Assembly: GCF_001921205.1 (NCBI RefSeq)
Contig: NZ_MSIE01000048.1
Span: 1-64,000 of the forward strand
Direction: 5' to 3'
Source: Actinophytocola xanthii
Lineage (GTDB): Bacteria; Actinomycetota; Actinomycetes; Mycobacteriales; Pseudonocardiaceae
DNA: 64,000 nt
Below the pieces are notes generated by a model. It did not search any database, was not told the origin of the DNA, and saw only the letters and a program-made list of their open reading frames with translations. Position numbers and translations under genes: made by a program. Positions 1 through 64,000 of this stretch are shown here, piece by piece; within the stretch, counting starts at the first letter, position 1, and the number at the start of each line of letters is the position of its first letter.

Positions 1-37
1 CATCCCCATCGTCCGCCACAACCCCTGGCTGCGCTGA
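1..37 (+). CDS. C-terminal end of an unidentified gene (cut by window edge)
   Basis: Reading from base 2, the window opens with codons for IPIVRHNPWLR followed by TGA at 35-37. A strong hairpin follows 11 bases later, as expected at the end of a transcription unit. Only about 11 residues are visible, so no function can be given. The frame choice rests on the stop and the terminator alone. Confidence 0.4.
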   Translation, partial: IPIVRHNPWLR

Positions 38-48
38 ACACGACCCCA

Positions 49-84
49 CACCTCCGGCAGGGACCTTGGACCCTGCCGGAGGTG
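49..84. terminator. Perfect 14-bp hairpin, probable intrinsic terminator
   Basis: The arms at 49-62 (CACCTCCGGCAGGG) and 71-84 are perfect reverse complements around an 8-base loop. It lies just after the stop of the truncated upstream gene and about 90 bases before devR. There is no clear T-tract, which is usual in high-GC actinobacteria. The centre also reads GGGACCTTGGACCC, which resembles a DevR box (see findings). Confidence 0.7.
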
Positions 85-176
85 TCGATCGTCCGCGTCG
101 GCGGGCCCGGTGCGGCGCTACGGTAGAGGCGAAACGTGTGACCAGGAAGCAACCGTGTTACCAGGAGGAGGCCGCT

Positions 177-824
177 GTGGCGATCAGGATCATGCTGGTC
201 GACGACCACGAGATCGTGCGTCGGGGGGTGGCCGACCTGCTCGAGGACGAGCCGGACCTCGAGATCGTCGGCGAGGCCGCCTCGGTCGCGGAAGCCCTCA
301 CCCGCGCCCCCCAGGTCAACGCGGACGTGGCGGTCCTCGACGTGCGCCTGCCCGACGGCACGGGCATCGAGCTCTGCCGCGAGCTCCGCTCGCGCCACCC
401 CCAGCTCAACTGCCTCATGCTCACCTCCTACGCCGACGACGAGGCCCTGTTCGACGCGATCATGGCCGGCGCCGCCGGCTTCGTCCTCAAGCAGGTCATC
501 GGCATGGACCTGATCAACGCCCTGCGGGTCGTCGGATCCGGCGGGAGCCTGCTCGACCCGCGCACCACCGCGTCGCTGATGAACCGCATCCGCCGGGAGC
601 GCGAGGAGCACGATCCGCTGCACACCCTCACCGAGCAGGAGCGCGCGGTCTTCGACCTCATCGGCCAGGGCATGACCAACCGCCAGATCGGCGAGAAGCT
701 CTTCCTCGCCGAGAAGACCGTCAAGAACTACGTGTCCCACCTGCTCAACAAGCTCGGCATGCAGCGCCGTACCCAGGCCGCCGTGCTCGCCGCCGAGCTG
801 CGCGCCAACAAGCACGAGGGCTGA
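177..824 (+). CDS. devR: DevR/DosR-like LuxR-family response regulator
   Basis: This is a two-component response regulator of 215 residues from the GTG at 177, which is preceded by AGGAGGAGG. An upstream in-frame extension lacks family similarity. The N-terminal receiver domain has the acidic pair DD at 9-10, the phosphoacceptor D55 in AVLDVRLPDG and the conserved Lys in GFVLKQV. The C-terminal LuxR helix-turn-helix includes LTEQERAVFDLIGQGMTN and KTVKNYVSHLLNKL. In mycobacteria DevR controls the hypoxia, NO and CO dormancy regulon. The gene converges on a DevS-like kinase 28 bases away, its probable partner. A fermentative xfp-ackA pair nearby fits an oxygen-limitation role, but this regulon membership is inference. 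Confidence 0.9.
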   Translation: MAIRIMLVDDHEIVRRGVADLLEDEPDLEIVGEAASVAEALTRAPQVNADVAVLDVRLPDGTGIELCRELRSRHPQLNCLMLTSYADDEALFDAIMAGAAGFVLKQVIGMDLINALRVVGSGGSLLDPRTTASLMNRIRREREEHDPLHTLTEQERAVFDLIGQGMTNRQIGEKLFLAEKTVKNYVSHLLNKLGMQRRTQAAVLAAELRANKHEG

Positions 825-852
825 TCAGGCAGGGCCGGTCACGCAGGGCTGG

Positions 853-2622
<1,770 letters not shown>

Positions 2623-2635
2623 CTATCGATCCCGG

Positions 2636-3748
2636 TCAAGCCGCCCCGTCGCCCCGCAGTGCCGCGCGCACCTGGCGGGCTATCTCGCTGTCCTCCCTGG
2701 CCAAGACGACGAACGTGCGCACTGCGGCGCCGGGCGCGGTGACCTCGACGTCGCCGCCGTCCCCGGTCGCGGCGCCGTTGGCGTCCTCGTCGAGCGCCAC
2801 CCCGAGGAAGCCGAGGCCGGCGGCGGCCGCCGCGCGGACCGGCGGCTGGTGCTCGCCGATCCCGCCGGTGAACACGAGCGCGTCGAGGCCGTCCATGGCC
2901 GCGGCCATACCGGCGATCTCCCGGCGCAGCCGGTGGACGTACACGTCGAACGCCGCCACCGCGTCCCGCTCCCCCGCCTCCACCCCGCGGTACACCTCAC
3001 GCAGGTCTCCGGAGCCGCCGGTCAGACCGGCGAGGCCGGACTCGGGCTCGAGCGCGTCGCCGAGCTGCTCGACGCCGAGCCCGGCGTGGCGCAACAGCCA
3101 GAGCAGCAGGCCGGGGTCCACGCTGCCCGACCGGGTGGCCATCACCAGCCCTTCCAGCGGGGTGAAGCCCATCATCGTGTCGACCGAGCGGCCGGCCCGG
3201 ACCGCCGCGAGCGAGGCGCCGGCGCCGAGGTGGCAGCTCACCACGCGCGCGTCGGCGCGGTCGAGCAGCTCGCCCGCGCGCCGAGCGGCGTGGGCATGGG
3301 ACAGACCGTGGAAGCCGAAGCGCCGTAGGCCCCACCGCCGCACCCACTCCCGGGGCAGGGCGTAGGTGGTGGCGGCGGCCGGCAGCTCCCGGTGGAAGGC
3401 GGTGTCGAAGCAGGCCACGGCCGGCACGTCCGGCAGCACCTCGGCCACGGCGTCGATCCCGGCCACGCCGCGCGGCTGGTGCAGCGGCGCCAGCTCGGTC
3501 AGCGCGGCGATCCGGTCGCGCACGTCCCCGGCGACCACCGTCGGGCCGGTCAGCTCGGCGCCGCCGTGCACGATCCGGTGGCCGACGGCGTCCACCCGGT
3601 CGAGCCCCGCCGCGAACCGCTCGATCTCCTCGGTCTCGTCCGGGCCGGACCACTGGCCGAGGTCCAGTGCGGCAACCACCTCGTCGGCCGGGTCGAGCAG
3701 CCGCAGCTTGAGGCTGGACGACCCGGCGTTCACCACCAGCACGTGCAC
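2636..3748 (-). CDS. ackA: Acetate kinase
   Basis: Acetate kinase (370 residues, GTG start) interconverts acetyl phosphate plus ADP with acetate plus ATP. The N-terminal phosphate-binding motif is VLVVNAGSSSLKLRLL. HRIVHGG, the FDTAFH loop, GFHGLSH and the ATP-site motif VFTGGIGEH are all present. The protein is somewhat shorter than the usual 390-400 residues. It begins 9 bases after the phosphoketolase stop, so the two form an operon: phosphoketolase makes acetyl phosphate from xylulose-5-P or fructose-6-P, and AckA harvests ATP from it. Location beside devRS suggests use at low oxygen. Confidence 0.93.
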   Translation of the reverse strand: MHVLVVNAGSSSLKLRLLDPADEVVAALDLGQWSGPDETEEIERFAAGLDRVDAVGHRIVHGGAELTGPTVVAGDVRDRIAALTELAPLHQPRGVAGIDAVAEVLPDVPAVACFDTAFHRELPAAATTYALPREWVRRWGLRRFGFHGLSHAHAARRAGELLDRADARVVSCHLGAGASLAAVRAGRSVDTMMGFTPLEGLVMATRSGSVDPGLLLWLLRHAGLGVEQLGDALEPESGLAGLTGGSGDLREVYRGVEAGERDAVAAFDVYVHRLRREIAGMAAAMDGLDALVFTGGIGEHQPPVRAAAAAGLGFLGVALDEDANGAATGDGGDVEVTAPGAAVRTFVVLAREDSEIARQVRAALRGDGAA

Positions 3749-3757
3749 CGCGCCGCC

Positions 3758-6125
3758 TCAGAACTGCCAGGTCCAGTCGCGGACCTCGGGCAGGTCCTCG
3801 CCGTGGTCGCGGGTCCACTGGTGGTGGCGGGTCCGCACGTCCTGCATCCGCTGGCGTAGCAGCGCGGTCCTGGCGCCGAGGTCCGGGACCCGGTCCAGCA
3901 CGTCGATCACCAGCTGGAACCGGTCCATGTCGTTCATCACCAGCATGTCGAACGGCGTGGTCGTGGTGCCCTCCTCCTTGTATCCGCGCACGTGGAGGTT
4001 GCCGTGGTTGGTTCGCCGGTAGGTGAGGCGGTGGATGAGCCAGGGGTAGCCGTGGTAGGCGAAGATCACCGGCCGGTCGGTGGTGAACATCGCGTCGAAC
4101 TCGCGGTCGGTCATCCCGTGCGGATGCTCGGTGTGCGGCTGCAGGCGCATCAGGTCGACCACGTTGACCACGCGGATCCGCAGCTCGGGCAGATGCTCGC
4201 GGAGCAGGGAGGTCGCTGCCATCACCTCGAGCGTCGGGGCGTCGCCGGCGCAGGCCAGCACCACGTCGGGCTGCCCGTCCTGCTCGTTGCCGGCCCACTC
4301 CCAGATTCCCGCGCCCCGGGTGCAGTGCAGCACCGCCTCGTCCAGCGGCAGCCAGTCCGGCGTCTCGTTCTTCCCGGCAACGACCACGTTGACGTAGTCC
4401 CGGCTGCGCAGGCAGTGGTCGCCCACCGAGAGCAGCGTGTTGGTGTCCGGCGGCAGGTACACCCGGATCACCTCGGCCTTCTTGTTCATCACGTGGTCGA
4501 TGAAACCGGGGTCCTGGTGGGAGAAGCCGTTGTGGTCCTGGCGCCACACGTGCGAGGTGAGCAGGTAGTTCAGCGAGGCGATGGGCCGGCGCCAGGCCAG
4601 CCGCTTGCTGGTCTTGAGCCACTTGGCGTGCTGGTTGAACATCGAGTCGACGATGTGGATGAACGCCTCGTAGCAGGAGAACAGGCCGTGCCGGCCGGTC
4701 AGCAGGTAGCCCTCCAGCCAGCCCTGCACAGGTGCTCGGAGAGCACCTGTACCACCCGGCCGTCGCGCACCAGGTGCTGGTCGACCGGCAGCGACTCGCC
4801 CTGCCACTGCTTCCCGGTGACCTCGTAGACCGCGTCGAGGCGGTTGGAGGCCGTCTCGTCCGGACCGAAGATCCGGAAGTTGCGGGCGTCGGCGTTGCGC
4901 CGCACGACCTCCCGAAGGAACCGGCCGAGCCCCCTGGTCGGCTCCGAGGTCGTCGCCCCGTGCGCACCGACCTCGACGGCGAACTCGCGGAAGTCCGGCA
5001 GCGAGAGCGGCCGGAGCACGATCCCGCCGTTGGCGTGCGGGTTGCACCCCATCCGGCGGTCCCCCTCGGGTGCCTGGTCCACCAGCTCCGGGAGCGGCCG
5101 GCCGGCCTCGTCGAAGAGCTCGTCGGGCCGGTAGGAGCGCAGCCACTGCTCGAGCAGCGCGAAGTGCTCCGGGTTCTCCCGGACCGTCGACAGTGGAACC
5201 TGGTGCGCGCGCCAGGTGTCGGTGACCTGCACGCCGTCCACCTGGTCCGGGCCGGTCCAGCCCTTGGGCGAGCGGAGCACGATCATCGGCCAGCGCGGGC
5301 GCGCGCCGTCGCCGGAGCGGGCCGCCCGCTGGATCTCGGCGATCTCGTCGAAGACCTCGTCCAGCGTGGCCGCCATGTCCCGGTGCATCTGCTCGGGGTC
5401 GGACCCGGTGACGTAGCGCGGCGAGTAGCCGTACCCGCGCAGCAGTGCGTCCAGTTCCTCCTGGGGGATCCGGGCGAGCACGGTTGGGTTGGCGATCTTG
5501 TACCCGTTCAGGTGGAGGATTGGCAGCACCGCGCCGTCGTGCACGGGGTCGAGGAACTTGTTCGCGTGCCAGCTGGTGGCCAGCGGCCCGGTCTCGGCCT
5601 CGCCGTCGCCGACGACGCAGGCAACCACGAGATCGGGGTTGTCGAACACGGCGCCGTAGGCGTGGGCGAGCGAGTACCCCAGCTCGCCGCCCTCGTGGAT
5701 CGAGCCCGGCACCTCCGGGGCGACGTGGCTCGGCACTCCGCCGGGGAAGGAGAACTGGCGGAACAGGGCACGCATGCCGTCCTCGTCCCGGCTGACGTCG
5801 GGGTAGGCCTCCGAGTAGCTGCCCTCGAGCCAGGTGTTGGCCAGCAGCCCTGGCCCGCCGTGGCCGGGTCCGGTGACGTACACGACGCTGAGGTCGCGCT
5901 CCCGGATCAGCCGGTTGAGGTGGGCGTAGACGAAGTTGAGCCCGGGGTGGTGCCCCAGTGGCCGAGCAACCGGGGCTTGATGTGCTCGACCCGCAGCGGC
6001 TCGCGCAGCATCGGGTTGTCCAACAGATAGATCTGTCCGACCGACAGGTAGTTCGCCGCCCGCCAGTAGGAGTCGATCCGCTGGAGGACCCCCTGGTCCT
6101 GTGTCGCCACCGCCGCCTCGCTCAT
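3758..6125 (-). pseudogene. xfp: Phosphoketolase (xfp) with two frameshifts
   Basis: The encoded protein is a thiamine-diphosphate phosphoketolase that splits xylulose-5-P or fructose-6-P to acetyl phosphate. Three successive frames cover it. The first runs from [12 protein letters not shown] at 6125 to [10 protein letters not shown]. The second runs from [10 protein letters not shown] through the ThDP-site region [15 protein letters not shown] to VLSEHLC. The third runs from [16 protein letters not shown] to the end at 3758. Near 5940, GGGCTCAAC needs one more C to read PGLNF. Near 4726, TGTGCAGGG needs one more C to read LCQGW. Repaired, the protein would be about 789 residues, normal for Xfp, with no other damage seen. 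It is either a recent pseudogene or two sequencing errors. It is the first gene of the xfp-ackA unit. Confidence 0.9.
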
Positions 6126-6298
6126 GTGTCGTCCCTTCCTCGTCGGCCCGCGACCATGTCCCGGTACCGATCAAGACGTTCCCATCGTCGCTGGCTTCAT
6201 GCCACCGCGCTCGGGCCCGGACAGACAGGACCTTCGACTCTCCCCCGCAGGGGTGGCGCGGGCCCCGTTCCCGCCATCGGTGTGCCGACAATGGCCCC

Positions 6299-7564
6299 GT
6301 GTCGTCGAACTCCCACCTCGCCGCCCGGATGCTCGGCGACCGCTACCGCCTCGGCGCGGTACTGGGCCGGGGCGGCTCGGCCACCGTGTACGCGGCGACC
6401 GACGTCCTGCTCGGGCGGGAGGTCGCGGTGAAGGTCTGCCACCCCGCGGGCGACCCCACGCACCCGCACCGGTTCGCCGCGGAGGCACGCCTGCTCGCGT
6501 CGCTGTCCCACCCCGGACTGGTCCCGGTGCACGACGTCTGCCTGGAGGGGGACCAGCCCTACCTGGTGATGCGGCTGGTCCGCGGCAGGACGCTGCGCGA
6601 CCTGCTCGACGACGGCCCGCTCGAGCCCGCGGTGGTCGCCCGGCACGGCGCTCGGTTGGCCGGTGCGCTCGCGCACGTCCACGCCCACCACATCGCCCAC
6701 CGCGACCTCAAGCCGGCCAACGTGCTGGTGGACGAGTCCGGTGACTGCTACCTCGCCGATTTCGGCATCGCCAGGGCGGTGGGCGCCCCGCACCTGACCG
6801 TCAGCGGGGAGCTGGTCGGCACGGCCGCCTACCTCGCCCCCGAACAGGTGACCGACACCGAGACCGGCCCACCGGCGGACGTCTACTCCCTGGGGCTGGT
6901 CCTGCTGGAGTGCCTCACCGGGCGGCCGGAGTTCACCGGGACCACCGTGGAGGCCGCGTTCGCCCGGCTCACCCGCGAGCCCAGGATCCCCGACCACGTC
7001 CCGCCGGCCTGGCGCTCGGCCCTGCGCGCGATGACGGCGACCGAGCCGGGACGCAGGCCCGGCGCCGCCCGCTGCGCCGAGCTCCTCGCCGCGATCGCCG
7101 CGGGTGCGGAGTCGAGGCCGAGCCGGCCGGAGCGGGCACGGCTTCGGCCGGCGCACGCCGGCCTGCTGGCACTCGTCGCGACGATCGCGTCGCTGGTCGC
7201 CGCCGGGTCGCCGGCCGTTCCCAGCCGCCCGGTGGCCGAACCGCCGCCGGTGGGCGGCGCGCCGTCGGGCCGGGAGCGTGCCGCCGACCGCGCCCCGACC
7301 GCGGGTGAGCAAGCGCCAGGCACCGGCACCACCGGCCCGGTGCCGCCCGGCACCGGGTCCATCCCACCGCCCATCCCACCGCCCCCCGCCGGAAGCGGCG
7401 GTGGCAGCGGCGAGCCGGCCAAGCCGGCCGAGCCGTCCCGGGGACCCGGCACCACCAACCAGGCCGGGAACGGCAAGGCGAAGACCAAGGCGAAGACGAA
7501 AACCGCGACGAAGAACAAGGCGAAGACCAAGGGGAACGGGAAGACGAAGGCGCGGGGCGGCTGA
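6299..7564 (+). CDS. PknB-like membrane Ser/Thr protein kinase with Lys-rich C-terminal tail
   Basis: This Hanks-type kinase has 421 residues from the GTG at 6299. The upstream extension is Arg/Pro-rich and unlike the family. The kinase domain occupies about residues 12-275, with [12 protein letters not shown] (P-loop), VAVKVC (catalytic Lys), [11 protein letters not shown] (catalytic loop), DFGIARA and AYLAPEQ. A single hydrophobic segment near 290-310 ([15 protein letters not shown]) is followed by a Pro/Gly/Ser-rich region. The last 35 or so residues are almost only K, T, G, A and N (for example [20 protein letters not shown]). No PASTA repeats are present. If the single segment spans the membrane, the basic tail is outside the cell, where it could touch anionic wall polymers. 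This is inference. The substrate is unknown. Confidence 0.9.
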
Positions 7565-7575
7565 CCGCCCCGCGC
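7550..7575. terminator. Hairpin overlapping the kinase stop codon
   Basis: Perfect 11-bp arms (GCGCGGGGCGG at 7550-7560 and its complement at 7565-7575) flank the loop CTGA, which contains the kinase TGA stop. It is probably the terminator of the kinase gene and may also serve the leftward operon that ends nearby. Confidence 0.65.
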
Positions 7576-7619
7576 CGACACCGTCAGGCAACCGCGCGAC
7601 CGGGTCGAAGACCGACCGC

Positions 7620-7885
7620 ACGCACCCGTCCTTCTTGTGCGGGGTTGGTGTTTCGTGTTGTCCAGCACCTGCCGCAGCTGATGAACGAGGCGACGACCAC
7701 CCGGCCGCCCACCCTGTGCCGGCCGGCCTCCATAGCCGGGATGTACCCGCCGATCAGGTGCAGGTCCGACCGCAGGTCGTGCTCAGCCCGACCCGCAGGA
7801 TCACGTCCTGGTCGTTGCGGATCGCCGGGTCCGGCACGGTCTCGGTGGACAGCTTGTTCACGCCCTGCCAGCAGAGTGCTCTCAC
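7620..7885 (-). pseudogene. Shredded zinc-dependent alcohol dehydrogenase remnant
   Basis: A GTG at 7885 overlaps the stop of the SRPBCC gene (GTGA) and starts RALCWQGVNKLSTETVPDP...GLSTTCG, the N-terminus of a zinc-dependent medium-chain dehydrogenase. One missing base then shifts the frame to SDLHLIGGYIPAMEAG. The segment that should carry GHE and the start of the fold is absent. RHRVGGRVVVASFISCGRCW follows, another gap removes the structural-zinc cysteines, and a piece resembling DNTNTNPAQE ends it. Only about 80 of roughly 380 residues remain, in pieces. This is real decay by several deletions. An SRPBCC-dehydrogenase pairing is common in actinobacteria, so this was probably the third gene of the operon. 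Confidence 0.75.
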
Positions 7886-8385
7886 AGTCGTCCCTCCCCA
7901 CCCGCGCGCCGGGGGGCGAAGCGCGGCAGCGCGCCGCCGGGCGTCGGCTTGCCGGTGGTCGGCGCGTCCGGCTCGATCACCTCGCCGGTCTCGATCCTCG
8001 ACTTCACGTCGCGCAGCATCCGGCGCAGCTCCTGGTGGGGGTCGTCGCCGCGCAGCCGGGACGCCACGCCGCCGTCGGCGTGTGGTATCCGGGCCGCGAG
8101 CTCGGTCCCGCGTTCGCCGGGAGCCGGCGTCAGCCGGGTCTCCACGCCCGGACCCAGGTCGGGCAGGGCCTCCGCGACCTGGTCGTGCGGCGCGTTCACG
8201 GTGACCACCAGCCACCGCGGCTCCTCGGTGGGCCGCTCCGCCCCGTTCTCCGCCGTCCGGTCACCGAGCGTCCGCCGCTCACCCCCCTGCCGCTTCGCGC
8301 CGACTCTCCTGGCGACGGCCCGTCCCGCGGCGATCCCCGCGGCGACCCCCGCGGCGACCAGGGCTCCCGTACGCAACACGCTCAT
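7882..8385 (-). CDS. SRPBCC-like protein with N-terminal membrane anchor
   Basis: This protein has 167 residues. The N-terminus MSVLRTGALVAAGVAAGIAAG is a hydrophobic, Ala/Gly-rich segment followed by basic residues, suggesting a membrane anchor with the rest in the cytoplasm. The body (about 55-150) contains RWLVVTVNAPHDQVAEALPDL, and its end RMLRDVKSRIETGEV matches the closing helix of the SRPBCC/polyketide-cyclase-like proteins often found beside zinc alcohol dehydrogenases. The ligand is unknown. Its start overlaps the hemerythrin gene stop (ATGA) and its stop overlaps the dehydrogenase remnant, so all three belonged to one operon. Confidence 0.75.
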   Translation of the reverse strand: MSVLRTGALVAAGVAAGIAAGRAVARRVGAKRQGGERRTLGDRTAENGAERPTEEPRWLVVTVNAPHDQVAEALPDLGPGVETRLTPAPGERGTELAARIPHADGGVASRLRGDDPHQELRRMLRDVKSRIETGEVIEPDAPTTGKPTPGGALPRFAPRRAGGEGRL

Positions 8386-9080
8386 GTCCGGCTCTCCTTA
8401 CCGATGGCCTTGCCGGCCAGGTCCTTGGTTCGGTCGAACAGCGAGAGCAGCGGGCCGACGAGCGCGTTGCGAGTGGCCGACTCGACACCGGCGTGGGGGT
8501 GGGTCGGCGCGGCCGCCTCGGCGGCCCGCACCAGCGGAACCAACGCCCTGAGCTCGACCGCGGGCACCTGCTCCCGCAGCCGCGCGAACTCGTGGGTCTC
8601 CTCGTTCCGCGCGTGCTCGAGCACCTCATCGCGCAGCCGCGCGAGGACGGCGGAGAACTCGGGCGAGGCGGGCCCGAGCTTCTCCAGCGCCGCCAGCGTC
8701 CGCTTGGCCGTGTGCTCCTCGGCCAGCCGCTCGTCGATGACCGCACGACCCGAGCGCAGCGTCACCCGGGCAAGCGGGTGGACGAGCTGCTCCTCGGCGG
8801 TCTCGTGCACGGCCAGCAGCCGCACCAGGCGTTCGAACGCCTCCCGCCGCACGGTCCCGTCGCCGCGCTCCACCTCGTCGAAGAGTGCGGCGATGGCCCG
8901 GTGCTGGTCGGTCAGCAGATCGACGACGTCCCGGCCGCTCCCGGGTTCGTCGCTCTCGTCATCGCCGTCCTCGTCCCCGGCCTGCCGCTCCGCCACGCGA
9001 CGCTCGGCCTGCTCGCCTTCCTCCCGGCCGCCCTCGGCCGGCTCCTCGGGGTGCGGGGTACGACCGCGGTCCTCGGTCAT
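8382..9080 (-). CDS. Hemerythrin HHE-domain protein
   Basis: This protein has 232 residues from the ATG at 9080, preceded by GGAGG at 9087-9091. An upstream in-frame Met at 9197 lacks a ribosome-binding site. The first 60 residues are acidic and low-complexity (HPEEPAEGGREEGEQAER). The HHE cation-binding domain follows at about 65-175, with LLTDQHRAIAALFDEV, AVHETAEEQLVHP, EEHTAKRTLAAL and VLEHARNEETHEF. These supply the His and Glu residues of a di-iron site. Likely roles are O2, NO or peroxide sensing or iron storage; the sequence does not decide. It is the first gene of a three-gene operon. Confidence 0.85.
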   Translation of the reverse strand: MTEDRGRTPHPEEPAEGGREEGEQAERRVAERQAGDEDGDDESDEPGSGRDVVDLLTDQHRAIAALFDEVERGDGTVRREAFERLVRLLAVHETAEEQLVHPLARVTLRSGRAVIDERLAEEHTAKRTLAALEKLGPASPEFSAVLARLRDEVLEHARNEETHEFARLREQVPAVELRALVPLVRAAEAAAPTHPHAGVESATRNALVGPLLSLFDRTKDLAGKAIGKESRT

Positions 9081-9190
9081 CGCTGTCCTCCATTCCGTCT
9101 CGACTCGCCGGTCGGGTGCCCGCTTAGGGCCGAACGAACCCCGGCGGGTGCCCGCTGTTTCCCCGCGGCGCCCGGTGGTACCTGGTTGCG

Positions 9191-10795
9191 GTGACAAAGC
9201 AGACCCGTGAGCTCCGGCGCCTCGCCGAGGAGAATTTCGGCTGGTCCACGCTGCGCGCCGACCAGGTCCGTGCCATGGAGCAGGTGATGTCCGGGCACGA
9301 CGTGTTGGCCGTGCTGCCGACCGGAGCCGGCAAGTCGGCGATCTACCAGGTGCCCGCGCTCCTACTGGAGGGCACGACCGTGGTCGTCTCGCCGCTGATC
9401 GCCCTGCAGCATGACCAGATCGAGGGTCTTGCCGACACCGCCGCGCCCGAGGCCGTCGCGCTCAACTCGACTCTGCGCGAGGGTGAGCGCGACCAGGTGT
9501 GGGAGGCCGTGCGCGAGGGCGCGGCCGAGTACCTGTTCCTCTCCCCCGAGCAGTTGGCCGACGACGAACGGCTCGCCGCGCTGGCCGAGCTCGACATCGA
9601 CCTGTTCGTCGTGGACGAGGCGCACTGCGTCTCGGGCTGGGGACACGACTTCCGCCCCGACTACCTGCGGCTGGGATCGGTGATCGAGCGCCTCGGCCAC
9701 CCGAGGGTGATCGCGCTGACGGCGACCGCGGCGCCTCCCGTCCGTGCCGACATCGCCGACCGGCTCGGGCTGCGCGACCACCGGGAGGTCATCGCGAGCT
9801 TCGACCGGCCGAACCTGCACCTGTCCGTGGAGCGGTTCACCTCCGACGCCGACAAGCGGTCAGCCGTGCTCGACCGGGTGCGGACCTGGGCGGGCCGGAC
9901 CGGGCTGGTCTACGTCGCCAGCCGCCGGGACGCCGACGACCTCGCCGAGGAGCTCGTGCGGTCCGGGGCGCGCGCCGCCGGGTACCACGCGGGCATGAAG
10001 GCGGCCGACCGGGAGCGGGTGCACCAGGACTTCCTGGCCGGCGAGCTCGACGTGGTCGTGGCGACGTCCGCGTTCGGGATGGGGATCGACAAGCCGGACG
10101 TGCGGTTCGTCCTGCACGCCTCGGTGCCCGACTCGCTGGACGCGTACTACCAGCAGATCGGCCGGGCGGGCCGGGACGACGACCCGGCCGAGATCATCCT
10201 GTACTACCGACCGGAGGACCTCGGCCTGCAGCGGTTCCTCACCAGCAGCGCACCCCCGGAGGACACCCTGCGCGAGGTGGTGGCCGCAGCGGCCGGCGGG
10301 CCGGCCGGCGGCGTCAGGCCGGAGTCCGGTGCCCGGTACACCAGGGCGGTGAACCTGCTGGAGCAGGCCGGCGCGGTGGCCGTCGACGACGGGCTGGTCC
10401 GGTTCGTCACCGACAGCTCTCCCGAACGGGCCGTCGCCGACGCGGTCGAGGTCGCCGAGAGCCACCAGCGGATGGTCCGCTCGCGGCTGGAGATGATGCG
10501 CGGCTACGCCGAGACGACCGGCTGCCGCCGGCAGTTCCTGCTCGGCTACTACGGCGAGGAGCTGGCCGACCCCTGCGGCAACTGCGACACCTGCGACGCG
10601 GGCACAGCCGAGCGCCAGGTCCCCGGAACCACGGACTTCGCCCGCGACGAGGTGGTGGCACACCAGGAGTGGGGCCGCGGCGTCGTGATGTCGGTCGAGC
10701 AGGACCGCCTGACCGTCCTGTTCGACCAGGTCGGCTACAAGACCCTGTCCCTCGCCGCCGTCCTGGAGAACGACCTCCTGTCCACCCCCGCCTGA
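9191..10795 (+). CDS. recQ: RecQ-family ATP-dependent DNA helicase
   Basis: Superfamily 2 helicase of 534 residues (GTG start). Motif 0 FGWSTLRADQ, motif I VLPTGAGKS, motif II VVDEAHCVSGWGHDFRPDY, motif III ALTATAAP, motif V ATSAFGMGIDKPDVRFV and motif VI QIGRAGRDD are in order. The zinc-binding subdomain follows near residues 440-475 (CRRQFLLGYYGEELADPCGNCDTCD). The C-terminus is short and lacks a clear HRDC domain, so this is one of the compact actinobacterial RecQs. It should unwind 3'-tailed DNA in repair and recombination. It stands alone, with a hairpin separating it from the convergent glycosyltransferase gene. Confidence 0.92.
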   Translation: MTKQTRELRRLAEENFGWSTLRADQVRAMEQVMSGHDVLAVLPTGAGKSAIYQVPALLLEGTTVVVSPLIALQHDQIEGLADTAAPEAVALNSTLREGERDQVWEAVREGAAEYLFLSPEQLADDERLAALAELDIDLFVVDEAHCVSGWGHDFRPDYLRLGSVIERLGHPRVIALTATAAPPVRADIADRLGLRDHREVIASFDRPNLHLSVERFTSDADKRSAVLDRVRTWAGRTGLVYVASRRDADDLAEELVRSGARAAGYHAGMKAADRERVHQDFLAGELDVVVATSAFGMGIDKPDVRFVLHASVPDSLDAYYQQIGRAGRDDDPAEIILYYRPEDLGLQRFLTSSAPPEDTLREVVAAAAGGPAGGVRPESGARYTRAVNLLEQAGAVAVDDGLVRFVTDSSPERAVADAVEVAESHQRMVRSRLEMMRGYAETTGCRRQFLLGYYGEELADPCGNCDTCDAGTAERQVPGTTDFARDEVVAHQEWGRGVVMSVEQDRLTVLFDQVGYKTLSLAAVLENDLLSTPA

Positions 10796-10803
10796 AACCG
10801 CCC

Positions 10804-10840
10804 GCGGGTGTCCGCGAGCCCGAGGCCCGCGGACACCCGC
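10804..10840. terminator. Bidirectional terminator between recQ and the glycosyltransferase
   Basis: Perfect 13-bp arms (10804-10816 GCGGGTGTCCGCG and 10828-10840) flank an 11-base loop. It lies between two convergent stop codons, so it can serve both strands. Confidence 0.75.
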
Positions 10841-10850
10841 GCCGGATGCG

Positions 10851-12092
10851 TCAGCGGTGGGCGGACCGGGTGGCGAACACGGGGCCGCCCGAGCGTTCCG
10901 ACCGCGCGGCTGCCTGCTCCACGCACTGCTCGTAGACCCGCACCGTGTCCTCCGCGATGCGCCGCCACGGGTACCGCGACTCGGCCCGGTCCCGCCCGGC
11001 GGCGCCGAGGAACGACCGCTTGACCGGATCGGTGAGCAGCCCGTTCAGCGCGGCCGCGAGCGTCCTGGGGCGCCGGGGCGGCACCAGCAGCCCGGTCACG
11101 CCGTCGACGACGGTGTCCGCGAGAGCACCCACCGAGGTGGCCACGACCGGCACGTTGCACGCCATCGCCTCCAAGGGCACCAGCCCGACCGGCTCGTACC
11201 ACGGCACGCAGGCGGCCAGGTCCGCCGAGCGCAGCAGGGCCGGCAGCCGGTCCCGGGGCACCTGCCCGGTCAGCTGCACCCGGTCGGCGACGCCGATCCG
11301 TTTCGCCAGCTCCCGCAGCCGGACCGCCTCCGGGTCCTCGCCGAGCGCCCTGCGTTCGGGTCCGCCGACGATGACCAGCTCGGTGTCGGGCACCAGCGGC
11401 AGCACGGCTACCAGCTCGGCGAGGCCCTTCCTCGGGAGCAGCCGCCCCACGGTGACGATCCGGTGCGGCAAACGCTTGCGCGTCGCCGGACCGTCCGGCA
11501 CGAACCGGTCGATGTCCACTCCGGACGGGATCACCGTCGTCCTCGTGCTCGGCACCCCGATCCGCCCGAGCTCACGCACCTCCTCGGCGGAGGTGGCGAC
11601 GACCCGAGCGACCGAACGAGAGATGAGCCGCTCGCTGCTGACCCGCTTCGTCGGGTCTGGGTCGGCCGGCTTCCGGTGCCGCCGTGCCACGGCGCCGAGG
11701 CCGTGGTTGGTGTGCACGACCGGCACGCGTCGCGCCGGGTCGGCGAACAGGGCGGGCAGGCCGGAGGTCCAGTAGTGGGAGTGCACGACGTCGGGCGGCG
11801 AGTCCCGCCACTGGTCGGTCAGGTACTGCGTGAACGCCCCCATGTGGGCCACGAGCTCGTCCTCGGCGAGGCGGCGGATGGGGCCGGCGGGCACGGGCAC
11901 GATCCGGTAGCCCTCGTCGCTCTTGGTCGGTGCCTGCCGGCGGCCGTCACGCCGGGTGTACACGGTGACCTCGTGCCCGGAACGGGCGAGAGCCGCGGAC
12001 AACTCGCCGACATGCACGCTCAGGCCGTTCGCCTCACCCGCCCCCGGTCCCGACTGCGGTGTGAAACGGTCGCAGATCATGGCTATGCGCAT
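10851..12092 (-). CDS. GT4-family glycosyltransferase
   Basis: A 413-residue GT-B fold enzyme. The N-terminal acceptor domain begins MRIAMICDRFTP and has GLSVHVGELSAALARSGHEVTVYT. The donor domain holds GRLLPRKGLAELVAVLP, the VPWYEPVGLVPLEAMACNVPVVAT region with the GT4 E-x7-E nucleotide-sugar motif (E...LVPLEAMA), and DTVVDGVTGLLVPP. These match the MshA/trehalose-phosphorylase-like group within GT4. Donor and acceptor cannot be read from sequence. No other glycan genes lie beside it. The upstream STAS-ANTAR-GAF gene on the same strand ends 124 bases away, leaving room for a separate promoter. Confidence 0.88.
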   Translation of the reverse strand: MRIAMICDRFTPQSGPGAGEANGLSVHVGELSAALARSGHEVTVYTRRDGRRQAPTKSDEGYRIVPVPAGPIRRLAEDELVAHMGAFTQYLTDQWRDSPPDVVHSHYWTSGLPALFADPARRVPVVHTNHGLGAVARRHRKPADPDPTKRVSSERLISRSVARVVATSAEEVRELGRIGVPSTRTTVIPSGVDIDRFVPDGPATRKRLPHRIVTVGRLLPRKGLAELVAVLPLVPDTELVIVGGPERRALGEDPEAVRLRELAKRIGVADRVQLTGQVPRDRLPALLRSADLAACVPWYEPVGLVPLEAMACNVPVVATSVGALADTVVDGVTGLLVPPRRPRTLAAALNGLLTDPVKRSFLGAAGRDRAESRYPWRRIAEDTVRVYEQCVEQAAARSERSGGPVFATRSAHR

Positions 12093-12216
12093 AGTGTGGC
12101 TGTCCCATCGTGTGGAACCTCTGGATCAGCACACCACCTGTTGGCTTAAGTGAGTGGGCCGTACGACGTATCCCGGTTTGCCATCCACGAGCGAGATAAA
12201 CCTGGGGTGACATGTA

Positions 12217-13422
12217 CTACTTTGAGTGACTACCCGTCTCGCGCGCCTCCCGGTGGAGGTGCTCGAGCACATCGAGGGTGGTAGTCCGGACGTGCCACAC
12301 CAACCACGTCCCGGCCTCGGCGCAGATGCGCTCGAGCTTCCGCTCGGCCGCCGGTGCGAGCGTCGGCACGTGGTCGTGGTGGTGGGTGACGACCGTCCCG
12401 GTGCAGAGACCGGTCGCGCCGCGCAGCGGGTCACACCGCACCGAGCGCACCCCCGTGGCGAGCATCACCTGCCGGACCTCCTCGGTGAAGGCCGGATCGG
12501 TCGCGAGCTCGGTCGCCACGGCTCCGGCGCCGACCCGGAACGCCGACGGGCAGACCGTGCCCGCCGCGCCGGTCCGGTGGAAGAACCGCACCACCTCAGG
12601 CGGTAGGCCGCGGTGCCGCTCGAGCACCAGGCCGCCGCGGGCGGGGTCGGTCAGCCAGACCGTTCCGGCGGAGGCGGACAGGCACGTCAGCGCCGCGTCG
12701 AGCACGAGGTCGAGCAGCGCGGCGCGGTCGGCCGGCTGCCGCACCGCGAAGGTCAGTGGCGGCGAGGGCGGGACGAGCCGGCCGGGGAACCAGAACATCG
12801 CCTTCGGGGAGGACGGCGGCGGTGCGGCGAGGAACGCGTGCGCGACCGTGCGCACCTTCGTGTTGTGCCGCTGGGACACCTCGCGCAGCAGTGCGTTGGT
12901 CGTGCTCACGTCGCGCAGCCCGTACCGCTCCTGGAGCACGCCGAGCGCACGGGCCACCAGCGGCCGGGTGCGCAGCTTCTCCCGCAGGTCGTGCACCTGG
13001 TTGCGCAGCCGCGCGAGCTCCGCGCACCCGTCCTCGCCGGCGACGCCGGCAAGGGCGGCGCCGGCCGTCTCCACGCTGCCGAACAGCTCGAGGACGTCGG
13101 CCTGGATCGCCTCGAGCACCCTGCGCAGCGGCCCGAACCCGGTGACGACGAGCAGCCGGCGGCCGCTCTGCGACAACCGGTCGACGAGCCGGCTCAGCAC
13201 GCCGGTCCCCGCGACCGAGAGCACCGACACGTCCCTCAGGTCCAGGATGGCGTCGGCCGAGCCGTCCACCAGTCGGACAAGCTCGACCTCGAGCTCCCCG
13301 CAGGTGGCGATGTCGACCACCCCGGCCACACGCAGTACCAGCGCCCCCTGCACGGGGGACGCCGAGGTCAACCGCCAGGACGAGTGGTCCCGCACGACCT
13401 GCTGCTCCGGCGCCCGCGCCAC
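12217..13422 (-). CDS. STAS-ANTAR-GAF regulator
   Basis: A 401-residue cytoplasmic regulator with three modules. A STAS domain at about 15-115 (ALVLRVAGVVDIATCGELEVEL, then VLSVAGTGVLSRLV) lacks the usual phosphorylatable Ser. An ANTAR domain at about 130-195 follows a short coiled coil (LARLRNQVHDLREKL) and shows ALGVLQERYGLRDVSTTNALLREVS; ANTAR domains bind paired RNA hairpins to prevent termination. A GAF-like domain at about 230-385 ends the protein. STAS at the N-terminus with GAF at the C-terminus is an uncommon order. I infer a regulator linking anti-sigma partner switching to RNA antitermination. Its targets are not visible here. Confidence 0.8.
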   Translation of the reverse strand: MARAPEQQVVRDHSSWRLTSASPVQGALVLRVAGVVDIATCGELEVELVRLVDGSADAILDLRDVSVLSVAGTGVLSRLVDRLSQSGRRLLVVTGFGPLRRVLEAIQADVLELFGSVETAGAALAGVAGEDGCAELARLRNQVHDLREKLRTRPLVARALGVLQERYGLRDVSTTNALLREVSQRHNTKVRTVAHAFLAAPPPSSPKAMFWFPGRLVPPSPPLTFAVRQPADRAALLDLVLDAALTCLSASAGTVWLTDPARGGLVLERHRGLPPEVVRFFHRTGAAGTVCPSAFRVGAGAVATELATDPAFTEEVRQVMLATGVRSVRCDPLRGATGLCTGTVVTHHHDHVPTLAPAAERKLERICAEAGTWLVWHVRTTTLDVLEHLHREARETGSHSK

Positions 13423-13559
13423 CCTGAGCGACCTCCTCCGCTCGGCGAACAGCCCTCCCTGCCCTCCCGGCCCTCGGTGTCCCCGACGCTAGCGAAACCC
13501 CGGGAGAACGCCGAGGCGGAACGAGGATTGCCCCCCGAACGGGTGGGCATCCCGGCGCC

Positions 13560-14051
13560 ATGAGCGAACACATCCCGTACTCGGAGACGACGACGCCGAT
13601 GCGCCGGCAGGAGCCGGGACGGCTGGTGGCGATGGTGGTCGCCGCGGTCTTCCTCGCCGTCGGCGTGCTCGGCTTCGTGCCCGGCGTCACCACCGACTAC
13701 GACCGGATGGCCTTCGCCGGCCACCACTCGGGAGCGATGTTGCTCGGGGTGTTCGCGGTCTCCGTGCTGCACAACCTGGTGCACCTTGCGTTCGGTGTGG
13801 CCGGGTTCGTCCTCGCCCGGAGCGCGAGCGGCGCGCGGGTCTTCCTCCTCGGCGGCGCGGCGGTCTACGCGGTGCTCTGGGTGTACGGGCTCGTCGTCGA
13901 CCACGGCGGTCCGGCGAACGTCGTCCCGGTCAACGACGCGGACAACTGGCTGCACCTGTTCCTGGCGGCCGGCATGGCCGGCCTGGCATTTCTGGTCGGC
14001 ACGCCGCGCCGGCCGACCAACACGCCGATGTACGCGCCCGACCCGGACTGA
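13560..14051 (+). CDS. DUF4383 integral membrane protein
   Basis: 163 residues with four predicted membrane segments: AMVVAAVFLAVGVLGFV, LLGVFAVSVLHNLVHLAFG, VFLLGGAAVYAVLWVYGLVV and WLHLFLAAGMAGLAFLVG. The conserved HNLVHLAFG and DNWLHLFL motifs are typical of the DUF4383 family, whose function is unknown. It is read divergently from the STAS-ANTAR-GAF gene, with 137 bases between, and ends 20 bases before the convergent CYP152 gene. Confidence 0.85.
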   Translation: MSEHIPYSETTTPMRRQEPGRLVAMVVAAVFLAVGVLGFVPGVTTDYDRMAFAGHHSGAMLLGVFAVSVLHNLVHLAFGVAGFVLARSASGARVFLLGGAAVYAVLWVYGLVVDHGGPANVVPVNDADNWLHLFLAAGMAGLAFLVGTPRRPTNTPMYAPDPD

Positions 14052-14071
14052 CCAGCGAGCCGGGCCCGCGG

Positions 14072-15295
14072 TCACCGCGCCGACGGCACCAGCACGACGC
14101 CGCTCGCCGGACGCGCCGGCACCCGGCGCAGCGAGATCGTGAGGTCCTGCTCCGGCACCTCGTAGCTCAGCGCGGCCAGCCGGGGCACGACGGCCTCCAG
14201 GACGGCGATCGTGAACGACTCCCCCGGGCAGCGGTGGTTGGTACGCGGGTCACCCGCACCCTGCGGCACGAGGTCGAACTGGCCGATCTCGCGGCCGGTG
14301 AAGCGCTCCGGCCGGAACACGAACGGGTCCTCCCAGACGCGGCTGTCGTGGTTGTGCCCCCACAGGTCGAGCAGCACCATGGCACCGGCGGGGATGTGCT
14401 CGCCGTGCCAGCTGAGGTCACGTACCGCCCGCCCGCCGATGAACGGCGCGAACGGGTAGAACCGGCGCAGCTCCTGGACGAACTCGGTGACCCCGTGCCC
14501 GGCGGCGAGCGCGTCGCGGTACTCGGGCCAGCGGTGCAGCGCGTGCCCCGCGTAGGCGACGAACCAGCAGACCGCGACGGTCGGGCGGATCACGTTGAGC
14601 AGCTCCACGGCGGCCAGGCGCGGGTGCAGCCCCTCCCCGTTGATCTCCCGGTGGGTGGCGACCACCTCGAGTGCCGACCCGGGGTTGGCGGCGACCGCCC
14701 CTGACCGGACCCGGGAAACGACCCCGGAGAGCCACGCCTCGCGCCGGCGTCGAGCCGCGCGGGCCCGCCAGTGCCGCGGCCCCGGCGTCGCGAACCCGTC
14801 GACCATGGCGACCAGGTCCCGGGCGACCGGCGCGACCTCGTCGTCCTCGAGCGGTACGCCGGCGAAGGCGCAGACCGCCCGGGTGATCACCCGGCTCGCC
14901 TCGTCGAACAGCACCACAGGCTGCCCGGGGGGCCACGCCCCGGCCGTCGCCTCCCAGGCCTGCGCCACGGCGTCGGCGAGTGCGGCGGTACTGGCCGGGG
15001 TGGCCAGGGTGAGGAAGATGTCCTTGCGGCACCGGTGCGCGGCGCCATCGAGCGTGTGCACCGCCCCGCGCCCGAACAGGGTGGCCTGGATGGGGCCGGG
15101 GATCGCGGTGTGCCGGCGGATGTGCGACTCGTCGTAGAAGAAGCGGGCAGCGTCCGGTCCACACAGGCCGACCGCGCGCTGGCCGAGTACCCGGGTGTGC
15201 ACCACACCGGTCCCGGCCCGGCGGTTGGGCATCCACCCGTAGCCCTCCAGCAGAACGGCCAGCGAGCTGTCGAGCACACCACGGGGCTGTCGCAT
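14072..15295 (-). CDS. CYP152-family P450 peroxygenase
   Basis: 407 residues from the ATG at 15295; a longer frame upstream is not P450-like. The sequence matches fatty-acid peroxygenases (P450 BSbeta/SPalpha). LLNVIRPTVAV carries the Arg-Pro pair (R237-P238) that replaces the usual acid-alcohol pair and binds the substrate carboxylate. The K-helix ELRRFYPF keeps ExxR, and the heme loop GDPRTNHRCPGE carries C356. Such enzymes use H2O2 directly for alpha- or beta-hydroxylation or decarboxylation of fatty acids and need no redox partner, which fits the absence of ferredoxin genes nearby. The divergent neighbour is an RsbW-like ATPase; a functional link is unproven. Confidence 0.88.
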   Translation of the reverse strand: MRQPRGVLDSSLAVLLEGYGWMPNRRAGTGVVHTRVLGQRAVGLCGPDAARFFYDESHIRRHTAIPGPIQATLFGRGAVHTLDGAAHRCRKDIFLTLATPASTAALADAVAQAWEATAGAWPPGQPVVLFDEASRVITRAVCAFAGVPLEDDEVAPVARDLVAMVDGFATPGPRHWRARAARRRREAWLSGVVSRVRSGAVAANPGSALEVVATHREINGEGLHPRLAAVELLNVIRPTVAVCWFVAYAGHALHRWPEYRDALAAGHGVTEFVQELRRFYPFAPFIGGRAVRDLSWHGEHIPAGAMVLLDLWGHNHDSRVWEDPFVFRPERFTGREIGQFDLVPQGAGDPRTNHRCPGESFTIAVLEAVVPRLAALSYEVPEQDLTISLRRVPARPASGVVLVPSAR

Positions 15296-15407
15296 CCCGC
15301 TGGTTTGCCCGGCCGACCGGGCCCGAAACGTGGCATGGCCGTGGCGGGCGCGGGTACCCGGCACGGGCATCAGAGCAGTGGCACACACGACCGACCGGGG
15401 GTTCTCG

Positions 15408-15797
15408 ATGAGGACGCGTTCGACACTCCATCGCCGGCGAAGGGCTTCGGCGCAGGTCGCGACCCGACTGCGCCACGAGCTCGCCGAGTGGGCCCGCCGC
15501 ACCGGCGCCTCGGCCGACATGATCTGCGACATCGTGCTCAGCACGTACGAGGCCATGGCCAACGCGGTCAAGCACGCCTACCCGCCGAACACCGTCGGCC
15601 CACTGGAGCTGCGCGCCGAGCTCGACCGGGACACGATCGTGATCACCGTCGTCGACCACGGGTGCTGGCGCCAGCCCGACCGGCACGCCCCCGCGCGCGG
15701 GCTCGCGTTGATCCGCGCCCTGTCCCACCGGGCCGCGGTCGTCCCCGGTCCACATGGCACCGCCGTGCGGATGAGCTGGCCCACCTCGACTCCGTGA
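15408..15797 (+). CDS. RsbW-like ATP-binding protein (anti-sigma kinase fold)
   Basis: About 129 residues from the ATG at 15408; in-frame starts at 15330 and 15378 are also possible and none has a clear ribosome-binding site. It is a stand-alone GHKL ATPase. An N box is visible (CDIVLSTYEAMANAVKHAYPP), as is a G1 region (VVDHGCW), and ARGLALIRALSHRAAVVPGPHGTAVRMSW gives the second glycine loop and closing strand. Proteins of this type bind sigma factors or phosphorylate STAS partners. Candidate partners in the window are the STAS proteins near 12.2 kb and 32.4 kb, but this pairing is inference. Confidence 0.75.
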   Translation: MRTRSTLHRRRRASAQVATRLRHELAEWARRTGASADMICDIVLSTYEAMANAVKHAYPPNTVGPLELRAELDRDTIVITVVDHGCWRQPDRHAPARGLALIRALSHRAAVVPGPHGTAVRMSWPTSTP

Positions 15798-16012
15798 CGG
15801 CTGTCCGGACCGGACATCTACTTCAGATCGTGCACAATCGAACATTCCTTCGGCTGGGCGGTGCGGCTTTCGAGTCACATCCGGCATTTCAGCCACGCTG
15901 CGTCACACGCATTACGCCAACCGCCTGAATTCCCGTTCACGGGCAGGTAGACGGGGCGATGATCGCTAGCCTGGATGCGCCGAATCCCCCACCCCCTGCC
16001 CGAGGGAGCGTC

Positions 16013-17230
16013 ATGACCACGGCCCGCGAGGCGCCGGACATCCTGTCCCCGGAATTCGCGATGGACCCCTACCAGGCTTATCGCGTCATGCTGGACACCT
16101 CACCACTGCTGTGGCACGAGCCCATGCAGAGTTACATCATCTCGCGGTACGAGGACGTCACCCGGGCGTTCCGGGAGCCGGTGTTCACCACCAGCAACTA
16201 CGACTGGCAGCTGGAACCGGTGCACGGCAGGACGATGCTGCAGATGAGCGGGCGGGACCACGCCGTGCGGCGCGCGCTGGTGGCGCCGGCGTTCCGCGGC
16301 AACGTGCTGGAGAACACCTTCCTCCCGGTCATCGAGCGCAACGCCCGCGAGCTCATCGACACCTTCCGCGACCGCGGCGAGGTGGACCTGGTCAGCGAGT
16401 TCGCGACCCATTTCCCGATCAACGTGATCGTGGACATGCTGGGGCTGAACCGCGACGACCACGAGCGTTTCCAGCGGTGGTACACCTCGATCATCGCGTT
16501 CCTGGGGAACCTGAGCCAGGACCCCGACATCGCCGAGGCCGGGCTGCGCACCCGTACCGAGCTCGCCGAGTACATGATCCCGATCATCCGGGAGCGCCGG
16601 GAGAACCTCGGCGAGGACCTGCTGTCGACGCTGTGCGCGGCCGAGGTCGAGGGCACCACGATGAGCGACGAGGACATCAAGGCGTTCGTCAGCCTGCTGC
16701 TCGCGGCCGGCGGGGAGACCACTGACAAGGCAGTCGCCAGCCTGTTCCGGAACCTGCTCGACCACCCCGAGCAGCTGGCCGCGGTGCGCGAGGACCGAAG
16801 CCTCATCCCGCGCGCGTTCGCCGAGACCCTCCGGTACACACCCCCGGTTCACATGATCATGCGCCAGCCCGCGGAGGACGTGACGCTGTCCGGGGGGACC
16901 ATCCCCGCCGGCAGCACGGTCACCTGCCTCATCGGCGCGGCCAACCGGGACCCGCGGCGCTTCGCCGAACCGGACAGGTTCGACATCTTCCGCGAGGACC
17001 TGCCGACGAACACGGCGTTCTCGGCCGCGGCGAACCACCTCGCCTTCGCGCTGGGCCGACACTTCTGCGTCGGCGCCCTGCTGGCCAAGACCGAGATCGA
17101 GGTGGCGGCCAACCAACTGCTCGACGCCATGCCCGACCTCGAGCTCGCCCCCGGTGCGGCGTCGGTCGAGAAGGGCGTGTTCACCCGCGGCCCAGCGTCG
17201 CTGCCGATCCGCTTCACACCCGTCCGGTAG
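16013..17230 (+). CDS. Cytochrome P450
   Basis: 405 residues from the ATG at 16013, which follows GAGGGAGCG; an in-frame start at 15959 lacks one. Typical bacterial class I P450: I-helix LLAAGGETTDKAV (acid-alcohol pair), K-helix ETLRYTPP (ExxR), PERF-region equivalent EPDRFDIFREDLP and heme loop FALGRHFCVG. Substrate unknown. It needs a ferredoxin and reductase, which are not encoded nearby. It converges on the conservon P450 with a hairpin in between. The 215 bases before it are relatively AT-rich and probably hold its promoter. Confidence 0.9.
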   Translation: MTTAREAPDILSPEFAMDPYQAYRVMLDTSPLLWHEPMQSYIISRYEDVTRAFREPVFTTSNYDWQLEPVHGRTMLQMSGRDHAVRRALVAPAFRGNVLENTFLPVIERNARELIDTFRDRGEVDLVSEFATHFPINVIVDMLGLNRDDHERFQRWYTSIIAFLGNLSQDPDIAEAGLRTRTELAEYMIPIIRERRENLGEDLLSTLCAAEVEGTTMSDEDIKAFVSLLLAAGGETTDKAVASLFRNLLDHPEQLAAVREDRSLIPRAFAETLRYTPPVHMIMRQPAEDVTLSGGTIPAGSTVTCLIGAANRDPRRFAEPDRFDIFREDLPTNTAFSAAANHLAFALGRHFCVGALLAKTEIEVAANQLLDAMPDLELAPGAASVEKGVFTRGPASLPIRFTPVR

Positions 17231-17243
17231 TCCTCCTCGTCAC

Positions 17244-17274
17244 CCGGGGGATCGGGCCGGTCCCGGTCCCCCGG
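17244..17274. terminator. Hairpin between convergent P450 genes
   Basis: CCGGGGGA at 17244-17251 pairs with TCCCCCGG at 17267-17274 around a 15-base loop. It sits between the two P450 stop codons and probably ends transcription from both sides. Confidence 0.5.
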
Positions 17275-17287
17275 CACGGCGACTCCG

Positions 17288-18535
17288 CTACACCGCGGTG
17301 AAACGCACTGGCAGTGAGGTCAGGCCGCGCATCCAGATCGAGGGGCGCCAGGTCAGCGACTCCGCCGGCACGGCCAGCATCAGGTCCGGCAACCGGTCCA
17401 GCAGTACCTCGATGCTGGTCCTGGCGATCACCTCGGCCAACTCCGGCGCCGGGTACGGGCAACCGTGCTCCCCGTGTCCGAAGGACATCTGTGCCCGGTT
17501 GCCGACCGCGCCCCCGGCGTCCTTGCGCACGTGCGGGTCGTTGTTCGCCGCGGCCAGGCCGAGTACGAGAAGGTCACCGGTGCGGATGCGCTGGCCGCCG
17601 AGCCGGGTGTCGCGGGTGGCGAAGCGGCCGATGAAGTTCTGGGTGGGCGTGTCCTGCCAGAGCACCTCGTTGAGCGCCTGCCCGACGCTGGCCCGGCCGC
17701 CGGACAACGTCGTGGCGAACCGGACGTCGGTCAGCATCAGCCGGATCGTGTTGCCGATCCAGTACGTGGTCGGCTGGTGCGCCGCGGCCATCACCACGAG
17801 CAGGTCGAGCACGATCTCGTCGTCGGTCAGGCCCGACGGGTGCTGGAGCAGTCGCGACGGCACGTCCGGGCCGGGTGCGACCCGCTTGTCCGCGACCAGC
17901 CGCGCCATCGCCTGCTGTACGCGCCCGTAGGCGTCCAGCGACTCCTGGCCAGAGGAGTCGATCGACAGGCCGAGGTCGCGCACCATGCCGGGCATGTCCG
18001 CGGTGGGCATCCCACACATGGCGACGGCGGCCCGCAGCGGGATCCGCTCGGCGTACTGCGCCATCAGGTCGGCCTCGCCGGTCCCGGCGAACTCGTCGAT
18101 GAGCTGGTCGGCGATGCGCTCGCACTGGGTGCTCAGCTCGAACTGGTCCACGGCGTCGAGCGCGTCGCTGATCGCGCCGGCGCGGCGCCGGTGCTCGGTC
18201 CCCTCGGTGAACATCACCGACGGGTTGTGCACGACGTAGGCCGCCAGCGGCCAGTCCTGCGGCACCTGGCTCCAGGCGTTCCAGCGGCGGGTGTCCCTGG
18301 CGAACAGCTGCGAGTCGGTCGTGACCTGGTGCACCTCGCGGTAGCCGCAGACGAACCAGGCCGGCACCTCGCCCTCGAGCAGGACCGGCGCGACCGGACC
18401 GTGCTGCCGGCGGATCTCCGCGTACAGCGCACCGGGGTCCTTCTCGAACTGTGGACCGTAGAGCCGCACCGGGCCCGGCGGCAGGGTCGCCACGGGCTCG
18501 GTGACGGGGTCGGTCGTATGCCGCAGATCGGTCAT
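17288..18535 (-). CDS. cvnE: Conservon P450 lacking ExxR (CYP157-like)
   Basis: 415 residues; the ATG at 18535 overlaps the stop of the G-protein gene by one base. The fold is P450, but the K-helix reads E290-V-L-W293 (NEVLWQDTP) in place of ExxR. The I-helix reads AAHQPTTYW instead of AGxxT, and the heme loop is FGHGEHGCPYP with C359 but no Gly two residues on. Loss of ExxR is a published property of the CYP157 family, whose members are found in Streptomyces conservons. It is the last gene of the cvn operon. Whether it is an enzyme or acts as a heme-based signalling component is open. Confidence 0.88.
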   Translation of the reverse strand: MTDLRHTTDPVTEPVATLPPGPVRLYGPQFEKDPGALYAEIRRQHGPVAPVLLEGEVPAWFVCGYREVHQVTTDSQLFARDTRRWNAWSQVPQDWPLAAYVVHNPSVMFTEGTEHRRRAGAISDALDAVDQFELSTQCERIADQLIDEFAGTGEADLMAQYAERIPLRAAVAMCGMPTADMPGMVRDLGLSIDSSGQESLDAYGRVQQAMARLVADKRVAPGPDVPSRLLQHPSGLTDDEIVLDLLVVMAAAHQPTTYWIGNTIRLMLTDVRFATTLSGGRASVGQALNEVLWQDTPTQNFIGRFATRDTRLGGQRIRTGDLLVLGLAAANNDPHVRKDAGGAVGNRAQMSFGHGEHGCPYPAPELAEVIARTSIEVLLDRLPDLMLAVPAESLTWRPSIWMRGLTSLPVRFTAV

Positions 18536-19140
18536 CAGAGGGTCTCCCGTGCGGAGGTCAGGGCGTAGAGCCGGTTCACGAGGGTGATCAGCACCCGCTT
18601 GGCCGAGTTCCGGTCGCGCGCGTCGCAGTCGATCAGGGGGACGTCGTCGGCCAGCGACAACGCCTCCCGGACCGCCGCGAGGTCGCGCGTCGACCCCGGA
18701 AAGTTGTTGCGCGCCACGATGAACGGGGTTCCGTGGTGCTCGAGGCGGTCGATGGCGTACCAGGAGTCCTCGATCCGGCGGGTGTCGACGAGGACCACCG
18801 CACCGAGCGTGCCGGCGAACAGGCGGTCCCACAGGAACCAGAACCGCTCCTGGCCGGGGGCGCCGAACAGGTACAGCACCAGCTCCTCGTCCAGGCTGAT
18901 CCGCCCGAAGTCGAAGGCGACGGTCGTCGTGTACTTGCCGGTCGCCCCGCTGTTGTCGTCGACCCCCGCCCCCGCCTGCGTCATGATCTCCTCTGTGGAC
19001 AGAGGACGGATCTCGCTGACCGAGCGGACCAGCGTGGTCTTACCGACACCGAAGCCGCCGACGACGACGATCTTGAGGCCTTCGGTCGCCGTGCTGCGCA
19101 GCGGCACCCGGCTCTGCTGGTCAGAGATTGTGGAGTCCAA
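18535..19140 (-). CDS. cvnD: Conservon Ras-like G-protein
   Basis: 201 residues, apparently from a TTG at 19140, overlapping the DUF742 gene by 20 bases. P-loop GGFGVGKTT; switch region GKYTTTVAFDFGRI; Walker B/G3 equivalent LYLFGAPGQERFWF, where the canonical DxxG is FGAPG; then VVLVDTRRIEDSW and VARNNF. These are hallmarks of the conservon GTPases, which in Streptomyces associate with the membrane with CvnA, B and C to control development and secondary metabolism. The TTG start is unusual and rests on matching the family length. Confidence 0.9.
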   Translation of the reverse strand: MDSTISDQQSRVPLRSTATEGLKIVVVGGFGVGKTTLVRSVSEIRPLSTEEIMTQAGAGVDDNSGATGKYTTTVAFDFGRISLDEELVLYLFGAPGQERFWFLWDRLFAGTLGAVVLVDTRRIEDSWYAIDRLEHHGTPFIVARNNFPGSTRDLAAVREALSLADDVPLIDCDARDRNSAKRVLITLVNRLYALTSARETL

Positions 19141-19483
19141 CGAGCACCTTCCTCAGGAACGCGGCGTCGGGCAGCTGGGCGGCGCCTGCGCGGGTCGCGG
19201 ACGGGTTGCGGGAGGAGATCTGGTTGGCGGCGAGCATGTCCGAGAGCAGGATCTTGACCACGCTCACGGGCAGGCCCAGCTCGGCCGAGATCTCGACGAC
19301 AGCCGTCGGGGACCGGCAGATCTGCAGGATCCTGGCGTGCTCGGACTGCATCCCCGGCACCGGTTCGGCCTTGCTGACGATCAACGTGACCAGATCCAGG
19401 TCGTCGTTGTCCGCCCGGCTCCGACCGCGGGTGACGGTGTAGAGCCGGTCCGGGTCCTCGCCCTCGAGCTCCCGCCTGATCAT
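19121..19483 (-). CDS. cvnC: Conservon DUF742 protein
   Basis: 120 residues, ATG at 19483 overlapping the roadblock gene stop (ATGA). DUF742 proteins have a winged-helix-like fold. RLYTVTRGRSRADNDDLDLVTLIV, ILQICRSPTAVVEISAELGLPVSVVKILLSDML and the closing FLRKVLVGLHNL are typical of the family. It is thought to be a partner in the conservon membrane complex with the G-protein encoded just after it. Confidence 0.92.
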   Translation of the reverse strand: MIRRELEGEDPDRLYTVTRGRSRADNDDLDLVTLIVSKAEPVPGMQSEHARILQICRSPTAVVEISAELGLPVSVVKILLSDMLAANQISSRNPSATRAGAAQLPDAAFLRKVLVGLHNL

Positions 19484-19899
19484 GGGAGTCGGCCGCCAGG
19501 CACGGAGTGCCGGGGCGGGGCGGTGAGGAACTCGCCGATCTGCTCGACGAGCTCGTTCATGTTGTGCCCGATCAGCCCCACGTCGGCGTCCTCACCCGCG
19601 AGCACCGCGAGGTGGGCACCGGCGCCGGCCTCGACGATGAACAGGATGCCGCCGTGGAACTCGGTCATCGACTGCCGGACCCCGCCGGTCCCGTCGCCGA
19701 ACTCCATCGACGCGCCCTGCGAAAGCGCCTGCACGCCCGCGGCGATCGCGGCCAACTGGTCGGCCTTGTCCATCGTCAGCCCGCTGGTGTGGCAGAGCTT
19801 GAGCCCGTCGCGGGACAGCACGAGCGCGTGCGTCGCGGCGGGCGTCTTGTCCAGCAGGTTCTCCAGCAGCCACTCGAGGTTCGGGCTCGTCGTGGTCAT
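19480..19899 (-). CDS. cvnB: Conservon roadblock/LC7 protein
   Basis: 139 residues. Roadblock/LC7 fold, related to MglB-type GTPase regulators: LEWLLENLLDKTPAATHALVLSRDGL, then GLTMDKADQLAAIAAGVQALSQGASMEFGDG, GGILFIVEAGAGAHLAVLA and NMNELVEQIGEFLT. It probably controls nucleotide state of the conservon G-protein. Four-base overlaps with both neighbours (ATGA) indicate translational coupling. Confidence 0.93.
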   Translation of the reverse strand: MTTTSPNLEWLLENLLDKTPAATHALVLSRDGLKLCHTSGLTMDKADQLAAIAAGVQALSQGASMEFGDGTGGVRQSMTEFHGGILFIVEAGAGAHLAVLAGEDADVGLIGHNMNELVEQIGEFLTAPPRHSVPGGRLP

Positions 19900-21314
19900 C
19901 GGGACTCATCCTCCAGTGGAGCGGACGGGCCGCTGTCGTCGTGGTGGCCCGTCCGGCCTCCCTGTCGGAAGGCGCTGAACCGGGCGCCGAAGTCGTTGCG
20001 GGGGCGCGGCGGGCTCGGCGGAGCGGACTCGGCCGGCCGCGTGCTGGTGGCGAGCGTGTGCCCGCGGGGCCGCTTGGGCAGTACCGGCCGCGGATCGCCG
20101 TCGAGCACCGCGGTGGCCGCGCCGCCGCCCTGGGCGGGTACGGCCGCCGAGGCGGCGATCTCGGCCTGCGCGACCGGGGGCGCCTCGACGATCGCGGGCT
20201 GCGGCGCGGTCGTGGTGGTGTCCCAGCGCGGGTGCACGATCAGCTGGTTCGGGATCCGCACGACGACACCGGTTCCGCCGCGCGAGGACGGCCGGAAGAA
20301 CACGTGCAGCTGGTGCTTGCGGGCCAGGACGCCGACGACGGCGAGGCCGAGCCGGGTGCCGGAGAGCTTCGCGATGTCCAGCGCGGCGGAGGTGGACACC
20401 GCGGCCTCCGCGCGCTCCAGGGCCTGCGGCTTCATCCCCAGCCCGCCGTCCTCGATGGTCACCACGACGCCGGTGTGCAGTTCCTCGACGTAGACGTGCA
20501 CCTCCTCCGACGGGGCGGAGAACCGGGTCGCGTTGTCCATCAGCTCGGCGAGCGCGTGCATGACGTCCTCGGCCGCGTAGCCGGCGATCGCGGCGGTGCT
20601 CGCCGAGTGCACCCGCACCCGCTGGTAGGCGCCGATCCGTCCCATCGCGCCGCGCAGGATGCTCTCCATCACGATCGGCTTGGTCCACCGACGGCCGGAG
20701 CGGGCGCCGGTCAGCACGGCGATGCTGTCCGCGAGACGGCCGGTCTGCGCCGTACTGTGGTCGAGCCTGAGCAGATCACCGAGGACCTCCTCGGAGTGCC
20801 GGCTCTCCATCTCCCGCAGGTCGGCGAGCATGCTCGTGGCCATCGCCTGCACCCGCCCGGCGGCGCTGGCGCACGCCGCCATGGCCGCGGCACGTCTGCG
20901 CTCGCCGGCGCTGATCTCCCGGGCGACCATGGCCAGGATCTGCCGGTGGACGGGGCTGACCTGGCGCGGGGCCTCGCTGATCACCGTGTCCGCCGAGGCC
21001 CCCTCGCGCAGCCGCCGCGCGGCGGCTGGCAGCAACTCCTCGGCCAGCACGGCGAACTCGGCCTCGAGCTTTCTCGCCTCGTCGCGGGCGCTTCGGGCCT
21101 GCCGCCCGCGGTGCGCGGCGACCGCCACGGCCACGCACAGCGCCAACGAGACGGTCCCGCCGAACACGGCGACGACCAGCCGGTCGCCGGCGGGCACCTG
21201 GAGGGACACCCACAGCGTCGCTCCACCGGTGAGCACCAACGCCGCGAGCAGGAATAACAACGCGTCGGCCGTCGGCCGTCGATCGGTGTGGGTGTGGTCG
21301 GGTCGAGGTGACAT
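19896..21314 (-). CDS. cvnA: Conservon sensor histidine-kinase-like protein
   Basis: 472 residues, first gene of the conservon. Two N-terminal membrane segments (LLFLLAALVLTGGATLWV and LVVAVFGGTVSLALCVAVAVAA) enclose only a very short external loop. A coiled-coil region and a GHKL ATPase domain with N box (MHALAELMDNATRFSAP) and G box (TIEDGGLGMKP) follow. The C-terminal 100 residues are Pro/Ala-rich and disordered. It is shorter than many CvnA proteins and has no large extracellular (NIT-type) sensor, so the signal is probably intramembrane or internal. A classical phosphoacceptor His is not obvious. Confidence 0.9.
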   Translation of the reverse strand: MSPRPDHTHTDRRPTADALLFLLAALVLTGGATLWVSLQVPAGDRLVVAVFGGTVSLALCVAVAVAAHRGRQARSARDEARKLEAEFAVLAEELLPAAARRLREGASADTVISEAPRQVSPVHRQILAMVAREISAGERRRAAAMAACASAAGRVQAMATSMLADLREMESRHSEEVLGDLLRLDHSTAQTGRLADSIAVLTGARSGRRWTKPIVMESILRGAMGRIGAYQRVRVHSASTAAIAGYAAEDVMHALAELMDNATRFSAPSEEVHVYVEELHTGVVVTIEDGGLGMKPQALERAEAAVSTSAALDIAKLSGTRLGLAVVGVLARKHQLHVFFRPSSRGGTGVVVRIPNQLIVHPRWDTTTTAPQPAIVEAPPVAQAEIAASAAVPAQGGGAATAVLDGDPRPVLPKRPRGHTLATSTRPAESAPPSPPRPRNDFGARFSAFRQGGRTGHHDDSGPSAPLEDESR

Positions 21315-21475
21315 CGTGATACCGGTTCCTCACGTTCGGCTAGTTCGACAAGATATCGGACGGGGCACCGACCATGCCCGTCGTACCCGCCGAGATGACC
21401 CTTTCGTCCTCAATGGACTGAAAACGGGCATTTCCCCGCCGGTGTCCGAATTCCGCTCCGCCCCGAACCGGCTGT

Positions 21476-23656
21476 TCAGGCCAGCGGGATCGGTTCGGCC
21501 TGGACCGTCTGGAGGAACTCGGACGGTGGTACCGGACGTCCGAAGTGGTATCCCTGTGCCAGCGCGCAACCGGCGGAGGCGAGGAACCGCGCCTGTTCCA
21601 CGGTCTCCACGCCCTCACCGACGACGGGTGTGCCGAGCACGGCGGCGAGGTCGAGCACACAGCGCACGATGCCGGCCGCGGCGGGTGCGCCGCCCAGCCG
21701 GCCGGTGAACGAGCGGTCGATCTTGATCAGGTCGAACGGGTGGCGCTGGAGGTAGCTCAGCGACGAGTAGCCGGTCCCGAAGTCGTCGAGCGCGACCCGC
21801 ACCCCCAACGCCCGGATGCGCCGCAGCACCTCCAGCGCGGAGGGCCGGACGAGCGCGGACTCGGTGAGCTCCAGGGTGAGCCGCTCCGGCGCGAGACCGG
21901 TGTCCCGCAGCGCCGCGTCGACGGTGTCGACGAAGTCGGCCGTGTGCAGCTGTCGCGCCGAGACGTTGACGCTCATGCCGATCTCGATGCCGTCGCGGTG
22001 CCAGCGCACGGCCTGTCGGCAGGCAGCGCGCAGCGCCCAGGTGCCGAGCGGGACGATCAGGCCGGTCTCCTCGGCCAGCTCCACCAGCGGGGCCGGCGGT
22101 AGCAGCCCACGTTCCGGGTGCTGCCAGCGGATCAGCGCCTCCGCGCCGCTGACCGTCCCGGTCCGGAGGTCGACGATCGGCTGGAAGTACAGCACGAACT
22201 GCTCATCGACGAGCGCCTGCCGCAGTTCCGCCTCGTCCTGCTGGCGACGGAGCAGCGCGGTCCGCAGCTCGGCGTGGAAGAGCTGGAACCGGTTGCCACC
22301 GGCGCGCTTGGCCGTGTACATCGCGGTGTCGGCGTCGCGGAGCAGGACGTCGGCCGACTCCTCGGCATCACCGGAGGCGAGCGCGATACCGATACTGGCC
22401 GGGATCGCGAGCTCGGCGAGCACGCGTTCGGCCAGCTCTCCGGCCCGATCCTGGTCGCCGTCCTCGACCAGGACGGCGAACTCGTCACCGCCGAGGCGGC
22501 CCACGACGCCCGCCGACCCGACGGCGCTGCCGATCCGCCCGGCCGCCTGGACGAGGAACTGGTCGCCGACCGGGTGCCCGTGCGCGTCGTTGACCTCCTT
22601 GAAGTCGTCGAGGTCGATCAGCAGCAGGGCCGGGCGCCCCCGGTCCAGCGCGGCTCGCAGCAGGTCGGTGAAGTGCGCGCGGCTGGCCGCCCCGGTGAGC
22701 TCGTCCCGCTCGGCCCGCCTGCGCAGCCGGTCGGCCAGCTCCCGCTGCGCGCTGACGTCCACACACGCCAGCAGCACCGCCTCACTGCTCCGGCGGCCGG
22801 GCCGCGAATCGGCGGACGGTTCGGGGAGTTGGGCGGAGTGCACCGCGATCGTGCGGACGGACCCGTCGGTGCGCCGGTGGCTCCACTCGACCGGTTCACC
22901 CTCGCTCGCGGAGGCCAGGCACCGCGCGAGGCAGCCCCGCTCGCACCGGGCGAGGTCGCTGCCGTGTGCACAGCGCACCGACCGCGGACCGTCGCCGGTC
23001 CACTCGAACAGCTCGGCCGCGCGGTCGTTGAACATCGTCACCGTGTCCTCGCCAGCCTGGCCGGGATCCAGCACGACCAGGGCGACCGGCGTGGTGCGCA
23101 GGACGACGTCGAGTCGTTCGTTGGCGGCGGCGACCTCGCCGTAGGCCGTCCTCGCCGCACCGAGGGCGCGGACCGCGTCGGACAGCGCGAGGGTGCCGAT
23201 CACCAGTCCCAGCAACGGGAACAGGGCCGGCGCGATCTGGTACGGGTCGGGGTTGACGCCGGCGAGCAGGACGTAGAGCGCGGCGAGCAGGTAGGCGGCG
23301 AGGGCGGGCATCGCTCGGACCAGGTAGGGCCCGAGCTCGCCGCGGACCGCGCGGCGGGCCGCCAGCCCGAACAGGAAACCGAGTGCTGGCTGGGGGTTCG
23401 GCAGCGCGAGGCAACCGAGGCCGATCACCGCGGTCTCCACGCCGACCAGCCACCAGGATCCGGGCGCCCGTCGGGAGATCCACCAGACGAGGACGACCAG
23501 GACCAGCACCGCGACCGCGACCCGCAGTGCGATCGGTGCCGCCCCGGCGAGCACGCTGGCCGCCAGGCCCACGGTGGTGAACCAGGCGAAGGCGTCGGTC
23601 AGCCACCGCGTCCGCCGCAGCCCCGTGTCCGCCACGTGTCTCCGATCCCCACCCAC
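21476..23656 (-). CDS. Membrane PAS-GGDEF-EAL cyclic-di-GMP enzyme
   Basis: 726 residues. The N-terminal 195 residues form about six membrane helices (a MASE-like sensor). A PAS-like domain at about 200-300 holds a Cys-rich stretch (CAHGSDLARCERGCLARC). GGDEF domain: RLGGDEFAVLVED is intact, and I see no RxxD inhibitory site just before it. EAL domain: GAEALIRWQHPERG and DDFGTGYSSLSYL keep the metal and catalytic residues. The protein could therefore both make and break c-di-GMP; the net activity cannot be told. Cysteines in the PAS region could bind metal or sense redox. It is a single gene, downstream of and co-oriented with ilvD. Confidence 0.9.
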   Translation of the reverse strand: MGGDRRHVADTGLRRTRWLTDAFAWFTTVGLAASVLAGAAPIALRVAVAVLVLVVLVWWISRRAPGSWWLVGVETAVIGLGCLALPNPQPALGFLFGLAARRAVRGELGPYLVRAMPALAAYLLAALYVLLAGVNPDPYQIAPALFPLLGLVIGTLALSDAVRALGAARTAYGEVAAANERLDVVLRTTPVALVVLDPGQAGEDTVTMFNDRAAELFEWTGDGPRSVRCAHGSDLARCERGCLARCLASASEGEPVEWSHRRTDGSVRTIAVHSAQLPEPSADSRPGRRSSEAVLLACVDVSAQRELADRLRRRAERDELTGAASRAHFTDLLRAALDRGRPALLLIDLDDFKEVNDAHGHPVGDQFLVQAAGRIGSAVGSAGVVGRLGGDEFAVLVEDGDQDRAGELAERVLAELAIPASIGIALASGDAEESADVLLRDADTAMYTAKRAGGNRFQLFHAELRTALLRRQQDEAELRQALVDEQFVLYFQPIVDLRTGTVSGAEALIRWQHPERGLLPPAPLVELAEETGLIVPLGTWALRAACRQAVRWHRDGIEIGMSVNVSARQLHTADFVDTVDAALRDTGLAPERLTLELTESALVRPSALEVLRRIRALGVRVALDDFGTGYSSLSYLQRHPFDLIKIDRSFTGRLGGAPAAAGIVRCVLDLAAVLGTPVVGEGVETVEQARFLASAGCALAQGYHFGRPVPPSEFLQTVQAEPIPLA

Positions 23657-23708
23657 CGACCTCGACCTGCGGGAGGGTAATGCAGCTCACTCCGCGAGCA
23701 CCAGCACG

Positions 23709-25406
23709 TCAGACGGGTCGACGCACCTCCGGCAGGGCCGGGTTGGTGGTCGCACCGGTACTCGCACTGCCCACCTGTGCCTCGTACTTCGCGAGCACGC
23801 CGGTGCGGAACGGGTTGGGCGCCGGGCTCCAGGCAGCGGCCCGGGCGGCGATCTCCTCCTGCGACAGGTCGACGTCGATGCGGCGGGCCGCCACGTCGAT
23901 CGTGATCGTGTCACCGTCGCGCACGGCGGCGATCGGACCGCCCCGCGCGGCCTCCGGCGCGACGTGCCCGGCCATGAACCCCCTCGTAGCACCACTGAAG
24001 CGGCCGTCGGTGATCAGCGCGACCTCCGGTCCGAGCCCCGCGCCCTGCAGCGCACCGGTCACCGCGAGCATCTCGCGCATCCCCGGCCCGCCGGCCGGGC
24101 CCTCGCCGCGGATCACCAGCACGTCGCCCGGCCGGATGTCGCCGGCGAGCACGGTCGCCATCGCCGCCTCCTCGCCCTCGAACACGCGGGCCGGACCCCG
24201 GTGCCACTGCCGCTCGTGGCCGGAGAGCTTCACCACCGACCCGTCCGGCGCGAGGTTGCCCCGCAGGATCGCGAGCCCGCCGGTGGGCTTGAGCGGACGG
24301 TCCAGTGGCAGCACGACCTCCTGCCCCGGGGTCTCCGCGGCCGCGGCGGCGGCCTCGCCCAGGGTGGCACCGGTGACCGTCGGCACGTCGGGGTCGAGCA
24401 GTCCGCCCTCCAGCAGCCGCGCCACGAGCAGCGGCACGCCCCCGGCCGCGTACAGGTCGGTCGCGACGAACCGGCCACCCGGCTTCAGGTCGCAGACCAG
24501 CGGGGTCTTGCCGCTGATCTCGTCCACGTCGTCGAGGGTGACGTCGACGCCCATCTCGGCCGCCACGGCGAGCAGGTGCAGCACCGCGTTGGTCGACCCG
24601 CCGGACGCGGCGACCGCCACGAGCGCGTTGCGGATGGAGGCCCGGGTGATCACGTCGTGCGGCCTGAGGTCCTCGGCGAGCACCCGCATCCCGAGCCGGC
24701 CGGCCTGCTCGGCCACGCCGCTCTTGGCCTCGTCCTGCGCCGGGACCATGGCCGAGCCCAGCGGGCTGATCCCCATCACCTCGAACACCATCGCCATCGT
24801 GTTCGCGGTGAACTGCCCGCCGCAGGCGCCGAGACCCGGCGAGGCGAGGCCTTCCAGCTCGGCCAGCTCGGCGTCGGTGATCCGCCCGGCGGAGTGGGCG
24901 CCGATGGCCTCGAACACGTCCTGGATGGTGACGTCCTGACCGCGCCAGCAGCCGGGGCGGATGGAGCCGCTGTAGAGCAGGACGCTCGGCAGGTCGAGCC
25001 GGGCCATCGCCATGACCACGGCGGGAATCGTCTTGTCGCAGCCGGCGACCCCGACCAGCGCGTCGAAGCGGTGCCCGCGCGCCACCAGCTCGATCGAGTC
25101 GGCGATCACCTCGCGCGAGACCAGCGAGGTACGCATGCCGTCGGTGCCCATCGTGATCCCGTCGGAGATCGCGATCGTGTTGATCTCCATGGGGGTTCCG
25201 CCTGCCGCGCGCACTCCGTCCTTTATGGACTGGGCGAGGGTGCGGTGGGTGAAGTTGCACGGCATGGTCTCGGTCCAGCAGTGGGCGACGCCGACGAACG
25301 GGCGGGCGAGGGCCTGTTCGTCGTACCCCATCCCCCGCAGGTAGGCCCGGGCCGCCGCGCGGGCCGGACCCTCCACAAGAGACCGTGACTGGTGCCTGAG
25401 GTCCAT
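23709..25406 (-). CDS. ilvD: Dihydroxy-acid dehydratase
   Basis: 565 residues, usual family length. Fe-S dehydratase that converts 2,3-dihydroxy acids to 2-oxo acids in valine, leucine and isoleucine synthesis. Cluster and Mg2+ site motifs are visible: [36 protein letters not shown], and near the end [24 protein letters not shown]. IlvD and the sugar-acid dehydratases share this fold; the neighbouring azlCD genes favour branched-chain amino acids. It is read in the same direction as azlCD, which start upstream. Confidence 0.92.
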
Positions 25407-25476
25407 GGCGTCTCCTCACCCCGGTGCGGTGCACGGTGGTTCCACCGTAGCGCGACCGGGGCCGCGCCGCGTCCCG

Positions 25477-25785
25477 TCAACCGAGGGCCACCCGCAGCAC
25501 CGCGGTCACCACCACGCCGGCGAGAACCGCCACGAGCACCGGAGCTCGGCACGCCCGCGCCGCCACAACGCCACCCAGGCCGACGACCAGCGTCCAGTCC
25601 AGGCCGCGCCACCCCGGGCCGGCCACGTTCACCACGACGAGCCCGGCGAGCAGTACCGGCGCGAGCAGCGCGACGACCCCGCGAGCCCGCCCGGACAGCT
25701 CCCGGTCGCCGAGCACGGCCGGGCCCACCGCCTTCATCGCGAAGCTCAGCAGTGCGACGCATCCGATCGCGAGCCAGATGGTCAC
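25477..25785 (-). CDS. azlD: AzlD-family branched-chain amino acid exporter subunit
   Basis: About 102 residues from the GTG at 25785, which overlaps the azlC stop (GTGA). Three to four hydrophobic helices (TIWLAIGCVALLSFAMKAV, VVALLAPVLLAGLVVVNVAG, WTLVVGLGGVVAARAC, PVLVAVLAGVVVTAVLRVAL) with the AMKAVGPAVLG segment typical of AzlD. It forms a two-component exporter with AzlC for branched-chain amino acids or analogues. It lies 70 bases before ilvD, a fitting metabolic neighbour. Confidence 0.88.
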   Translation of the reverse strand: MTIWLAIGCVALLSFAMKAVGPAVLGDRELSGRARGVVALLAPVLLAGLVVVNVAGPGWRGLDWTLVVGLGGVVAARACRAPVLVAVLAGVVVTAVLRVALG

Positions 25786-26450
25786 CGGTCCTCCCGCGGG
25801 GTCGCCAGCCCGAGCAGCGCGGCGGCGCTGGATCCCAACAGCGCCACCCCCGCCGGCAGCAGCAGGACCAGCCCGCCCGCGACCGTGGCGCCGAGCCCGG
25901 CGGCGGCCCGGGCCCGGCCGGAGGAGCGCAGCTCGTCGAGCAGGAGCACCAGGAAGAACGCGGGGAACACGACGTCCAGACCGAGGTCGTGCACCAGTCC
26001 CTCCGGCGGCGCGAGCACCACGCCGAGGGCGGTGCCGGCCACCCAGGCCGGCCACTGCACGGCGGTGGCGCCGAACAGCAGGTGCCGGTCGAAGCGTCCG
26101 CCGCCCCGGTGGGCCGCCACCCAGGAGCCGTCCACCACCGCCTGCCCCTCCAGCGCCCGCCGGAGCCGACCGCCCCGCAGGTCACCGGAGACGGCGATCC
26201 CCATCGGGACGAACCGCCCGTTGATCAGGCCGGCCGCCGCGATCGCCGCGGCCACGCCGCCACCCCCGGACATCACCGTGACCAGGGCGAACTGGGCGGA
26301 GCCGGAGAACACGACAAGCGAGCACACGATCGGCGCGACGACGCCCCACCCGGCGGACCTGGCGAGCGCCCCGAACGTGACCGCCAGCACGAACGAGGCG
26401 AGGGCGAGCCCCAGCCCCACCCGCACGCCCGTGACGAAGCTTCGGTCCAT
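25782..26450 (-). CDS. azlC: AzlC-family branched-chain amino acid exporter
   Basis: 222 residues from the ATG at 26450; a TTG 9 bases upstream is an alternative. Polytopic membrane protein with the AzlC signatures FGALARSAGWGVVAPIVCSLVVFSGSAQFA and GLINGRFVPMGIAVS. The family exports branched-chain amino acids, and 4-azaleucine in Bacillus, together with AzlD. The gene is divergent from a CGNR zinc-finger protein, which may be its regulator. Confidence 0.9.
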   Translation of the reverse strand: MDRSFVTGVRVGLGLALASFVLAVTFGALARSAGWGVVAPIVCSLVVFSGSAQFALVTVMSGGGGVAAAIAAAGLINGRFVPMGIAVSGDLRGGRLRRALEGQAVVDGSWVAAHRGGGRFDRHLLFGATAVQWPAWVAGTALGVVLAPPEGLVHDLGLDVVFPAFFLVLLLDELRSSGRARAAAGLGATVAGGLVLLLPAGVALLGSSAAALLGLATPREDR

Positions 26451-26515
26451 GCCCGGCAACCTAACAGGTGCACCAGGCTTACAGGCATTAGAACAGCGCT
26501 GGCTACGCTCCCGGT

Positions 26516-27088
26516 ATGGACGACGGGGCGCTCGTCGGGGGGCACGTGGCGCTGGACTTCGCGAACACCACAGCCTGGCGACTGGACGTGCGGCGGGCGG
26601 CGGACCGGGTAGCCACCCCGGCGGCGCTGCTGGACTTCGCCGCCACGACCGGCCTGGTCGAGCCGCTGCCGGAGGACCGACCGGCCCCCGACGACGAACA
26701 GGCCATGCGGGCGGTACGGCGCCTGCGGGCGGCCCTGCAACATCTGCTGGACGCCGCCGTCGACGACACCCCGGCGTCGCCCGCGGACCTGGAGGCCGTG
26801 CGGCGTGCCTACCTCGACGCCTGGCGCCGGGCCGAGCTCACCGCGCTACCGCTGCACCCGGAGGTCCGGGTCACCGGCACGGCCGACCTGGTCCACCCGC
26901 TCGCACTGGCCGTGGTCGACCTGCTCTCCGGGCCGCTGGACCGGCTGCGCCGCTGCGCGGGCCCCGGCTGTGGCTGGTTCTTCCTCGACCGCAGCCGGAA
27001 CCTGAGCCGGCGTTGGTGCCGCAGCGAGGACTGCGGCAACCGCGCCCGGGCGAGGCGGCACTACGCCCGGACGACCACGGACCGGTAG
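26516..27088 (+). CDS. CGNR zinc-finger (ABATE-domain) protein
   Basis: 190 residues. The N-terminal stress-induced ABATE-like domain begins VGGHVALDFANTTAWR. The C-terminal CGNR motif has RRCAGPGCGWFFLDRSRN then RWCRSEDCGNRARARRHY, giving four cysteines for zinc and a basic, nucleic-acid-binding end. The family is regarded as transcriptional regulators. The ATG follows a TACGCT-like element after six bases with no ribosome-binding site, suggesting a leaderless transcript. It faces away from azlC across 65 bases, so it may regulate the azlCD-ilvD unit (inference). Confidence 0.85.
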   Translation: MDDGALVGGHVALDFANTTAWRLDVRRAADRVATPAALLDFAATTGLVEPLPEDRPAPDDEQAMRAVRRLRAALQHLLDAAVDDTPASPADLEAVRRAYLDAWRRAELTALPLHPEVRVTGTADLVHPLALAVVDLLSGPLDRLRRCAGPGCGWFFLDRSRNLSRRWCRSEDCGNRARARRHYARTTTDR

Positions 27089-27096
27089 GCGAGAGC

Positions 27097-27279
27097 TCAG
27101 TACCGCTTGGGCATCAGGGCCCACAACACGATGTAGGCCACGAACTGGGGGCCGGGCAGCAGGCAGGACAGCACGAACAGCAGCCGTACCTTGCTGGTCT
27201 TCCAGCCGTAGCGGGCAGCGAGCCCGGCGCACACGCCCGCGATCATCTTCTGGCTCTGGGGTCTGGTCAATGTGGTCAT
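27097..27279 (-). CDS. PspC-domain small membrane protein
   Basis: 60 residues. A PspC domain fills it: QKMIAGVCAGLAARYGW, then VRLLFVLSCLLPGPQFVAYIVLWALMP as the membrane part. PspC proteins act in the phage-shock or envelope-stress response, and in actinobacteria are often fused to kinases; here it is stand-alone. GGTGGAG precedes the ATG. It converges on the CGNR gene 8 bases away. Confidence 0.88.
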   Translation of the reverse strand: MTTLTRPQSQKMIAGVCAGLAARYGWKTSKVRLLFVLSCLLPGPQFVAYIVLWALMPKRY

Positions 27280-27448
27280 AACTCCACCGTCCCCGTACTC
27301 GACACCCTCGGCATCGTTGACATCCCTGAGTTACCCCTGAGCCCGGTGCGATAACCCTCCGGGTTCGTTCCAAGCCGTTCGGGACGCCACCCCCGCGGTT
27401 CACTCTTTCCGGGCTTTCTGTGGAGGGACCTGCCACCACTGTGCTCAC

Positions 27449-30280
27449 ATGGGACGTACCGCCGGGGAACGGAGGCTGGGCAGGGCGTCCGGCGGACGGG
27501 AGTGCGAGGACGTGGTGGCAGGCCAGCGGCGATGGGGATGGACGGTCGGACGGCTGCTCGCCACCGGCTACCTGCTCGCCATCGCCGGCCTGCTGACCGT
27601 CGGGATCAGCTCCTACCTGCGGATCGGCGCGCTGCTCGCCGACCGCCGCCCGGTCGACCACACCTACGACGTCCTCACCGAGCTCTCCCTGCTCCGCAAC
27701 CAGGTCCTGGAGGCAGTCCGCGGCGAGTTCGGCTTCCTGCTGACCGGGGACGAGGCATTGCTGGCCCCCTACCAGAACGCGGCCGTGACCATGGAGTCCT
27801 CCATCGCGTCGCTGCGCCGGCTGACCGCGGACGACCAGTCGCAACAGATCCGGATCAGCGGTCTGCACGCCCTGCTCGACGAGTACCTCGCCGACCTGTC
27901 CGACGCGGTGGACCAGCGGCGGCGCGAGGGCATGGCCGCCGTCCCCGAGGTGCTCGCGGCGACCGACGCCGACGAGGACACCGCCCGCCTCGAGCGACTG
28001 TTCGACGAGATCCGACAGCACGAGCGCGAACTGCTGGCGCAGCGTCAGGCCACGAGCGAGCGCAACGCGAACGTGACCCGCGCGCTGGTCCTGTGGACGA
28101 CATTCGGCGTCGCGGCCCTGGCTGGGCTCGGCGCCTGGTGGTTCACCCGCAAGGTGACCAGACCGGTGGTCAGGGTGACCCAGGCGGCTCGGCGGGTGGC
28201 CGCCGGCGACCGGGACGCCCGGGCCGAGATCGCCGGCCCCGTGGAGCTGCGCGAAATGGCCCTCGCCGTCAACGCGGCGACCGAGGCGATGGTCGAGGCG
28301 CGGGACCAGGCGGTCACCGCGGCCCGCACCAAGACGGCCTTCCTCGCGACGATGAGCCATGAGATCCGGACCCCGCTCAACGCCGTGATCGGGGTGACCG
28401 GTCTGCTGATGGACACCCGGCTCGACGAGGAGCAGCGCTCGCTGGTCACCACCGCCCGCGACAGCGGCGACGCACTGCTGGAGATCATCAACGAGATCCT
28501 CGACTACTCGAAGATCGAGGCCGGCGAGCTCCGCCTGGAGGACTCCTCCTTCGACGTCATCGAGTGCCTGGACAGCGCGCTGGCCCTGGTCGCGTTGCAG
28601 GCCGCGGCCAAGGGACTCGAGCTGGTCGGGCTCGTCGAACCGTCCTGCCCGCACGTCGTGCGCGGCGACGCCACCCGCTTCCGCCAGATCCTCGCCAACC
28701 TGCTCAGCAACGCCGTCAAGTTCACCGAGACCGGCGAGATCGTCGTGACCGTCGACGCCCAACCGCTGCCCGGCCCCGAGGACGAGGAAGGGCAACGGGA
28801 GCTGCTGCTCCAGGCCACGGTCCGGGACACCGGCATCGGCATCCCCGAGGAGAACATGGAGGACGTCTTCCGCTCGTTCAGCCAGGTCGACGCGTCCACC
28901 ACCCGGGTGTACGGCGGGACCGGCCTCGGCCTCGCGATCAGCCGCCAGCTCGCCAGGGCGATGGGCGGCGACATCACCGTGGCCAGCACGCCCGGGATCG
29001 GCTCGACGTTCACGGTCACCGCACGCGTGCGGACCTGCCCCACCGTGCAGCACCGCGCGACCAGCGATGTGCTTGCCGGCCGCACGGCGCTGGTCGTGGA
29101 CGACAACGACACCAACCGCAAGGTGTTGCGCACCCAGCTGACCAGCTGGGGCATGCACTGCGTGGACGCGGGGTCGGCCCAGCAGGCGCTCGCCCTGCTC
29201 GATGCCGGGACCCACATCGACGTCGGGATCCTCGACATGCACATGCCCGAGGTCGACGGGGTGCGCCTGGGTGCCGAGCTGCGTGCCCGGCCGGACACCG
29301 CGGCCCTGCCGATGATCCTGCTCAGCAGCATCAGCCAACGCTCCGACCAGTACGGCCGCATCTTCGACGCGAGCCTCACCAAGCCCACAAGGGTGTCGAC
29401 GCTGCGCGCGACGCTGAGCAGGGTGATGTCACGGGGCGACGGGACCCGCGCGGGCCCGCCCCAGCCGGCCGCACCTGGGAGCCCGCCGGAACCCGACGGC
29501 CAGCTCCACGTGCTGCTGGCCGAGGACAACCCGGTGAACCAGAAGGTCGCCCAGCTCATGCTGACCAAGCTCGGTCACCGGGTGGACGTCGTCGGCAACG
29601 GGATCGAGGCCGTGCGCGCGGCGCGGAAGACCGCCTACGACGTGGTGCTGATGGACGTGCACATGCCCGAGCTCGACGGCCTGGCCGCGACCCGGCTCAT
29701 CCGAAGCCAGGTTCCCGAGGACCGTCAGCCGCACATCATCGCGATGACCGCGAGCGTGCTGGTCGAGGACCGGACCGCGTGCAGCGCGGCCGGGATGGAC
29801 GACTACCTCGCCAAGCCGGTCCGTCCGTCCGACCTCGCCGCGGCGCTCGCGCCCATGCTCCCCGTGCGGCTCGAGTCCGGCGGCGGCCCGTCGAACGGGA
29901 GCGCACACGACCTGGAGTCGTCGATCCGGGCCCGCCTCGACGACCTCACCGGGCCCCACCCCTCCCCGGAGGAGAGGGCGCTGGCCAGCGAGCTGATCGG
30001 CACGTTCATGTCGAGGACGCCCGGGACCATCGACCTGATCGCGCAGGCGGCATGCCGGGGCGACGCGGCGGCGGTGGCCATGCACGCCCACGCGCTCAAG
30101 GGCTCGGCGGCCAACATCGGCGCCGACGCACTGTCCGCGCTCGCCGGCGAGGTGGAGGTCGAGGCTCGTGGCGAGCGACTGCCCGAGCCGTCCCTGGCCC
30201 GGATGCGCGAGGAGTTCGAGCTGGTCCGCCCGGTCCTGTCAATGTTGAGGACCGAGCTCGACTCGACACCTACCGGCTGA
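27449..30280 (+). CDS. Hybrid sensor histidine kinase (CHASE3-HAMP-HisKA-HATPase-REC-REC-HPT)
   Basis: 943 residues from the ATG at 27449; a GTG near 27512 with better spacing from a purine-rich stretch is possible. One membrane helix (LLATGYLLAIAGLLTVGIS), an extracytoplasmic CHASE3-like helical sensor, a second helix (VLWTTFGVAALAGLGAWWF), then HAMP. The HisKA motif is FLATMSHEIRTPLNAVIG with H304. The HATPase shows ANLLSNAVKFTETGE, DTGIGIPEENM and GGTGLGLAI. Two receiver domains (ALVVDDNDTNRKV and VLLAEDNPVNQKV...VVLMDVHMPELDG) and a C-terminal HPT domain (HAHALKGSAANIG, H881) complete a phosphorelay in one chain. No separate output regulator lies nearby, so the target is unknown. Confidence 0.92.
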   Translation: MGRTAGERRLGRASGGRECEDVVAGQRRWGWTVGRLLATGYLLAIAGLLTVGISSYLRIGALLADRRPVDHTYDVLTELSLLRNQVLEAVRGEFGFLLTGDEALLAPYQNAAVTMESSIASLRRLTADDQSQQIRISGLHALLDEYLADLSDAVDQRRREGMAAVPEVLAATDADEDTARLERLFDEIRQHERELLAQRQATSERNANVTRALVLWTTFGVAALAGLGAWWFTRKVTRPVVRVTQAARRVAAGDRDARAEIAGPVELREMALAVNAATEAMVEARDQAVTAARTKTAFLATMSHEIRTPLNAVIGVTGLLMDTRLDEEQRSLVTTARDSGDALLEIINEILDYSKIEAGELRLEDSSFDVIECLDSALALVALQAAAKGLELVGLVEPSCPHVVRGDATRFRQILANLLSNAVKFTETGEIVVTVDAQPLPGPEDEEGQRELLLQATVRDTGIGIPEENMEDVFRSFSQVDASTTRVYGGTGLGLAISRQLARAMGGDITVASTPGIGSTFTVTARVRTCPTVQHRATSDVLAGRTALVVDDNDTNRKVLRTQLTSWGMHCVDAGSAQQALALLDAGTHIDVGILDMHMPEVDGVRLGAELRARPDTAALPMILLSSISQRSDQYGRIFDASLTKPTRVSTLRATLSRVMSRGDGTRAGPPQPAAPGSPPEPDGQLHVLLAEDNPVNQKVAQLMLTKLGHRVDVVGNGIEAVRAARKTAYDVVLMDVHMPELDGLAATRLIRSQVPEDRQPHIIAMTASVLVEDRTACSAAGMDDYLAKPVRPSDLAAALAPMLPVRLESGGGPSNGSAHDLESSIRARLDDLTGPHPSPEERALASELIGTFMSRTPGTIDLIAQAACRGDAAAVAMHAHALKGSAANIGADALSALAGEVEVEARGERLPEPSLARMREEFELVRPVLSMLRTELDSTPTG

Positions 30281-30320
30281 TCCGGGCCGGGACGGCCGTC
30301 ACACCATCACCGGCGGAGGG

Positions 30321-30488
30321 TCACTGGGACACCATCATGACCACGGCCGGCCGGGCGCCCATGCTGTCGTCGTCGTCGCCGTCATCGTCGTCGCCCTCGT
30401 CGTTGCAGGCCGCGAGCAGCGGCAGCAGCGCGAACGCGGCGAGCGTGGCGAGCAGGCGGGGCGAGCGGCGGCTGGGATCGAGCGCCAT
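30321..30488 (-). CDS. Small Asp-rich lipoprotein
   Basis: 55 residues from the ATG at 30488, with GGAAG about nine bases upstream. Signal peptide RLLATLAAFALLPLLAAC ends in a lipobox (LLAAC), so the mature chain would be lipid-anchored outside the membrane. After the Cys comes NDEGDDDDGDDDDSMG, an almost purely acidic stretch that could bind cations, then a hydrophobic end. No family is recognised. The clear lipobox supports a real gene, but the short length limits confidence. Confidence 0.55.
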   Translation of the reverse strand: MALDPSRRSPRLLATLAAFALLPLLAACNDEGDDDDGDDDDSMGARPAVVMMVSQ

Positions 30489-30673
30489 GGTCGTCTTCCT
30501 TCCCGTGGGCGACATGTCGGACTGGTCCTACACGTACCCGTTCGGGGGTCCCGGTGAACATCGATCGGGAGCCGAGCAACGGAACCGCTCGAGATTCCTC
30601 CGCCGAGCATGTCGATCCACGGCCTCGCGGTCCGACGTCATGGTGACGGTGTCGATCACGAAGAGGACTGGCG

Positions 30674-32272
30674 ATGAACACGCGAACCGAGAGCGGGGCG
30701 GCGGCCGGCCGCCGGGAGTGGGTCGGCCTGGCGGTGCTGGCGCTGCCCACCCTGCTGTTGTCCCTGGACATGAGCGTGCTGCACCTCGCGGTGCCACACC
30801 TGGCCGCCGACCTGCGGCCGACCAGCACCGAGCTGCTGTGGATCATCGACAGCTACGGGTTCATGGTGGCGGGCTTCCTGGTCACGATGGGAACGCTCGG
30901 TGACCGGATCGGACGCCGGAAGCTGCTGATGTTCGGCGGCGCCGCGTTCGGCCTGGCGTCGGTGGCCGCCGCGTTCGCGCCGACCCCGGCCGTGCTGATC
31001 GCCGCGCGGGCGGTGCTCGGGGTCGCCGGAGCGACGCTGATGCCCTCCACGCTCGCGTTGATCAGCAACATGTTCCGCGACCCGAGGCAGCGGGGCACGG
31101 CGATCGCGGTCTGGATGAGCTGCTTCATGGGCGGCATGGTGCTCGGCCCGCTGGCCGGCGGCCTGATCCTGTCGGTCGCATGGTGGGGCGCGGTGTTCCT
31201 GCTCGCGGTCCCGGTGATGGTGCTGCTGCTCGCCGTCGCACCCCGGCTGCTGCCGGAGTACCGCGACGAGCGGACCGGACGGCTCGACCTGGCCAGCGTC
31301 GCGCTGTCCCTGGGCACCATCCTGCCGATCGTCTTCGCGCTCAAGGAGATGGCCAAGGAGGGACCGGACGCGCGTACGGTGCTCGCGCTGGTGGCCGGGC
31401 TCGCCGTCGGTGCGGTGTTCGCCCGGCGCCAGCGGACCCTCGCCGACCCGATGCTGGACCTGAGCCTGTTCCGCAACCGGGCCTTCGCGGCCGCGGTGAG
31501 CATCATGCTGGTCGGCGCACTGACCATGGGTGGGATCTTCCTGCTGGTCAGCCAGTACCTGCAGCTGGTCGAGGGGCTCACGCCGTCCCAGGCCGGGGTC
31601 GCCCTGGTGCCGCAGGCGCTGGCCGTCGTCGTCGGCTCGCTCATCGCACCGCGCCTGGCCCGCCGGTTCCGCCCGGAGTTCGTGCTCGGCTTCGGCATGC
31701 TGGTCGCCGCCGCGGGAATCCTGCTGTTCACCCGGCTCGAGAGCGGTGACGGGGTCGTTCTGGTCGTGCTCGGCATGTCGGTCGCCGCCTTCGGGATGGG
31801 GCCGCAGGGCGTGCTGTGCACCGAGATGGTGGTCGGCTCGGTCCCACCGCGCCGGGCCGGGGCGGCCTCGGCGATGTCGGAGACCAGCGGCGAGTTCGGC
31901 ATCGCCATGGGCATCGCGGTGTTCGGCAGCATCGGCACCGCGGTCTACCGGAGCGAGGTGAGCCTTCCCGGCTCGCTGCCCCCGGACGCCGCGGCCCAGG
32001 CCCGGGACGGCCTGGCCGGCGCCGCCGACGTGGCCGAGGGGCTCGACGGCCGCCTCGCCGGGGACCTGCTCGCCTCGGCGCGGGACGCCTTCACCAGCGG
32101 CCTGCACACGGCCGCCACCGTCGGCGCGATCGTCGTGGTGACCTTCGCGGTGATCGGCATGGTCGCGCTCCGCGGCCGCCACCACGGCGGTCCCGCCCAG
32201 ACCACCCCGGCGGGGGAGCCGGAGTCGGCGCGCCCCGCCGAGGCCGGCGTCTCACCGGTCCCGTCGGAGTAG
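30674..32272 (+). CDS. MFS drug exporter, DHA2 (14-helix) family
   Basis: 532 residues, ATG at 30674. The first helix holds motif D1 (LALPTLLLSLDMSVLHLAVPHL), then motif A (GTLGDRIGRRKLLMFGG), motif C-like GGMVLGPLAGGLIL and the long 14-helix pattern of QacA/SmvA-type exporters. A proton-driven multidrug efflux role is likely, with substrates unknown. The C-terminal tail is soluble and Pro/Glu-rich. The 185 bases upstream contain its promoter region; no repressor gene is adjacent. Confidence 0.9.
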   Translation: MNTRTESGAAAGRREWVGLAVLALPTLLLSLDMSVLHLAVPHLAADLRPTSTELLWIIDSYGFMVAGFLVTMGTLGDRIGRRKLLMFGGAAFGLASVAAAFAPTPAVLIAARAVLGVAGATLMPSTLALISNMFRDPRQRGTAIAVWMSCFMGGMVLGPLAGGLILSVAWWGAVFLLAVPVMVLLLAVAPRLLPEYRDERTGRLDLASVALSLGTILPIVFALKEMAKEGPDARTVLALVAGLAVGAVFARRQRTLADPMLDLSLFRNRAFAAAVSIMLVGALTMGGIFLLVSQYLQLVEGLTPSQAGVALVPQALAVVVGSLIAPRLARRFRPEFVLGFGMLVAAAGILLFTRLESGDGVVLVVLGMSVAAFGMGPQGVLCTEMVVGSVPPRRAGAASAMSETSGEFGIAMGIAVFGSIGTAVYRSEVSLPGSLPPDAAAQARDGLAGAADVAEGLDGRLAGDLLASARDAFTSGLHTAATVGAIVVVTFAVIGMVALRGRHHGGPAQTTPAGEPESARPAEAGVSPVPSE

Positions 32273-32380
32273 CCACGGGTCCGGCACCTGCGGGTTTGCG
32301 CGTTTGTCCGCGGAAGCGCCCGGGTATTTCCTCGTCAGGTCAGCCCAACCGGGGCGCTGACACGGTGTTCGGGAGGGTGG

Positions 32381-32881
32381 ATGACCGCGGCCACGATCCT
32401 CGACCGCTCGACACCGAGCGACGGCGGGCCCACCGACGGGAACTCGACCTTGACGATGTCCCGATCACGCGGCGAGAACCCCATCCTGGTGTTGGCGCTG
32501 GGCGGCGAGCTGGACGTCTCCACCGCGCCCGCTCTCCTGCGGTATGCCGGTAGCACCCTCACCGGCAGGAGGCGCACGAGGACCGTCGTCCTGGACCTCA
32601 CCGAGCTGGCGTTCGTCTCCGCGGCGGGCCTCCGTGCGGTCAACATGATCTGCGCGGCCGCCGGCAAGGCCGGCCTGCGGCCGATGGTCGTCGCCCCGTA
32701 CTGGGGAGCGGCGGGTGGGCTGCGCGAGACCGGTGAGGGGGCGGTGCTGGGCGAGGTGTTCGACACCCGCCGCGCGGCCATCGCCGCCGCGGCTCCCGCC
32801 GACCGGTTCTACCGCGGCCGCCGGCCGGCCAGGGCGAAGCGGCGCAGGACCGCGAGGGAGACGTCGGCCGTTCCGGCCTGA
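32381..32881 (+). CDS. STAS-domain protein (anti-sigma antagonist-like)
   Basis: 166 residues, ATG at 32381 after GGGAGG. STAS core at about 33-125: LVLALGGELDVSTAPALLRY, TVVLDLTELAFVSAAGLRAVNMICAAAGKAG. In anti-sigma antagonists the middle motif is usually DSSGL with a phosphorylated Ser. Here it is SAAGL, so switching by phosphorylation at that site looks impossible. The C-terminus is a basic tail (RGRRPARAKRRRTARE). Its last 73 bases overlap the convergent 2H phosphoesterase gene. Confidence 0.8.
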   Translation: MTAATILDRSTPSDGGPTDGNSTLTMSRSRGENPILVLALGGELDVSTAPALLRYAGSTLTGRRRTRTVVLDLTELAFVSAAGLRAVNMICAAAGKAGLRPMVVAPYWGAAGGLRETGEGAVLGEVFDTRRAAIAAAAPADRFYRGRRPARAKRRRTARETSAVPA

Positions 32882-33342
32882 CCGTAGCGGGTCTCGGTGA
32901 GGCACACCTCCCGTACGGCCACCTCCAGGTCCACCCGGCGCCCGGCGAGCACCGCCCAGCACCCGGCACCCCGCCGCGAGGTCCTCGGGTGGACCAGCGT
33001 GACGTGCGGCGGGACGTCCGCGGGGGTCATCGGCGCGGTCAGCAGAGCGTTCCTGAGCGCGGCCCAACCACCGTCGAGGTCGTCCACGGCGACGAACACC
33101 CCGCCGGCACCGTCCGCCTCCGCGACCACCGCACCCAGCCGCAACCGGAACGGGGTCGTCGTGGCAAGAGAGGACTCCACGCGCCGCAGCAGCAGCGGCT
33201 CGTCCGCGACCTCCTCCGGGTAGACGACAGTCAGGTGCGCCGGCACCACCGCCGCCATCACCGGGTCCCATCGCTGCCGCCACTCCTGGACCGGCCCGGT
33301 CGCCGTCGCGTCCAGAAGCACACAGAGATGGCGCCGCAGCAT
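32809..33342 (-). CDS. 2H phosphoesterase (2'-5' RNA ligase family)
   Basis: 177 residues. Two HxT motifs define the 2H superfamily active site: HLTVVYP (about residue 36) and HVTLVHP (about residue 113), in the expected tandem-repeat fold. Members include LigT/ThpR and cyclic phosphodiesterases that act on 2',3'-cyclic nucleotides or RNA ends; the substrate is not known. The 3' end overlaps the convergent STAS gene. Confidence 0.82.
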   Translation of the reverse strand: MLRRHLCVLLDATATGPVQEWRQRWDPVMAAVVPAHLTVVYPEEVADEPLLLRRVESSLATTTPFRLRLGAVVAEADGAGGVFVAVDDLDGGWAALRNALLTAPMTPADVPPHVTLVHPRTSRRGAGCWAVLAGRRVDLEVAVREVCLTETRYGQAGTADVSLAVLRRFALAGRRPR

Positions 33343-33362
33343 GAGCGGACCCTACCCGCGGC

Positions 33363-33908
33363 TCATCGCGCTTCCTGGGCGTCGACTCGGGACGTCCGAT
33401 GTGGACTATCAGTACCGGCCGGGACCGGTTCGCCCGCGACCTGCCGGATCACCCCGACCCACCACACCAGGGTGAACGCGATGATCGTGGGGTTCTTCAG
33501 GAACAGCAGCACGGCCAGGTAGGTCTGCGCCCCGGACTCGGAGAACAGTCCGCCAAGGCTCTCCAGCCCCACGTCGAAGACCAGGAACGCCGCCGACAGC
33601 AGCACCACCTGCCAGACCAGGCTCGGCCAGTGGCGGGTGAGGAACGCACGCGCGGTTGACCAGCGCAGCCGCACCCCCTGGGTCGCGTAGCGCCAGACCA
33701 GGACCAGTAGCGCCAGGCGAACGAGCGCGACCAGCACCTCCGACGCCACGGCGAGCCCCTCGGGCACCTCGTCGGTCCAGTTCACCACGACCAGCCGCTG
33801 CACCGACGCCACCAGGGACAACCCCACGATCGGGCGCCAGTGCCGGCGGAAGAACCGCGCGGCCCACCTCGGCACCGACCAGGCCAGCTCGAGTTCCGAA
33901 CCTCTCAT
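33363..33908 (-). CDS. Four-helix membrane protein, target of the divergent MarR regulator
   Basis: 181 residues, no family recognised. Hydrophobic stretches at about 28-45, 57-78 (LVALVRLALLVLVWRYAT), 93-112 (LVWQVVLLSAAFLVFDVGL) and 128-152 (LAVLLFLKNPTIIAFTLVWWVGVI). The divergent arrangement with a MarR gene 65 bases away, and an inverted repeat between them, suggests it is the regulated gene. It may have a role in drug or stress response (inference). Confidence 0.7.
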   Translation of the reverse strand: MRGSELELAWSVPRWAARFFRRHWRPIVGLSLVASVQRLVVVNWTDEVPEGLAVASEVLVALVRLALLVLVWRYATQGVRLRWSTARAFLTRHWPSLVWQVVLLSAAFLVFDVGLESLGGLFSESGAQTYLAVLLFLKNPTIIAFTLVWWVGVIRQVAGEPVPAGTDSPHRTSRVDAQEAR

Positions 33909-33929
33909 GTCACCCCTCCTAGATTATTT

Positions 33930-33949
33930 TAGTTCAGTGTACTGAAATA
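33930..33949. promoter_or_regulatory. Probable MarR operator
   Basis: TTCAGT (33933-33938), GT, ACTGAA (33941-33946) form a perfect inverted repeat, which extends imperfectly outward in an AT-rich stretch. It lies between the divergent membrane-protein gene and the MarR gene, where a MarR dimer would control both. Confidence 0.65.
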
Positions 33950-33972
33950 TCTGCAAGCGTAAAGTGTCCCCC

Positions 33973-34395
33973 ATGAGCGGGAATGACGTGGGTCGGGAGC
34001 TGAGCACCGCCGTCGTCGCGTTCCATGAGGCGGTCGGCGCGCGGCTGGGGGTCACCGCGGTCGACCAACGGGCCCTGGCGCTGCTGAGCGCCAGGGGTCC
34101 CATGTCGGCCGGCGAGCTGGCCCGGGAGATCCACTTGACGCCGGGAGCGGTCACCGGTGTCGCGGACCGGCTCGAGCGGGCGGGGCTGGTTCGCCGCGAA
34201 CCCGACCCAGCCGACCGCAGGCGCGTGGTGATCAGCGCGATCCCGGGGGCGTTCGGACAGGTGTTCGCCGGCCTGAGCGCGGCGATGGCGGAGGTCGCGA
34301 CGCACTTCACCCCGCGCGAGCAGGAGGTCGTCGCCGAATGGGTCACCCGGACGATCAAGGCGTTGCGGGAGGAGACAAAGCGGCTCCTCCGCTAG
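33973..34395 (+). CDS. MarR-family transcriptional regulator
   Basis: 140 residues from the ATG at 33973 (a GTG at 33964 is possible). Winged helix: LALLSARGPMSAGELAREIHLTPGAVTGVADRLERAGLVRREPDPADRRRVVISAI holds the recognition helix and the wing with the DxR/DRR motif. The N- and C-terminal helices form the dimer interface. Ligand unknown. A palindrome upstream is its probable autoregulatory site. Confidence 0.9.
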   Translation: MSGNDVGRELSTAVVAFHEAVGARLGVTAVDQRALALLSARGPMSAGELAREIHLTPGAVTGVADRLERAGLVRREPDPADRRRVVISAIPGAFGQVFAGLSAAMAEVATHFTPREQEVVAEWVTRTIKALREETKRLLR

Positions 34396-34502
34396 GAGTG
34401 TCTATTGTGGAACAAACGGTTCCCGTTCGCGGGCGGTCGTAACGCGCCGGGAGTTTCGGCGATGCACTGAGACATCACGTCCTCGATGGGCTGGGGTGCC
34501 TC

Positions 34503-35402
34503 ATGGTGGAGAACTCGTCGGCTGGCCTGGTCATGCTGGGGTCCGAGGTGTCGGTCACGGTCACGGGCGAGGACCAGCACCAACCCGCGCTCGCCCAGTA
34601 CCGTCCCGGGTCGACGGTCGCCGTCGAGCTGGGCTGGTGTGCCATCCGCTCCGGGAAGTACCGCGGCGAGCAGGCGATCGAGGTCAGGCTGGACGGACGA
34701 CGGGTCGGCGAGCTGACCCACCTCATGACGCGGCGGTACGGCCCACTCGTCGCGCGCGTGATGGCGGCGGGTGGACGACCGGGCTGTGCGGCGACCATCC
34801 ACTCGGCGGCGGCGGGGCTGGAGATCACCCTGCGGCTACCCCGGAACGGCGACGGACCGGTTCCCCTCGAGGAGCCGACGGTCCTGCTCGGCGGCGTGCC
34901 GGCCGAGGACACCGCACCGCGCCGGCGCAGGCTCATCCGGCCGTTGGGGATCGCGGCCGCTGTCATCACGCTCGTCGTCGTCCTCGCCGCGATCGGCGAC
35001 GACGAGAAACCCGGTGTCGCCGGCGGCCCGGCCACGACGACAACGTCCGTGACCAAGCCCCAGGCGCCCCCGCCCGCGCCGAGCACCACCACCGCGGCAC
35101 CGAAACCCGAACCCGAGCCGATCACGCCCGAACCGCCGGCGACCCCGAAACCCGAACCCGAGCCGGTCAGGCCCGAACCGCCGGCGGCACCGCCCCCCGC
35201 ACCAAAGCCGGCTCCCGCTCCCGCGCCGGCGTCCGCCTGCCACCCCAACTACGGCGGCTGCGTCCCGGTGGCCGAGGACGTCGACTGCCTCGGCGGCCGC
35301 GGCAACGGGCCCGAGTATGTGCAGGGCCCCGTCGAGGTGATCGGCGCCGACGTCTACGACCTCGACAGCAACGACGACGGCGTGGCGTGCGAGCGGAACT
35401 GA
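34503..35402 (+). CDS. Membrane protein with C-terminal Excalibur domain
   Basis: 299 residues. An N-terminal globular region of about 130 residues, with a HIRAN-like VRLDGRRVGELTHLM segment, is followed by one membrane helix near 143-160 (LGIAAAVITLVVVLAAIG). A 70-residue Pro/Glu/Lys linker with repeated KPEPEPI/V units comes next. The C-terminus CHPNYGGCVPVAEDVDC...VYDLDSNDDGVACERN is an Excalibur-type calcium-binding module, ending in DLDSNDDGVACE. The Excalibur part should lie outside the cell and the N-terminal domain inside. Function unknown. Confidence 0.8.
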   Translation: MVENSSAGLVMLGSEVSVTVTGEDQHQPALAQYRPGSTVAVELGWCAIRSGKYRGEQAIEVRLDGRRVGELTHLMTRRYGPLVARVMAAGGRPGCAATIHSAAAGLEITLRLPRNGDGPVPLEEPTVLLGGVPAEDTAPRRRRLIRPLGIAAAVITLVVVLAAIGDDEKPGVAGGPATTTTSVTKPQAPPPAPSTTTAAPKPEPEPITPEPPATPKPEPEPVRPEPPAAPPPAPKPAPAPAPASACHPNYGGCVPVAEDVDCLGGRGNGPEYVQGPVEVIGADVYDLDSNDDGVACERN

Positions 35403-35423
35403 GCTGTTCCCCCGGCGCGCCGG

Positions 35424-35963
35424 TTACTCCCCCGTGCTCCCGTCCACCCACTCCCGGATGAGGTCGGCGTGGCCGTTGTGCCGCGCGTACTCCTCGATCA
35501 TGTGACACAGGATCCAACGCAGGCTGGGCGCCTGGCCGTCCGACCACTGCCGCTCCGCCAGCCGGTCCAGCCCACCCGCGGCCAATGCCTCGGCGACCAG
35601 GGAACGGGACCGGGCCACCGCGTCCTGCCACAGCCCGCGGAGCGCCTCGGGCCCGTCCTCGGCCGCCGAGTGCCAGTCCCAGTCCGGGTCGGCCCGCCAG
35701 TCCACCGCGTCCCACGGCGGCTGCTGCTCCTGCCCGTGCAGGGACCGCGAGAACCACCAGTCCTCGACGAAGGCCAGGTGCTTGAGCATCCCGCCGAGCG
35801 TCATCGAGGAGGCGCCGACCGTCGCCGCCAGCCCGGCGGCGTCGAGCCCTTCGCACTTCCACGCCAGCGTCGCCCGCTGGTACTCGAGGAAACCCAGCAG
35901 GGTCTCCACCTCATCGGCGGCGGGCGGCGGCTCGGGCCGGCCGTACTCGTCCACGTCGGTCAT
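35424..35963 (-). CDS. DinB-family protein (DUF664)
   Basis: 179 residues. Four-helix DinB/YfiT fold: LGFLEYQRATLAWKCEGLDAAGL, GGMLKHLAFVEDWWFSR, SLRWILCHMIEEYARHNGHADLIREWVDG. The His of LKHLAFVE and the HNGH pair form the usual metal triad. In actinobacteria the family includes mycothiol-dependent S-transferases and detoxifying enzymes. A single gene, substrate unknown. Confidence 0.85.
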   Translation of the reverse strand: MTDVDEYGRPEPPPAADEVETLLGFLEYQRATLAWKCEGLDAAGLAATVGASSMTLGGMLKHLAFVEDWWFSRSLHGQEQQPPWDAVDWRADPDWDWHSAAEDGPEALRGLWQDAVARSRSLVAEALAAGGLDRLAERQWSDGQAPSLRWILCHMIEEYARHNGHADLIREWVDGSTGE

Positions 35964-36070
35964 GGCGCGGCAGTCTAGGTGCCACCGCGGCCACCGCCAC
36001 CGCTCGCCGGTGCTGGTCGACCCGCTGCACCGGGCCGGACGGCACGAGCCAGCGGTGCGACCCCGGCGGG

Positions 36071-37102
36071 TCAGAGGCCGTGGCGCCGGTCCCCCGCCAC
36101 CAGCTCGGCCACCCGCGCCTCGGACTCGGCCGAGAACGGGCTCCGGTAGGCGGCTACCGCCCGCCGGGTCTCCTCGGCGACGAGGTCGGCGTTGATCGCC
36201 GCTGCCGCGACCGCCCCGCCCGCGGCGGCGCCACCGACCTGGGCGGTCAGGTCGCTGACGTTGCCAGCCACCCACACCCCCGGAACCTCGGTCAGCCCGG
36301 TCGGGTCGGCGGGGATGTGCACGCCCACCCCGCGCGGGTGCTCCACGGCGTGCAGGCCCAGCGGCTCCAGGAAACCGGTACGCGCCACCATCCGCGTCCC
36401 GACGGCGACGACCTCCCGGTCGACCACCGTGCCGTCGGCCAGCCGCACCCCCACCAGACGATCCTCGACGACCTCGAGCGAGGCCACCTCGCCGGTCACG
36501 ACCGCCACGCCCCGCGCCGCAAGCTGCTCCGCCTCCTCACCGGTGGGCGGCGCGGCGGTGTGGGAGAAGAAGGTGACCTGGGCGCTCCACTGGCGGAACA
36601 GCAACGCCTGGTGCACCGACATCGGTCCGGTGGCCAGTACCCCGATCGCCCGGTCGCGGACCTCCCAGCCGTGGCAGTACGGGCAGTGCACGACGTCGCG
36701 CCCCCACCGGTCCCGCAGCCCCGATACCGGGGGCAGCTCGTCGACCAGGCCGGTCGCCACCAGCACGCGGCGCGCGCGGAGCGTCCGGCCGTCGGCGAGC
36801 GACACCGCGAACCCGCCGGCCGGGTCGCGGTTCACCGCCGCCACCGCACCGTCCACCACCCGACCGCCGTAGCGGCGGACCTCCGCCCGCCCGCGTTCCA
36901 GCAGCTCCGCGGGCAGCATCCCCTCCCGGGCGAGCAACCCGTGCACACCGTCGGCCGGGGCGTTGCGCGGTGCGCCCGCGTCGACCACCACCACCGAGCG
37001 TCGGGCCCGCGCCAGCATGAGCGCCCCGCTCAGCCCGGCGGCGCCACCACCCACCACGACGACGTCACACCCGTCGACCAGCCTGTCCGGCATTTCTGTC
37101 AT
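36071..37102 (-). CDS. Thioredoxin-reductase-like FAD/NAD(P) oxidoreductase
   Basis: 343 residues from the ATG at 37102, with GGAGG at 37111-37115. FAD Rossmann motif VVVVGGGAAGLSGALMLARA. The redox-active CPYC sits in VHCPYCHGWEVRD, and the C-terminal FAD site is VPGVWVAGNVSDLTAQVGGAAAGGAVAAAAINADL. The nucleotide-binding GxGxxx motif in the NADPH domain appears altered (GVLATGPMSVHQ), as in some TrxR-like proteins that use other electron donors. It faces an XRE-cupin regulator across a perfect palindrome, so its expression is probably controlled by that protein. Confidence 0.85.
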   Translation of the reverse strand: MTEMPDRLVDGCDVVVVGGGAAGLSGALMLARARRSVVVVDAGAPRNAPADGVHGLLAREGMLPAELLERGRAEVRRYGGRVVDGAVAAVNRDPAGGFAVSLADGRTLRARRVLVATGLVDELPPVSGLRDRWGRDVVHCPYCHGWEVRDRAIGVLATGPMSVHQALLFRQWSAQVTFFSHTAAPPTGEEAEQLAARGVAVVTGEVASLEVVEDRLVGVRLADGTVVDREVVAVGTRMVARTGFLEPLGLHAVEHPRGVGVHIPADPTGLTEVPGVWVAGNVSDLTAQVGGAAAGGAVAAAAINADLVAEETRRAVAAYRSPFSAESEARVAELVAGDRRHGL

Positions 37103-37157
37103 CACGACCACCTCCACGGCCACCATGCGCCGGAGCGGCTCGAGAGAGCAAACTGTG

Positions 37158-37172
37158 TTGCCGATATGGCAA
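37158..37172. promoter_or_regulatory. Palindromic operator between flavoprotein and XRE-cupin genes
   Basis: TTGCC-GATAT-GGCAA is a perfect 5-5-5 inverted repeat, 9 bases before the XRE-cupin ATG and 55 bases before the divergent flavoprotein ATG. The position fits autorepression and control of the neighbour by the XRE-cupin protein. Confidence 0.7.
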
Positions 37173-37181
37173 GCTGGTCGG

Positions 37182-37772
37182 ATGGATGACGACCTCGACC
37201 AGGCACTCGGCGCCGTCGGCCCGCGGTTGCGGACCCTGCGCCGGCAGCGCGAGACCACGCTCGCGGATCTGTCGGCGGCGACCGGGATCTCGGTGAGCAC
37301 CCTGTCCCGCCTGGAGTCCGGCGCCCGGCGGCCCACTCTCGAGCTGCTGCTCCCCCTGGCCAAGGCGCACGGCGTCACGCTCGACGAGCTCGTCGACGCC
37401 CCGCCCACCGGCGACCCGCGCATCCACCTGCGCCCGATCCGTCGCTTCGGGATGACGATGCTGCCGCTCACCCGCCGAGCCGGCGGCATCCAGGCCTACA
37501 AGCTGGTGATCCCGGCCGGCAGCCAGCGCCGGGAGCCCGACCCGCAGACCCACGAGGGCTACGAGTGGATGTACGTCCTCAACGGACGCCTGCGGGTCAT
37601 CCTCGGCGAGCACGACCTGGTGCTGGTGCCGGGCGAGGCGGCCGAGTTCGACACCCGGGTCCCGCACTGGTTCGGCGCGGCCGACGCCGACCCCGTCGAG
37701 TTCCTCAGCCTGTTCGGCAAACAGGGCGAGCGCGCCCACCTTCGCGCCCGCCCGAAGAAGGACGAATCCTAG
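37182..37772 (+). CDS. XRE-cupin transcriptional regulator
   Basis: 196 residues, ATG at 37182. N-terminal helix-turn-helix: LRTLRRQRETTLADLSAATGISVSTLSRLESGARRPTLELLLPLAKA. C-terminal cupin at about 110-185: HEGYEWMYVLNGRLRVILGEHDLVLVPGEAAEFDTRVPHWFGA, which binds a small effector. The family usually represses a divergent metabolic gene, here the flavoprotein. The stop codon overlaps that of the convergent APH-like gene. Confidence 0.9.
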   Translation: MDDDLDQALGAVGPRLRTLRRQRETTLADLSAATGISVSTLSRLESGARRPTLELLLPLAKAHGVTLDELVDAPPTGDPRIHLRPIRRFGMTMLPLTRRAGGIQAYKLVIPAGSQRREPDPQTHEGYEWMYVLNGRLRVILGEHDLVLVPGEAAEFDTRVPHWFGAADADPVEFLSLFGKQGERAHLRARPKKDES

Positions 37773-38659
37773 GCACGGTCGTCCAGCAGTCGTTCGACAG
37801 TGCGCCGCCCCATCCGGCTCATGACCGGGTTGCTCTGCGCGTAGTACCAGACAAGTCCGAGCGCCTGTTCGAAGGCCCACGCCCGCCCGCGCTCCCACTC
37901 GAGCTCCCCGCACCCGAGAGCGGCGCGGAACACGGCGCGGGGGCCGCGCTCGAGCAGGTGCCAGGCGCCGACGAGGTCGAGCGCGGGGTCCGCCGGACCG
38001 AGACCACCGACGTCGATGACCCCGGTGAGGCGCCCCGCCGACACCAGCACGTTCGTCGGGATCAGATCCCCGTGGCACATGACGTCGTCGGTGTCGCGCG
38101 GCAGCTCCCGGAACCCGGCCCACAGCCGGCGCAGCCGCGGCACGTCCAGGAGCCGTTCGCTGCGGCGAAAACAGGTCTCCATCCACCCGTCGTGCGATGC
38201 CAGGTCGCCACCCCGGCCCGCCCCGTCGAACGTCCGTCCACGCCGGTCGATCCCCCGCACGCCGTGCACGAACTCGGCCAGGTCGTGCGCGAATTCCTCC
38301 GACCGCCCCGGATCCTCGTCGGTGGCCACGGTTCCCGGCACCCACGTCTGTACCGCCCACGGGAGCGGATACCCGGCTCCCGGTTCCCCCAGCGCGATCG
38401 GCTCCGGTGTCCGGAACCGCGTTCGCCCCGCCAGCTCCCCCGCCCTGGCTGCCTCCTCCCGCAGCCGTGCCCGCGTCGCCTCGACGTCGCCGTCCTCGAG
38501 CGGGAACCGCGCGGCGTAACGCTCGCCGATCCGGAAGATCGCGTTGACCGTCCCGTGTGCTCCGACCGGCGTGACCGGCAGCGAACGCCACTGGGGGAAC
38601 TGCTCGGACACGAGCGCCCGCACCACCTCGAGCGGGATCTCCAGCTGACCGACATGCAT
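37769..38659 (-). CDS. Aminoglycoside-phosphotransferase-like kinase
   Basis: 296 residues from the ATG at 38659; the longer frame upstream is not kinase-like. APH/ChoK fold: VNAIFRIGERYAARFPL (nucleotide site), the catalytic Brenner motif CHGDLIPTNVLV and the metal Asp in GVIDVGGLGPADPALDL. It probably phosphorylates a small hydroxyl compound, perhaps an antibiotic; the substrate cannot be predicted. It is convergent with the XRE-cupin gene (overlapping stops) and divergent from the next hypothetical gene. Confidence 0.85.
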   Translation of the reverse strand: MHVGQLEIPLEVVRALVSEQFPQWRSLPVTPVGAHGTVNAIFRIGERYAARFPLEDGDVEATRARLREEAARAGELAGRTRFRTPEPIALGEPGAGYPLPWAVQTWVPGTVATDEDPGRSEEFAHDLAEFVHGVRGIDRRGRTFDGAGRGGDLASHDGWMETCFRRSERLLDVPRLRRLWAGFRELPRDTDDVMCHGDLIPTNVLVSAGRLTGVIDVGGLGPADPALDLVGAWHLLERGPRAVFRAALGCGELEWERGRAWAFEQALGLVWYYAQSNPVMSRMGRRTVERLLDDRA

Positions 38660-38695
38660 TGTCACAACCGCAGCATCACATGGAATGCTGACCGT

Positions 38696-39205
38696 ATGGA
38701 GCGGACCCCGGCACGCGCGGACGTGGAGACGATGGCGCGGCGGACCGCGCTCGCCCATGCCGTTCAGGAAGACCTGGCGGCGGCAGGGCTGCCGGTCGAC
38801 ACGGGAACGACGGCCTTCCACGCCGCGGTGGGTTCGGGGGCGTCGGTGTCGGTCAGCGAGCTGGCCGACGAGAACGGGGTGTTCGTGCTGTGGCGGACCC
38901 ACCACGTCCTGCGGGCCGCCGTGCTCACGGCACTCAGCGAGGGCCGCGAGCACGACAGCCCCGCCGTGCACCACAGCGGCGAGGCCCAACGGGCAATGCA
39001 GAACGCGATGGCCGAGATTCTCACCGCGACCGGCTGCACGGTCATCAAGGACTTCGACGACATGTCCCCGTTCGTGCTGAAGGTCGTCGACCGCACACCC
39101 CCGACCGGCCCCTCCTGGCAGGCCTGGCTCGACGCCCAGAGCGACGCCCTCGCCGCGGCGAGGGCTGAGACCATCCGCCGCCATGCCGAGAAAAGAACAC
39201 CCTAG
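38696..39205 (+). CDS. Hypothetical protein
   Basis: 169 residues from the ATG at 38696; no ribosome-binding site, but an AATGCT element seven bases upstream suggests a leaderless transcript. Mostly helical, soluble, with no signal peptide or membrane segment; not recognised. It holds an extended-looking strand region (GASVSVSELADENGVFVLWRTHHVL) and a C-terminal helix rich in Ala, Arg and Glu. Its stop overlaps the stop of the convergent tandem-cyclase gene by four bases. This tight packing makes both ends firm. Confidence 0.65.
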   Translation: MERTPARADVETMARRTALAHAVQEDLAAAGLPVDTGTTAFHAAVGSGASVSVSELADENGVFVLWRTHHVLRAAVLTALSEGREHDSPAVHHSGEAQRAMQNAMAEILTATGCTVIKDFDDMSPFVLKVVDRTPPTGPSWQAWLDAQSDALAAARAETIRRHAEKRTP

Positions 39206-40416
39206 GCGCGATCACCCGCCAGATCTCCGCCCAGCCAGCAGACCCACGTGGCGAGGTCGCGCTTCTTCGCCCGCACGAGGCGCGGCTCGTAACGTTCGGG
39301 ATCGATCTCTCCATATCCGTGACGCACGACGCCGTTGTAGATGACGTCACTGACCATGAGCACGGCCGGCGCGGCACGGAGGGCGAGACATTCGCGCAGT
39401 TCGTCGGAGTCCACAAGCCAACTGGCCTCGTTGAGCGCGCTCCCGAAGAAGTCCGAGCCGTCCCACAGAAGCTCTCCCGCGTGCAGCACGGTCCGGAGCC
39501 TCATGCGCTCTCCCGGCGCCGCCGCGTCGTTGTAGCGAACCAGGCGCCGAACGAGCGCGGCGACCAGCGGCCCGGCCAGGCGGTTCTTCGCCACCTCGGG
39601 CAGGAAGAGCACCCGCCAGCCGTCTCCGGTGTCCTTCGCGGTGAACGCCTCCGGTGCCACCCCGATGTCGGCGACCGCGCCGAACACGATGGACCGCAGC
39701 TCGGCGCGGTGCCGCCATTTGACGTCGTCGGGCCGGGAGTCGGAGTCCTCGATGTCGACGAGCAGGATGCTGCGGTGGAGCAGGTCGCCCGGCCCGTCGA
39801 CCGGGCCGGAGCGGGGTTGCGGCGAGGGACCGGTGACACCGGGGATGTAGATCCACGCGGGAAAGCTCGTGCCCTTGAACTCGACGGTGACAGGTCGGTA
39901 GCTGGCGGGGTCGACACCGGGCAGCCCGGCCTCGATCACTCCGTCGCGAATGGGCGCGGATACACCGACGACCAGGTCGCCGAGCGCGAGGCTCGTCGCC
40001 GCCCGCACCTCCGCCGAGTCCAACAGACGGAAGACGCTCTCCACCGCGTCGCCGGCCGTTCCGCGCTCGTCGAAGAGGACCTCACCCGCGTGGATCGCCA
40101 CCCGCAGGCGCAGCCGCTCCTCCCGACCGACGTTGTACTCACTCAACAGCGCGAACAGTCCGGGAACGAAGTCGTCGAGCAGACGGTTCTTCGGAAATCC
40201 CGGCCCGAGGACGACGAGAGCTCCGTCACCCCGGTCCTCGAAGTGGACAGCGCCGGGCTCACCGACACCGGCTCGGCGAAGTCCCTCGTTCAGGGCGCGG
40301 TAAAGCGCCGAACGGACCTCTACCCGGGCCGGGTTAGTGCGTCGGGTTGAGGCCGCGATGTCCACAGCGACGAGGGCCGTATGGACGGGCGTCAGGGCCT
40401 CTTCGCTACCGCTCAC
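39202..40416 (-). CDS. Tandem class III nucleotidyl-cyclase-like protein
   Basis: 404 residues, GTG start. Two related domains. Domain 1 (about 12-145): ALVAVDIAAST with D19, EDRGDGALVV with D64, HAGEVLFDERGTAGDAVESVFRLLDS. Domain 2 (about 214-350): ILLVDIEDSDS with D221, KDTGDGWRVLF with D265, HAGELLWDG...GSALNEASWLVDS. Both keep the two metal-binding Asp residues of class III cyclases. The base-selecting position is Glu in domain 1 and Lys in domain 2. Domain 1 keeps the transition-state Arg (R130) and domain 2 the Asn (N329), each having lost the other. This looks like an internal heterodimer. No membrane segment or known effector domain. It starts 57 bases after lexA on the same strand. 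Confidence 0.75.
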   Translation of the reverse strand: MSGSEEALTPVHTALVAVDIAASTRRTNPARVEVRSALYRALNEGLRRAGVGEPGAVHFEDRGDGALVVLGPGFPKNRLLDDFVPGLFALLSEYNVGREERLRLRVAIHAGEVLFDERGTAGDAVESVFRLLDSAEVRAATSLALGDLVVGVSAPIRDGVIEAGLPGVDPASYRPVTVEFKGTSFPAWIYIPGVTGPSPQPRSGPVDGPGDLLHRSILLVDIEDSDSRPDDVKWRHRAELRSIVFGAVADIGVAPEAFTAKDTGDGWRVLFLPEVAKNRLAGPLVAALVRRLVRYNDAAAPGERMRLRTVLHAGELLWDGSDFFGSALNEASWLVDSDELRECLALRAAPAVLMVSDVIYNGVVRHGYGEIDPERYEPRLVRAKKRDLATWVCWLGGDLAGDRA

Positions 40417-40473
40417 GTCGGTACCCTTCCGTGCGCCGGACGGTGGTACCCATTGTGCCGGTAGACAGGTCCC

Positions 40474-41133
40474 TCAGACGCTCCGCAGGACCGAGACGAC
40501 GATGCCGAGCACGACGGCCTGGTCCCCGTCGATCACCTCGTAGGCGGGGTTCCGCGGCTCCAGGTACACGTGCCCGTTGCGGCGCCGGTACACCTTGACC
40601 GTGGCCTCGCCGTCGATCATCGCGGCGACGATCTGGCCGGAGTGGGCCTCGTGCTGTTGGCGGACGACGACCATGTCGCCGTCGCAGATGGCGGCGTCGA
40701 TCATGGAGTCGCCGCGGACGCGGAGGCCGAACACGGTGCCGCGGCCGGTGAGCTCGCGGGGCAGCGTGAGCATGTCGTCGACGTGCTCCTCGGCGGCGAT
40801 CGGGACACCGGCGGCGATGTCGCCGACGACCGGCACGGTCACCGAGTCCTGGTGGGGATCCACTCCCGACTCCCGCCGCAGGAAGACCCGCACGTCGATC
40901 GGCCGCGACACCGTGTCGCTGCGCCGCAGGAAACCCTTCTCCTCCAGGCTCGCCAGGTGCCTGGACACCGACGACGACGAACGCAGGCCGACGGCGTCGC
41001 CGATCTGCCGCGTACTCGGCGAGTACCCGTGCCGGACCACCCAGTCCCGGATCACGACCAGGATCCGCTGCTGACGCGGCGGCAGGCTCGAGGCGTCCAA
41101 CTGCTCGAAGACATCGTCGTCGTAGTCGATCAC
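40474..41133 (-). CDS. lexA: LexA repressor
   Basis: 219 residues from the GTG at 41133; a GTG at 41172 lies inside a hairpin and is less likely. N-terminal winged helix: PPRQQRILVVIRDWVVRHGYSPSTRQIGDAVGLRSSSSVSRHLASLEEKGFLRR. The Ala-Gly autocleavage site is A108-G109 in VVGDIAAGVPIA, with catalytic S143 in RGDSMIDAAI and K180 in ATVKVYRR. It represses SOS genes until RecA* triggers cleavage. I see no canonical actinobacterial SOS box (TCGAAC-N4-GTTCGA-like) in the short upstream gap, so self-regulation is uncertain. A tandem cyclase-like gene follows at 57 bases and is probably co-transcribed. Confidence 0.93.
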   Translation of the reverse strand: MIDYDDDVFEQLDASSLPPRQQRILVVIRDWVVRHGYSPSTRQIGDAVGLRSSSSVSRHLASLEEKGFLRRSDTVSRPIDVRVFLRRESGVDPHQDSVTVPVVGDIAAGVPIAAEEHVDDMLTLPRELTGRGTVFGLRVRGDSMIDAAICDGDMVVVRQQHEAHSGQIVAAMIDGEATVKVYRRRNGHVYLEPRNPAYEVIDGDQAVVLGIVVSVLRSV

Positions 41134-41147
41134 CGACGAATGATAGA

Positions 41148-41178
41148 GGCCGGGTGCTCCACATGGGAGCACCCGGCC
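41148..41178. terminator. Strong hairpin between trypsin-like gene and lexA
   Basis: Perfect 13-bp arms (41148-41160 and 41166-41178) with loop ACATG, 11 bases after the stop of the leftward protease gene. It probably ends that transcript. It lies only 15 bases from the lexA start, so the lexA promoter must overlap it; TATCAT on the minus strand just before the GTG could be a -10 element for a leaderless lexA mRNA. Confidence 0.7.
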
Positions 41179-41188
41179 CCGGCCCTCG

Positions 41189-41911
41189 TCAGACCCCGGC
41201 CACCGACCTGATCCAGCTTCGGTAGTTGGTGACGTTCGTGTACGCGGTCCGGGTGGCCCGGTCGCTCGTCGACGCCACGCCGACCTGGCGGCCGGAGGCG
41301 AACATCGGGCCGCCCGAGTCGCCGCCCGCGGTGATGCCGTCCACGCGGGACGCGCACACCGCGACCCCGCCGGTGTAGTCCGAGCACCGCACCGAGGTGA
41401 CCCGGACGTTGGCGTACTTGAGGTAGCGGGACTGGCAGTTGATCTCGGGCTGGTTCGTGCAGGTGGCGCCCCAGCCGTAGACCTGCACGGTCTGCCCGAC
41501 GGCGACGTCGCTGGAGGTGCCCAGCGGCGCGTAGGTCGCCGTGACGCTGCGGTCCAGGCGCGCGATCGCGAGGTCCGCGCTCGAGTGGCGGGTGATCGTG
41601 GTGGCGTTGGCGACAGTGCCGCCGCTGGTCTGGTCCAGGCTGCCGATCCGGAACGAGTAGCTGCCGGACCCGGACACGCAGTGCCTCGCGGTCAGGACGT
41701 AGGTGGGCGCGATGATCGTGGCCGAGCAGTTCTGCTGGCCGTTGACGAACAGCCGCGCCGCCCAGGGGGCGTTGCTGGCCGTACTGCCACCGATGATCAT
41801 CGGGGTGGCGCCTGGCTCCTCGGCCGGCGGGGCCGCGAGGGCGTGGGGTGCCGCCGCCGCCAGGGCGAGCGCCGCCCCGACCACCGCTGTGGCAACTCTG
41901 AGGATCTTCAT
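41189..41911 (-). CDS. Secreted trypsin-like serine protease (S1)
   Basis: 240 residues. Signal peptide (ATAVVGAALALAAAAPHALA) and a short propeptide precede MIIGGSTASNAPWAARL. The catalytic triad is visible: His in VLTARHCVSG, Asp in SADLAIARLD and Ser in GITAGGDSGGPMF. Cysteines around these motifs could form disulfides. An extracellular protease of the chymotrypsin clan. A single gene ended by a strong hairpin. Confidence 0.9.
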   Translation of the reverse strand: MKILRVATAVVGAALALAAAAPHALAAPPAEEPGATPMIIGGSTASNAPWAARLFVNGQQNCSATIIAPTYVLTARHCVSGSGSYSFRIGSLDQTSGGTVANATTITRHSSADLAIARLDRSVTATYAPLGTSSDVAVGQTVQVYGWGATCTNQPEINCQSRYLKYANVRVTSVRCSDYTGGVAVCASRVDGITAGGDSGGPMFASGRQVGVASTSDRATRTAYTNVTNYRSWIRSVAGV

Positions 41912-42098
41912 GGTCAGCTTCTCGATTCTGCGGTTCGAGAACCGCGTGCAGGGGTGAATCGGGAATCCGCGTAACGCGGCGAACGGTGACGGTACGAGGT
42001 CAACCGGTCACCGCTCGCCTTCCACAGTCCCATCGCGGCGAACCCGCAGGCAAGCGGCGGTGTTTCCCATCGTTCACACATCACCGCGGCCGACTTTC

Positions 42099-42129
42099 TT
42101 GACCTCCAGCGAGCTGGAGGTCGCAGGAT
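42099..42129 (+). promoter_or_regulatory. MerR/SoxR-type promoter with 19-bp spacer
   Basis: TTGACC (-35, 42099-42104) and CAGGAT (-10, 42124-42129) are separated by 19 bases. A perfect 10-bp inverted repeat, GACCTCCAGC-GA-GCTGGAGGTC (42101-42122), fills the spacer. Long spacers holding a dyad are the hallmark of promoters distorted and activated by MerR-family proteins, and the CCTC...GAGG half-sites resemble SoxR boxes. The next gene starts seven bases after the -10. No MerR-family gene is in the window. Confidence 0.8.
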
Positions 42130-42135
42130 GCCGCC

Positions 42136-42996
42136 ATGAGGAACGGCGACAGCAGTGCGGTGACCGTGCTGGGTACCGGTGCGATCGGGAGCCAGGCGGC
42201 GAGGGCCTTCCTTGCCGTGGGCCTGGAGGTCACCGTGTGGAACCGAACGGCCGCCCGGGCCGCGTCCCTTGTCGACGAGGGCGCGGTGCGGGCGGGCACC
42301 GCGGCCGAGGCGACGGCGAGCAGCCCGCTGGTCGTCGCGTGCCTCACCGACTACCCGGCGGTGACCGCGACGCTGTGGGAGACGCGGGACGTGCTGCGGG
42401 GGCGGACCTTCGTCGCCCTCGTGACCGGCTCACCGGAGGAGGCCCGCGCCGCCGCCGAGCAGGCGACCGCGGCCGGCGCCGACTACCTCGACGGCGGACT
42501 GCAGAGCGGGCCCGAGGCGATCGGCACCGACACCGCGACGATCTTCTACAGCGGCCCGGCCGAGGTCTTCGACAGGCACCGCGGCACGCTCGCGGCGCTC
42601 GGCCCGGCCCGGTTCGCCGGTACCGAGCCGGGGGCCGCGGCGTTGCGGGACCTGGCCCTGTTCGGCCTGTGGTACGACGCCCAGCTGGGATACCTGCGGG
42701 CGTTGGAGACCGTGCGCGCGGCCGGAGCCGACGTCGAGGCCTTCGCGCCGATGGCCGCCGCCCAGCTCGGCCACGTCGTGGCGGACGCGGAGAACACCGC
42801 CCGCGAGGTCGCCACCCGCGCCTTCCCGCGAGGCCCGGCCGATCTCGGGGAACACGAGTCGGTGCTGACCAAGCTCGTCGAGCTGCGGTCGGACCTGCGC
42901 CTGGGCACGGGCGACCTCGAGACAGCCCTCCGCCTCGTGCGAAACCGCATCGCACGAGGCGGAGGGAACGAGGGTCTGACCGCGATCCTCGACTGA
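42136..42996 (+). CDS. NADPH-dependent imine-reductase-like oxidoreductase
   Basis: 286 residues. Rossmann motif VTVLGTGAIGSQAARAFLAVGLEVTVWNRT binds NADP. VACLTDYPAVTATLWE, LVTGSPEEARAAAEQATAAGADYLDGGLQSGPEAIG and an all-helical C-terminal dimerisation domain resemble the beta-hydroxyacid dehydrogenase/imine reductase family. The substrate is unknown. The ATG lies about seven bases after the -10 of a MerR-type promoter with no ribosome-binding site, so the mRNA is probably leaderless and induced by a MerR/SoxR-like activator, for example by redox-active compounds. Confidence 0.82.
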   Translation: MRNGDSSAVTVLGTGAIGSQAARAFLAVGLEVTVWNRTAARAASLVDEGAVRAGTAAEATASSPLVVACLTDYPAVTATLWETRDVLRGRTFVALVTGSPEEARAAAEQATAAGADYLDGGLQSGPEAIGTDTATIFYSGPAEVFDRHRGTLAALGPARFAGTEPGAAALRDLALFGLWYDAQLGYLRALETVRAAGADVEAFAPMAAAQLGHVVADAENTAREVATRAFPRGPADLGEHESVLTKLVELRSDLRLGTGDLETALRLVRNRIARGGGNEGLTAILD

Positions 42997-43006
42997 CCGG
43001 CAGCGA

Positions 43007-43876
43007 TCAGGCGGGGAACCAGGGCCCGGCGATGAAGGCGCCGACGTCCTCATGGGACAGCTGGGAGTAGACACCGGGGAAGCCCGGCGCACCGCAGCCG
43101 ACGCCCCAGCTCGTCACGCCGATCTGGACGACGCGCGTCGAGTTGGGCACGGCGGCGAACAGCGGACCGCCCGAGTCACCCTGGCAGGTGTCCTTTCCGG
43201 TCCGTCCGGCGCAGATCTCGAACTCCGGCACCACCGCGCCCTCGTAGGAGACCTGGCACTCGTCGTCGGACACGATCGGCACCCGGACCTCCTGCAACCG
43301 GTCCGGGCCGACGAACACGCCGCCGCCGGGGAACGGGTCCTGCTGCACCACGTTGCCCCAGCCGATCCCGGTCACCTGCCGGCCCGGCCGCTCCAGCGCG
43401 TCGGTGCCCGGCGTCACCAGCTGCACCGGCGCGATGTCGGTCACCGGCTCGTCCAGGAGCAGCACCGCGACGTCGGGGACGAAGGCGCCCGCCGACGGCT
43501 CGTAGTCGGGGTGGACGAAGATCTCGCTCACGTTCCGGATGCGACCCTGGCCCTCGTTCGTCAGCACCGTCCGCCCGACGATCACCGACAGGTCCTCGAG
43601 CTGCTCGGTCGGGAAACCGTCCACGCAGTGCGCCGCGGTGAGCACGGCGAACGGACCGATCAGCGTTCCGCCGCAGAAATGCCGGTCGTAGGCGGTCGGC
43701 CCCGACGGCTCGTACTGCAGAGTGACCATGAACGGGTACTTGCCGTCCGGCACGTCGGTACCGCCGACGACCGGCGGCGGCGCGGCGCTCGCCATGCCCG
43801 TGGTCAACGCGAGACCGGCCACCAGAGCCACGGCACCCGCGACAAGACGTCTGACTAACAATTCGTCCACCCCCAT
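43007..43876 (-). CDS. Secreted trypsin-like serine protease (S1A)
   Basis: 289 residues from the ATG at 43876. Signal peptide (RRLVAGAVALVAGLALTTGMASA), then VVGGTDVPDGKYPFMVTLQ as the mature start. His in VLTAAHCVDGF, Asp in PDVAVLLLDEP, Ser in CQGDSGGPLF, with GVTSWGVGCGAPGFPGVYSQLS, complete a classical S1A trypsin. D in KDTCQGDSGGP at the S1 position predicts cleavage after Arg or Lys. It is divergent from the ECF sigma gene; the 144 bases between may hold promoters for both. Confidence 0.92.
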   Translation of the reverse strand: MGVDELLVRRLVAGAVALVAGLALTTGMASAAPPPVVGGTDVPDGKYPFMVTLQYEPSGPTAYDRHFCGGTLIGPFAVLTAAHCVDGFPTEQLEDLSVIVGRTVLTNEGQGRIRNVSEIFVHPDYEPSAGAFVPDVAVLLLDEPVTDIAPVQLVTPGTDALERPGRQVTGIGWGNVVQQDPFPGGGVFVGPDRLQEVRVPIVSDDECQVSYEGAVVPEFEICAGRTGKDTCQGDSGGPLFAAVPNSTRVVQIGVTSWGVGCGAPGFPGVYSQLSHEDVGAFIAGPWFPA

Positions 43877-44020
43877 GACGGACACAGAGCCCCCGATAAG
43901 AACTGTGAGAGTAGAGGACCGGTTCGGCCGTGCCAAGGGGCCGGAAATTTGCCGACCTTCGGTAAGAACCTCGCCCCCGCGACCACTACCTGGTGAAACC
44001 ACGAAAATCACGCGGAAGGA

Positions 44021-44584
44021 GTGGTCGCCATCGACCCCGAAGAACGGCTCCGGCGCATGTACGACGAGGCCTACCACCGGCTGCTCGGCTATGCCCTCGG
44101 ATATCTGGACCGGGCGAGCGCCGAGGAGATCGTCAGTGAGGCGTTCCTGGTCGCCTGGCGCCGGATCGACGACGTCCCGCCCCGGGAGCTGCCGTGGCTG
44201 CTCGGGGTCGCGCGGAACCTCATCCGCGAGCGGTACCGGGCCGACCAGCGGCTGCGGGACCTCTGCGCCGAGCTCAGCACGAAGGCGCGGACCGACCGCG
44301 CCACCGTCGGCGACATCGCCGAGGACGTCACCACCCGCGCCGCCGCGCTGCGAGCCCTCACCGAACTGAGCCACGAGGACCGCGAGCTGCTCACCCTGCT
44401 CGCCTGGCACGGCCTGACCAACCGCGAGGTCGCTCAGGTCCTGGGCTGCCGCACGGCGACGTTGCTGGTGCGGGTGCACCGAGCACGACACCGGCTGCGA
44501 GCCGCGATGGGGCCACCCGACGAGGTGGCCGACCACGAGAACCGCACCCATCGGTTGCCCGACCTCGCACAGGAGCTCTCATGA
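44021..44584 (+). CDS. ECF-type RNA polymerase sigma factor
   Basis: 187 residues, GTG at 44021 directly after GGAAGGA, so spacing is poor and the true start may differ slightly. Region 2: RRMYDEAYHRLLGYALGYLDRASAEEIVSEAFLVAWRRID. Region 4: LTELSHEDRELLTLLAWHGLTNREVAQVLGCRTATLLVRVHRARHRLRAAM. First gene of a three-gene unit with ATGA overlaps: sigma, CU044_5270 membrane protein, subtilase. The sigma probably drives its own operon. Confidence 0.9.
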   Translation: MVAIDPEERLRRMYDEAYHRLLGYALGYLDRASAEEIVSEAFLVAWRRIDDVPPRELPWLLGVARNLIRERYRADQRLRDLCAELSTKARTDRATVGDIAEDVTTRAAALRALTELSHEDRELLTLLAWHGLTNREVAQVLGCRTATLLVRVHRARHRLRAAMGPPDEVADHENRTHRLPDLAQELS

Positions 44585-45762
44585 AGAACCGCACCACTGG
44601 GGACCCACTCGCCGGCACGAGGCCGCCCTTCATCCCGGACCCCGGTGAGCCGGTGGACCCGGACCGACGTGAGCGGGACCTGCGCGCGATCCTCGCCCAG
44701 CCCCGGGAGGTGGCCCCACGTCCCTCCCCCGCGCCCATGCGCCGGCGCGTCCGAACGCTCACCGCGGCGGCCGCCGCCGTGCTCGTGGCCGCGGTCGTCG
44801 TCGCGAACACCCCGTCTTCCGAGCCGTCGGAGGCCGGCCCGGTCGAGTCACCCCGGGAGGTGCTGCTGGCCGCGGCCGACGCCGCGGCCGACGCCCCGGC
44901 TCCCACCGCGAGCCGGTACTGGTACACCCGCACGCGGTCGCACCGCGTGGAGCTCGTGCCGGCGGCCGCGGGACACGCGGCCTACCACGTGGTCGTCGGG
45001 CTCGGCGGGGAGTCCTGGGTTTCCCGCACCCGTGCCGACCCCGGCGTCGGGCTCACCCTGGACGTCACCACGCGGCCGTTGACCGACCGGGACGACGCGG
45101 AGTGGAAGAAGGCGGGCAAACCACTCGGTGGTCCGCTCATCCCCACCGATCCGAACACCGGTGAACCGGCTCTCGGGTTCTCCGTCGAGCCAGTGCGAGC
45201 CGGCGAGCTGAAATTCTTCCTCGCCGAGAGGGAGATCCCGCTCAGCGAGGTGCTGGCGCTGCCGACCGACCCGGCCGGGTTGACGGCCTACCTGCGGGAC
45301 CGATTCCGTCGCGCGGCTCTGGGTCGCGTCGATCCCTCGACCGAGAGCCACTGGCTGGCGTGGGAGGCCGCGAGGTTGCTCAGCGGGGAGATGCCCACGA
45401 CCCGGGAGACGCGCGTCGCGGCGTACACGATGCTCGCCGACCTGCCCGGGCTTCGCACCATGAACCGTACGGAACTACCGGACGGGGCCGTGGTCGGCGT
45501 CGCCGCCGAGGAGCGCACGGGCCCCCATGCCGATGTCGTGACCAACGGTGTGGTCGAGCTCCAGCTGATCATCGACCCGGCCACCGGGCTGCTGAAGGAG
45601 AAGCGCGACGTCGTCGTCGAGCCGGGTACCGGGACGAGCCGCGTGCCGGTCGGGACGGTGACCTACAGCGAGACTGTCGTGCAGGGCCACTGGGTGGACA
45701 CCGACCCGGTTCTGCCCCCCGGTACGGACCTGGACCAGCTGGTGAAGGAGGCCGGCGAATGA
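44581..45762 (+). CDS. CU044_5270-family membrane protein (probable anti-sigma partner)
   Basis: 393 residues, start overlapping the sigma stop. A cytoplasmic N-terminus of about 55 residues is followed by one membrane helix (LTAAAAAVLVAAVVVANT). The extracytoplasmic part has SRYWYTRTRSHRVEL, MPTTRETRVAAYTMLADLPGLRT and GVVELQLIIDPATGLLKEKRDVV, typical of the CU044_5270 family, which regularly follows ECF sigma genes. Topology and position suggest an anti-sigma or signal-sensing role, though no known anti-sigma domain is visible. Its stop overlaps the subtilase start (ATGA). Confidence 0.82.
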   Translation: MKNRTTGDPLAGTRPPFIPDPGEPVDPDRRERDLRAILAQPREVAPRPSPAPMRRRVRTLTAAAAAVLVAAVVVANTPSSEPSEAGPVESPREVLLAAADAAADAPAPTASRYWYTRTRSHRVELVPAAAGHAAYHVVVGLGGESWVSRTRADPGVGLTLDVTTRPLTDRDDAEWKKAGKPLGGPLIPTDPNTGEPALGFSVEPVRAGELKFFLAEREIPLSEVLALPTDPAGLTAYLRDRFRRAALGRVDPSTESHWLAWEAARLLSGEMPTTRETRVAAYTMLADLPGLRTMNRTELPDGAVVGVAAEERTGPHADVVTNGVVELQLIIDPATGLLKEKRDVVVEPGTGTSRVPVGTVTYSETVVQGHWVDTDPVLPPGTDLDQLVKEAGE

Positions 45763-48700
45763 GCGGGGCCGAACGCCTCCGCGCGCTCATCGCCACGGCC
45801 GCGGTGCTCGCCGTGGCGGCCGCGGGGCTGACCAGCACGTCGGTCTCCGCCGTTCCGCCGACCTCGGCCGGCACACCGGCCGACGGTCCCCGCTCGACGG
45901 TCACGCTGATCACCGGTGACCAGGTGGTCACCGCGGGCCGTGGTGCGGAGCTGCGGGTGGTCTCGGTGCGGCCGGGACCGGGCCGGGACCGGATCGGTCA
46001 CCTCACCGCGACCAGCAAGGGTCGGGTGTTCGTCTACCCTGCCGACACCGTCGAGCTCGTCCGCTCCGGACGGCTGGACCAGCGGCTGTTCGACGTGGCC
46101 GGCCTGGTGGCGATGGGCAACGACGACGCGCACCGGCCCGACCTGCCGCTGATCCTGAAGCGTTCCACCGGCACGCGGGCCGCGGCACCGCGCGGCGCAC
46201 GGACCAGCCGGGAACTGCGGGGACCGGGCATGACGGCCGTGACGCGCCCCCTGACCGAGGCGACCACGTTCTGGCGGTCGGTCTCGGCCCGAGACACCCC
46301 CCGGCTCGCCGGGGGCACCGAGCGGATCTGGCTGGACGGCGTCGCGAAGGTCTCCCTCGACCAGAGCGTGCGCCAGGTGGGCGCCCCCGAGGCCTGGCAA
46401 CGCGGGCACACCGGCAAGGGTGCCCGGGTCGCGGTGCTGGACACCGGCTACGACCGGGACCACCCGGACCTGGCCGGGAAGGTCGTCGCCGAACGGGACT
46501 TCACCGGCAACCCCGACGGCGTCGTCGACGGCCACGGGCACGGCACCCACGTCGCGTCCACGGTGGCGGGTTCGGGTGCCGCGTCGGGCGGGCGCAACCG
46601 CGGTGTGGCGCCGGACGCCGAGCTGCTCGTCGGCAAGGTGTGTGGCGACGAGGGGTGGTGCCAGGAGTCCGCAGTGATCGACGGCATGACGTGGGCCGCG
46701 GAGCAACAGGTCGACGTGGTGAACCTGAGCCTGGGCGGAGGCCCGACCGACGGAACCGATCCACAGTCGACGGCGGTGAACGAGCTGACCGAGCGGTACG
46801 CGACGTTGTTCGTGGTGTCCGCCGGAAACTACGGCCAGGCGGAGACGGTGTCCACACCGGCAGTGGCGGACGCGGCGCTCGCGGTGGCCTCGGTGACCAA
46901 GCAGGACGTTCCGTCGGGCTTCTCCAGCAGGGGACCGCGAAGCGGGGACCACGCGCTCAAGCCGGACATCGCCGCCCCGGGCACCGACATCGTCGCCGCC
47001 CGGGCGACCGGCGCCTTTCCCGACCTGGCGGTGGACGAGAACCACGCCCGGCTGTCCGGCACCTCGATGGCCGCACCGCACGTCTCGGGCGCGGCCGCGA
47101 TCCTGGCCGCCGCCCACCAGGACTGGTCGGCCGATCGACTCAAGGCGGTGCTGATGGGTACCGCGGCGCCGGTGGGTGACGCCTCCGTCTACACGATCGG
47201 CACCGGCCGGTTGGACGTGGCGGCGGCCGACCGGGCCACGGTCCGGGCCGACCGGGGCAGCCTCAGCCTCGGCTCGCTCGGCGACGAGCCGGTCAGCCAG
47301 AAGCTCAGCTATCACAACGACGGCGCCAAGCCGGTCACGCTCACGCTACGGGGGGCCCTGACCGACAGGTTCGGTGAGAAGGCGCCGGACGGGTTGCTCG
47401 CCGTCGAGCCGAGCTCGGTCACGGTGCCCGCCCACGGCACCGCGAGCACCACGGTCACGGTCGACCCCGCCGCGGCCCGCCCGGGCCTGTTCGGCGGCCG
47501 GATCACGGCCAGCGTCAAGGGACACACCGCGATCACGACCGGGCTCGGCGTCAGCGTCGAGGCGGCGCCGCGCACGCTCACGGTCACCGCCCGGGCCGCG
47601 AAGGACGAGTTCGCGGGAGCGGGTGCTGTCGCACAGAACCTGGATTCCGGTGAGGTGGTCGTGTTCTGGGTCGACTCCGAGGAACCCACCCCGGTAGAGC
47701 TGCCCGCCGGGCGGTACCGGTTGACCGGAATCGTGGACGGCTCCGTGCCCATCCCGGGCGCCGAGCCGGAGAGCCTGGTCACCAACACCACGTTGTTCGC
47801 CGACGAGATCGACTTGTCCCGCACCGACGCCGACCTCGTCGTGGACTCCACCACGGCCCAACCGGTCAACCGCAGCGTCGACGACCCCGCCGTGCGCCAA
47901 GGCGCCGGTGAGACCGGCGTCAGTCTGGCGTCGGCGAGAACGAGCGAGGGGCCGGCCGGTATCGGCGCCACGACGTTCAACCTGCACGACGTTCTTCTGC
48001 TGCCCAGCAAGAAGATCGACGGGCTGCTGCTCCACGACGGCGCGGCCTGGCAACAGCCCGTACTGTCCGCCACCCAGGTGGGCACCGGGCGCGAGTTCCG
48101 GTTGTGGGACCCCGCCCGGGTCGACTTCCTCGGCGACATCACGGCGCCGCTGGTCGACGTCGGAGCGGCCGGTCCCGAGGACGTCGCGGACATGCCACTG
48201 AACGGCGCGATCGCCCTGTTCACCCCGCCTGCCGAACTGTCCACCGACGAGATCGAGCGTCGCCTCGCCGCGCTCGGCGAGGCGGGCGTCGCCCTTGTGG
48301 TACTCGGCGGGGGGATCTGTGGACGAGCCTGCCACCGACCACCGGCACCACGCCGGTGATCTGGGCGCACTACCTCGACCGGCTCGACCTCCAGGAGGCG
48401 CTCGCCGCCGGACCGGTGTCCCTTCGCATCCGCGGCATCGCGACCAGCCCGCACGGTTACCTCACCTACCACCAGGTGGAGGACCAGCTCCCGGCCGGCA
48501 TCACCTGGTCGGACCGCCGCGACCGGATGGCGACGGTGGTGACCCCGCTGCACGATGCGCAACCGCACCGGAGCGCCCGGCCGCTGACGGCGTACGTGAT
48601 GACCGACCGGGTGTACCTGCCGAACCTCACGACGGAGGTGCGGCCCCCCGGGAGCACCACCCTGTACGTCACCCCGGGGGTGCCCTTCGCCTTCGAGACC

Positions 48701-49495
48701 ATGGCGACCTGGCCGATCACCGCGGACCCGAGGGATGTCCCGGTGGGGTGGCAGACCTCGAAGCCGCGCCGGTTCGAGCGCGGTGAGCGGACCGAGATGC
48801 CCTGGCTGAAGGCTCCCTACGGCCCGGCGTTGAGCACGACGACCACCGGCACCGAAGGCGAGACGTTGCCGCTGGCCTACCGCTCCGGCGACAAGCTCAA
48901 CCTCAACCTGCCGATGTTCACCAACAGCCCGGGAACCGGACGACGCGGCTGGTACGACCCGGGCACCGACACCGGCAGCACCACGCTGTCCCGGGACGGC
49001 AAGCGGATCGGCCACAACGACGTGCCCGGGATCGCCGGGTTCGACCTGCCGGCCGGACCCGGCCGGTACGAGCTCACCGTGGACGCCGGCTACCGGCTGC
49101 CGGGCTGGCCGCTGGCCACCCGGGTGACCGAGAAGTGGTCGTTCACCTCGAGCGGCGAGCGCGCCGGGCCGCTTCCGCTGCTGGACGTGGAGTACGACCT
49201 CCCGTTGGACCTGACGAACGCGGCGCCGGCCGGAAAGGAGCTCACCGGCGCCGTCCAGGTTGCCCAGCAGGTCGGCGCCGAACGGACCGGGATCACCTCG
49301 GTCCGGCTCGAGGTGTCCTACGACGACGGTGCCATCTGGCAGCGGGCGGTCGTCGACCGCGACGGCCCGAGGTGGTCGGTGCGGATCCCGGCCGGAGCGT
49401 CCGGCCGTGAGTTCGCCTCGCTCCGCACCACCGCGACCGACACGGCGGGCAACAAGGTCACCGAGACGCTCGTCCGCGCCTACCGCCTGACCTGA
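45759..49495 (+). pseudogene. Secreted S8 subtilisin-like protease, one frameshift
   Basis: Encodes about 1245 residues if repaired. Signal peptide LIATAAVLAVAAAGLTSTSVSA, prodomain, then the S8 catalytic domain: D228 in VAVLDTGYD, H261 in GHGTHVAST, S435 in LSGTSMAAPHVSG. A long C-terminal region with beta-rich modules follows. The first frame ends shortly after VVLGGG at 48310. The rest continues in another frame as DLWTSLPPTTG...YRLT to 49495. The sequence there has six G (48308-48313); seven would restore one frame (GGGDLW). The catalytic part is intact, so even the truncated product could be active. Third gene of the ECF sigma operon and followed by a strong terminator. Confidence 0.88.
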
Positions 49496-49508
49496 CCCCG
49501 TCCGCACC

Positions 49509-49542
49509 GCCGGGGTCGACCGTCTCCACGGTCGACCCCGGC
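49509..49542. terminator. Terminator after the subtilase operon
   Basis: Perfect 15-bp arms (GCCGGGGTCGACCGT at 49509-49523 and 49528-49542) with a 4-base loop CTCC, 14 bases after the subtilase stop. It separates the operon from the next two-component genes. Confidence 0.85.
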
Positions 49543-49574
49543 ATTCCCCGTTTCGCGCTCGGTAGGGTGCCAGT

Positions 49575-51077
49575 ATGGCAGCCCTGCTCGCGGCGCGGCG
49601 GCGGTCGTGGCTGGTCGGCGCCGCGCCGGTGCACCGGTGGCGGGCGGGGGTCCTCCCCTTCCTGCTGATCGCGGTGCCGCTGGGGATCGAGCTCGCCGGA
49701 CGGTGGACGGAGCTGGTGGTCAGCCTCGTCGTCGCCGGAGCCTGCGTCGTCGCGTTCGGGCGGTTCCCGGTGGCGGTCCTGTCGCTGGCCGTGGCCGGGG
49801 TGCTGGTTCCGACGCTCGTCCTGTCCCCCGTCGCGACCAGCCCGGTACGCGGGTGGCCCTTCGCCGCCGCCGGGGTCTTCGGGTACCTCACCGGCAGGCG
49901 GCTCGCCGGGCAGCGGCCCGCGGTGACGGCGTTGGCCGGCCTGCTGCTCGCCGGGCTGCCGGTCGGCGTCCTGGTCGACGTGGGGCAGCGCGCTGGCTTC
50001 GGCGTGCTGTTCGGGCTCTACGACTGGTTCGTGCTCGTGCTGGTCCTGCTGCTCACGGTGGCCCTGCCGTGGCTCGCCGGCCGGTACCGGCGCCAGCGCG
50101 CCGAGCTGCTCGTCGCCGGGTTCGAGCGGGCCGCGCTCCTGCAACGGGCGCGCATCGCCCGGGAGATGCACGACTCGTTGGGCCACGAGCTGGGGCTCGT
50201 CGCGTTGCGCGCCGCCGCACTGGAGGTCTCCCAGCGGCTCGACGAGCCGACCCGCGCCCAGGCCGGTGAACTGCGCGCCGGGGTCACCGCGGCGACCGAG
50301 CGGCTGGGCGAGATCGTCGGGCTGCTCGGCGAACCCGAGCGCACCGACCTCACACCCCTGGTCGCCCGTGCCGTCGCCGCCGGACAGCGGGTCGAGCTCG
50401 ACGCGCCCGCGGAGCCGCCGGAACACCTCGCCGGCGCGGTCCACCGAATCGTCCGGGAAGGACTCACCAACGCGGCCCGGCACGCGCCGGGAATGCCGGT
50501 GACCGTCGCCATCGACGTCGACATCGACGTCGCGGAGCGGACGACGGTGACCGTCACCAACGGGCTAGTCGACACCGGGGGGTCGCGCGGCAGGGGGTCG
50601 GGCCTTGCTGGGTTGCGGGAGCAGGTCGAGCTGCTCGGCGGCACGCTCGAGGGCGGTGTCCACGATGGCCGGTTCGTTCTCGAGGCGACGCTGCCCCACG
50701 ACCCGGCACGCCGGCAGCCCACGCGAGAACGGCCGAGGCTGTGGCGGTTGCTACGGGTGCCGCTGCTCGCGGCGGCTGTCGTGGTGGCGCTCGCGTTCGG
50801 GCTGTACGCCCTCGTGGGGTCGGACAACCGACTCGACCCCGCGGTGTACCAGAAGCTCCACATCGGACAGCCGCAGGAGTCCGTGGAGAAGGTGTTGCCC
50901 CGCTTCCAGATTCTCGGGGACCCGGAGCGGATGTTGTCCGCACCTCCGCCGGCCGCCGACTGCCGGCACTACTGGGCCGAGGTGCAGACCGACGAGCGGC
51001 TGTTCTACCGGCTGTGCTTCCTCGATCGTCGGCTCGCGGTCAAGGAGACCGTCCCGAGGGACGCGGTGTCGCGGTGA
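49575..51077 (+). CDS. Sensor histidine kinase with extra C-terminal membrane segment and outer domain
   Basis: 500 residues. Several N-terminal membrane helices (about 25-170). HisKA_3: RARIAREMHDSLGHELGLVALRAAALEVS with the phosphoacceptor His. HATPase: HRIVREGLTNAARHAPGMP and GRGSGLAGLREQVELLGG. After the ATPase, unusually, comes another helix (LLRVPLLAAAVVVALAFGLYALVG, about 392-415). About 80 residues follow, including LHIGQPQESVEKVLPRF, which would lie outside the cell and recall SmpA/BLIP-like repeats. The downstream regulator start overlaps the stop (GTGA), so they form a pair. Confidence 0.88.
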   Translation: MAALLAARRRSWLVGAAPVHRWRAGVLPFLLIAVPLGIELAGRWTELVVSLVVAGACVVAFGRFPVAVLSLAVAGVLVPTLVLSPVATSPVRGWPFAAAGVFGYLTGRRLAGQRPAVTALAGLLLAGLPVGVLVDVGQRAGFGVLFGLYDWFVLVLVLLLTVALPWLAGRYRRQRAELLVAGFERAALLQRARIAREMHDSLGHELGLVALRAAALEVSQRLDEPTRAQAGELRAGVTAATERLGEIVGLLGEPERTDLTPLVARAVAAGQRVELDAPAEPPEHLAGAVHRIVREGLTNAARHAPGMPVTVAIDVDIDVAERTTVTVTNGLVDTGGSRGRGSGLAGLREQVELLGGTLEGGVHDGRFVLEATLPHDPARRQPTRERPRLWRLLRVPLLAAAVVVALAFGLYALVGSDNRLDPAVYQKLHIGQPQESVEKVLPRFQILGDPERMLSAPPPAADCRHYWAEVQTDERLFYRLCFLDRRLAVKETVPRDAVSR

Positions 51078-51721
51078 TTCGGATCCTGCTCGCCGAGGAC
51101 GAGCCGCTGACCAGGGCCGGCATCCGCGCCGTCCTCTCCGGTGACCCGGAGTTCGAGGTCGTCGCGGAGGCGGGGAACGGGCGTGAGGCGGTGGAGCTGG
51201 CCCGGGCCCACCGTCCGGAGGTCGCTCTGCTCGACATCGTCATGCCCGTGCTCGACGGTCTCACCGCCGCGGCCGAGATCACCCGGACGGTGCCGGAGAC
51301 CGGCGTCCTGATGCTGACCACGTTCTCCGCCGACGAGCACATCGCCGCCGCGCTCGACGGGGGCGCACGCGGGTTCCTGCTCAAGAGCGGCGACCCCCGT
51401 GAGCTGTTCGCCGGTATCCGCGCCGTCGCCGGTGGCGCCGCCTTCCTCTCGCCGACCGTCGCGCACCGGGTGATCCAGCAAGTCAAGGCCGACCGGCTGA
51501 CGAGTGCCGCCCGAGCGCGGCGGCTCGTCGGCGAGCTGACCCCGCGTGAGCGCGAGGTGCTCGCGCTGGTCGGCGCCGGGCTGCCCAACGCCGAGATCGC
51601 CCGCCGGCTGCATGTGGTCGAGGGCACGGTGAAGGTGTTCGTCACCTCGATCCTGCGGCGCCTCGAGGTGGCGAACCGGGTGCAGGCCGCCATCGTCGCC
51701 CACGAGGCCGGGCTCGTATGA
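51074..51721 (+). CDS. LuxR-family (NarL-type) response regulator
   Basis: 215 residues, GTG start coupled to the kinase stop. Receiver: ILLAEDEPLTRAGIRAVL, D54 in ALLDIVMPVLDG, Lys in GFLLKSGDP. C-terminal LuxR HTH: LTPREREVLALVGAGLPNAEIARRLHVVEGTVKVFVTSILRRLEV. Cognate partner of the kinase immediately upstream. The following secreted hydrolase gene, 68 bases downstream, is a candidate target but not proven. Confidence 0.93.
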   Translation: MIRILLAEDEPLTRAGIRAVLSGDPEFEVVAEAGNGREAVELARAHRPEVALLDIVMPVLDGLTAAAEITRTVPETGVLMLTTFSADEHIAAALDGGARGFLLKSGDPRELFAGIRAVAGGAAFLSPTVAHRVIQQVKADRLTSAARARRLVGELTPREREVLALVGAGLPNAEIARRLHVVEGTVKVFVTSILRRLEVANRVQAAIVAHEAGLV

Positions 51722-51789
51722 CCTTCGGCTAGTCTGACCGTCCCCGTTCGACAGATGTCCTCTCCGCCGACCGCGACGAGGCTGGCGGC

Positions 51790-52887
51790 ATGATCACGAT
51801 GACCTTCGCCGCCGCGCTGACCACCGTCGCGCTGGCCGCCGGGCTCACCCCCGCTGCCGCGGCACCGGCCGAGCCCGACCCCGTCCGGCTCGCCCTGCCC
51901 GCCCCGACCGGCCCCTACCCGGTGGGCACCGCGGAGCTGCACCTGACCGACGAGGACCGCACCGACCCGTGGACCGGCCGCCCCCGGGAGCTGATGGTGT
52001 CGCTGTGGTACCCGGCCGCGCCCAACGGCCCCCGAGCACACCAGTTTCCGCAGGCGGTGACGGCCTTCTACGACCGGAGCGCCGGCGTGCCACCCGGCAC
52101 GGCCGACTTCGCGGGGACCGTCACGCACTCGCGGACCGGCGCCACCCCACTGCCCGGCAGGCGTCCGGTCGTGCTCTACTCCCCCGGCGGCGGCCACTCG
52201 CGCTTCCTCGGCACGACGCTCGTCGAGGACCTCGCGAGCCGCGGCTATGCCGTGGTCGGCGTCGACCACACCCCGGTGAGCCCCGTCCAGTTCCCCGACC
52301 GCCTCGAGCTGCCGCGCCCCGGCGTGGACGCCGGACAGGTGCTGCGCGAACGGGTGCGGGACGTGTCGTTCGTCCTGGACGAGCTGACCCGGTTCCCCAC
52401 CCTGGACCTCACGCGGGTGGGCATGGTCGGCCACTCGATGGGCGGCTTCACCACGGCCGAGGCGATGCTGACCGAGGACCGCGTCGACGCCGGCGCCAAC
52501 CTGGACGGCAGCATGGACCCGCGGTTCGGCCAGGCGGCGGTTCGCGGCGTGACCCGTCCGTTCCTGCTGATGGGCGCCGGGCTGTCCGGCGGTGTCCCGC
52601 ACAACCACGCCCACAGTGACGACTGGGCCCGGTTCTGGTCTGCCTCCACCGGCTGGCGCCGCGACCTCTACCTCCCCACCGGCGAACACATGAGCTTCAC
52701 CGACGCCCAGGTCCTCCTCCCCCAACTCCCCGGCGACTTCACCGCCTCGATCGGCACCGTCGACCCCCGCCGCGGCCTCGCCGCGCAACGGAGGTACCTG
52801 GCCGCCTTCTTCGACCTCCACCTCCGCGACCGCCCCACATCCGTCTTCGACCACCAGCTGTACCCCGAAGTGCAGATCATCGCCTGA
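51790..52887 (+). CDS. Secreted alpha/beta hydrolase (PAF-acetylhydrolase-like)
   Basis: 365 residues. Signal peptide (MTFAAALTTVALAAGLTPAAAA). Platelet-activating-factor acetylhydrolase/lipase-like fold: ELMVSLWYPAA, RPVVLYSPGGGHSRFLGTTLVEDLASRGYAVVGVDHT, nucleophile elbow GMVGHSMGGFTTAEAM, NLDGSMDP, and catalytic His in LPTGEHMSFTD. An extracellular esterase or lipase; substrate unknown. Follows the two-component genes on the same strand. Confidence 0.88.
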   Translation: MITMTFAAALTTVALAAGLTPAAAAPAEPDPVRLALPAPTGPYPVGTAELHLTDEDRTDPWTGRPRELMVSLWYPAAPNGPRAHQFPQAVTAFYDRSAGVPPGTADFAGTVTHSRTGATPLPGRRPVVLYSPGGGHSRFLGTTLVEDLASRGYAVVGVDHTPVSPVQFPDRLELPRPGVDAGQVLRERVRDVSFVLDELTRFPTLDLTRVGMVGHSMGGFTTAEAMLTEDRVDAGANLDGSMDPRFGQAAVRGVTRPFLLMGAGLSGGVPHNHAHSDDWARFWSASTGWRRDLYLPTGEHMSFTDAQVLLPQLPGDFTASIGTVDPRRGLAAQRRYLAAFFDLHLRDRPTSVFDHQLYPEVQIIA

Positions 52888-52939
52888 CCGCCGGTCACGC
52901 GCTGGAAGGTCGGCGGGTGGCCGATGGCAAAATCAGCCT

Positions 52940-55900
52940 GTGCAGGTCGGGATGCTGGGGCCGTTCGAGGTCCGTACGGACGACGGCGGTGTCGCCGACG
53001 TGCCGGGCGCCCGGCTGCGCGGGCTGCTGACCGCCCTGGCGCTGCAACCGGGTCATCCGGTCCCGAAGGCCACGCTGATCGACTGGATCTGGGGCGAGCA
53101 CCCGCCCGCCGACGCGGCGAACGCCCTGCAGCGTCTGGCGTCCCGGCTGCGGAAGATCCTGCCGGCAGGTGTCGTCGAGGGGCAGCCCGACGGCTACCGG
53201 TTGCGAGTGGACCCCGACGCCGTCGACGCCGTGCGGTTCGAGCGCCTCGTCGGCCAGGCCCGCGACGGTGCCGGTCCCCGCCGGGTACACCGGCTGCGCG
53301 AGGCCCTCACACTGTGGCGCGGGGCCGCCATGCAGGACGTCGGCCTGTCGGAGAGCGCGGCCTTCGAGGCGGCGGTCACCCGGCTCGAGGCCCTGCGCCT
53401 GACCGCCATGGAGGACCGGTTCGACGCGGAGATCGACCTCGGGCACGGGGCGGACCTGGTCACCGAACTGACCCACCTGGTGGCCGTGCACCCGGTCCGC
53501 GAACGGCTCGTCGCCGCGCTGATGCGTGCGCTCGCCGCCGCCGGTCGCGACTCCGAGGCGCTGCTCGTCTACCAGCGCGCGAGAGAGGCCCTGGCCGAGG
53601 CGCTGGGGGTCGACCCGTCGTCGGAGCTGTCCGCACTGCACGTCGCGTTGTTGCGGGGCGAGCTGGGACAGCGGCAGGAGAACCGGAAGACCAACCTGCG
53701 GGCCGAGCTGACCAGCTTCGTCGGCAAGGACGCCGATGTCGCGGCGCTGCGGGACCTGGTCGCCGACCACCGGCTCACGACCGTGATCGGGCCCGGTGGC
53801 GCGGGGAAGACCAGGCTGGCCACGGAGACGGCGCGCTCGCTGCTCCACGAGCTGCCGGACGGGGCCTGGCTGGTGGAGCTCGCGGCCATCGGCGCGGACG
53901 GGGACGTGGCGCAGGCGACGCTCGCCGGGCTCGGCCTGCGCGAGTCACTGCTCGACGTGTCGCCGAACGCCGAGCTGACCGACCGGCTCATCGCGGCGAT
54001 CCGCGAGCGGGAGGCGCTGCTGGTCCTGGACAACTGCGAGCACGTCATCGATTCGGCGGCGGCCTTCGCCCACCGGCTGCTCGGCGAGTGCCACCGGCTG
54101 CGGATCCTCGCGACGAGCAGGGAACCGCTCGGCATCACCGGCGAGGCGCTGTGGCCGGCCGAACCGCTCGGCATGCCGGAGAGCGACGCCGCGCCCGCCG
54201 AGATCGCCTCCTCGCCGGCCGTCCAGCTGCTGCGGGACCGGGCTGGCGCGGTACGCAAGGACCTCGCCGCCGACGCGGAGACGCTGGCGACGATGGCCCG
54301 CGTCTGCCGGGCGCTTGACGGGATGCCGCTGGCGATCGAGCTGGCCGCGGCCAGGCTGCGCACGATGTCGCTCGACCAGCTCGCCATCCGGCTCGACGAC
54401 CGGTTCCGCCTGCTGACCGGCGGTAGCCGTACCGCCCTGCCTCGGCACCGGACGCTGCGGGCGATGGTCGACTGGAGCTGGGAGCTGCTGACCGAGGCCG
54501 AACGGATGGTCCTGCGCAGGCTCTCGGTGTTCTCCGGTGGGGCGAGCCTGGAGGCCGCAGAACGGGTGTGCGGCGGCGATGCCGTCCCGCCGGAACAGGT
54601 GCTGGAGTCGCTCACCGCATTGGCCGAGAAGTCACTGCTGGTCACCGAGGGCGGCAACGCACCGCGCTACCGGATGACCGGAACGGTCAAGGAGTACGCG
54701 CAGCTGCGGCTCGCGGAGGCCGGGGAGTCGGACCTGGCGCGCCGGGCGCACCTCGCCTACTTCACCGAGCTCGCCGAGACCGCGGAGCCACACCTTCGCC
54801 GGGCCGACCAACTGAAGTGGCTCGCCACGCTCGAGGCCGACCACGACAACATCGGTGCCGCGATGCGCGGCGCCCTCGCGGCCGGCGAGGCACACGCGGC
54901 GATGCGGCTCGCGGTGGGCTCCGGCTGGTACTGGTGGCTCGCCGGCCACAAGACCGAGGGTCTCGAGCTGATCATCGCGGCGACGAGGACACCCGGCGAG
55001 GTACCCGACGACGTCCGTGCCGTGGTGTACGCGCTCGTCGTGCACTTCATGACCACCGGTCCCAGCGGTGAGCACCAGGTGGCGGAGTGGATCCACGAGG
55101 CGTACCGGTTGAGCCGGCACAGCCGCTCCCGGCACCCGCTGATGGGGCTGATCGCCCCGCTCGAGCGCATGTTGCAGGCGCCGGACTCGTCCCTGCTCGC
55201 GTTCGAGTCGCTGTTGGACGACGAGGACCCCTGGGTTCGCGCGATCGCCCGCCTGCACCTCGGCAAGATGCGGGTCATGCTCGGCCAGGGCGGTCGGGAG
55301 GCGGACGAGTACCTCGAGAGGGCGCTCGCCGAGTTCCGCGCGCTCGGCGAGCGGTTCGGAATCTCGTTCGCCCTCACCGAACTGGCGGACCGGATGGCGA
55401 CGCGGGGCGAGTTCGCCGGCGCGTGCGAGCACTACGAGCAGGCGGTCGTGGCGGTCGGCGAGGTCGGGGCGACCGAGGACGTCATCCGGTTGCGGTCGCG
55501 CCAGGCGCAGCTGTACTGGCTGCTGGGTGACAAGGAGGCCAGCGCGACCGCCCTCGCCGACGCGCAACGGCATGCGGAACGGGTCACCTGGCCGGGTGCG
55601 CTGGCCCTGCTGGCCCTCTCGCGGGCCGAGCTCGCCCGGTGGCGTGGCGACGTCGAGGAGGCCCGCCAGCAGCTCGACGTCGGGACGGCCCTGCTGGGAG
55701 CGGACGCGCACCAGGCGCACATCCGCGCGGTCGGGCACAGCATGCTCGGCTACCTCGCCGAGGACCTCGACGAGTCCCGGAGCCACCACCGCGCTGCCTG
55801 CCTGGCGGCCGCCGAGGCGGGCAGCGCCTACGTGGTCGGGCCGGTGCTCGTCGGGGTCGCGGACCTGGCGCTGCGCGGTGACCAGCCCGAGCAGGCGGCA

Positions 55901-56077
55901 CGGCTGCTCGGGGCGAGCGCGGGTGTCGGTGGGCTGATGGACCGGTCACAACCGGACGTGACCCGGATCGAGCAGGTCGTGCGGAACCGCCTCGGCGACG
56001 AGCGGTTCGCCGAGGCGGTTCGGGAGGGAACGCGGACGAGCTGGTCTCAGCTCGCCGAGGTCACGCTCGCTTCCTGA
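52940..56077 (+). CDS. AfsR/SARP-family transcriptional regulator with NB-ARC and TPR regions
   Basis: 1045 residues, GTG start. N-terminal OmpR-like DNA-binding domain (LGPFEVRTDDGG...LRGLLTALALQPG). BTAD helical domain at about 98-240 (LREALTLWRGAAMQDV...LVYQRAREALAEALGVDPSSEL). NB-ARC ATPase with P-loop IGPGGAGKTRL (K290) and Walker B LLVLDNCEHVID. Long TPR-like helical C-terminus. Such proteins activate secondary-metabolite or stress genes and use ATP binding as a switch. No biosynthetic cluster is visible beside it, but the adjacent DrrAB-like exporter could be a target. Its end overlaps the convergent permease gene by 17 bases. Confidence 0.92.
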   Translation: MQVGMLGPFEVRTDDGGVADVPGARLRGLLTALALQPGHPVPKATLIDWIWGEHPPADAANALQRLASRLRKILPAGVVEGQPDGYRLRVDPDAVDAVRFERLVGQARDGAGPRRVHRLREALTLWRGAAMQDVGLSESAAFEAAVTRLEALRLTAMEDRFDAEIDLGHGADLVTELTHLVAVHPVRERLVAALMRALAAAGRDSEALLVYQRAREALAEALGVDPSSELSALHVALLRGELGQRQENRKTNLRAELTSFVGKDADVAALRDLVADHRLTTVIGPGGAGKTRLATETARSLLHELPDGAWLVELAAIGADGDVAQATLAGLGLRESLLDVSPNAELTDRLIAAIREREALLVLDNCEHVIDSAAAFAHRLLGECHRLRILATSREPLGITGEALWPAEPLGMPESDAAPAEIASSPAVQLLRDRAGAVRKDLAADAETLATMARVCRALDGMPLAIELAAARLRTMSLDQLAIRLDDRFRLLTGGSRTALPRHRTLRAMVDWSWELLTEAERMVLRRLSVFSGGASLEAAERVCGGDAVPPEQVLESLTALAEKSLLVTEGGNAPRYRMTGTVKEYAQLRLAEAGESDLARRAHLAYFTELAETAEPHLRRADQLKWLATLEADHDNIGAAMRGALAAGEAHAAMRLAVGSGWYWWLAGHKTEGLELIIAATRTPGEVPDDVRAVVYALVVHFMTTGPSGEHQVAEWIHEAYRLSRHSRSRHPLMGLIAPLERMLQAPDSSLLAFESLLDDEDPWVRAIARLHLGKMRVMLGQGGREADEYLERALAEFRALGERFGISFALTELADRMATRGEFAGACEHYEQAVVAVGEVGATEDVIRLRSRQAQLYWLLGDKEASATALADAQRHAERVTWPGALALLALSRAELARWRGDVEEARQQLDVGTALLGADAHQAHIRAVGHSMLGYLAEDLDESRSHHRAACLAAAEAGSAYVVGPVLVGVADLALRGDQPEQAARLLGASAGVGGLMDRSQPDVTRIEQVVRNRLGDERFAEAVREGTRTSWSQLAEVTLAS

Positions 56078-56807
56078 ACGTGGCCACCGCCCACACATAA
56101 CCCACCACCGCGATCCCGGCACCCCAGGCCACCGCCGCGACAATGTCGCCGGTGGAGGGTGTCCCGTTCAGCAACCCGCGCACGCTCTCGATGATCGGCG
56201 TGAACGGCTGGTACTCCGCGAACTCCCGCACGCCGGCGCCCATCTTCTCCGCCGGCACGATCGCACTGCTGAAGAACGGCAGCATGATCAGCGGAACCGT
56301 GGTGAACCCCGCCGACTCCGCGGTTTTCGCGACCAGTCCCAGCGCGACCGTGAGCCAGCCGACCGCGACGACCGTCAGCACGAGGATCCCGATCGCGGCG
56401 AGCCACTGGAGGACGGTCGCGGACGGACTGAACCCCATCAGGAACGCCACGCCGACGACGGCGGCCAACCCCGCGACCGAGCGCACGACGGTGGAGACCA
56501 GGTGCCCGGTCAGCACCGCGCCCCGCGAGACGTCCATGACCTTGAGCCGGTTGATGATGCCGTTGGTCATGTCGGAGTTCACCGCCATCGCGGTAGCCGA
56601 AAGGCCGTAGGCGACGGTCATCAGGAGCATTCCGGGTGTCGCGTAGTCGACGTAGTCCGCGCCGCCGACGTCGAACGCGCCACCGAAGACGTAGACGAAC
56701 ATCAGCATCAGAACGATCGGGAAGAGGATCGCGTTGAACAACGCCGTCGGGTTCCGGACGGTGTGCTTGAAGTTGCGCCGCAACATGATCATCGAATCGG
56801 AGCTCAT
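56061..56807 (-). CDS. DrrB-type ABC-2 transporter permease
   Basis: 248 residues. Six membrane helices of the ABC-2 type: PTALFNAILFPIVLMLMFVYVFGGAF, PGMLLMTVAYGLSATAMAV, SVAGLAAVVGVAFLMGF, LAAIGILVLTVVAVGWLTVALG, AGFTTVPLIMLPFFSSAIVPAEKM and the final IVAAVAWGAGIAVVGYVWAV. EYQPFTPIIESVRGLL is the conserved family motif. Its ATG overlaps the ATPase stop by one base (TGATG). It probably exports a hydrophobic drug or lipid. Confidence 0.9.
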   Translation of the reverse strand: MSSDSMIMLRRNFKHTVRNPTALFNAILFPIVLMLMFVYVFGGAFDVGGADYVDYATPGMLLMTVAYGLSATAMAVNSDMTNGIINRLKVMDVSRGAVLTGHLVSTVVRSVAGLAAVVGVAFLMGFSPSATVLQWLAAIGILVLTVVAVGWLTVALGLVAKTAESAGFTTVPLIMLPFFSSAIVPAEKMGAGVREFAEYQPFTPIIESVRGLLNGTPSTGDIVAAVAWGAGIAVVGYVWAVATFRKRA

Positions 56808-57736
56808 CACGCGTTCACCTCCGCGCCGGTACGACCGGTCAGGGCGAGGAAGACGTCGTCGAGGTCGGGCGTGTGCACCGAGAAGTCCTCGACGTCGATC
56901 CCCTGCCGGTGGAGCCGGTCCAGCAGTTCCCACACCGATCGCGCCCCACCGTCGCTGGGCACCCGCAAGGTCAGGTCCTCCGCGTCCCGGACGGCGTCAC
57001 CCAGCACCCGCACCGCCGCCCCGAGCCGATGCCCGTCCGCGAACCGGAGCCGGACATGACCGCCGGGAACCTGCCGCTTGAGCGCCTCGGGGGTGCCCTG
57101 CGCGGCCAACCGGCCGCAGTCCAGCACCGCGATGCGGTCGGCCAGCTGGTCGGCCTCCTCGAGGTACTGGGTGGTGAGGAAGACGGTGACGCCGCGGGAC
57201 ACCAGCCCCCGGACGATCTCCCACATCATGCGACGGCTGCGCGGGTCCAACCCGGTCGTGGGCTCGTCGAGGAAGATGATCGAGGGTTCTCCCACCAGGG
57301 TCATGGCCAGATCCAACTTCCGCCGCATACCCCCCGAGTACGTGGACACCAGCCGCGACGCGGCGTCGGTGAGGTCGAACCGCTCCAACAACTCGTCGAC
57401 GATCCGGTGACCGACCCGCTTCAGGGCCGCCATCAGCTCCAGGTTCTCCCGCCCCGTCAGCAGCTCGTCCACCGCCGCGAACTGCCCAGTGACCCCGACG
57501 ACGCCCCGAACCGCCCTGGTCTCGGCGGCGACGTCGAACCCACCGACGCGAACCGTGCCCCCGTCGCTCTTGATCAGGGTGGTGAGCACGTTCACCATCG
57601 TCGTCTTACCCGCGCCGTTTGGACCGAGCAGCGAGAAAACCGTCCCCGCCTCGACCTCCAGGTCGATCCCGTCCAACACGACCTTGTCGCCGAAGGCCTT
57701 CCGCAACCCGGAAACCTCGATAGCTGCTCTACTCAT
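56807..57736 (-). CDS. DrrA-type ABC transporter ATP-binding protein
   Basis: 309 residues from the ATG at 57736; a longer in-frame extension lacks similarity. Walker A LLGPNGAGKTTMVNVL, signature STYSGGMRRKLDLAM, Walker B SIIFLDEPTTGLDPRSR, switch His replaced by Gln in LTTQYLEEADQLADR, as in the daunorubicin-resistance DrrA group. C-terminal domain ends DLDDVFLALTGR. It pairs with the permease for drug self-resistance-type export. Confidence 0.92.
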   Translation of the reverse strand: MSRAAIEVSGLRKAFGDKVVLDGIDLEVEAGTVFSLLGPNGAGKTTMVNVLTTLIKSDGGTVRVGGFDVAAETRAVRGVVGVTGQFAAVDELLTGRENLELMAALKRVGHRIVDELLERFDLTDAASRLVSTYSGGMRRKLDLAMTLVGEPSIIFLDEPTTGLDPRSRRMMWEIVRGLVSRGVTVFLTTQYLEEADQLADRIAVLDCGRLAAQGTPEALKRQVPGGHVRLRFADGHRLGAAVRVLGDAVRDAEDLTLRVPSDGGARSVWELLDRLHRQGIDVEDFSVHTPDLDDVFLALTGRTGAEVNA

Positions 57737-57762
57737 GGCGCCAACCCTCGCCAGGTGCGCTG

Positions 57763-58146
57763 TCATGCCCCTGTCACGCCCCTGACAGCCGCCCGCCTCA
57801 CCCGCGGCGCGTGACGCCACGACTGCCAGCCGCGGCTCGCTCCCGCCGGGCATCCCGGATCCCAGGCCAGGAGGATCCGGTCGCCGGGCCGGCTGTTCTC
57901 GGGAGCGGGTACGCGGTCCACCGGCTCCGGCCAGTTGAGGTCCACGTAACCGACCGGCACGCCCCACAGGTGGTCCGCGACGTCTTCCTCCGCCCAGGAC
58001 CCGAGCAGTTCCGCACCCGCCAAGCTCGCACCGGGATCGGGATCCGACCGGAGCAGCGCGGCGGGGGAACGGTTGTCGGCGGGTACACCGGTCAAGCCGG
58101 CGCGGCGACGGGACTCATGCCACCAGCCCGCGCCGAAGTAGTCCAT
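57763..58146 (-). CDS. Hypothetical protein, uncertain
   Basis: About 127 residues from the ATG at 58146, not recognised. It has a reasonably non-random composition (WHESRRRAGLTGVPADN, EEDVADHLWGVPVGYVDLNWP, DRILLAWDPGC) but ends in a basic stretch and has no visible ribosome-binding site. The frame stays open upstream as low-complexity Arg/Pro, so the start is doubtful. It lies between the ABC ATPase gene and the divergent hydrolase. The remaining 220 bases up to 58364 show nothing convincing apart from the expected promoter of the hydrolase. Confidence 0.35.
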   Translation of the reverse strand: MDYFGAGWWHESRRRAGLTGVPADNRSPAALLRSDPDPGASLAGAELLGSWAEEDVADHLWGVPVGYVDLNWPEPVDRVPAPENSRPGDRILLAWDPGCPAGASRGWQSWRHAPRVRRAAVRGVTGA

Positions 58147-58364
58147 CGCCAACGACGCCGCGGCCAAGCCCGAAAACCAATAGCGCCACCGCTCACCAGA
58201 GCCCGGCGAACGGCCCCGACCACCACGTCGACCTCGGCCCGCCCCAATCTCGAAGAAGAAAGACGATCCAAGGCCGCGCGAACGACGCGCCGGCGCGCGG
58301 TCCCTGGGCCGGTTGTGCCGAAAGGCGGTAGTTCTCCCTGGGCCCCGTCGGGCAGGCTGAGACC

Positions 58365-59540
58365 ATGGGGATGAAGCAGGCTGGTGTCGTTGTCGGGTTG
58401 GTGGCGGCGCTGGCCGCCGGGCTGGTGTCCGGAGCGCAGGCGAGTCCCGGCTCGCCCGTGCGCGCCGCGCTCGGCCAGGTGGTGGCGGGCGGAGTGCCCG
58501 GCGCCTACGCGGCCGTCGTCGACGGGGGCGACACCTGGCGTGGTTCCGCAGGAGTCGGTGACCTGCGCACCGGGCGGGCGCCCGACGCGCGTGGCCGGAT
58601 CCGCGTCGCCAGCGTGACCAAGACATTCGTCGCCACCGTGGTGCTCCAACTCGTCGGCGAGGGCAGGCTCGGGCTCGACGACCCAGTGGCCGACCACCTG
58701 CCCGGCCTGCTGCCCTACGCCGAGCCGATCACCGTCCGCCAGCTGCTGGGACACACCAGCGGCGTGCCTCGCGACATCGCGCACTACCAGACCATCGAAG
58801 AGGTCGACACGAAGCGGTGGGAGACCTTCACGCCGCCCCAACTGGTGCGCCTGGCCACCGACGGCCAGCCGTTGCTGTTCCCGCCGGGCACCGGCTTCTC
58901 CTACTCCAACGTCGGCTACACGGTCCTCGGCATGCTGGTCGAACGCGTCACCGGCCGTTCACTGGCCGGCGAGCTGGAGCGGCGCGTCTTCCGGCCACTG
59001 CACCTGCGGGACACCTCGTTCCCCACCTACCAACCGTTCGTCGTGAACCCGGCCGCGCGCGGCTACGAACGGCTCTACGGCGAGACCGCCCCGCTGACCG
59101 ACGTCACCACGTACGTGTGGTCGCGGCTGTGGGCGTCCGGCAACCTGATCAGCTCCCCGGACGACCTGAACCGGTTCTTCCACGCACTGCTCGGCGGCCG
59201 CCTGCTGCCCGACGACCTGCTCGCGCAGATGAAGGACGCCCGCCCCGAGTCGATCGGCCCGTTCGGCTACGGCCTCGGCCTCATGCATTGGCCGAGCCCC
59301 TGCGGCGGCGAAGACTGGTGGGGCCACGGCGGTGACCTGCCCGGCTACAACACGTGGAGCCTGCACACCACCGACCTGACCCGCCAGGTGTCGGCCGGCA
59401 TGAACCAGGACATCACCGCCCCAGCCGCCGCACACGAGAACATGGTCTTCACGGTGCTCCCGAGTGCCCTATGCGACGAGGTCCCGATGTCCACGGCGAC
59501 CACCGCCAACATCCCCTACCTCGGCCCGGCGCTCCCGTAG
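58365..59540 (+). CDS. Secreted serine beta-lactamase-like hydrolase (class C/DD-peptidase fold)
   Basis: 391 residues. Signal peptide (AGVVVGLVAALAAGLVSGAQA). SxxK: S83-V-T-K86 in RVASVTKTFVATVVLQLVGEG. YxN: FSYSNVGYTVLGMLVE. Third motif HGGD in WWGHGGDLPGYN. This is the S12 family: D-Ala-D-Ala carboxypeptidases, esterases and class C beta-lactamases. True beta-lactamase activity cannot be told. A single gene. Confidence 0.9.
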   Translation: MGMKQAGVVVGLVAALAAGLVSGAQASPGSPVRAALGQVVAGGVPGAYAAVVDGGDTWRGSAGVGDLRTGRAPDARGRIRVASVTKTFVATVVLQLVGEGRLGLDDPVADHLPGLLPYAEPITVRQLLGHTSGVPRDIAHYQTIEEVDTKRWETFTPPQLVRLATDGQPLLFPPGTGFSYSNVGYTVLGMLVERVTGRSLAGELERRVFRPLHLRDTSFPTYQPFVVNPAARGYERLYGETAPLTDVTTYVWSRLWASGNLISSPDDLNRFFHALLGGRLLPDDLLAQMKDARPESIGPFGYGLGLMHWPSPCGGEDWWGHGGDLPGYNTWSLHTTDLTRQVSAGMNQDITAPAAAHENMVFTVLPSALCDEVPMSTATTANIPYLGPALP

Positions 59541-59544
59541 CGGC

Positions 59545-59791
59545 TCAGTCGCGCCACCAAGCGGTCCGGAACCAGTTCGCCGCCAGGACGATCACCCACC
59601 ACCACCGCTACCACCAGGCCGATCCCCAGGTCTCCGCCGAAGGACTGACGTGACCAGATGGCCAGCACGCCGTCCACCGAGACGAACCCGCCGCCGAATG
59701 CACCCGCCCAGGCTGAAGACCAGCGGCGGGTGGTGAGCGTCAACGCCGAGGCCAGCACACCGCGGCCCACCGCGGCTCGCCTACTCAGCAC
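59545..59791 (-). pseudogene. Possible frameshifted small membrane protein
   Basis: On the minus strand, from a GTG at 59791, LSRRAAVGRGVLASALTLTT...VLAIWSRQSFGGDLGIGLVVAVVV reads as a membrane protein. At the GGTGGTGGTGGG run near 59597-59608 the frame must shift by one to continue as WVIVLAANWFRTAWWRD and a stop at 59545. The two halves join into one plausible membrane helix with an amphipathic end. No family recognised and the start is a guess. It could also be chance. Confidence 0.3.
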
Positions 59792-60133
59792 CTGGCCTGC
59801 TCGCCGTCCGTGAGGAACCCCCTCCCCCTCTGGTACAGCCCATTTGTTGCGGTACGCCTGTGACACAGAAGCAGTGTGGTGAGACGAGGCAAAGCCCGGC
59901 TGTCGCCCAGGTGTCACAGCGATTTGCGCAGGTCCGGCGTCTTTGAGTGACACGGTGACAGACGTGACACCCGCGACCGGTGATTGTTCGACGTTCGTGC
60001 GTTGATAAGCGGACCCCGCTCACCAAGGCCCGAGGGTGAGCGGAGCCGCTCCCGCCGCCGGGTAGCTCACCGCCGTTCGGCACAACACATTCACGCCCGC
60101 CACGCGTGTATGGGGTGACGGACGGAGAACCGC
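59792..60133. other. Intergenic region before the SigE-family gene
   Basis: About 340 bases with no convincing gene. It holds a cluster of GTGACA(C) motifs (59860-59970, annotated separately) and the SigE gene promoter and ribosome-binding site (GGAGAAC before 60134). Confidence 0.6.
59860..59970. repeat. Cluster of five GTGACA(C) motifs
   Basis: GTGACAC at 59860-59866, its complement GTGTCAC at 59911-59917, GTGACAC at 59947-59953, GTGACA at 59955-59960 and GTGACAC at 59964-59970. The first is part of an inverted repeat, CTGTG-A-CACAG. The array lies 164-274 bases before the SigE-family sigma gene. It could be an array of regulator sites. Confidence 0.5.
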
Positions 60134-60640
60134 ATGAGCTTCGAGGAGTTCGCCAGCACCCGGCTGGCGGCTTTGCTGCGTTTCGCGGCGGTGCTGACCG
60201 GTGACCGGGGGCTGGCCGAGGACGTCGTCCAGGAGGTGCTGATCCGGACGCACCAGCAGTGGCGCAAGATCGGAGCGCTCGACGCTCCCGAGGCCTACGT
60301 CCGGCGCATGATCACCAACGAGTACCTGTCCTGGCGGCGCCGGTGGTCGCGGATCGTTCCGCACGCCGAGCCGCCGGCCGGCCCGGCCACCGTCTCGGAT
60401 CCCGCGATCGCGCACGCCGAGCGCGACGGGTTGCGGGCCGAGCTGGACAGGCTGCCCCGCCAGCAGCGCGCGGTGCTCGTGCTGCGCTACTACGTCGGGC
60501 TACCCGACGCCGAGACCGCGGAGCTGCTCGGCTGCACCGTCGGCACCGTCCGCGGCTACGCGTCGCGCGCGCTCACCGCGCTGCGCGTCGAGACAGCGCT
60601 CACCACAGCGAATCCCGCCGCAGCGAAGGAGCGCACCTGA
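60134..60640 (+). CDS. SigE-family (ECF) RNA polymerase sigma factor
   Basis: 168 residues, ATG after GGAGAAC. Region 2: FEEFASTRLAALLRFAAVLTGDRGLAEDVVQEVLIRTHQQW, typical of the SigE-family of actinobacterial sigmas. Region 4: LDRLPRQQRAVLVLRYYVGLPDAETAELLGCTVGTVRGYASRALTALR. The next gene starts within its stop (TGATG) and encodes a membrane protein, the usual arrangement for a sigma and its controlling partner. Confidence 0.92.
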   Translation: MSFEEFASTRLAALLRFAAVLTGDRGLAEDVVQEVLIRTHQQWRKIGALDAPEAYVRRMITNEYLSWRRRWSRIVPHAEPPAGPATVSDPAIAHAERDGLRAELDRLPRQQRAVLVLRYYVGLPDAETAELLGCTVGTVRGYASRALTALRVETALTTANPAAAKERT

Positions 60641-61644
60641 TGTTCACCGAGGACGATCTGCGCACCACCCTCGACGAGCTGGAGCACGAGGCACCGCACG
60701 CCGGCGCCGTCCTGGCCCGGTTCGAGCGGCTGCGCCAGCGCAGGCAGGCGCGCCGGCGCGTGGCCAGAGTGATCACCGCCGCGGCCGTGGCCGCCGCCGC
60801 GGTCGCCGTCTCCTTCGCGGTGCCCCGCCTGCTCGCCGACGGACCGGTGCCCCCCGCCGACCAGCAGCGCATCCGCACACCCCACTACACCTTCGACGTG
60901 GACGACCTGCCCGGTTACCGGGTCCTCCACGAGGGCGGGGGCAACCTGGCCCAGTCCGCCACGTTGGTCGCCGACGCCGACCCGGGCAGCCTCATCCGCG
61001 TCCTCGTGTACGAGGCCGGCGTGTACGCCCCGACCGAGGCACAGGCCGGCGACCGGGTCCAGGTAAACGGCCGCGCCGGCTTCTACGGCACCTCCCTGCC
61101 CTGCCACTGCACGATCGCGCCCGGAACGCCCGGCCTGGCCTGGGAGTACGCCCCCGACTCCTGGGCCGAGGTGCACTACCAGGGTCCCGAGCTTCCGCTC
61201 CCCCAGGCTCGGGCGCTCCTGCTCGCCGCCGCCGGGGCGGTCCGTTTCGATCGGTCCGACCCGGTCCGGTCGCCGTTCGAGGTGGGACACCTGCCCGCCA
61301 TCCTGGACGCGGGGCCGCTGGACGCGTACCTCTCCGCGAACGAGGGCCTGCCCGAGACGACCGAGCTGTTCCTGACCCTGCGGACCGTCGCCACGGGCGA
61401 GGATCTGCTGACGATCTTCCTGCACGAGCGCGACATCGGGACACCATTCACCGACGGCACGCCGACCCTGACCCCCGACGGCGTCGAGCGGCGGGTGAAC
61501 GCCACGACGACCGTGGAGATCTGGGACTACAGGCACCTGCCGACCGAAGAACTGCTCCAGGTCGCCCGGTCGATCAAGCTGGTCGGCGACCTCGACAACC
61601 AGGACACCTGGGTCCCCCTCGCCGACGCCCTCCCCTCCGGCTGA
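60640..61644 (+). CDS. Single-helix membrane protein coupled to the SigE-family sigma
   Basis: 334 residues. A cytoplasmic N-terminus of about 40 residues (MFTEDDLRTTLDELEHEAP...RLRQRRQARR), one helix (VITAAAVAAAAVAVSFAVPRLLA) and an extracytoplasmic domain with PCHCTIAPGTPGLAWEY and several beta-like stretches. No enzyme motif recognised. The start is coupled to the sigma stop, so it probably senses envelope signals and may hold the sigma at the membrane (inference). Confidence 0.8.
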   Translation: MFTEDDLRTTLDELEHEAPHAGAVLARFERLRQRRQARRRVARVITAAAVAAAAVAVSFAVPRLLADGPVPPADQQRIRTPHYTFDVDDLPGYRVLHEGGGNLAQSATLVADADPGSLIRVLVYEAGVYAPTEAQAGDRVQVNGRAGFYGTSLPCHCTIAPGTPGLAWEYAPDSWAEVHYQGPELPLPQARALLLAAAGAVRFDRSDPVRSPFEVGHLPAILDAGPLDAYLSANEGLPETTELFLTLRTVATGEDLLTIFLHERDIGTPFTDGTPTLTPDGVERRVNATTTVEIWDYRHLPTEELLQVARSIKLVGDLDNQDTWVPLADALPSG

Positions 61645-61811
61645 CCCCGGGCCGGCCCGCCGGTCGCTCACCCGACCACGCGGAAACGCAGGTAGGTGGC
61701 GGCCGGCGTGACCAGCACGTCGGTCGCTCCAACGCGATCGCGGAGCCGAGCGCGTCGAACCGCCGCGTGCCGTCACCGGGATCCCGACTTCTGCGACAGG
61801 TGAGAACGAAA

Positions 61812-61922
61812 ATGACCAAGGAAATCGACCGCAAAGGCTGGCTGCAGCTCGTCGGCTTCGTCGGCGGCATCGCCGTGATCGCCGCCGCCGTCATCGTCAC
61901 CGGATTGATCCTGCTCCTCTGA
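61812..61922 (+). CDS. 36-residue single-helix membrane peptide
   Basis: ATG at 61812, stop TGA at 61920-61922. A charged N-terminus (MTKEIDRKGW) is followed by one helix (LVGFVGGIAVIAAAVIVTGLILLL). A purine-rich AGGTGAG lies upstream. It is a plausible small membrane protein, but nothing identifies it. It lies 168 bases after the sigma-partner gene. The rest of the 61645-61811 gap shows nothing. Confidence 0.5.
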   Translation: MTKEIDRKGWLQLVGFVGGIAVIAAAVIVTGLILLL

Positions 61923-62088
61923 CACCTCGCCGTCCTCTAGCGACTACCCGCTCACCCCACGTGCGACGAAGATGTGCCGTAGCGTTCGAAAGAGCATCAG
62001 TCGGTACTGCCCAGTCGACGGGTTCACCCATCGCCACGCGTTGGTTATGGCCGGCTACCTGCTCCGTTACCTCGGATTTGTCAGACAC
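61897..62088 (-). CDS. Possible 63-residue protein after the dioxygenase
   Basis: A GTG at 62088 overlaps the dioxygenase stop by eight bases and opens a 63-codon frame (VSDKSEVTEQVAGHNQR..., ending in a basic stretch). Coupling to the gene before it is possible, but there is no ribosome-binding site and no recognised family. The 3' end overlaps the convergent small membrane peptide by 26 bases. Confidence 0.25.
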   Translation of the reverse strand: MSDKSEVTEQVAGHNQRVAMGEPVDWAVPTDALSNATAHLRRTWGERVVARGRRGVRGAGSIR

Positions 62089-62857
62089 CGGAGGTTTCCT
62101 CGCTCAGAACCGGTATAAATGACGCACGAAATCCTGATTTTACTCCCAGGCTATCCAACGGGTCGCCGTTCACTCGGTACATCACGCGCTGGCCGCTGAA
62201 TGTTCGTCTGCCATGTAGCCATCGGTGATTGTCGAGAATGTAACCTTGGCCGGCGTTGAGCCTAAGGATGTGGATGTGTCGGCCTAGTGTTGCGCGTAGA
62301 TCGGGAATCCATCGAGCTACCTCTGAAGAGAATTTGGCTAGATCGTCGAGGCGTAGACGAACAGAAACCCGATCGCCAACTCTTGTGAAAATCGATCCAA
62401 GATGGCCCGCGGCTCCGCCGAACAACACAGAACGAGGCGCACTCAACGCCTTGATTGCCTCAGGGTTGGTACTGGCGAGGTCATCGTAGACGGATTTGCC
62501 GTCAATGACGACACATTCGCCACCCCTTGTGGCGGGCTGCTGGCACGACATCAGCAGTAGTGCAGGTGGACGGTCGATGCCCGACCGGTCGGTGTGCGGA
62601 TTGAGAGCAGATGTGGTGAAACCGGCAAAACCGCTGCGAACCTGGCTGCCGACATCGGCAATCGCGGTAATACCGGTCGAATCGCTGTCCCGGTGAGGGA
62701 CGATCGTGGCGATCGAGCGAGCCAGCCGCAGCAGATCTTCTTTGCTTGCCACGCCATCGAACATGGCGAGACCGCGCTCGACCAGGACCGCGGTTAGCGA
62801 GTTCACCGAGTCCGCGTCCTGGCCATTCACTCCGAATGTGGTCCATGGGTGAGGCAT
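62081..62857 (-). CDS. Fe(II)/2-oxoglutarate dioxygenase (TauD/clavaminate-synthase-like)
   Basis: 258 residues from the ATG at 62857, with GGAGG at 62866-62870; an ATG at 62872 precedes that site. Jelly-roll dioxygenase: the iron ligands HxD in ALNPHTDRSGIDRPPALLLMSC and the distal His in YILDNHRWLHGRRTFSG, with the Arg of GQRVMYRVNG binding 2-oxoglutarate. It probably hydroxylates a small molecule or peptide-derived substrate. Codon use includes many A/T-ending codons unlike the rest of the window, suggesting transfer. It is divergent from the Nudix gene. Confidence 0.85.
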   Translation of the reverse strand: MPHPWTTFGVNGQDADSVNSLTAVLVERGLAMFDGVASKEDLLRLARSIATIVPHRDSDSTGITAIADVGSQVRSGFAGFTTSALNPHTDRSGIDRPPALLLMSCQQPATRGGECVVIDGKSVYDDLASTNPEAIKALSAPRSVLFGGAAGHLGSIFTRVGDRVSVRLRLDDLAKFSSEVARWIPDLRATLGRHIHILRLNAGQGYILDNHRWLHGRRTFSGQRVMYRVNGDPLDSLGVKSGFRASFIPVLSEETSGV

Positions 62858-63015
62858 CGATATGACCTCCATTGCTGATCTGTTGCGTCGCGACCAGAAA
62901 AATCCAGGCCAGACGCCATGTCCAGTGACAGACTGTCAACCTGTTGCGCCACATAGCGGATTCGAGTGCGCTACGGTGCTCCTGACGGACGAACTCAGAC
63001 TTGGAGGAACACCTG

Positions 63016-63453
63016 ATGGAGCACGACGCATACCAGCCGCAAACGTTCTCAATCTCGATCAAGGGAGTCGTGGTGCGCGCCGGTAAGGTGCTCCTGCTGC
63101 GCAACGAGCGAGACGAATGGGAACTACCAGGAGGCCGGATCGAAGTTGGAGAGACACCGGAGGAATGTGTCGCGCGTGAGATACTCGAAGAGACGCAGTG
63201 GAAAGTTGAAACCGGTCCCATTCTCGACACTTGGATGTACTACATCGGTCCCGCCGAAAAACATGTGTTCATAGTAACCTTTGGATGCTTTCCAAGCGGC
63301 GATTCTCGACCGGTGCTTTCCCGTGAGCATAAGGAAGTGGGCCTGTTCGGCGAAGGCGAGATATTGGGGTTGACCATGCCGGACGGCTACAAGCGGTCTA
63401 TCGCGACCTGGTTCGAGAGGTTGCGAAAGAGTGCACCAGAGCTGACGGGGTAA
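63016..63453 (+). CDS. Nudix hydrolase
   Basis: 145 residues from the ATG at 63016, with GGAGG at 63003-63007. Nudix box: GGRIEVGETPEECVAREILEE, with the Glu residues that bind Mg2+; the usual EExG end is EETQ. It hydrolyses a nucleoside diphosphate linked to another moiety; substrate unknown. The next gene, a zinc-ribbon XRE regulator, starts five bases after the stop, so the two are an operon. Codon use is AT-richer than in the window's core. Confidence 0.88.
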   Translation: MEHDAYQPQTFSISIKGVVVRAGKVLLLRNERDEWELPGGRIEVGETPEECVAREILEETQWKVETGPILDTWMYYIGPAEKHVFIVTFGCFPSGDSRPVLSREHKEVGLFGEGEILGLTMPDGYKRSIATWFERLRKSAPELTG

Positions 63454-63458
63454 CAGTA

Positions 63459-64000
63459 ATGGCAGGCAAGCGTTGCGGTGCGTGCGGGGCGATTTTAGGT
63501 GGACTCTCCCTGGAACCGATCTGTTCCTCATGTCGTGTCGCCGCCAATTCTTCCGCGCCCGCGATCCCTGCGAGGAACCTGGCGCCAGTGGCCTGGATCT
63601 GGGCTTCTGCTGAGGCTTCGGCTGCATTGACATCCCGGGACTTGGCAACGATTCTGCGCGCCTATCGACGATTCAACCGGATGAGTCAACATAAACTCGC
63701 AGAGATCCTAGGTTACGACAAGACCTACGTATCCATGATCGAAACCGGCCGCCGTACGATCAATGATGTCGGGACCCGACGCCACATCGCGCGCACTCTG
63801 GGCCTGCCAACGCACGTGCTCGGGGTAACCGACAGCGGGGACGCTGATTTCGCGGCCATGGTTCAGTTCGGTGACTCTGTGATCAGACTGGCCGAGATAG
63901 CGCGACAAGCTGGCCGCCCGGTGGAAGCGGTCGATGAACTGTGGCCGTTGGTTGCTCGGCTTGAAGCGCGCGCCGCTGAGGGGCATGTCGAGCGGGACAC
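63459..64000 (+). CDS. Zinc-ribbon XRE-family regulator (3' end beyond window)
   Basis: At least 180 residues, open at the window edge. N-terminal zinc ribbon: C6-GA-C9 and C22-SS-C25. A helix-turn-helix at about 70-125 includes LATILRAYRRFNRMSQHKLAEILGYDKTYVSMIETGRRTI. A helical region then starts (FAAMVQFGDSVIRLAEIARQAGR), perhaps TPR-like. Zinc ribbon plus XRE is a less common pairing. It is co-transcribed with the Nudix gene and is the likely regulator of this AT-richer segment. Confidence 0.8.
   Translation, partial: MAGKRCGACGAILGGLSLEPICSSCRVAANSSAPAIPARNLAPVAWIWASAEASAALTSRDLATILRAYRRFNRMSQHKLAEILGYDKTYVSMIETGRRTINDVGTRRHIARTLGLPTHVLGVTDSGDADFAAMVQFGDSVIRLAEIARQAGRPVEAVDELWPLVARLEARAAEGHVERD

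Follow-up and report, generated by a model that had tools for sequence, protein, structure and literature searches.

In class III nucleotidyl cyclases, the metals of a site are held by residues of one domain, and the base, Asn and Arg residues come from the other; in class III dimers, the Asn and the Arg of one site are supplied by the same subunit. In animal adenylyl cyclases, the second site acts as a regulatory pseudosite. Human soluble adenylyl cyclase (sAC, ADCY10) and AC9 each carry two unequal cyclase domains on a single chain. Ma1120 of Mycobacterium avium is a class III adenylyl cyclase with one cyclase domain per chain, and its published study reports that changing K101 and D157 to guanylyl cyclase residues markedly raised guanylyl cyclase and lowered adenylyl cyclase activity, with K101E/D157G as the best double mutant (PMC4215837). 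The same paper discusses Glu-Gly as a guanylyl cyclase pair and describes a natural Ala at the Asn position of Ma1120 (PMC4215837). In bacterial conflict systems, Kaur et al. 2020 report VMAP fusions of cNMP cyclase domains, and also such domains at effector positions (PMC7159879), and the PycC cyclases of Pycsar are reported to have the class III fold and two metal Asps (PMC11224242).

The window, by which we mean the whole stretch of 64,000 nucleotides analyzed here, carries on its minus strand a gene for two class III cyclase-like domains in tandem, following a lexA gene (Table 1). Its ORF coordinates agree with the first-pass annotation, which had described a 404-residue product read from a GTG at 40416, 57 bases past the lexA stop on the same strand. 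Like ADCY10 and AC9, the product has two unequal cyclase domains (D1 and D2) per chain, and those two proteins were its top structural matches. Unlike in those enzymes, the two domains both retain both metal Asps, the adenylyl-type domain has no Arg, and docking was not reproduced in the model. With Ma1120, the window protein shares the fold and the positions, K-D or E-G, that decide the base (PMC4215837), whereas each Ma1120 chain carries a single cyclase domain and the window protein joins a domain of each type in one chain. VMAP systems are represented in the same genome by one paralogue fused to VMAP-M0/VMAP-C; the window protein, in contrast, consists of two cyclase domains in tandem and lacks VMAP, vWA, MoxR, and NTPase domains. 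Tandem cyclases and such cyclase domains are already known, and the present fusion, which combines both base types, is a variant of them. A literature search found, among the papers listed, no description of a lexA-tandem-cyclase unit, which is not proof of absence.

Table 1. Features of the lexA2-cyclase locus, in window coordinates
Feature	Position	Strand	Details
Convergent hypothetical gene	38696..39205	+	169 aa, no Pfam match; overlaps cyclase stop by 4 nt
Tandem class III cyclase-like protein	39202..40416	-	404 aa, GTG start; assigned by homology and predicted fold
Domain 2 (D2), residues 212-398	39223..39783	-	D221, D265 at metal positions; K261/D322 adenylyl-type pair; N329; W333 replaces Arg
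Interdomain linker, residues 197-211	39784..39828	-	residues 201-207 with pLDDT <50 in the model
Domain 1 (D1), residues 9-196	39829..40392	-	D19, D64 at metal positions; E60/G119 guanylyl-type pair; E126 at Asn position; R130 as transition-state Arg
Gap from lexA2 stop to cyclase GTG	40417..40473	-	57 nt; RNA fold z -0.97, not unusual
lexA2, second lexA of the genome	40474..41133	-	219 aa from the probable GTG start at 41133
TATCAT, -10-like hexamer	41140..41145	-	6 nt before lexA2 start; TANNNT here in 27/28 promoters
Strong hairpin between trypsin-like gene and lexA2	41148..41178	-	z -5.8 for 41131-41195

The two halves of the protein align with each other at 33% identity across 185 residues (E 2e-24, two-sequence blastp), and one domain HMM, built from relatives retrieved with D1, matched both (7.5e-67 and 1.1e-55). 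No Pfam or NCBIfam family matched the ORF at E up to 1, PADLOC returned no match for it, and its 404 residues hold the two cyclase domains alone, with no VMAP or NTPase domain fused. When 28 domains of the family, one of them D1, were made into a profile and compared against the PDB, it matched 3mr7 (2.5e-8), the Ma1120 'EGY' mutant (1.1e-6), wild-type Ma1120 (about 1e-5), and GC-A (4.5e-4). Profile A4, made from D2 and its relatives, likewise matched class III cyclases (6 sequences, E up to 0.01). The predicted structure of D2 alone (pLDDT 93.4, pTM 0.89) had adenylyl cyclase Ma1120 as its top Foldseek match (E 6.5e-9). The mutual alignment, the shared HMM, and the predicted folds all bear out the annotated pair of class III cyclase-like domains, and, judged from its sequence, the ORF genuinely joins two such domains.

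AC9 C1-C2 and human sAC, each a tandem cyclase on a single chain, ranked first among the matches of the full-length two-domain model (pLDDT 83.7, pTM 0.58). Superposed on these, the model gave about 22 Å rmsd over both domains. The alignment rows given to the prediction, 65 of 85 available relatives, covered D1 only, and a local test placed 85/85 on D1. Each half is thus predicted to fit the class III cyclase fold, and D1 and D2 can be placed among the class III nucleotidyl cyclases on their modeled folds. The predicted D1-D2 arrangement does not reproduce the C1-C2 pairing, which is weak evidence against docking because the aligned rows fell on D1. What the protein has in common with C1-C2 pseudo-heterodimers of the AC9/sAC type is a single chain whose two cyclase domains differ in sequence.

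A residue alignment put D19, D64, E60, and R130 of D1 and D221, D265, K261, and N329 of D2 where the first-pass annotation had placed them, so that both metal Asps are present in each domain. Three further positions were read: E126 of D1 at the Asn position, and in D2, D322 at the second base-recognition position and W333 at that of the transition-state Arg. For the transition-state pair, D1 therefore has the Arg but a Glu in place of the Asn, and D2 has the Asn but a Trp in place of the Arg; the spacing of the Asp/Asn/Arg positions is the same as in Ma1120 (157-164-168). The annotation had seen in these residues a catalytic site split between the domains. Its asymmetric residues are there, but since a site draws its Asn and Arg from a single subunit, R130 and N329 together would not complete a site, and the idea of one completed split site needs correcting. 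The corrected layout would comprise one guanylyl cyclase-like site with Arg and one adenylyl cyclase-like site without it.

To place these residues in the family, we compared 88 distinct domains retrieved as homologues of the window protein. The metal Asps were present in 88/88 and the transition-state Arg in 86/88; the first base position was Glu in 34/88 and the second Gly in 76/88, with Glu and Gly together in 33/88. A second set of 85 domains came from a search that returned 242 relatives, of which the best 80 loci were kept, using patterns that contained EDRGDG and RLR; its Glu (78/85) and Gly-Asp counts are biased by these patterns, and the 88-row set is the fairer one. Both sets together gave 168 distinct domains, with metal Asps in 168, Arg in 166, first-position Glu in 107 (the second set being biased to Glu), and second-position Gly in 156. 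Lys at the first base position was found in D2 of the window alone (1/88, and 0/85 further domains), as was Asp at the second (again 1/88 and 0/85), making D2 the sole carrier of the adenylyl-type K-D pair among the 168. Glu at the Asn position was unique to D1 in the 88-row set.

The same cyclase domain occurs at 13 further loci in this genome, in the context of STAND-type NTPases, one VMAP protein, or short stand-alone ORFs. We scanned 10 family proteins against Pfam, 8 from this genome and one each from two genomes of the same genus. NB-ARC and TPR_12 were above cut-off in six (four of them from this genome), and the other four had AAA_16, a weak NACHT match below cut-off only, VMAP-M0/VMAP-C, and a solute-binding-type match. 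The remaining five loci of this genome were four short ORFs of 211-233 aa and one of 611 aa in which the domain lies at the end. Among 66 family members compared with Pfam, one matched Guanylate_cyc (0.041) and two matched GGDEF_2 (best 0.006). The domain family consists of modules on STAND/VMAP conflict proteins or of small stand-alone genes in Pseudonocardiaceae. We infer that the cyclases of Kaur et al., as that paper presents them (PMC7159879), belong to the same subfamily as the window domain. For the HTH_31 partner, a profile search of the PDB gave nothing meaningful, and the palindrome TTCA[N]TGAA, considered as its operator, was exact in only 8/22 intergenic regions.

Two domains in one ORF were seen in only 3 of 112 domain-bearing entries (a redundant count) from a home-made ORF caller, all three being the window ORF, and in 0/85 ORFs of the second set. 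Genome searches, in which the best 4 candidates per genome were scored, covered 390 genomes of the family (131 matching at 1e-25) and 394 of the class (2 matching at 1e-30, own included), and neither gave another two-half match among the matches listed. A contig scan with the whole cyclase protein found no relative, and these genome searches and the contig scan yielded no orthologue for selection testing. Plasmid relatives were considered and rejected: all 10 records were <60% identical, and the four covering >80% of the query did so because its two halves match one 570-729 base stretch, an overlap that suggests single-domain proteins.

In a quick tree of 173 domains, with SH-aLRT support only, D1 was sister to a 28-row clade (SH-aLRT 97) of mostly stand-alone single-domain proteins, and D2 lay elsewhere on a long branch (2.22). 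With D1 and D2 so separated, the protein more likely arose by joining two distinct paralogues than by a fresh duplication, the placement of D2 being unsure because of its long branch. Within the D1 sister clade, Glu was at the first base position in 0/28 rows and Val in 15, so the guanylyl-type reading of D1 rests on one residue pair.

The explanation that we consider best, although we hold it tentatively and at somewhat less than even confidence, is that D1 and D2 pair within one chain to form two unequal sites. Site B would take its metals from D2 (D221, D265), with D1 supplying the residues for the base and the transition state (E60, G119, R130); it would be guanylyl cyclase-like and is the likelier of the two to be catalytic. 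Site A would take its metals from D1 (D19, D64) and its base residues from D2 (K261, D322, N329). It would favor ATP and, because it has W333 and no catalytic Arg, may bind ATP as a regulatory pseudosite. We infer from this a pseudo-heterodimer in which one site is a candidate for catalysis and the other a pseudosite that binds a purine, its docking, catalysis, substrate, and ATP regulation included. The first-pass annotation had likewise proposed a single-chain pseudo-heterodimer, one switched on with the SOS response; the cyclase folds, the AC9 and sAC top matches, and the asymmetric substrate residues speak for the first part, and SOS control was not supported. Counting against our explanation are the C1-C2 docking that the model fails to reproduce, E126 in D1, a sister clade without the Glu, the long branch of D2, and the 11 scanned neighbors, among which no cNMP receptor or known effector was recognized.

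The long branch of D2 would also fit decay, and the protein may instead be a catalytically dead nucleotide sensor or a decaying fusion: D2 would be degenerating and the protein would only bind a nucleotide, or it would be a short-lived product of rearrangement where the region changes fast. This is possible, and we regard it as only somewhat less likely than the paired sites. D2 lacks an Arg that nearly all distinct domains keep, no full-length homologue was among the matches listed from the 390 family genomes, and the convergent neighbor is itself nearly lineage-specific (match in 2/41 genomes, own included). Furthermore, several vWA-fused cNMP cyclase domains are called inactive by Kaur et al. 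2020 (PMC7159879). Against decay, no metal Asp of the four is missing, the two Gly-Asp motifs and the predicted fold are intact, 404 codons are open, and the adenylyl-type K-D pair in D2 is not what random change would leave.

An unlikely arrangement is that D1 pairs with its counterpart in another chain, as relatives with one domain have to, leaving D2 as a regulatory appendage. Metals, Glu-Gly, and Arg are all in D1, as in many single-domain members, and its largely stand-alone sister clade points the same way, but D2 retains metal and base residues that suit a shared site, and the short linker (about 15 aa) would favor pairing inside the chain.

The lexA gene upstream of the cyclase is a paralogue, lexA2. 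Its ORF spans 40474-41172 (minus strand), and its likely start is the GTG at 41133, not 41172; the product matches the S24 and LexA DNA-binding domains, with TIGR00498 above cut-off. The genome has another lexA on contig C122, adjoining genes for a B12-dependent class II ribonucleotide reductase, a GTP-binding GTPase, which we take to be HflX-type, and diaminopimelate epimerase. That lexA has an exact SOS box, CGAAC-N4-GTTCG, upstream, and an SOS scan of the genome gave 26 exact sites vs 5 for a reversed control pattern on each strand. Close LexA2 relatives (E below 1e-80) were found in 28 of 59 other genomes searched. We read 28 lexA2 promoters, namely that of the window and 27 from relatives, one relative being unreadable. 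Exact GAAC-N4-GTTC occurred in 0/28, and a TANNNT hexamer stood just before the start codon in all but one.

Within the window, SOS-like matches with up to 2 mismatches numbered 79, vs 48 expected by chance, and none lay between 38426 and 41298. One site with 2 mismatches is at 41299, 166 nt upstream of lexA2 and inside the trypsin-like gene. The best match in the lexA2-cyclase gap (40437-40450) has 3 mismatches of 10, as has the best just upstream of lexA2, and sites with up to 3 mismatches are common (502 seen vs 380 expected). By the upstream-box criterion, the cyclase therefore falls outside the SOS regulon at up to 2 mismatches across 38426-41298, although a degenerate box could be missed. 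A Streptomyces venezuelae study reports recA and lexA boxes that depart from the strict palindrome (PMC9380542), which makes the strict SOS pattern used here conservative and liable to miss degenerate boxes. LexA2 may have a different or degenerate operator; the strict SOS pattern found none.

Gene order was then compared among relatives. A cyclase domain stood beside lexA2 in 0/28 relatives, within flanks of about 1.5 kb. When 6 relatives were compared over 19 kb with window genes 30000-52000, LexA2 alone was shared, plus one gene >8 kb away in one of them. The first-pass annotation had expected a conserved lexA-cyclase pair and had named random gene neighbors among homologues as evidence against its proposal; for lexA2, random neighbors are what the 28 relatives and the six longer comparisons gave. 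The pairing appears to be specific to the lineage of the window and need not mean SOS control. A link to DNA damage was rejected as unsupported after the SOS-box searches in window and genome, the relatives' lexA2 promoters, and the neighborhoods.

A consensus scan of the lexA2-cyclase gap found no terminator or sigma-70 promoter match, and lexA2 and the cyclase are probably co-transcribed from a leaderless promoter. The hairpin upstream of lexA2 is without a T run and for that reason was absent from the terminator scan; it possibly separates the trypsin-like gene and lexA2 transcription units. One weak terminator-like site lies at the cyclase stop (39209-39197), with 0.8 expected by chance in the region.

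Very unlikely, in our judgment, is an SOS-type unit in which LexA2 would repress its own operon, cyclase included, until RecA-stimulated self-cleavage turned the cyclase on after DNA damage: the shared strand, the 57-nt gap with no terminator found, and the LexA profile matches favor it, but lexA2 is a second copy with the SOS-box lexA elsewhere, the nearby 3-mismatch sites are of a kind frequent by chance, and neither the exact palindrome nor a neighboring cyclase recurs with lexA2 in other genomes.

Among 11 neighboring window proteins, Pfam identified an APH-like kinase, two trypsin-like proteases and one subtilase-like protease, two oxidoreductases, an HTH-cupin regulator, and an ECF-type sigma factor, and three had no match. 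No cNMP receptor, cNMP-binding protein, or known defense effector was recognized among these 11 by Pfam, the three without any match included. The locus differs from Pycsar in the same way, with no PycTM- or PycTIR-like neighbor recognized in this Pfam survey and no PADLOC match.

Returning to the intrachain pair of unequal sites, a more specific version would make the protein a guanylyl-type and adenylyl-type chimera in which ATP at the Arg-less pseudosite gates cGMP synthesis, so that it acts as a purine-balance sensor made together with a self-cleaving LexA paralogue. We put this forward as speculation that is rather improbable in its full form. If active, the window protein would be a bacterial single-chain pseudo-heterodimeric cyclase formed by the fusion of two different paralogues, and a natural parallel to the animal C1-C2 cyclases. 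It would also offer a simple test of how an Arg-less adenylyl-type half alters a guanylyl-type half. More broadly, the locus points to a large and little-studied family of cyclases in Pseudonocardiaceae, poorly recognized by Pfam, in which about a third of the homology-found domains carry the guanylyl-type Glu-Gly pair.

The second lexA of this genome (lexA2), which lies 57 nt before the GTG of the tandem cyclase gene, has relatives in 28 of the 59 other genomes searched. Its promoter is of the leaderless type, and the exact GAAC-N4-GTTC form of the SOS box, a pattern that degenerate boxes could escape, was found in none of the 28 promoters read (the window and 27 relatives). No conserved gene neighbours were observed around lexA2 among six relatives checked.

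Positions of the features discussed
Feature	Position	Remarks
lexA2	window 40474-41133	relatives L069-L096
Cyclase/HTH_31 regulator pair, head-to-head	L054:6667-8706	own genome, C129
Same divergent pair, other loci	L003, L005, L027, L030, L101, L105, L111-L113, L115-L120, L123-L127, L139	
407-410 aa gene behind HTH_31 regulator	L054:5472-6695; L064:4979-6211	
nSTAND1-WD40 protein and stand-alone cyclase ORF, overlapping	L058:4273-9303; L058:8245-8940	opposite strands

At L058, the cyclase ORF lies opposite an nSTAND1-WD40 protein gene and overlaps the stretch predicted to encode that protein's N-terminal region; one of the two ORF calls is probably too long.

In the sister clade of domain 1 of the tandem protein, an HTH_31 regulator was found near the cyclase in 22 of 28 tree rows, divergently oriented in all 22. 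The members of the pair are a stand-alone, single-domain cyclase and a regulator of ~360 aa, whose profile gave no meaningful match in a PDB search. The gene behind the regulator shows 65% conservation between its L054 and L064 copies, from two same-genus genomes; neither copy matched NCBIfam, nor did the L054 copy match Pfam. Together, the stand-alone cyclase and HTH_31 regulator look like a conserved cyclase-plus-regulator module.
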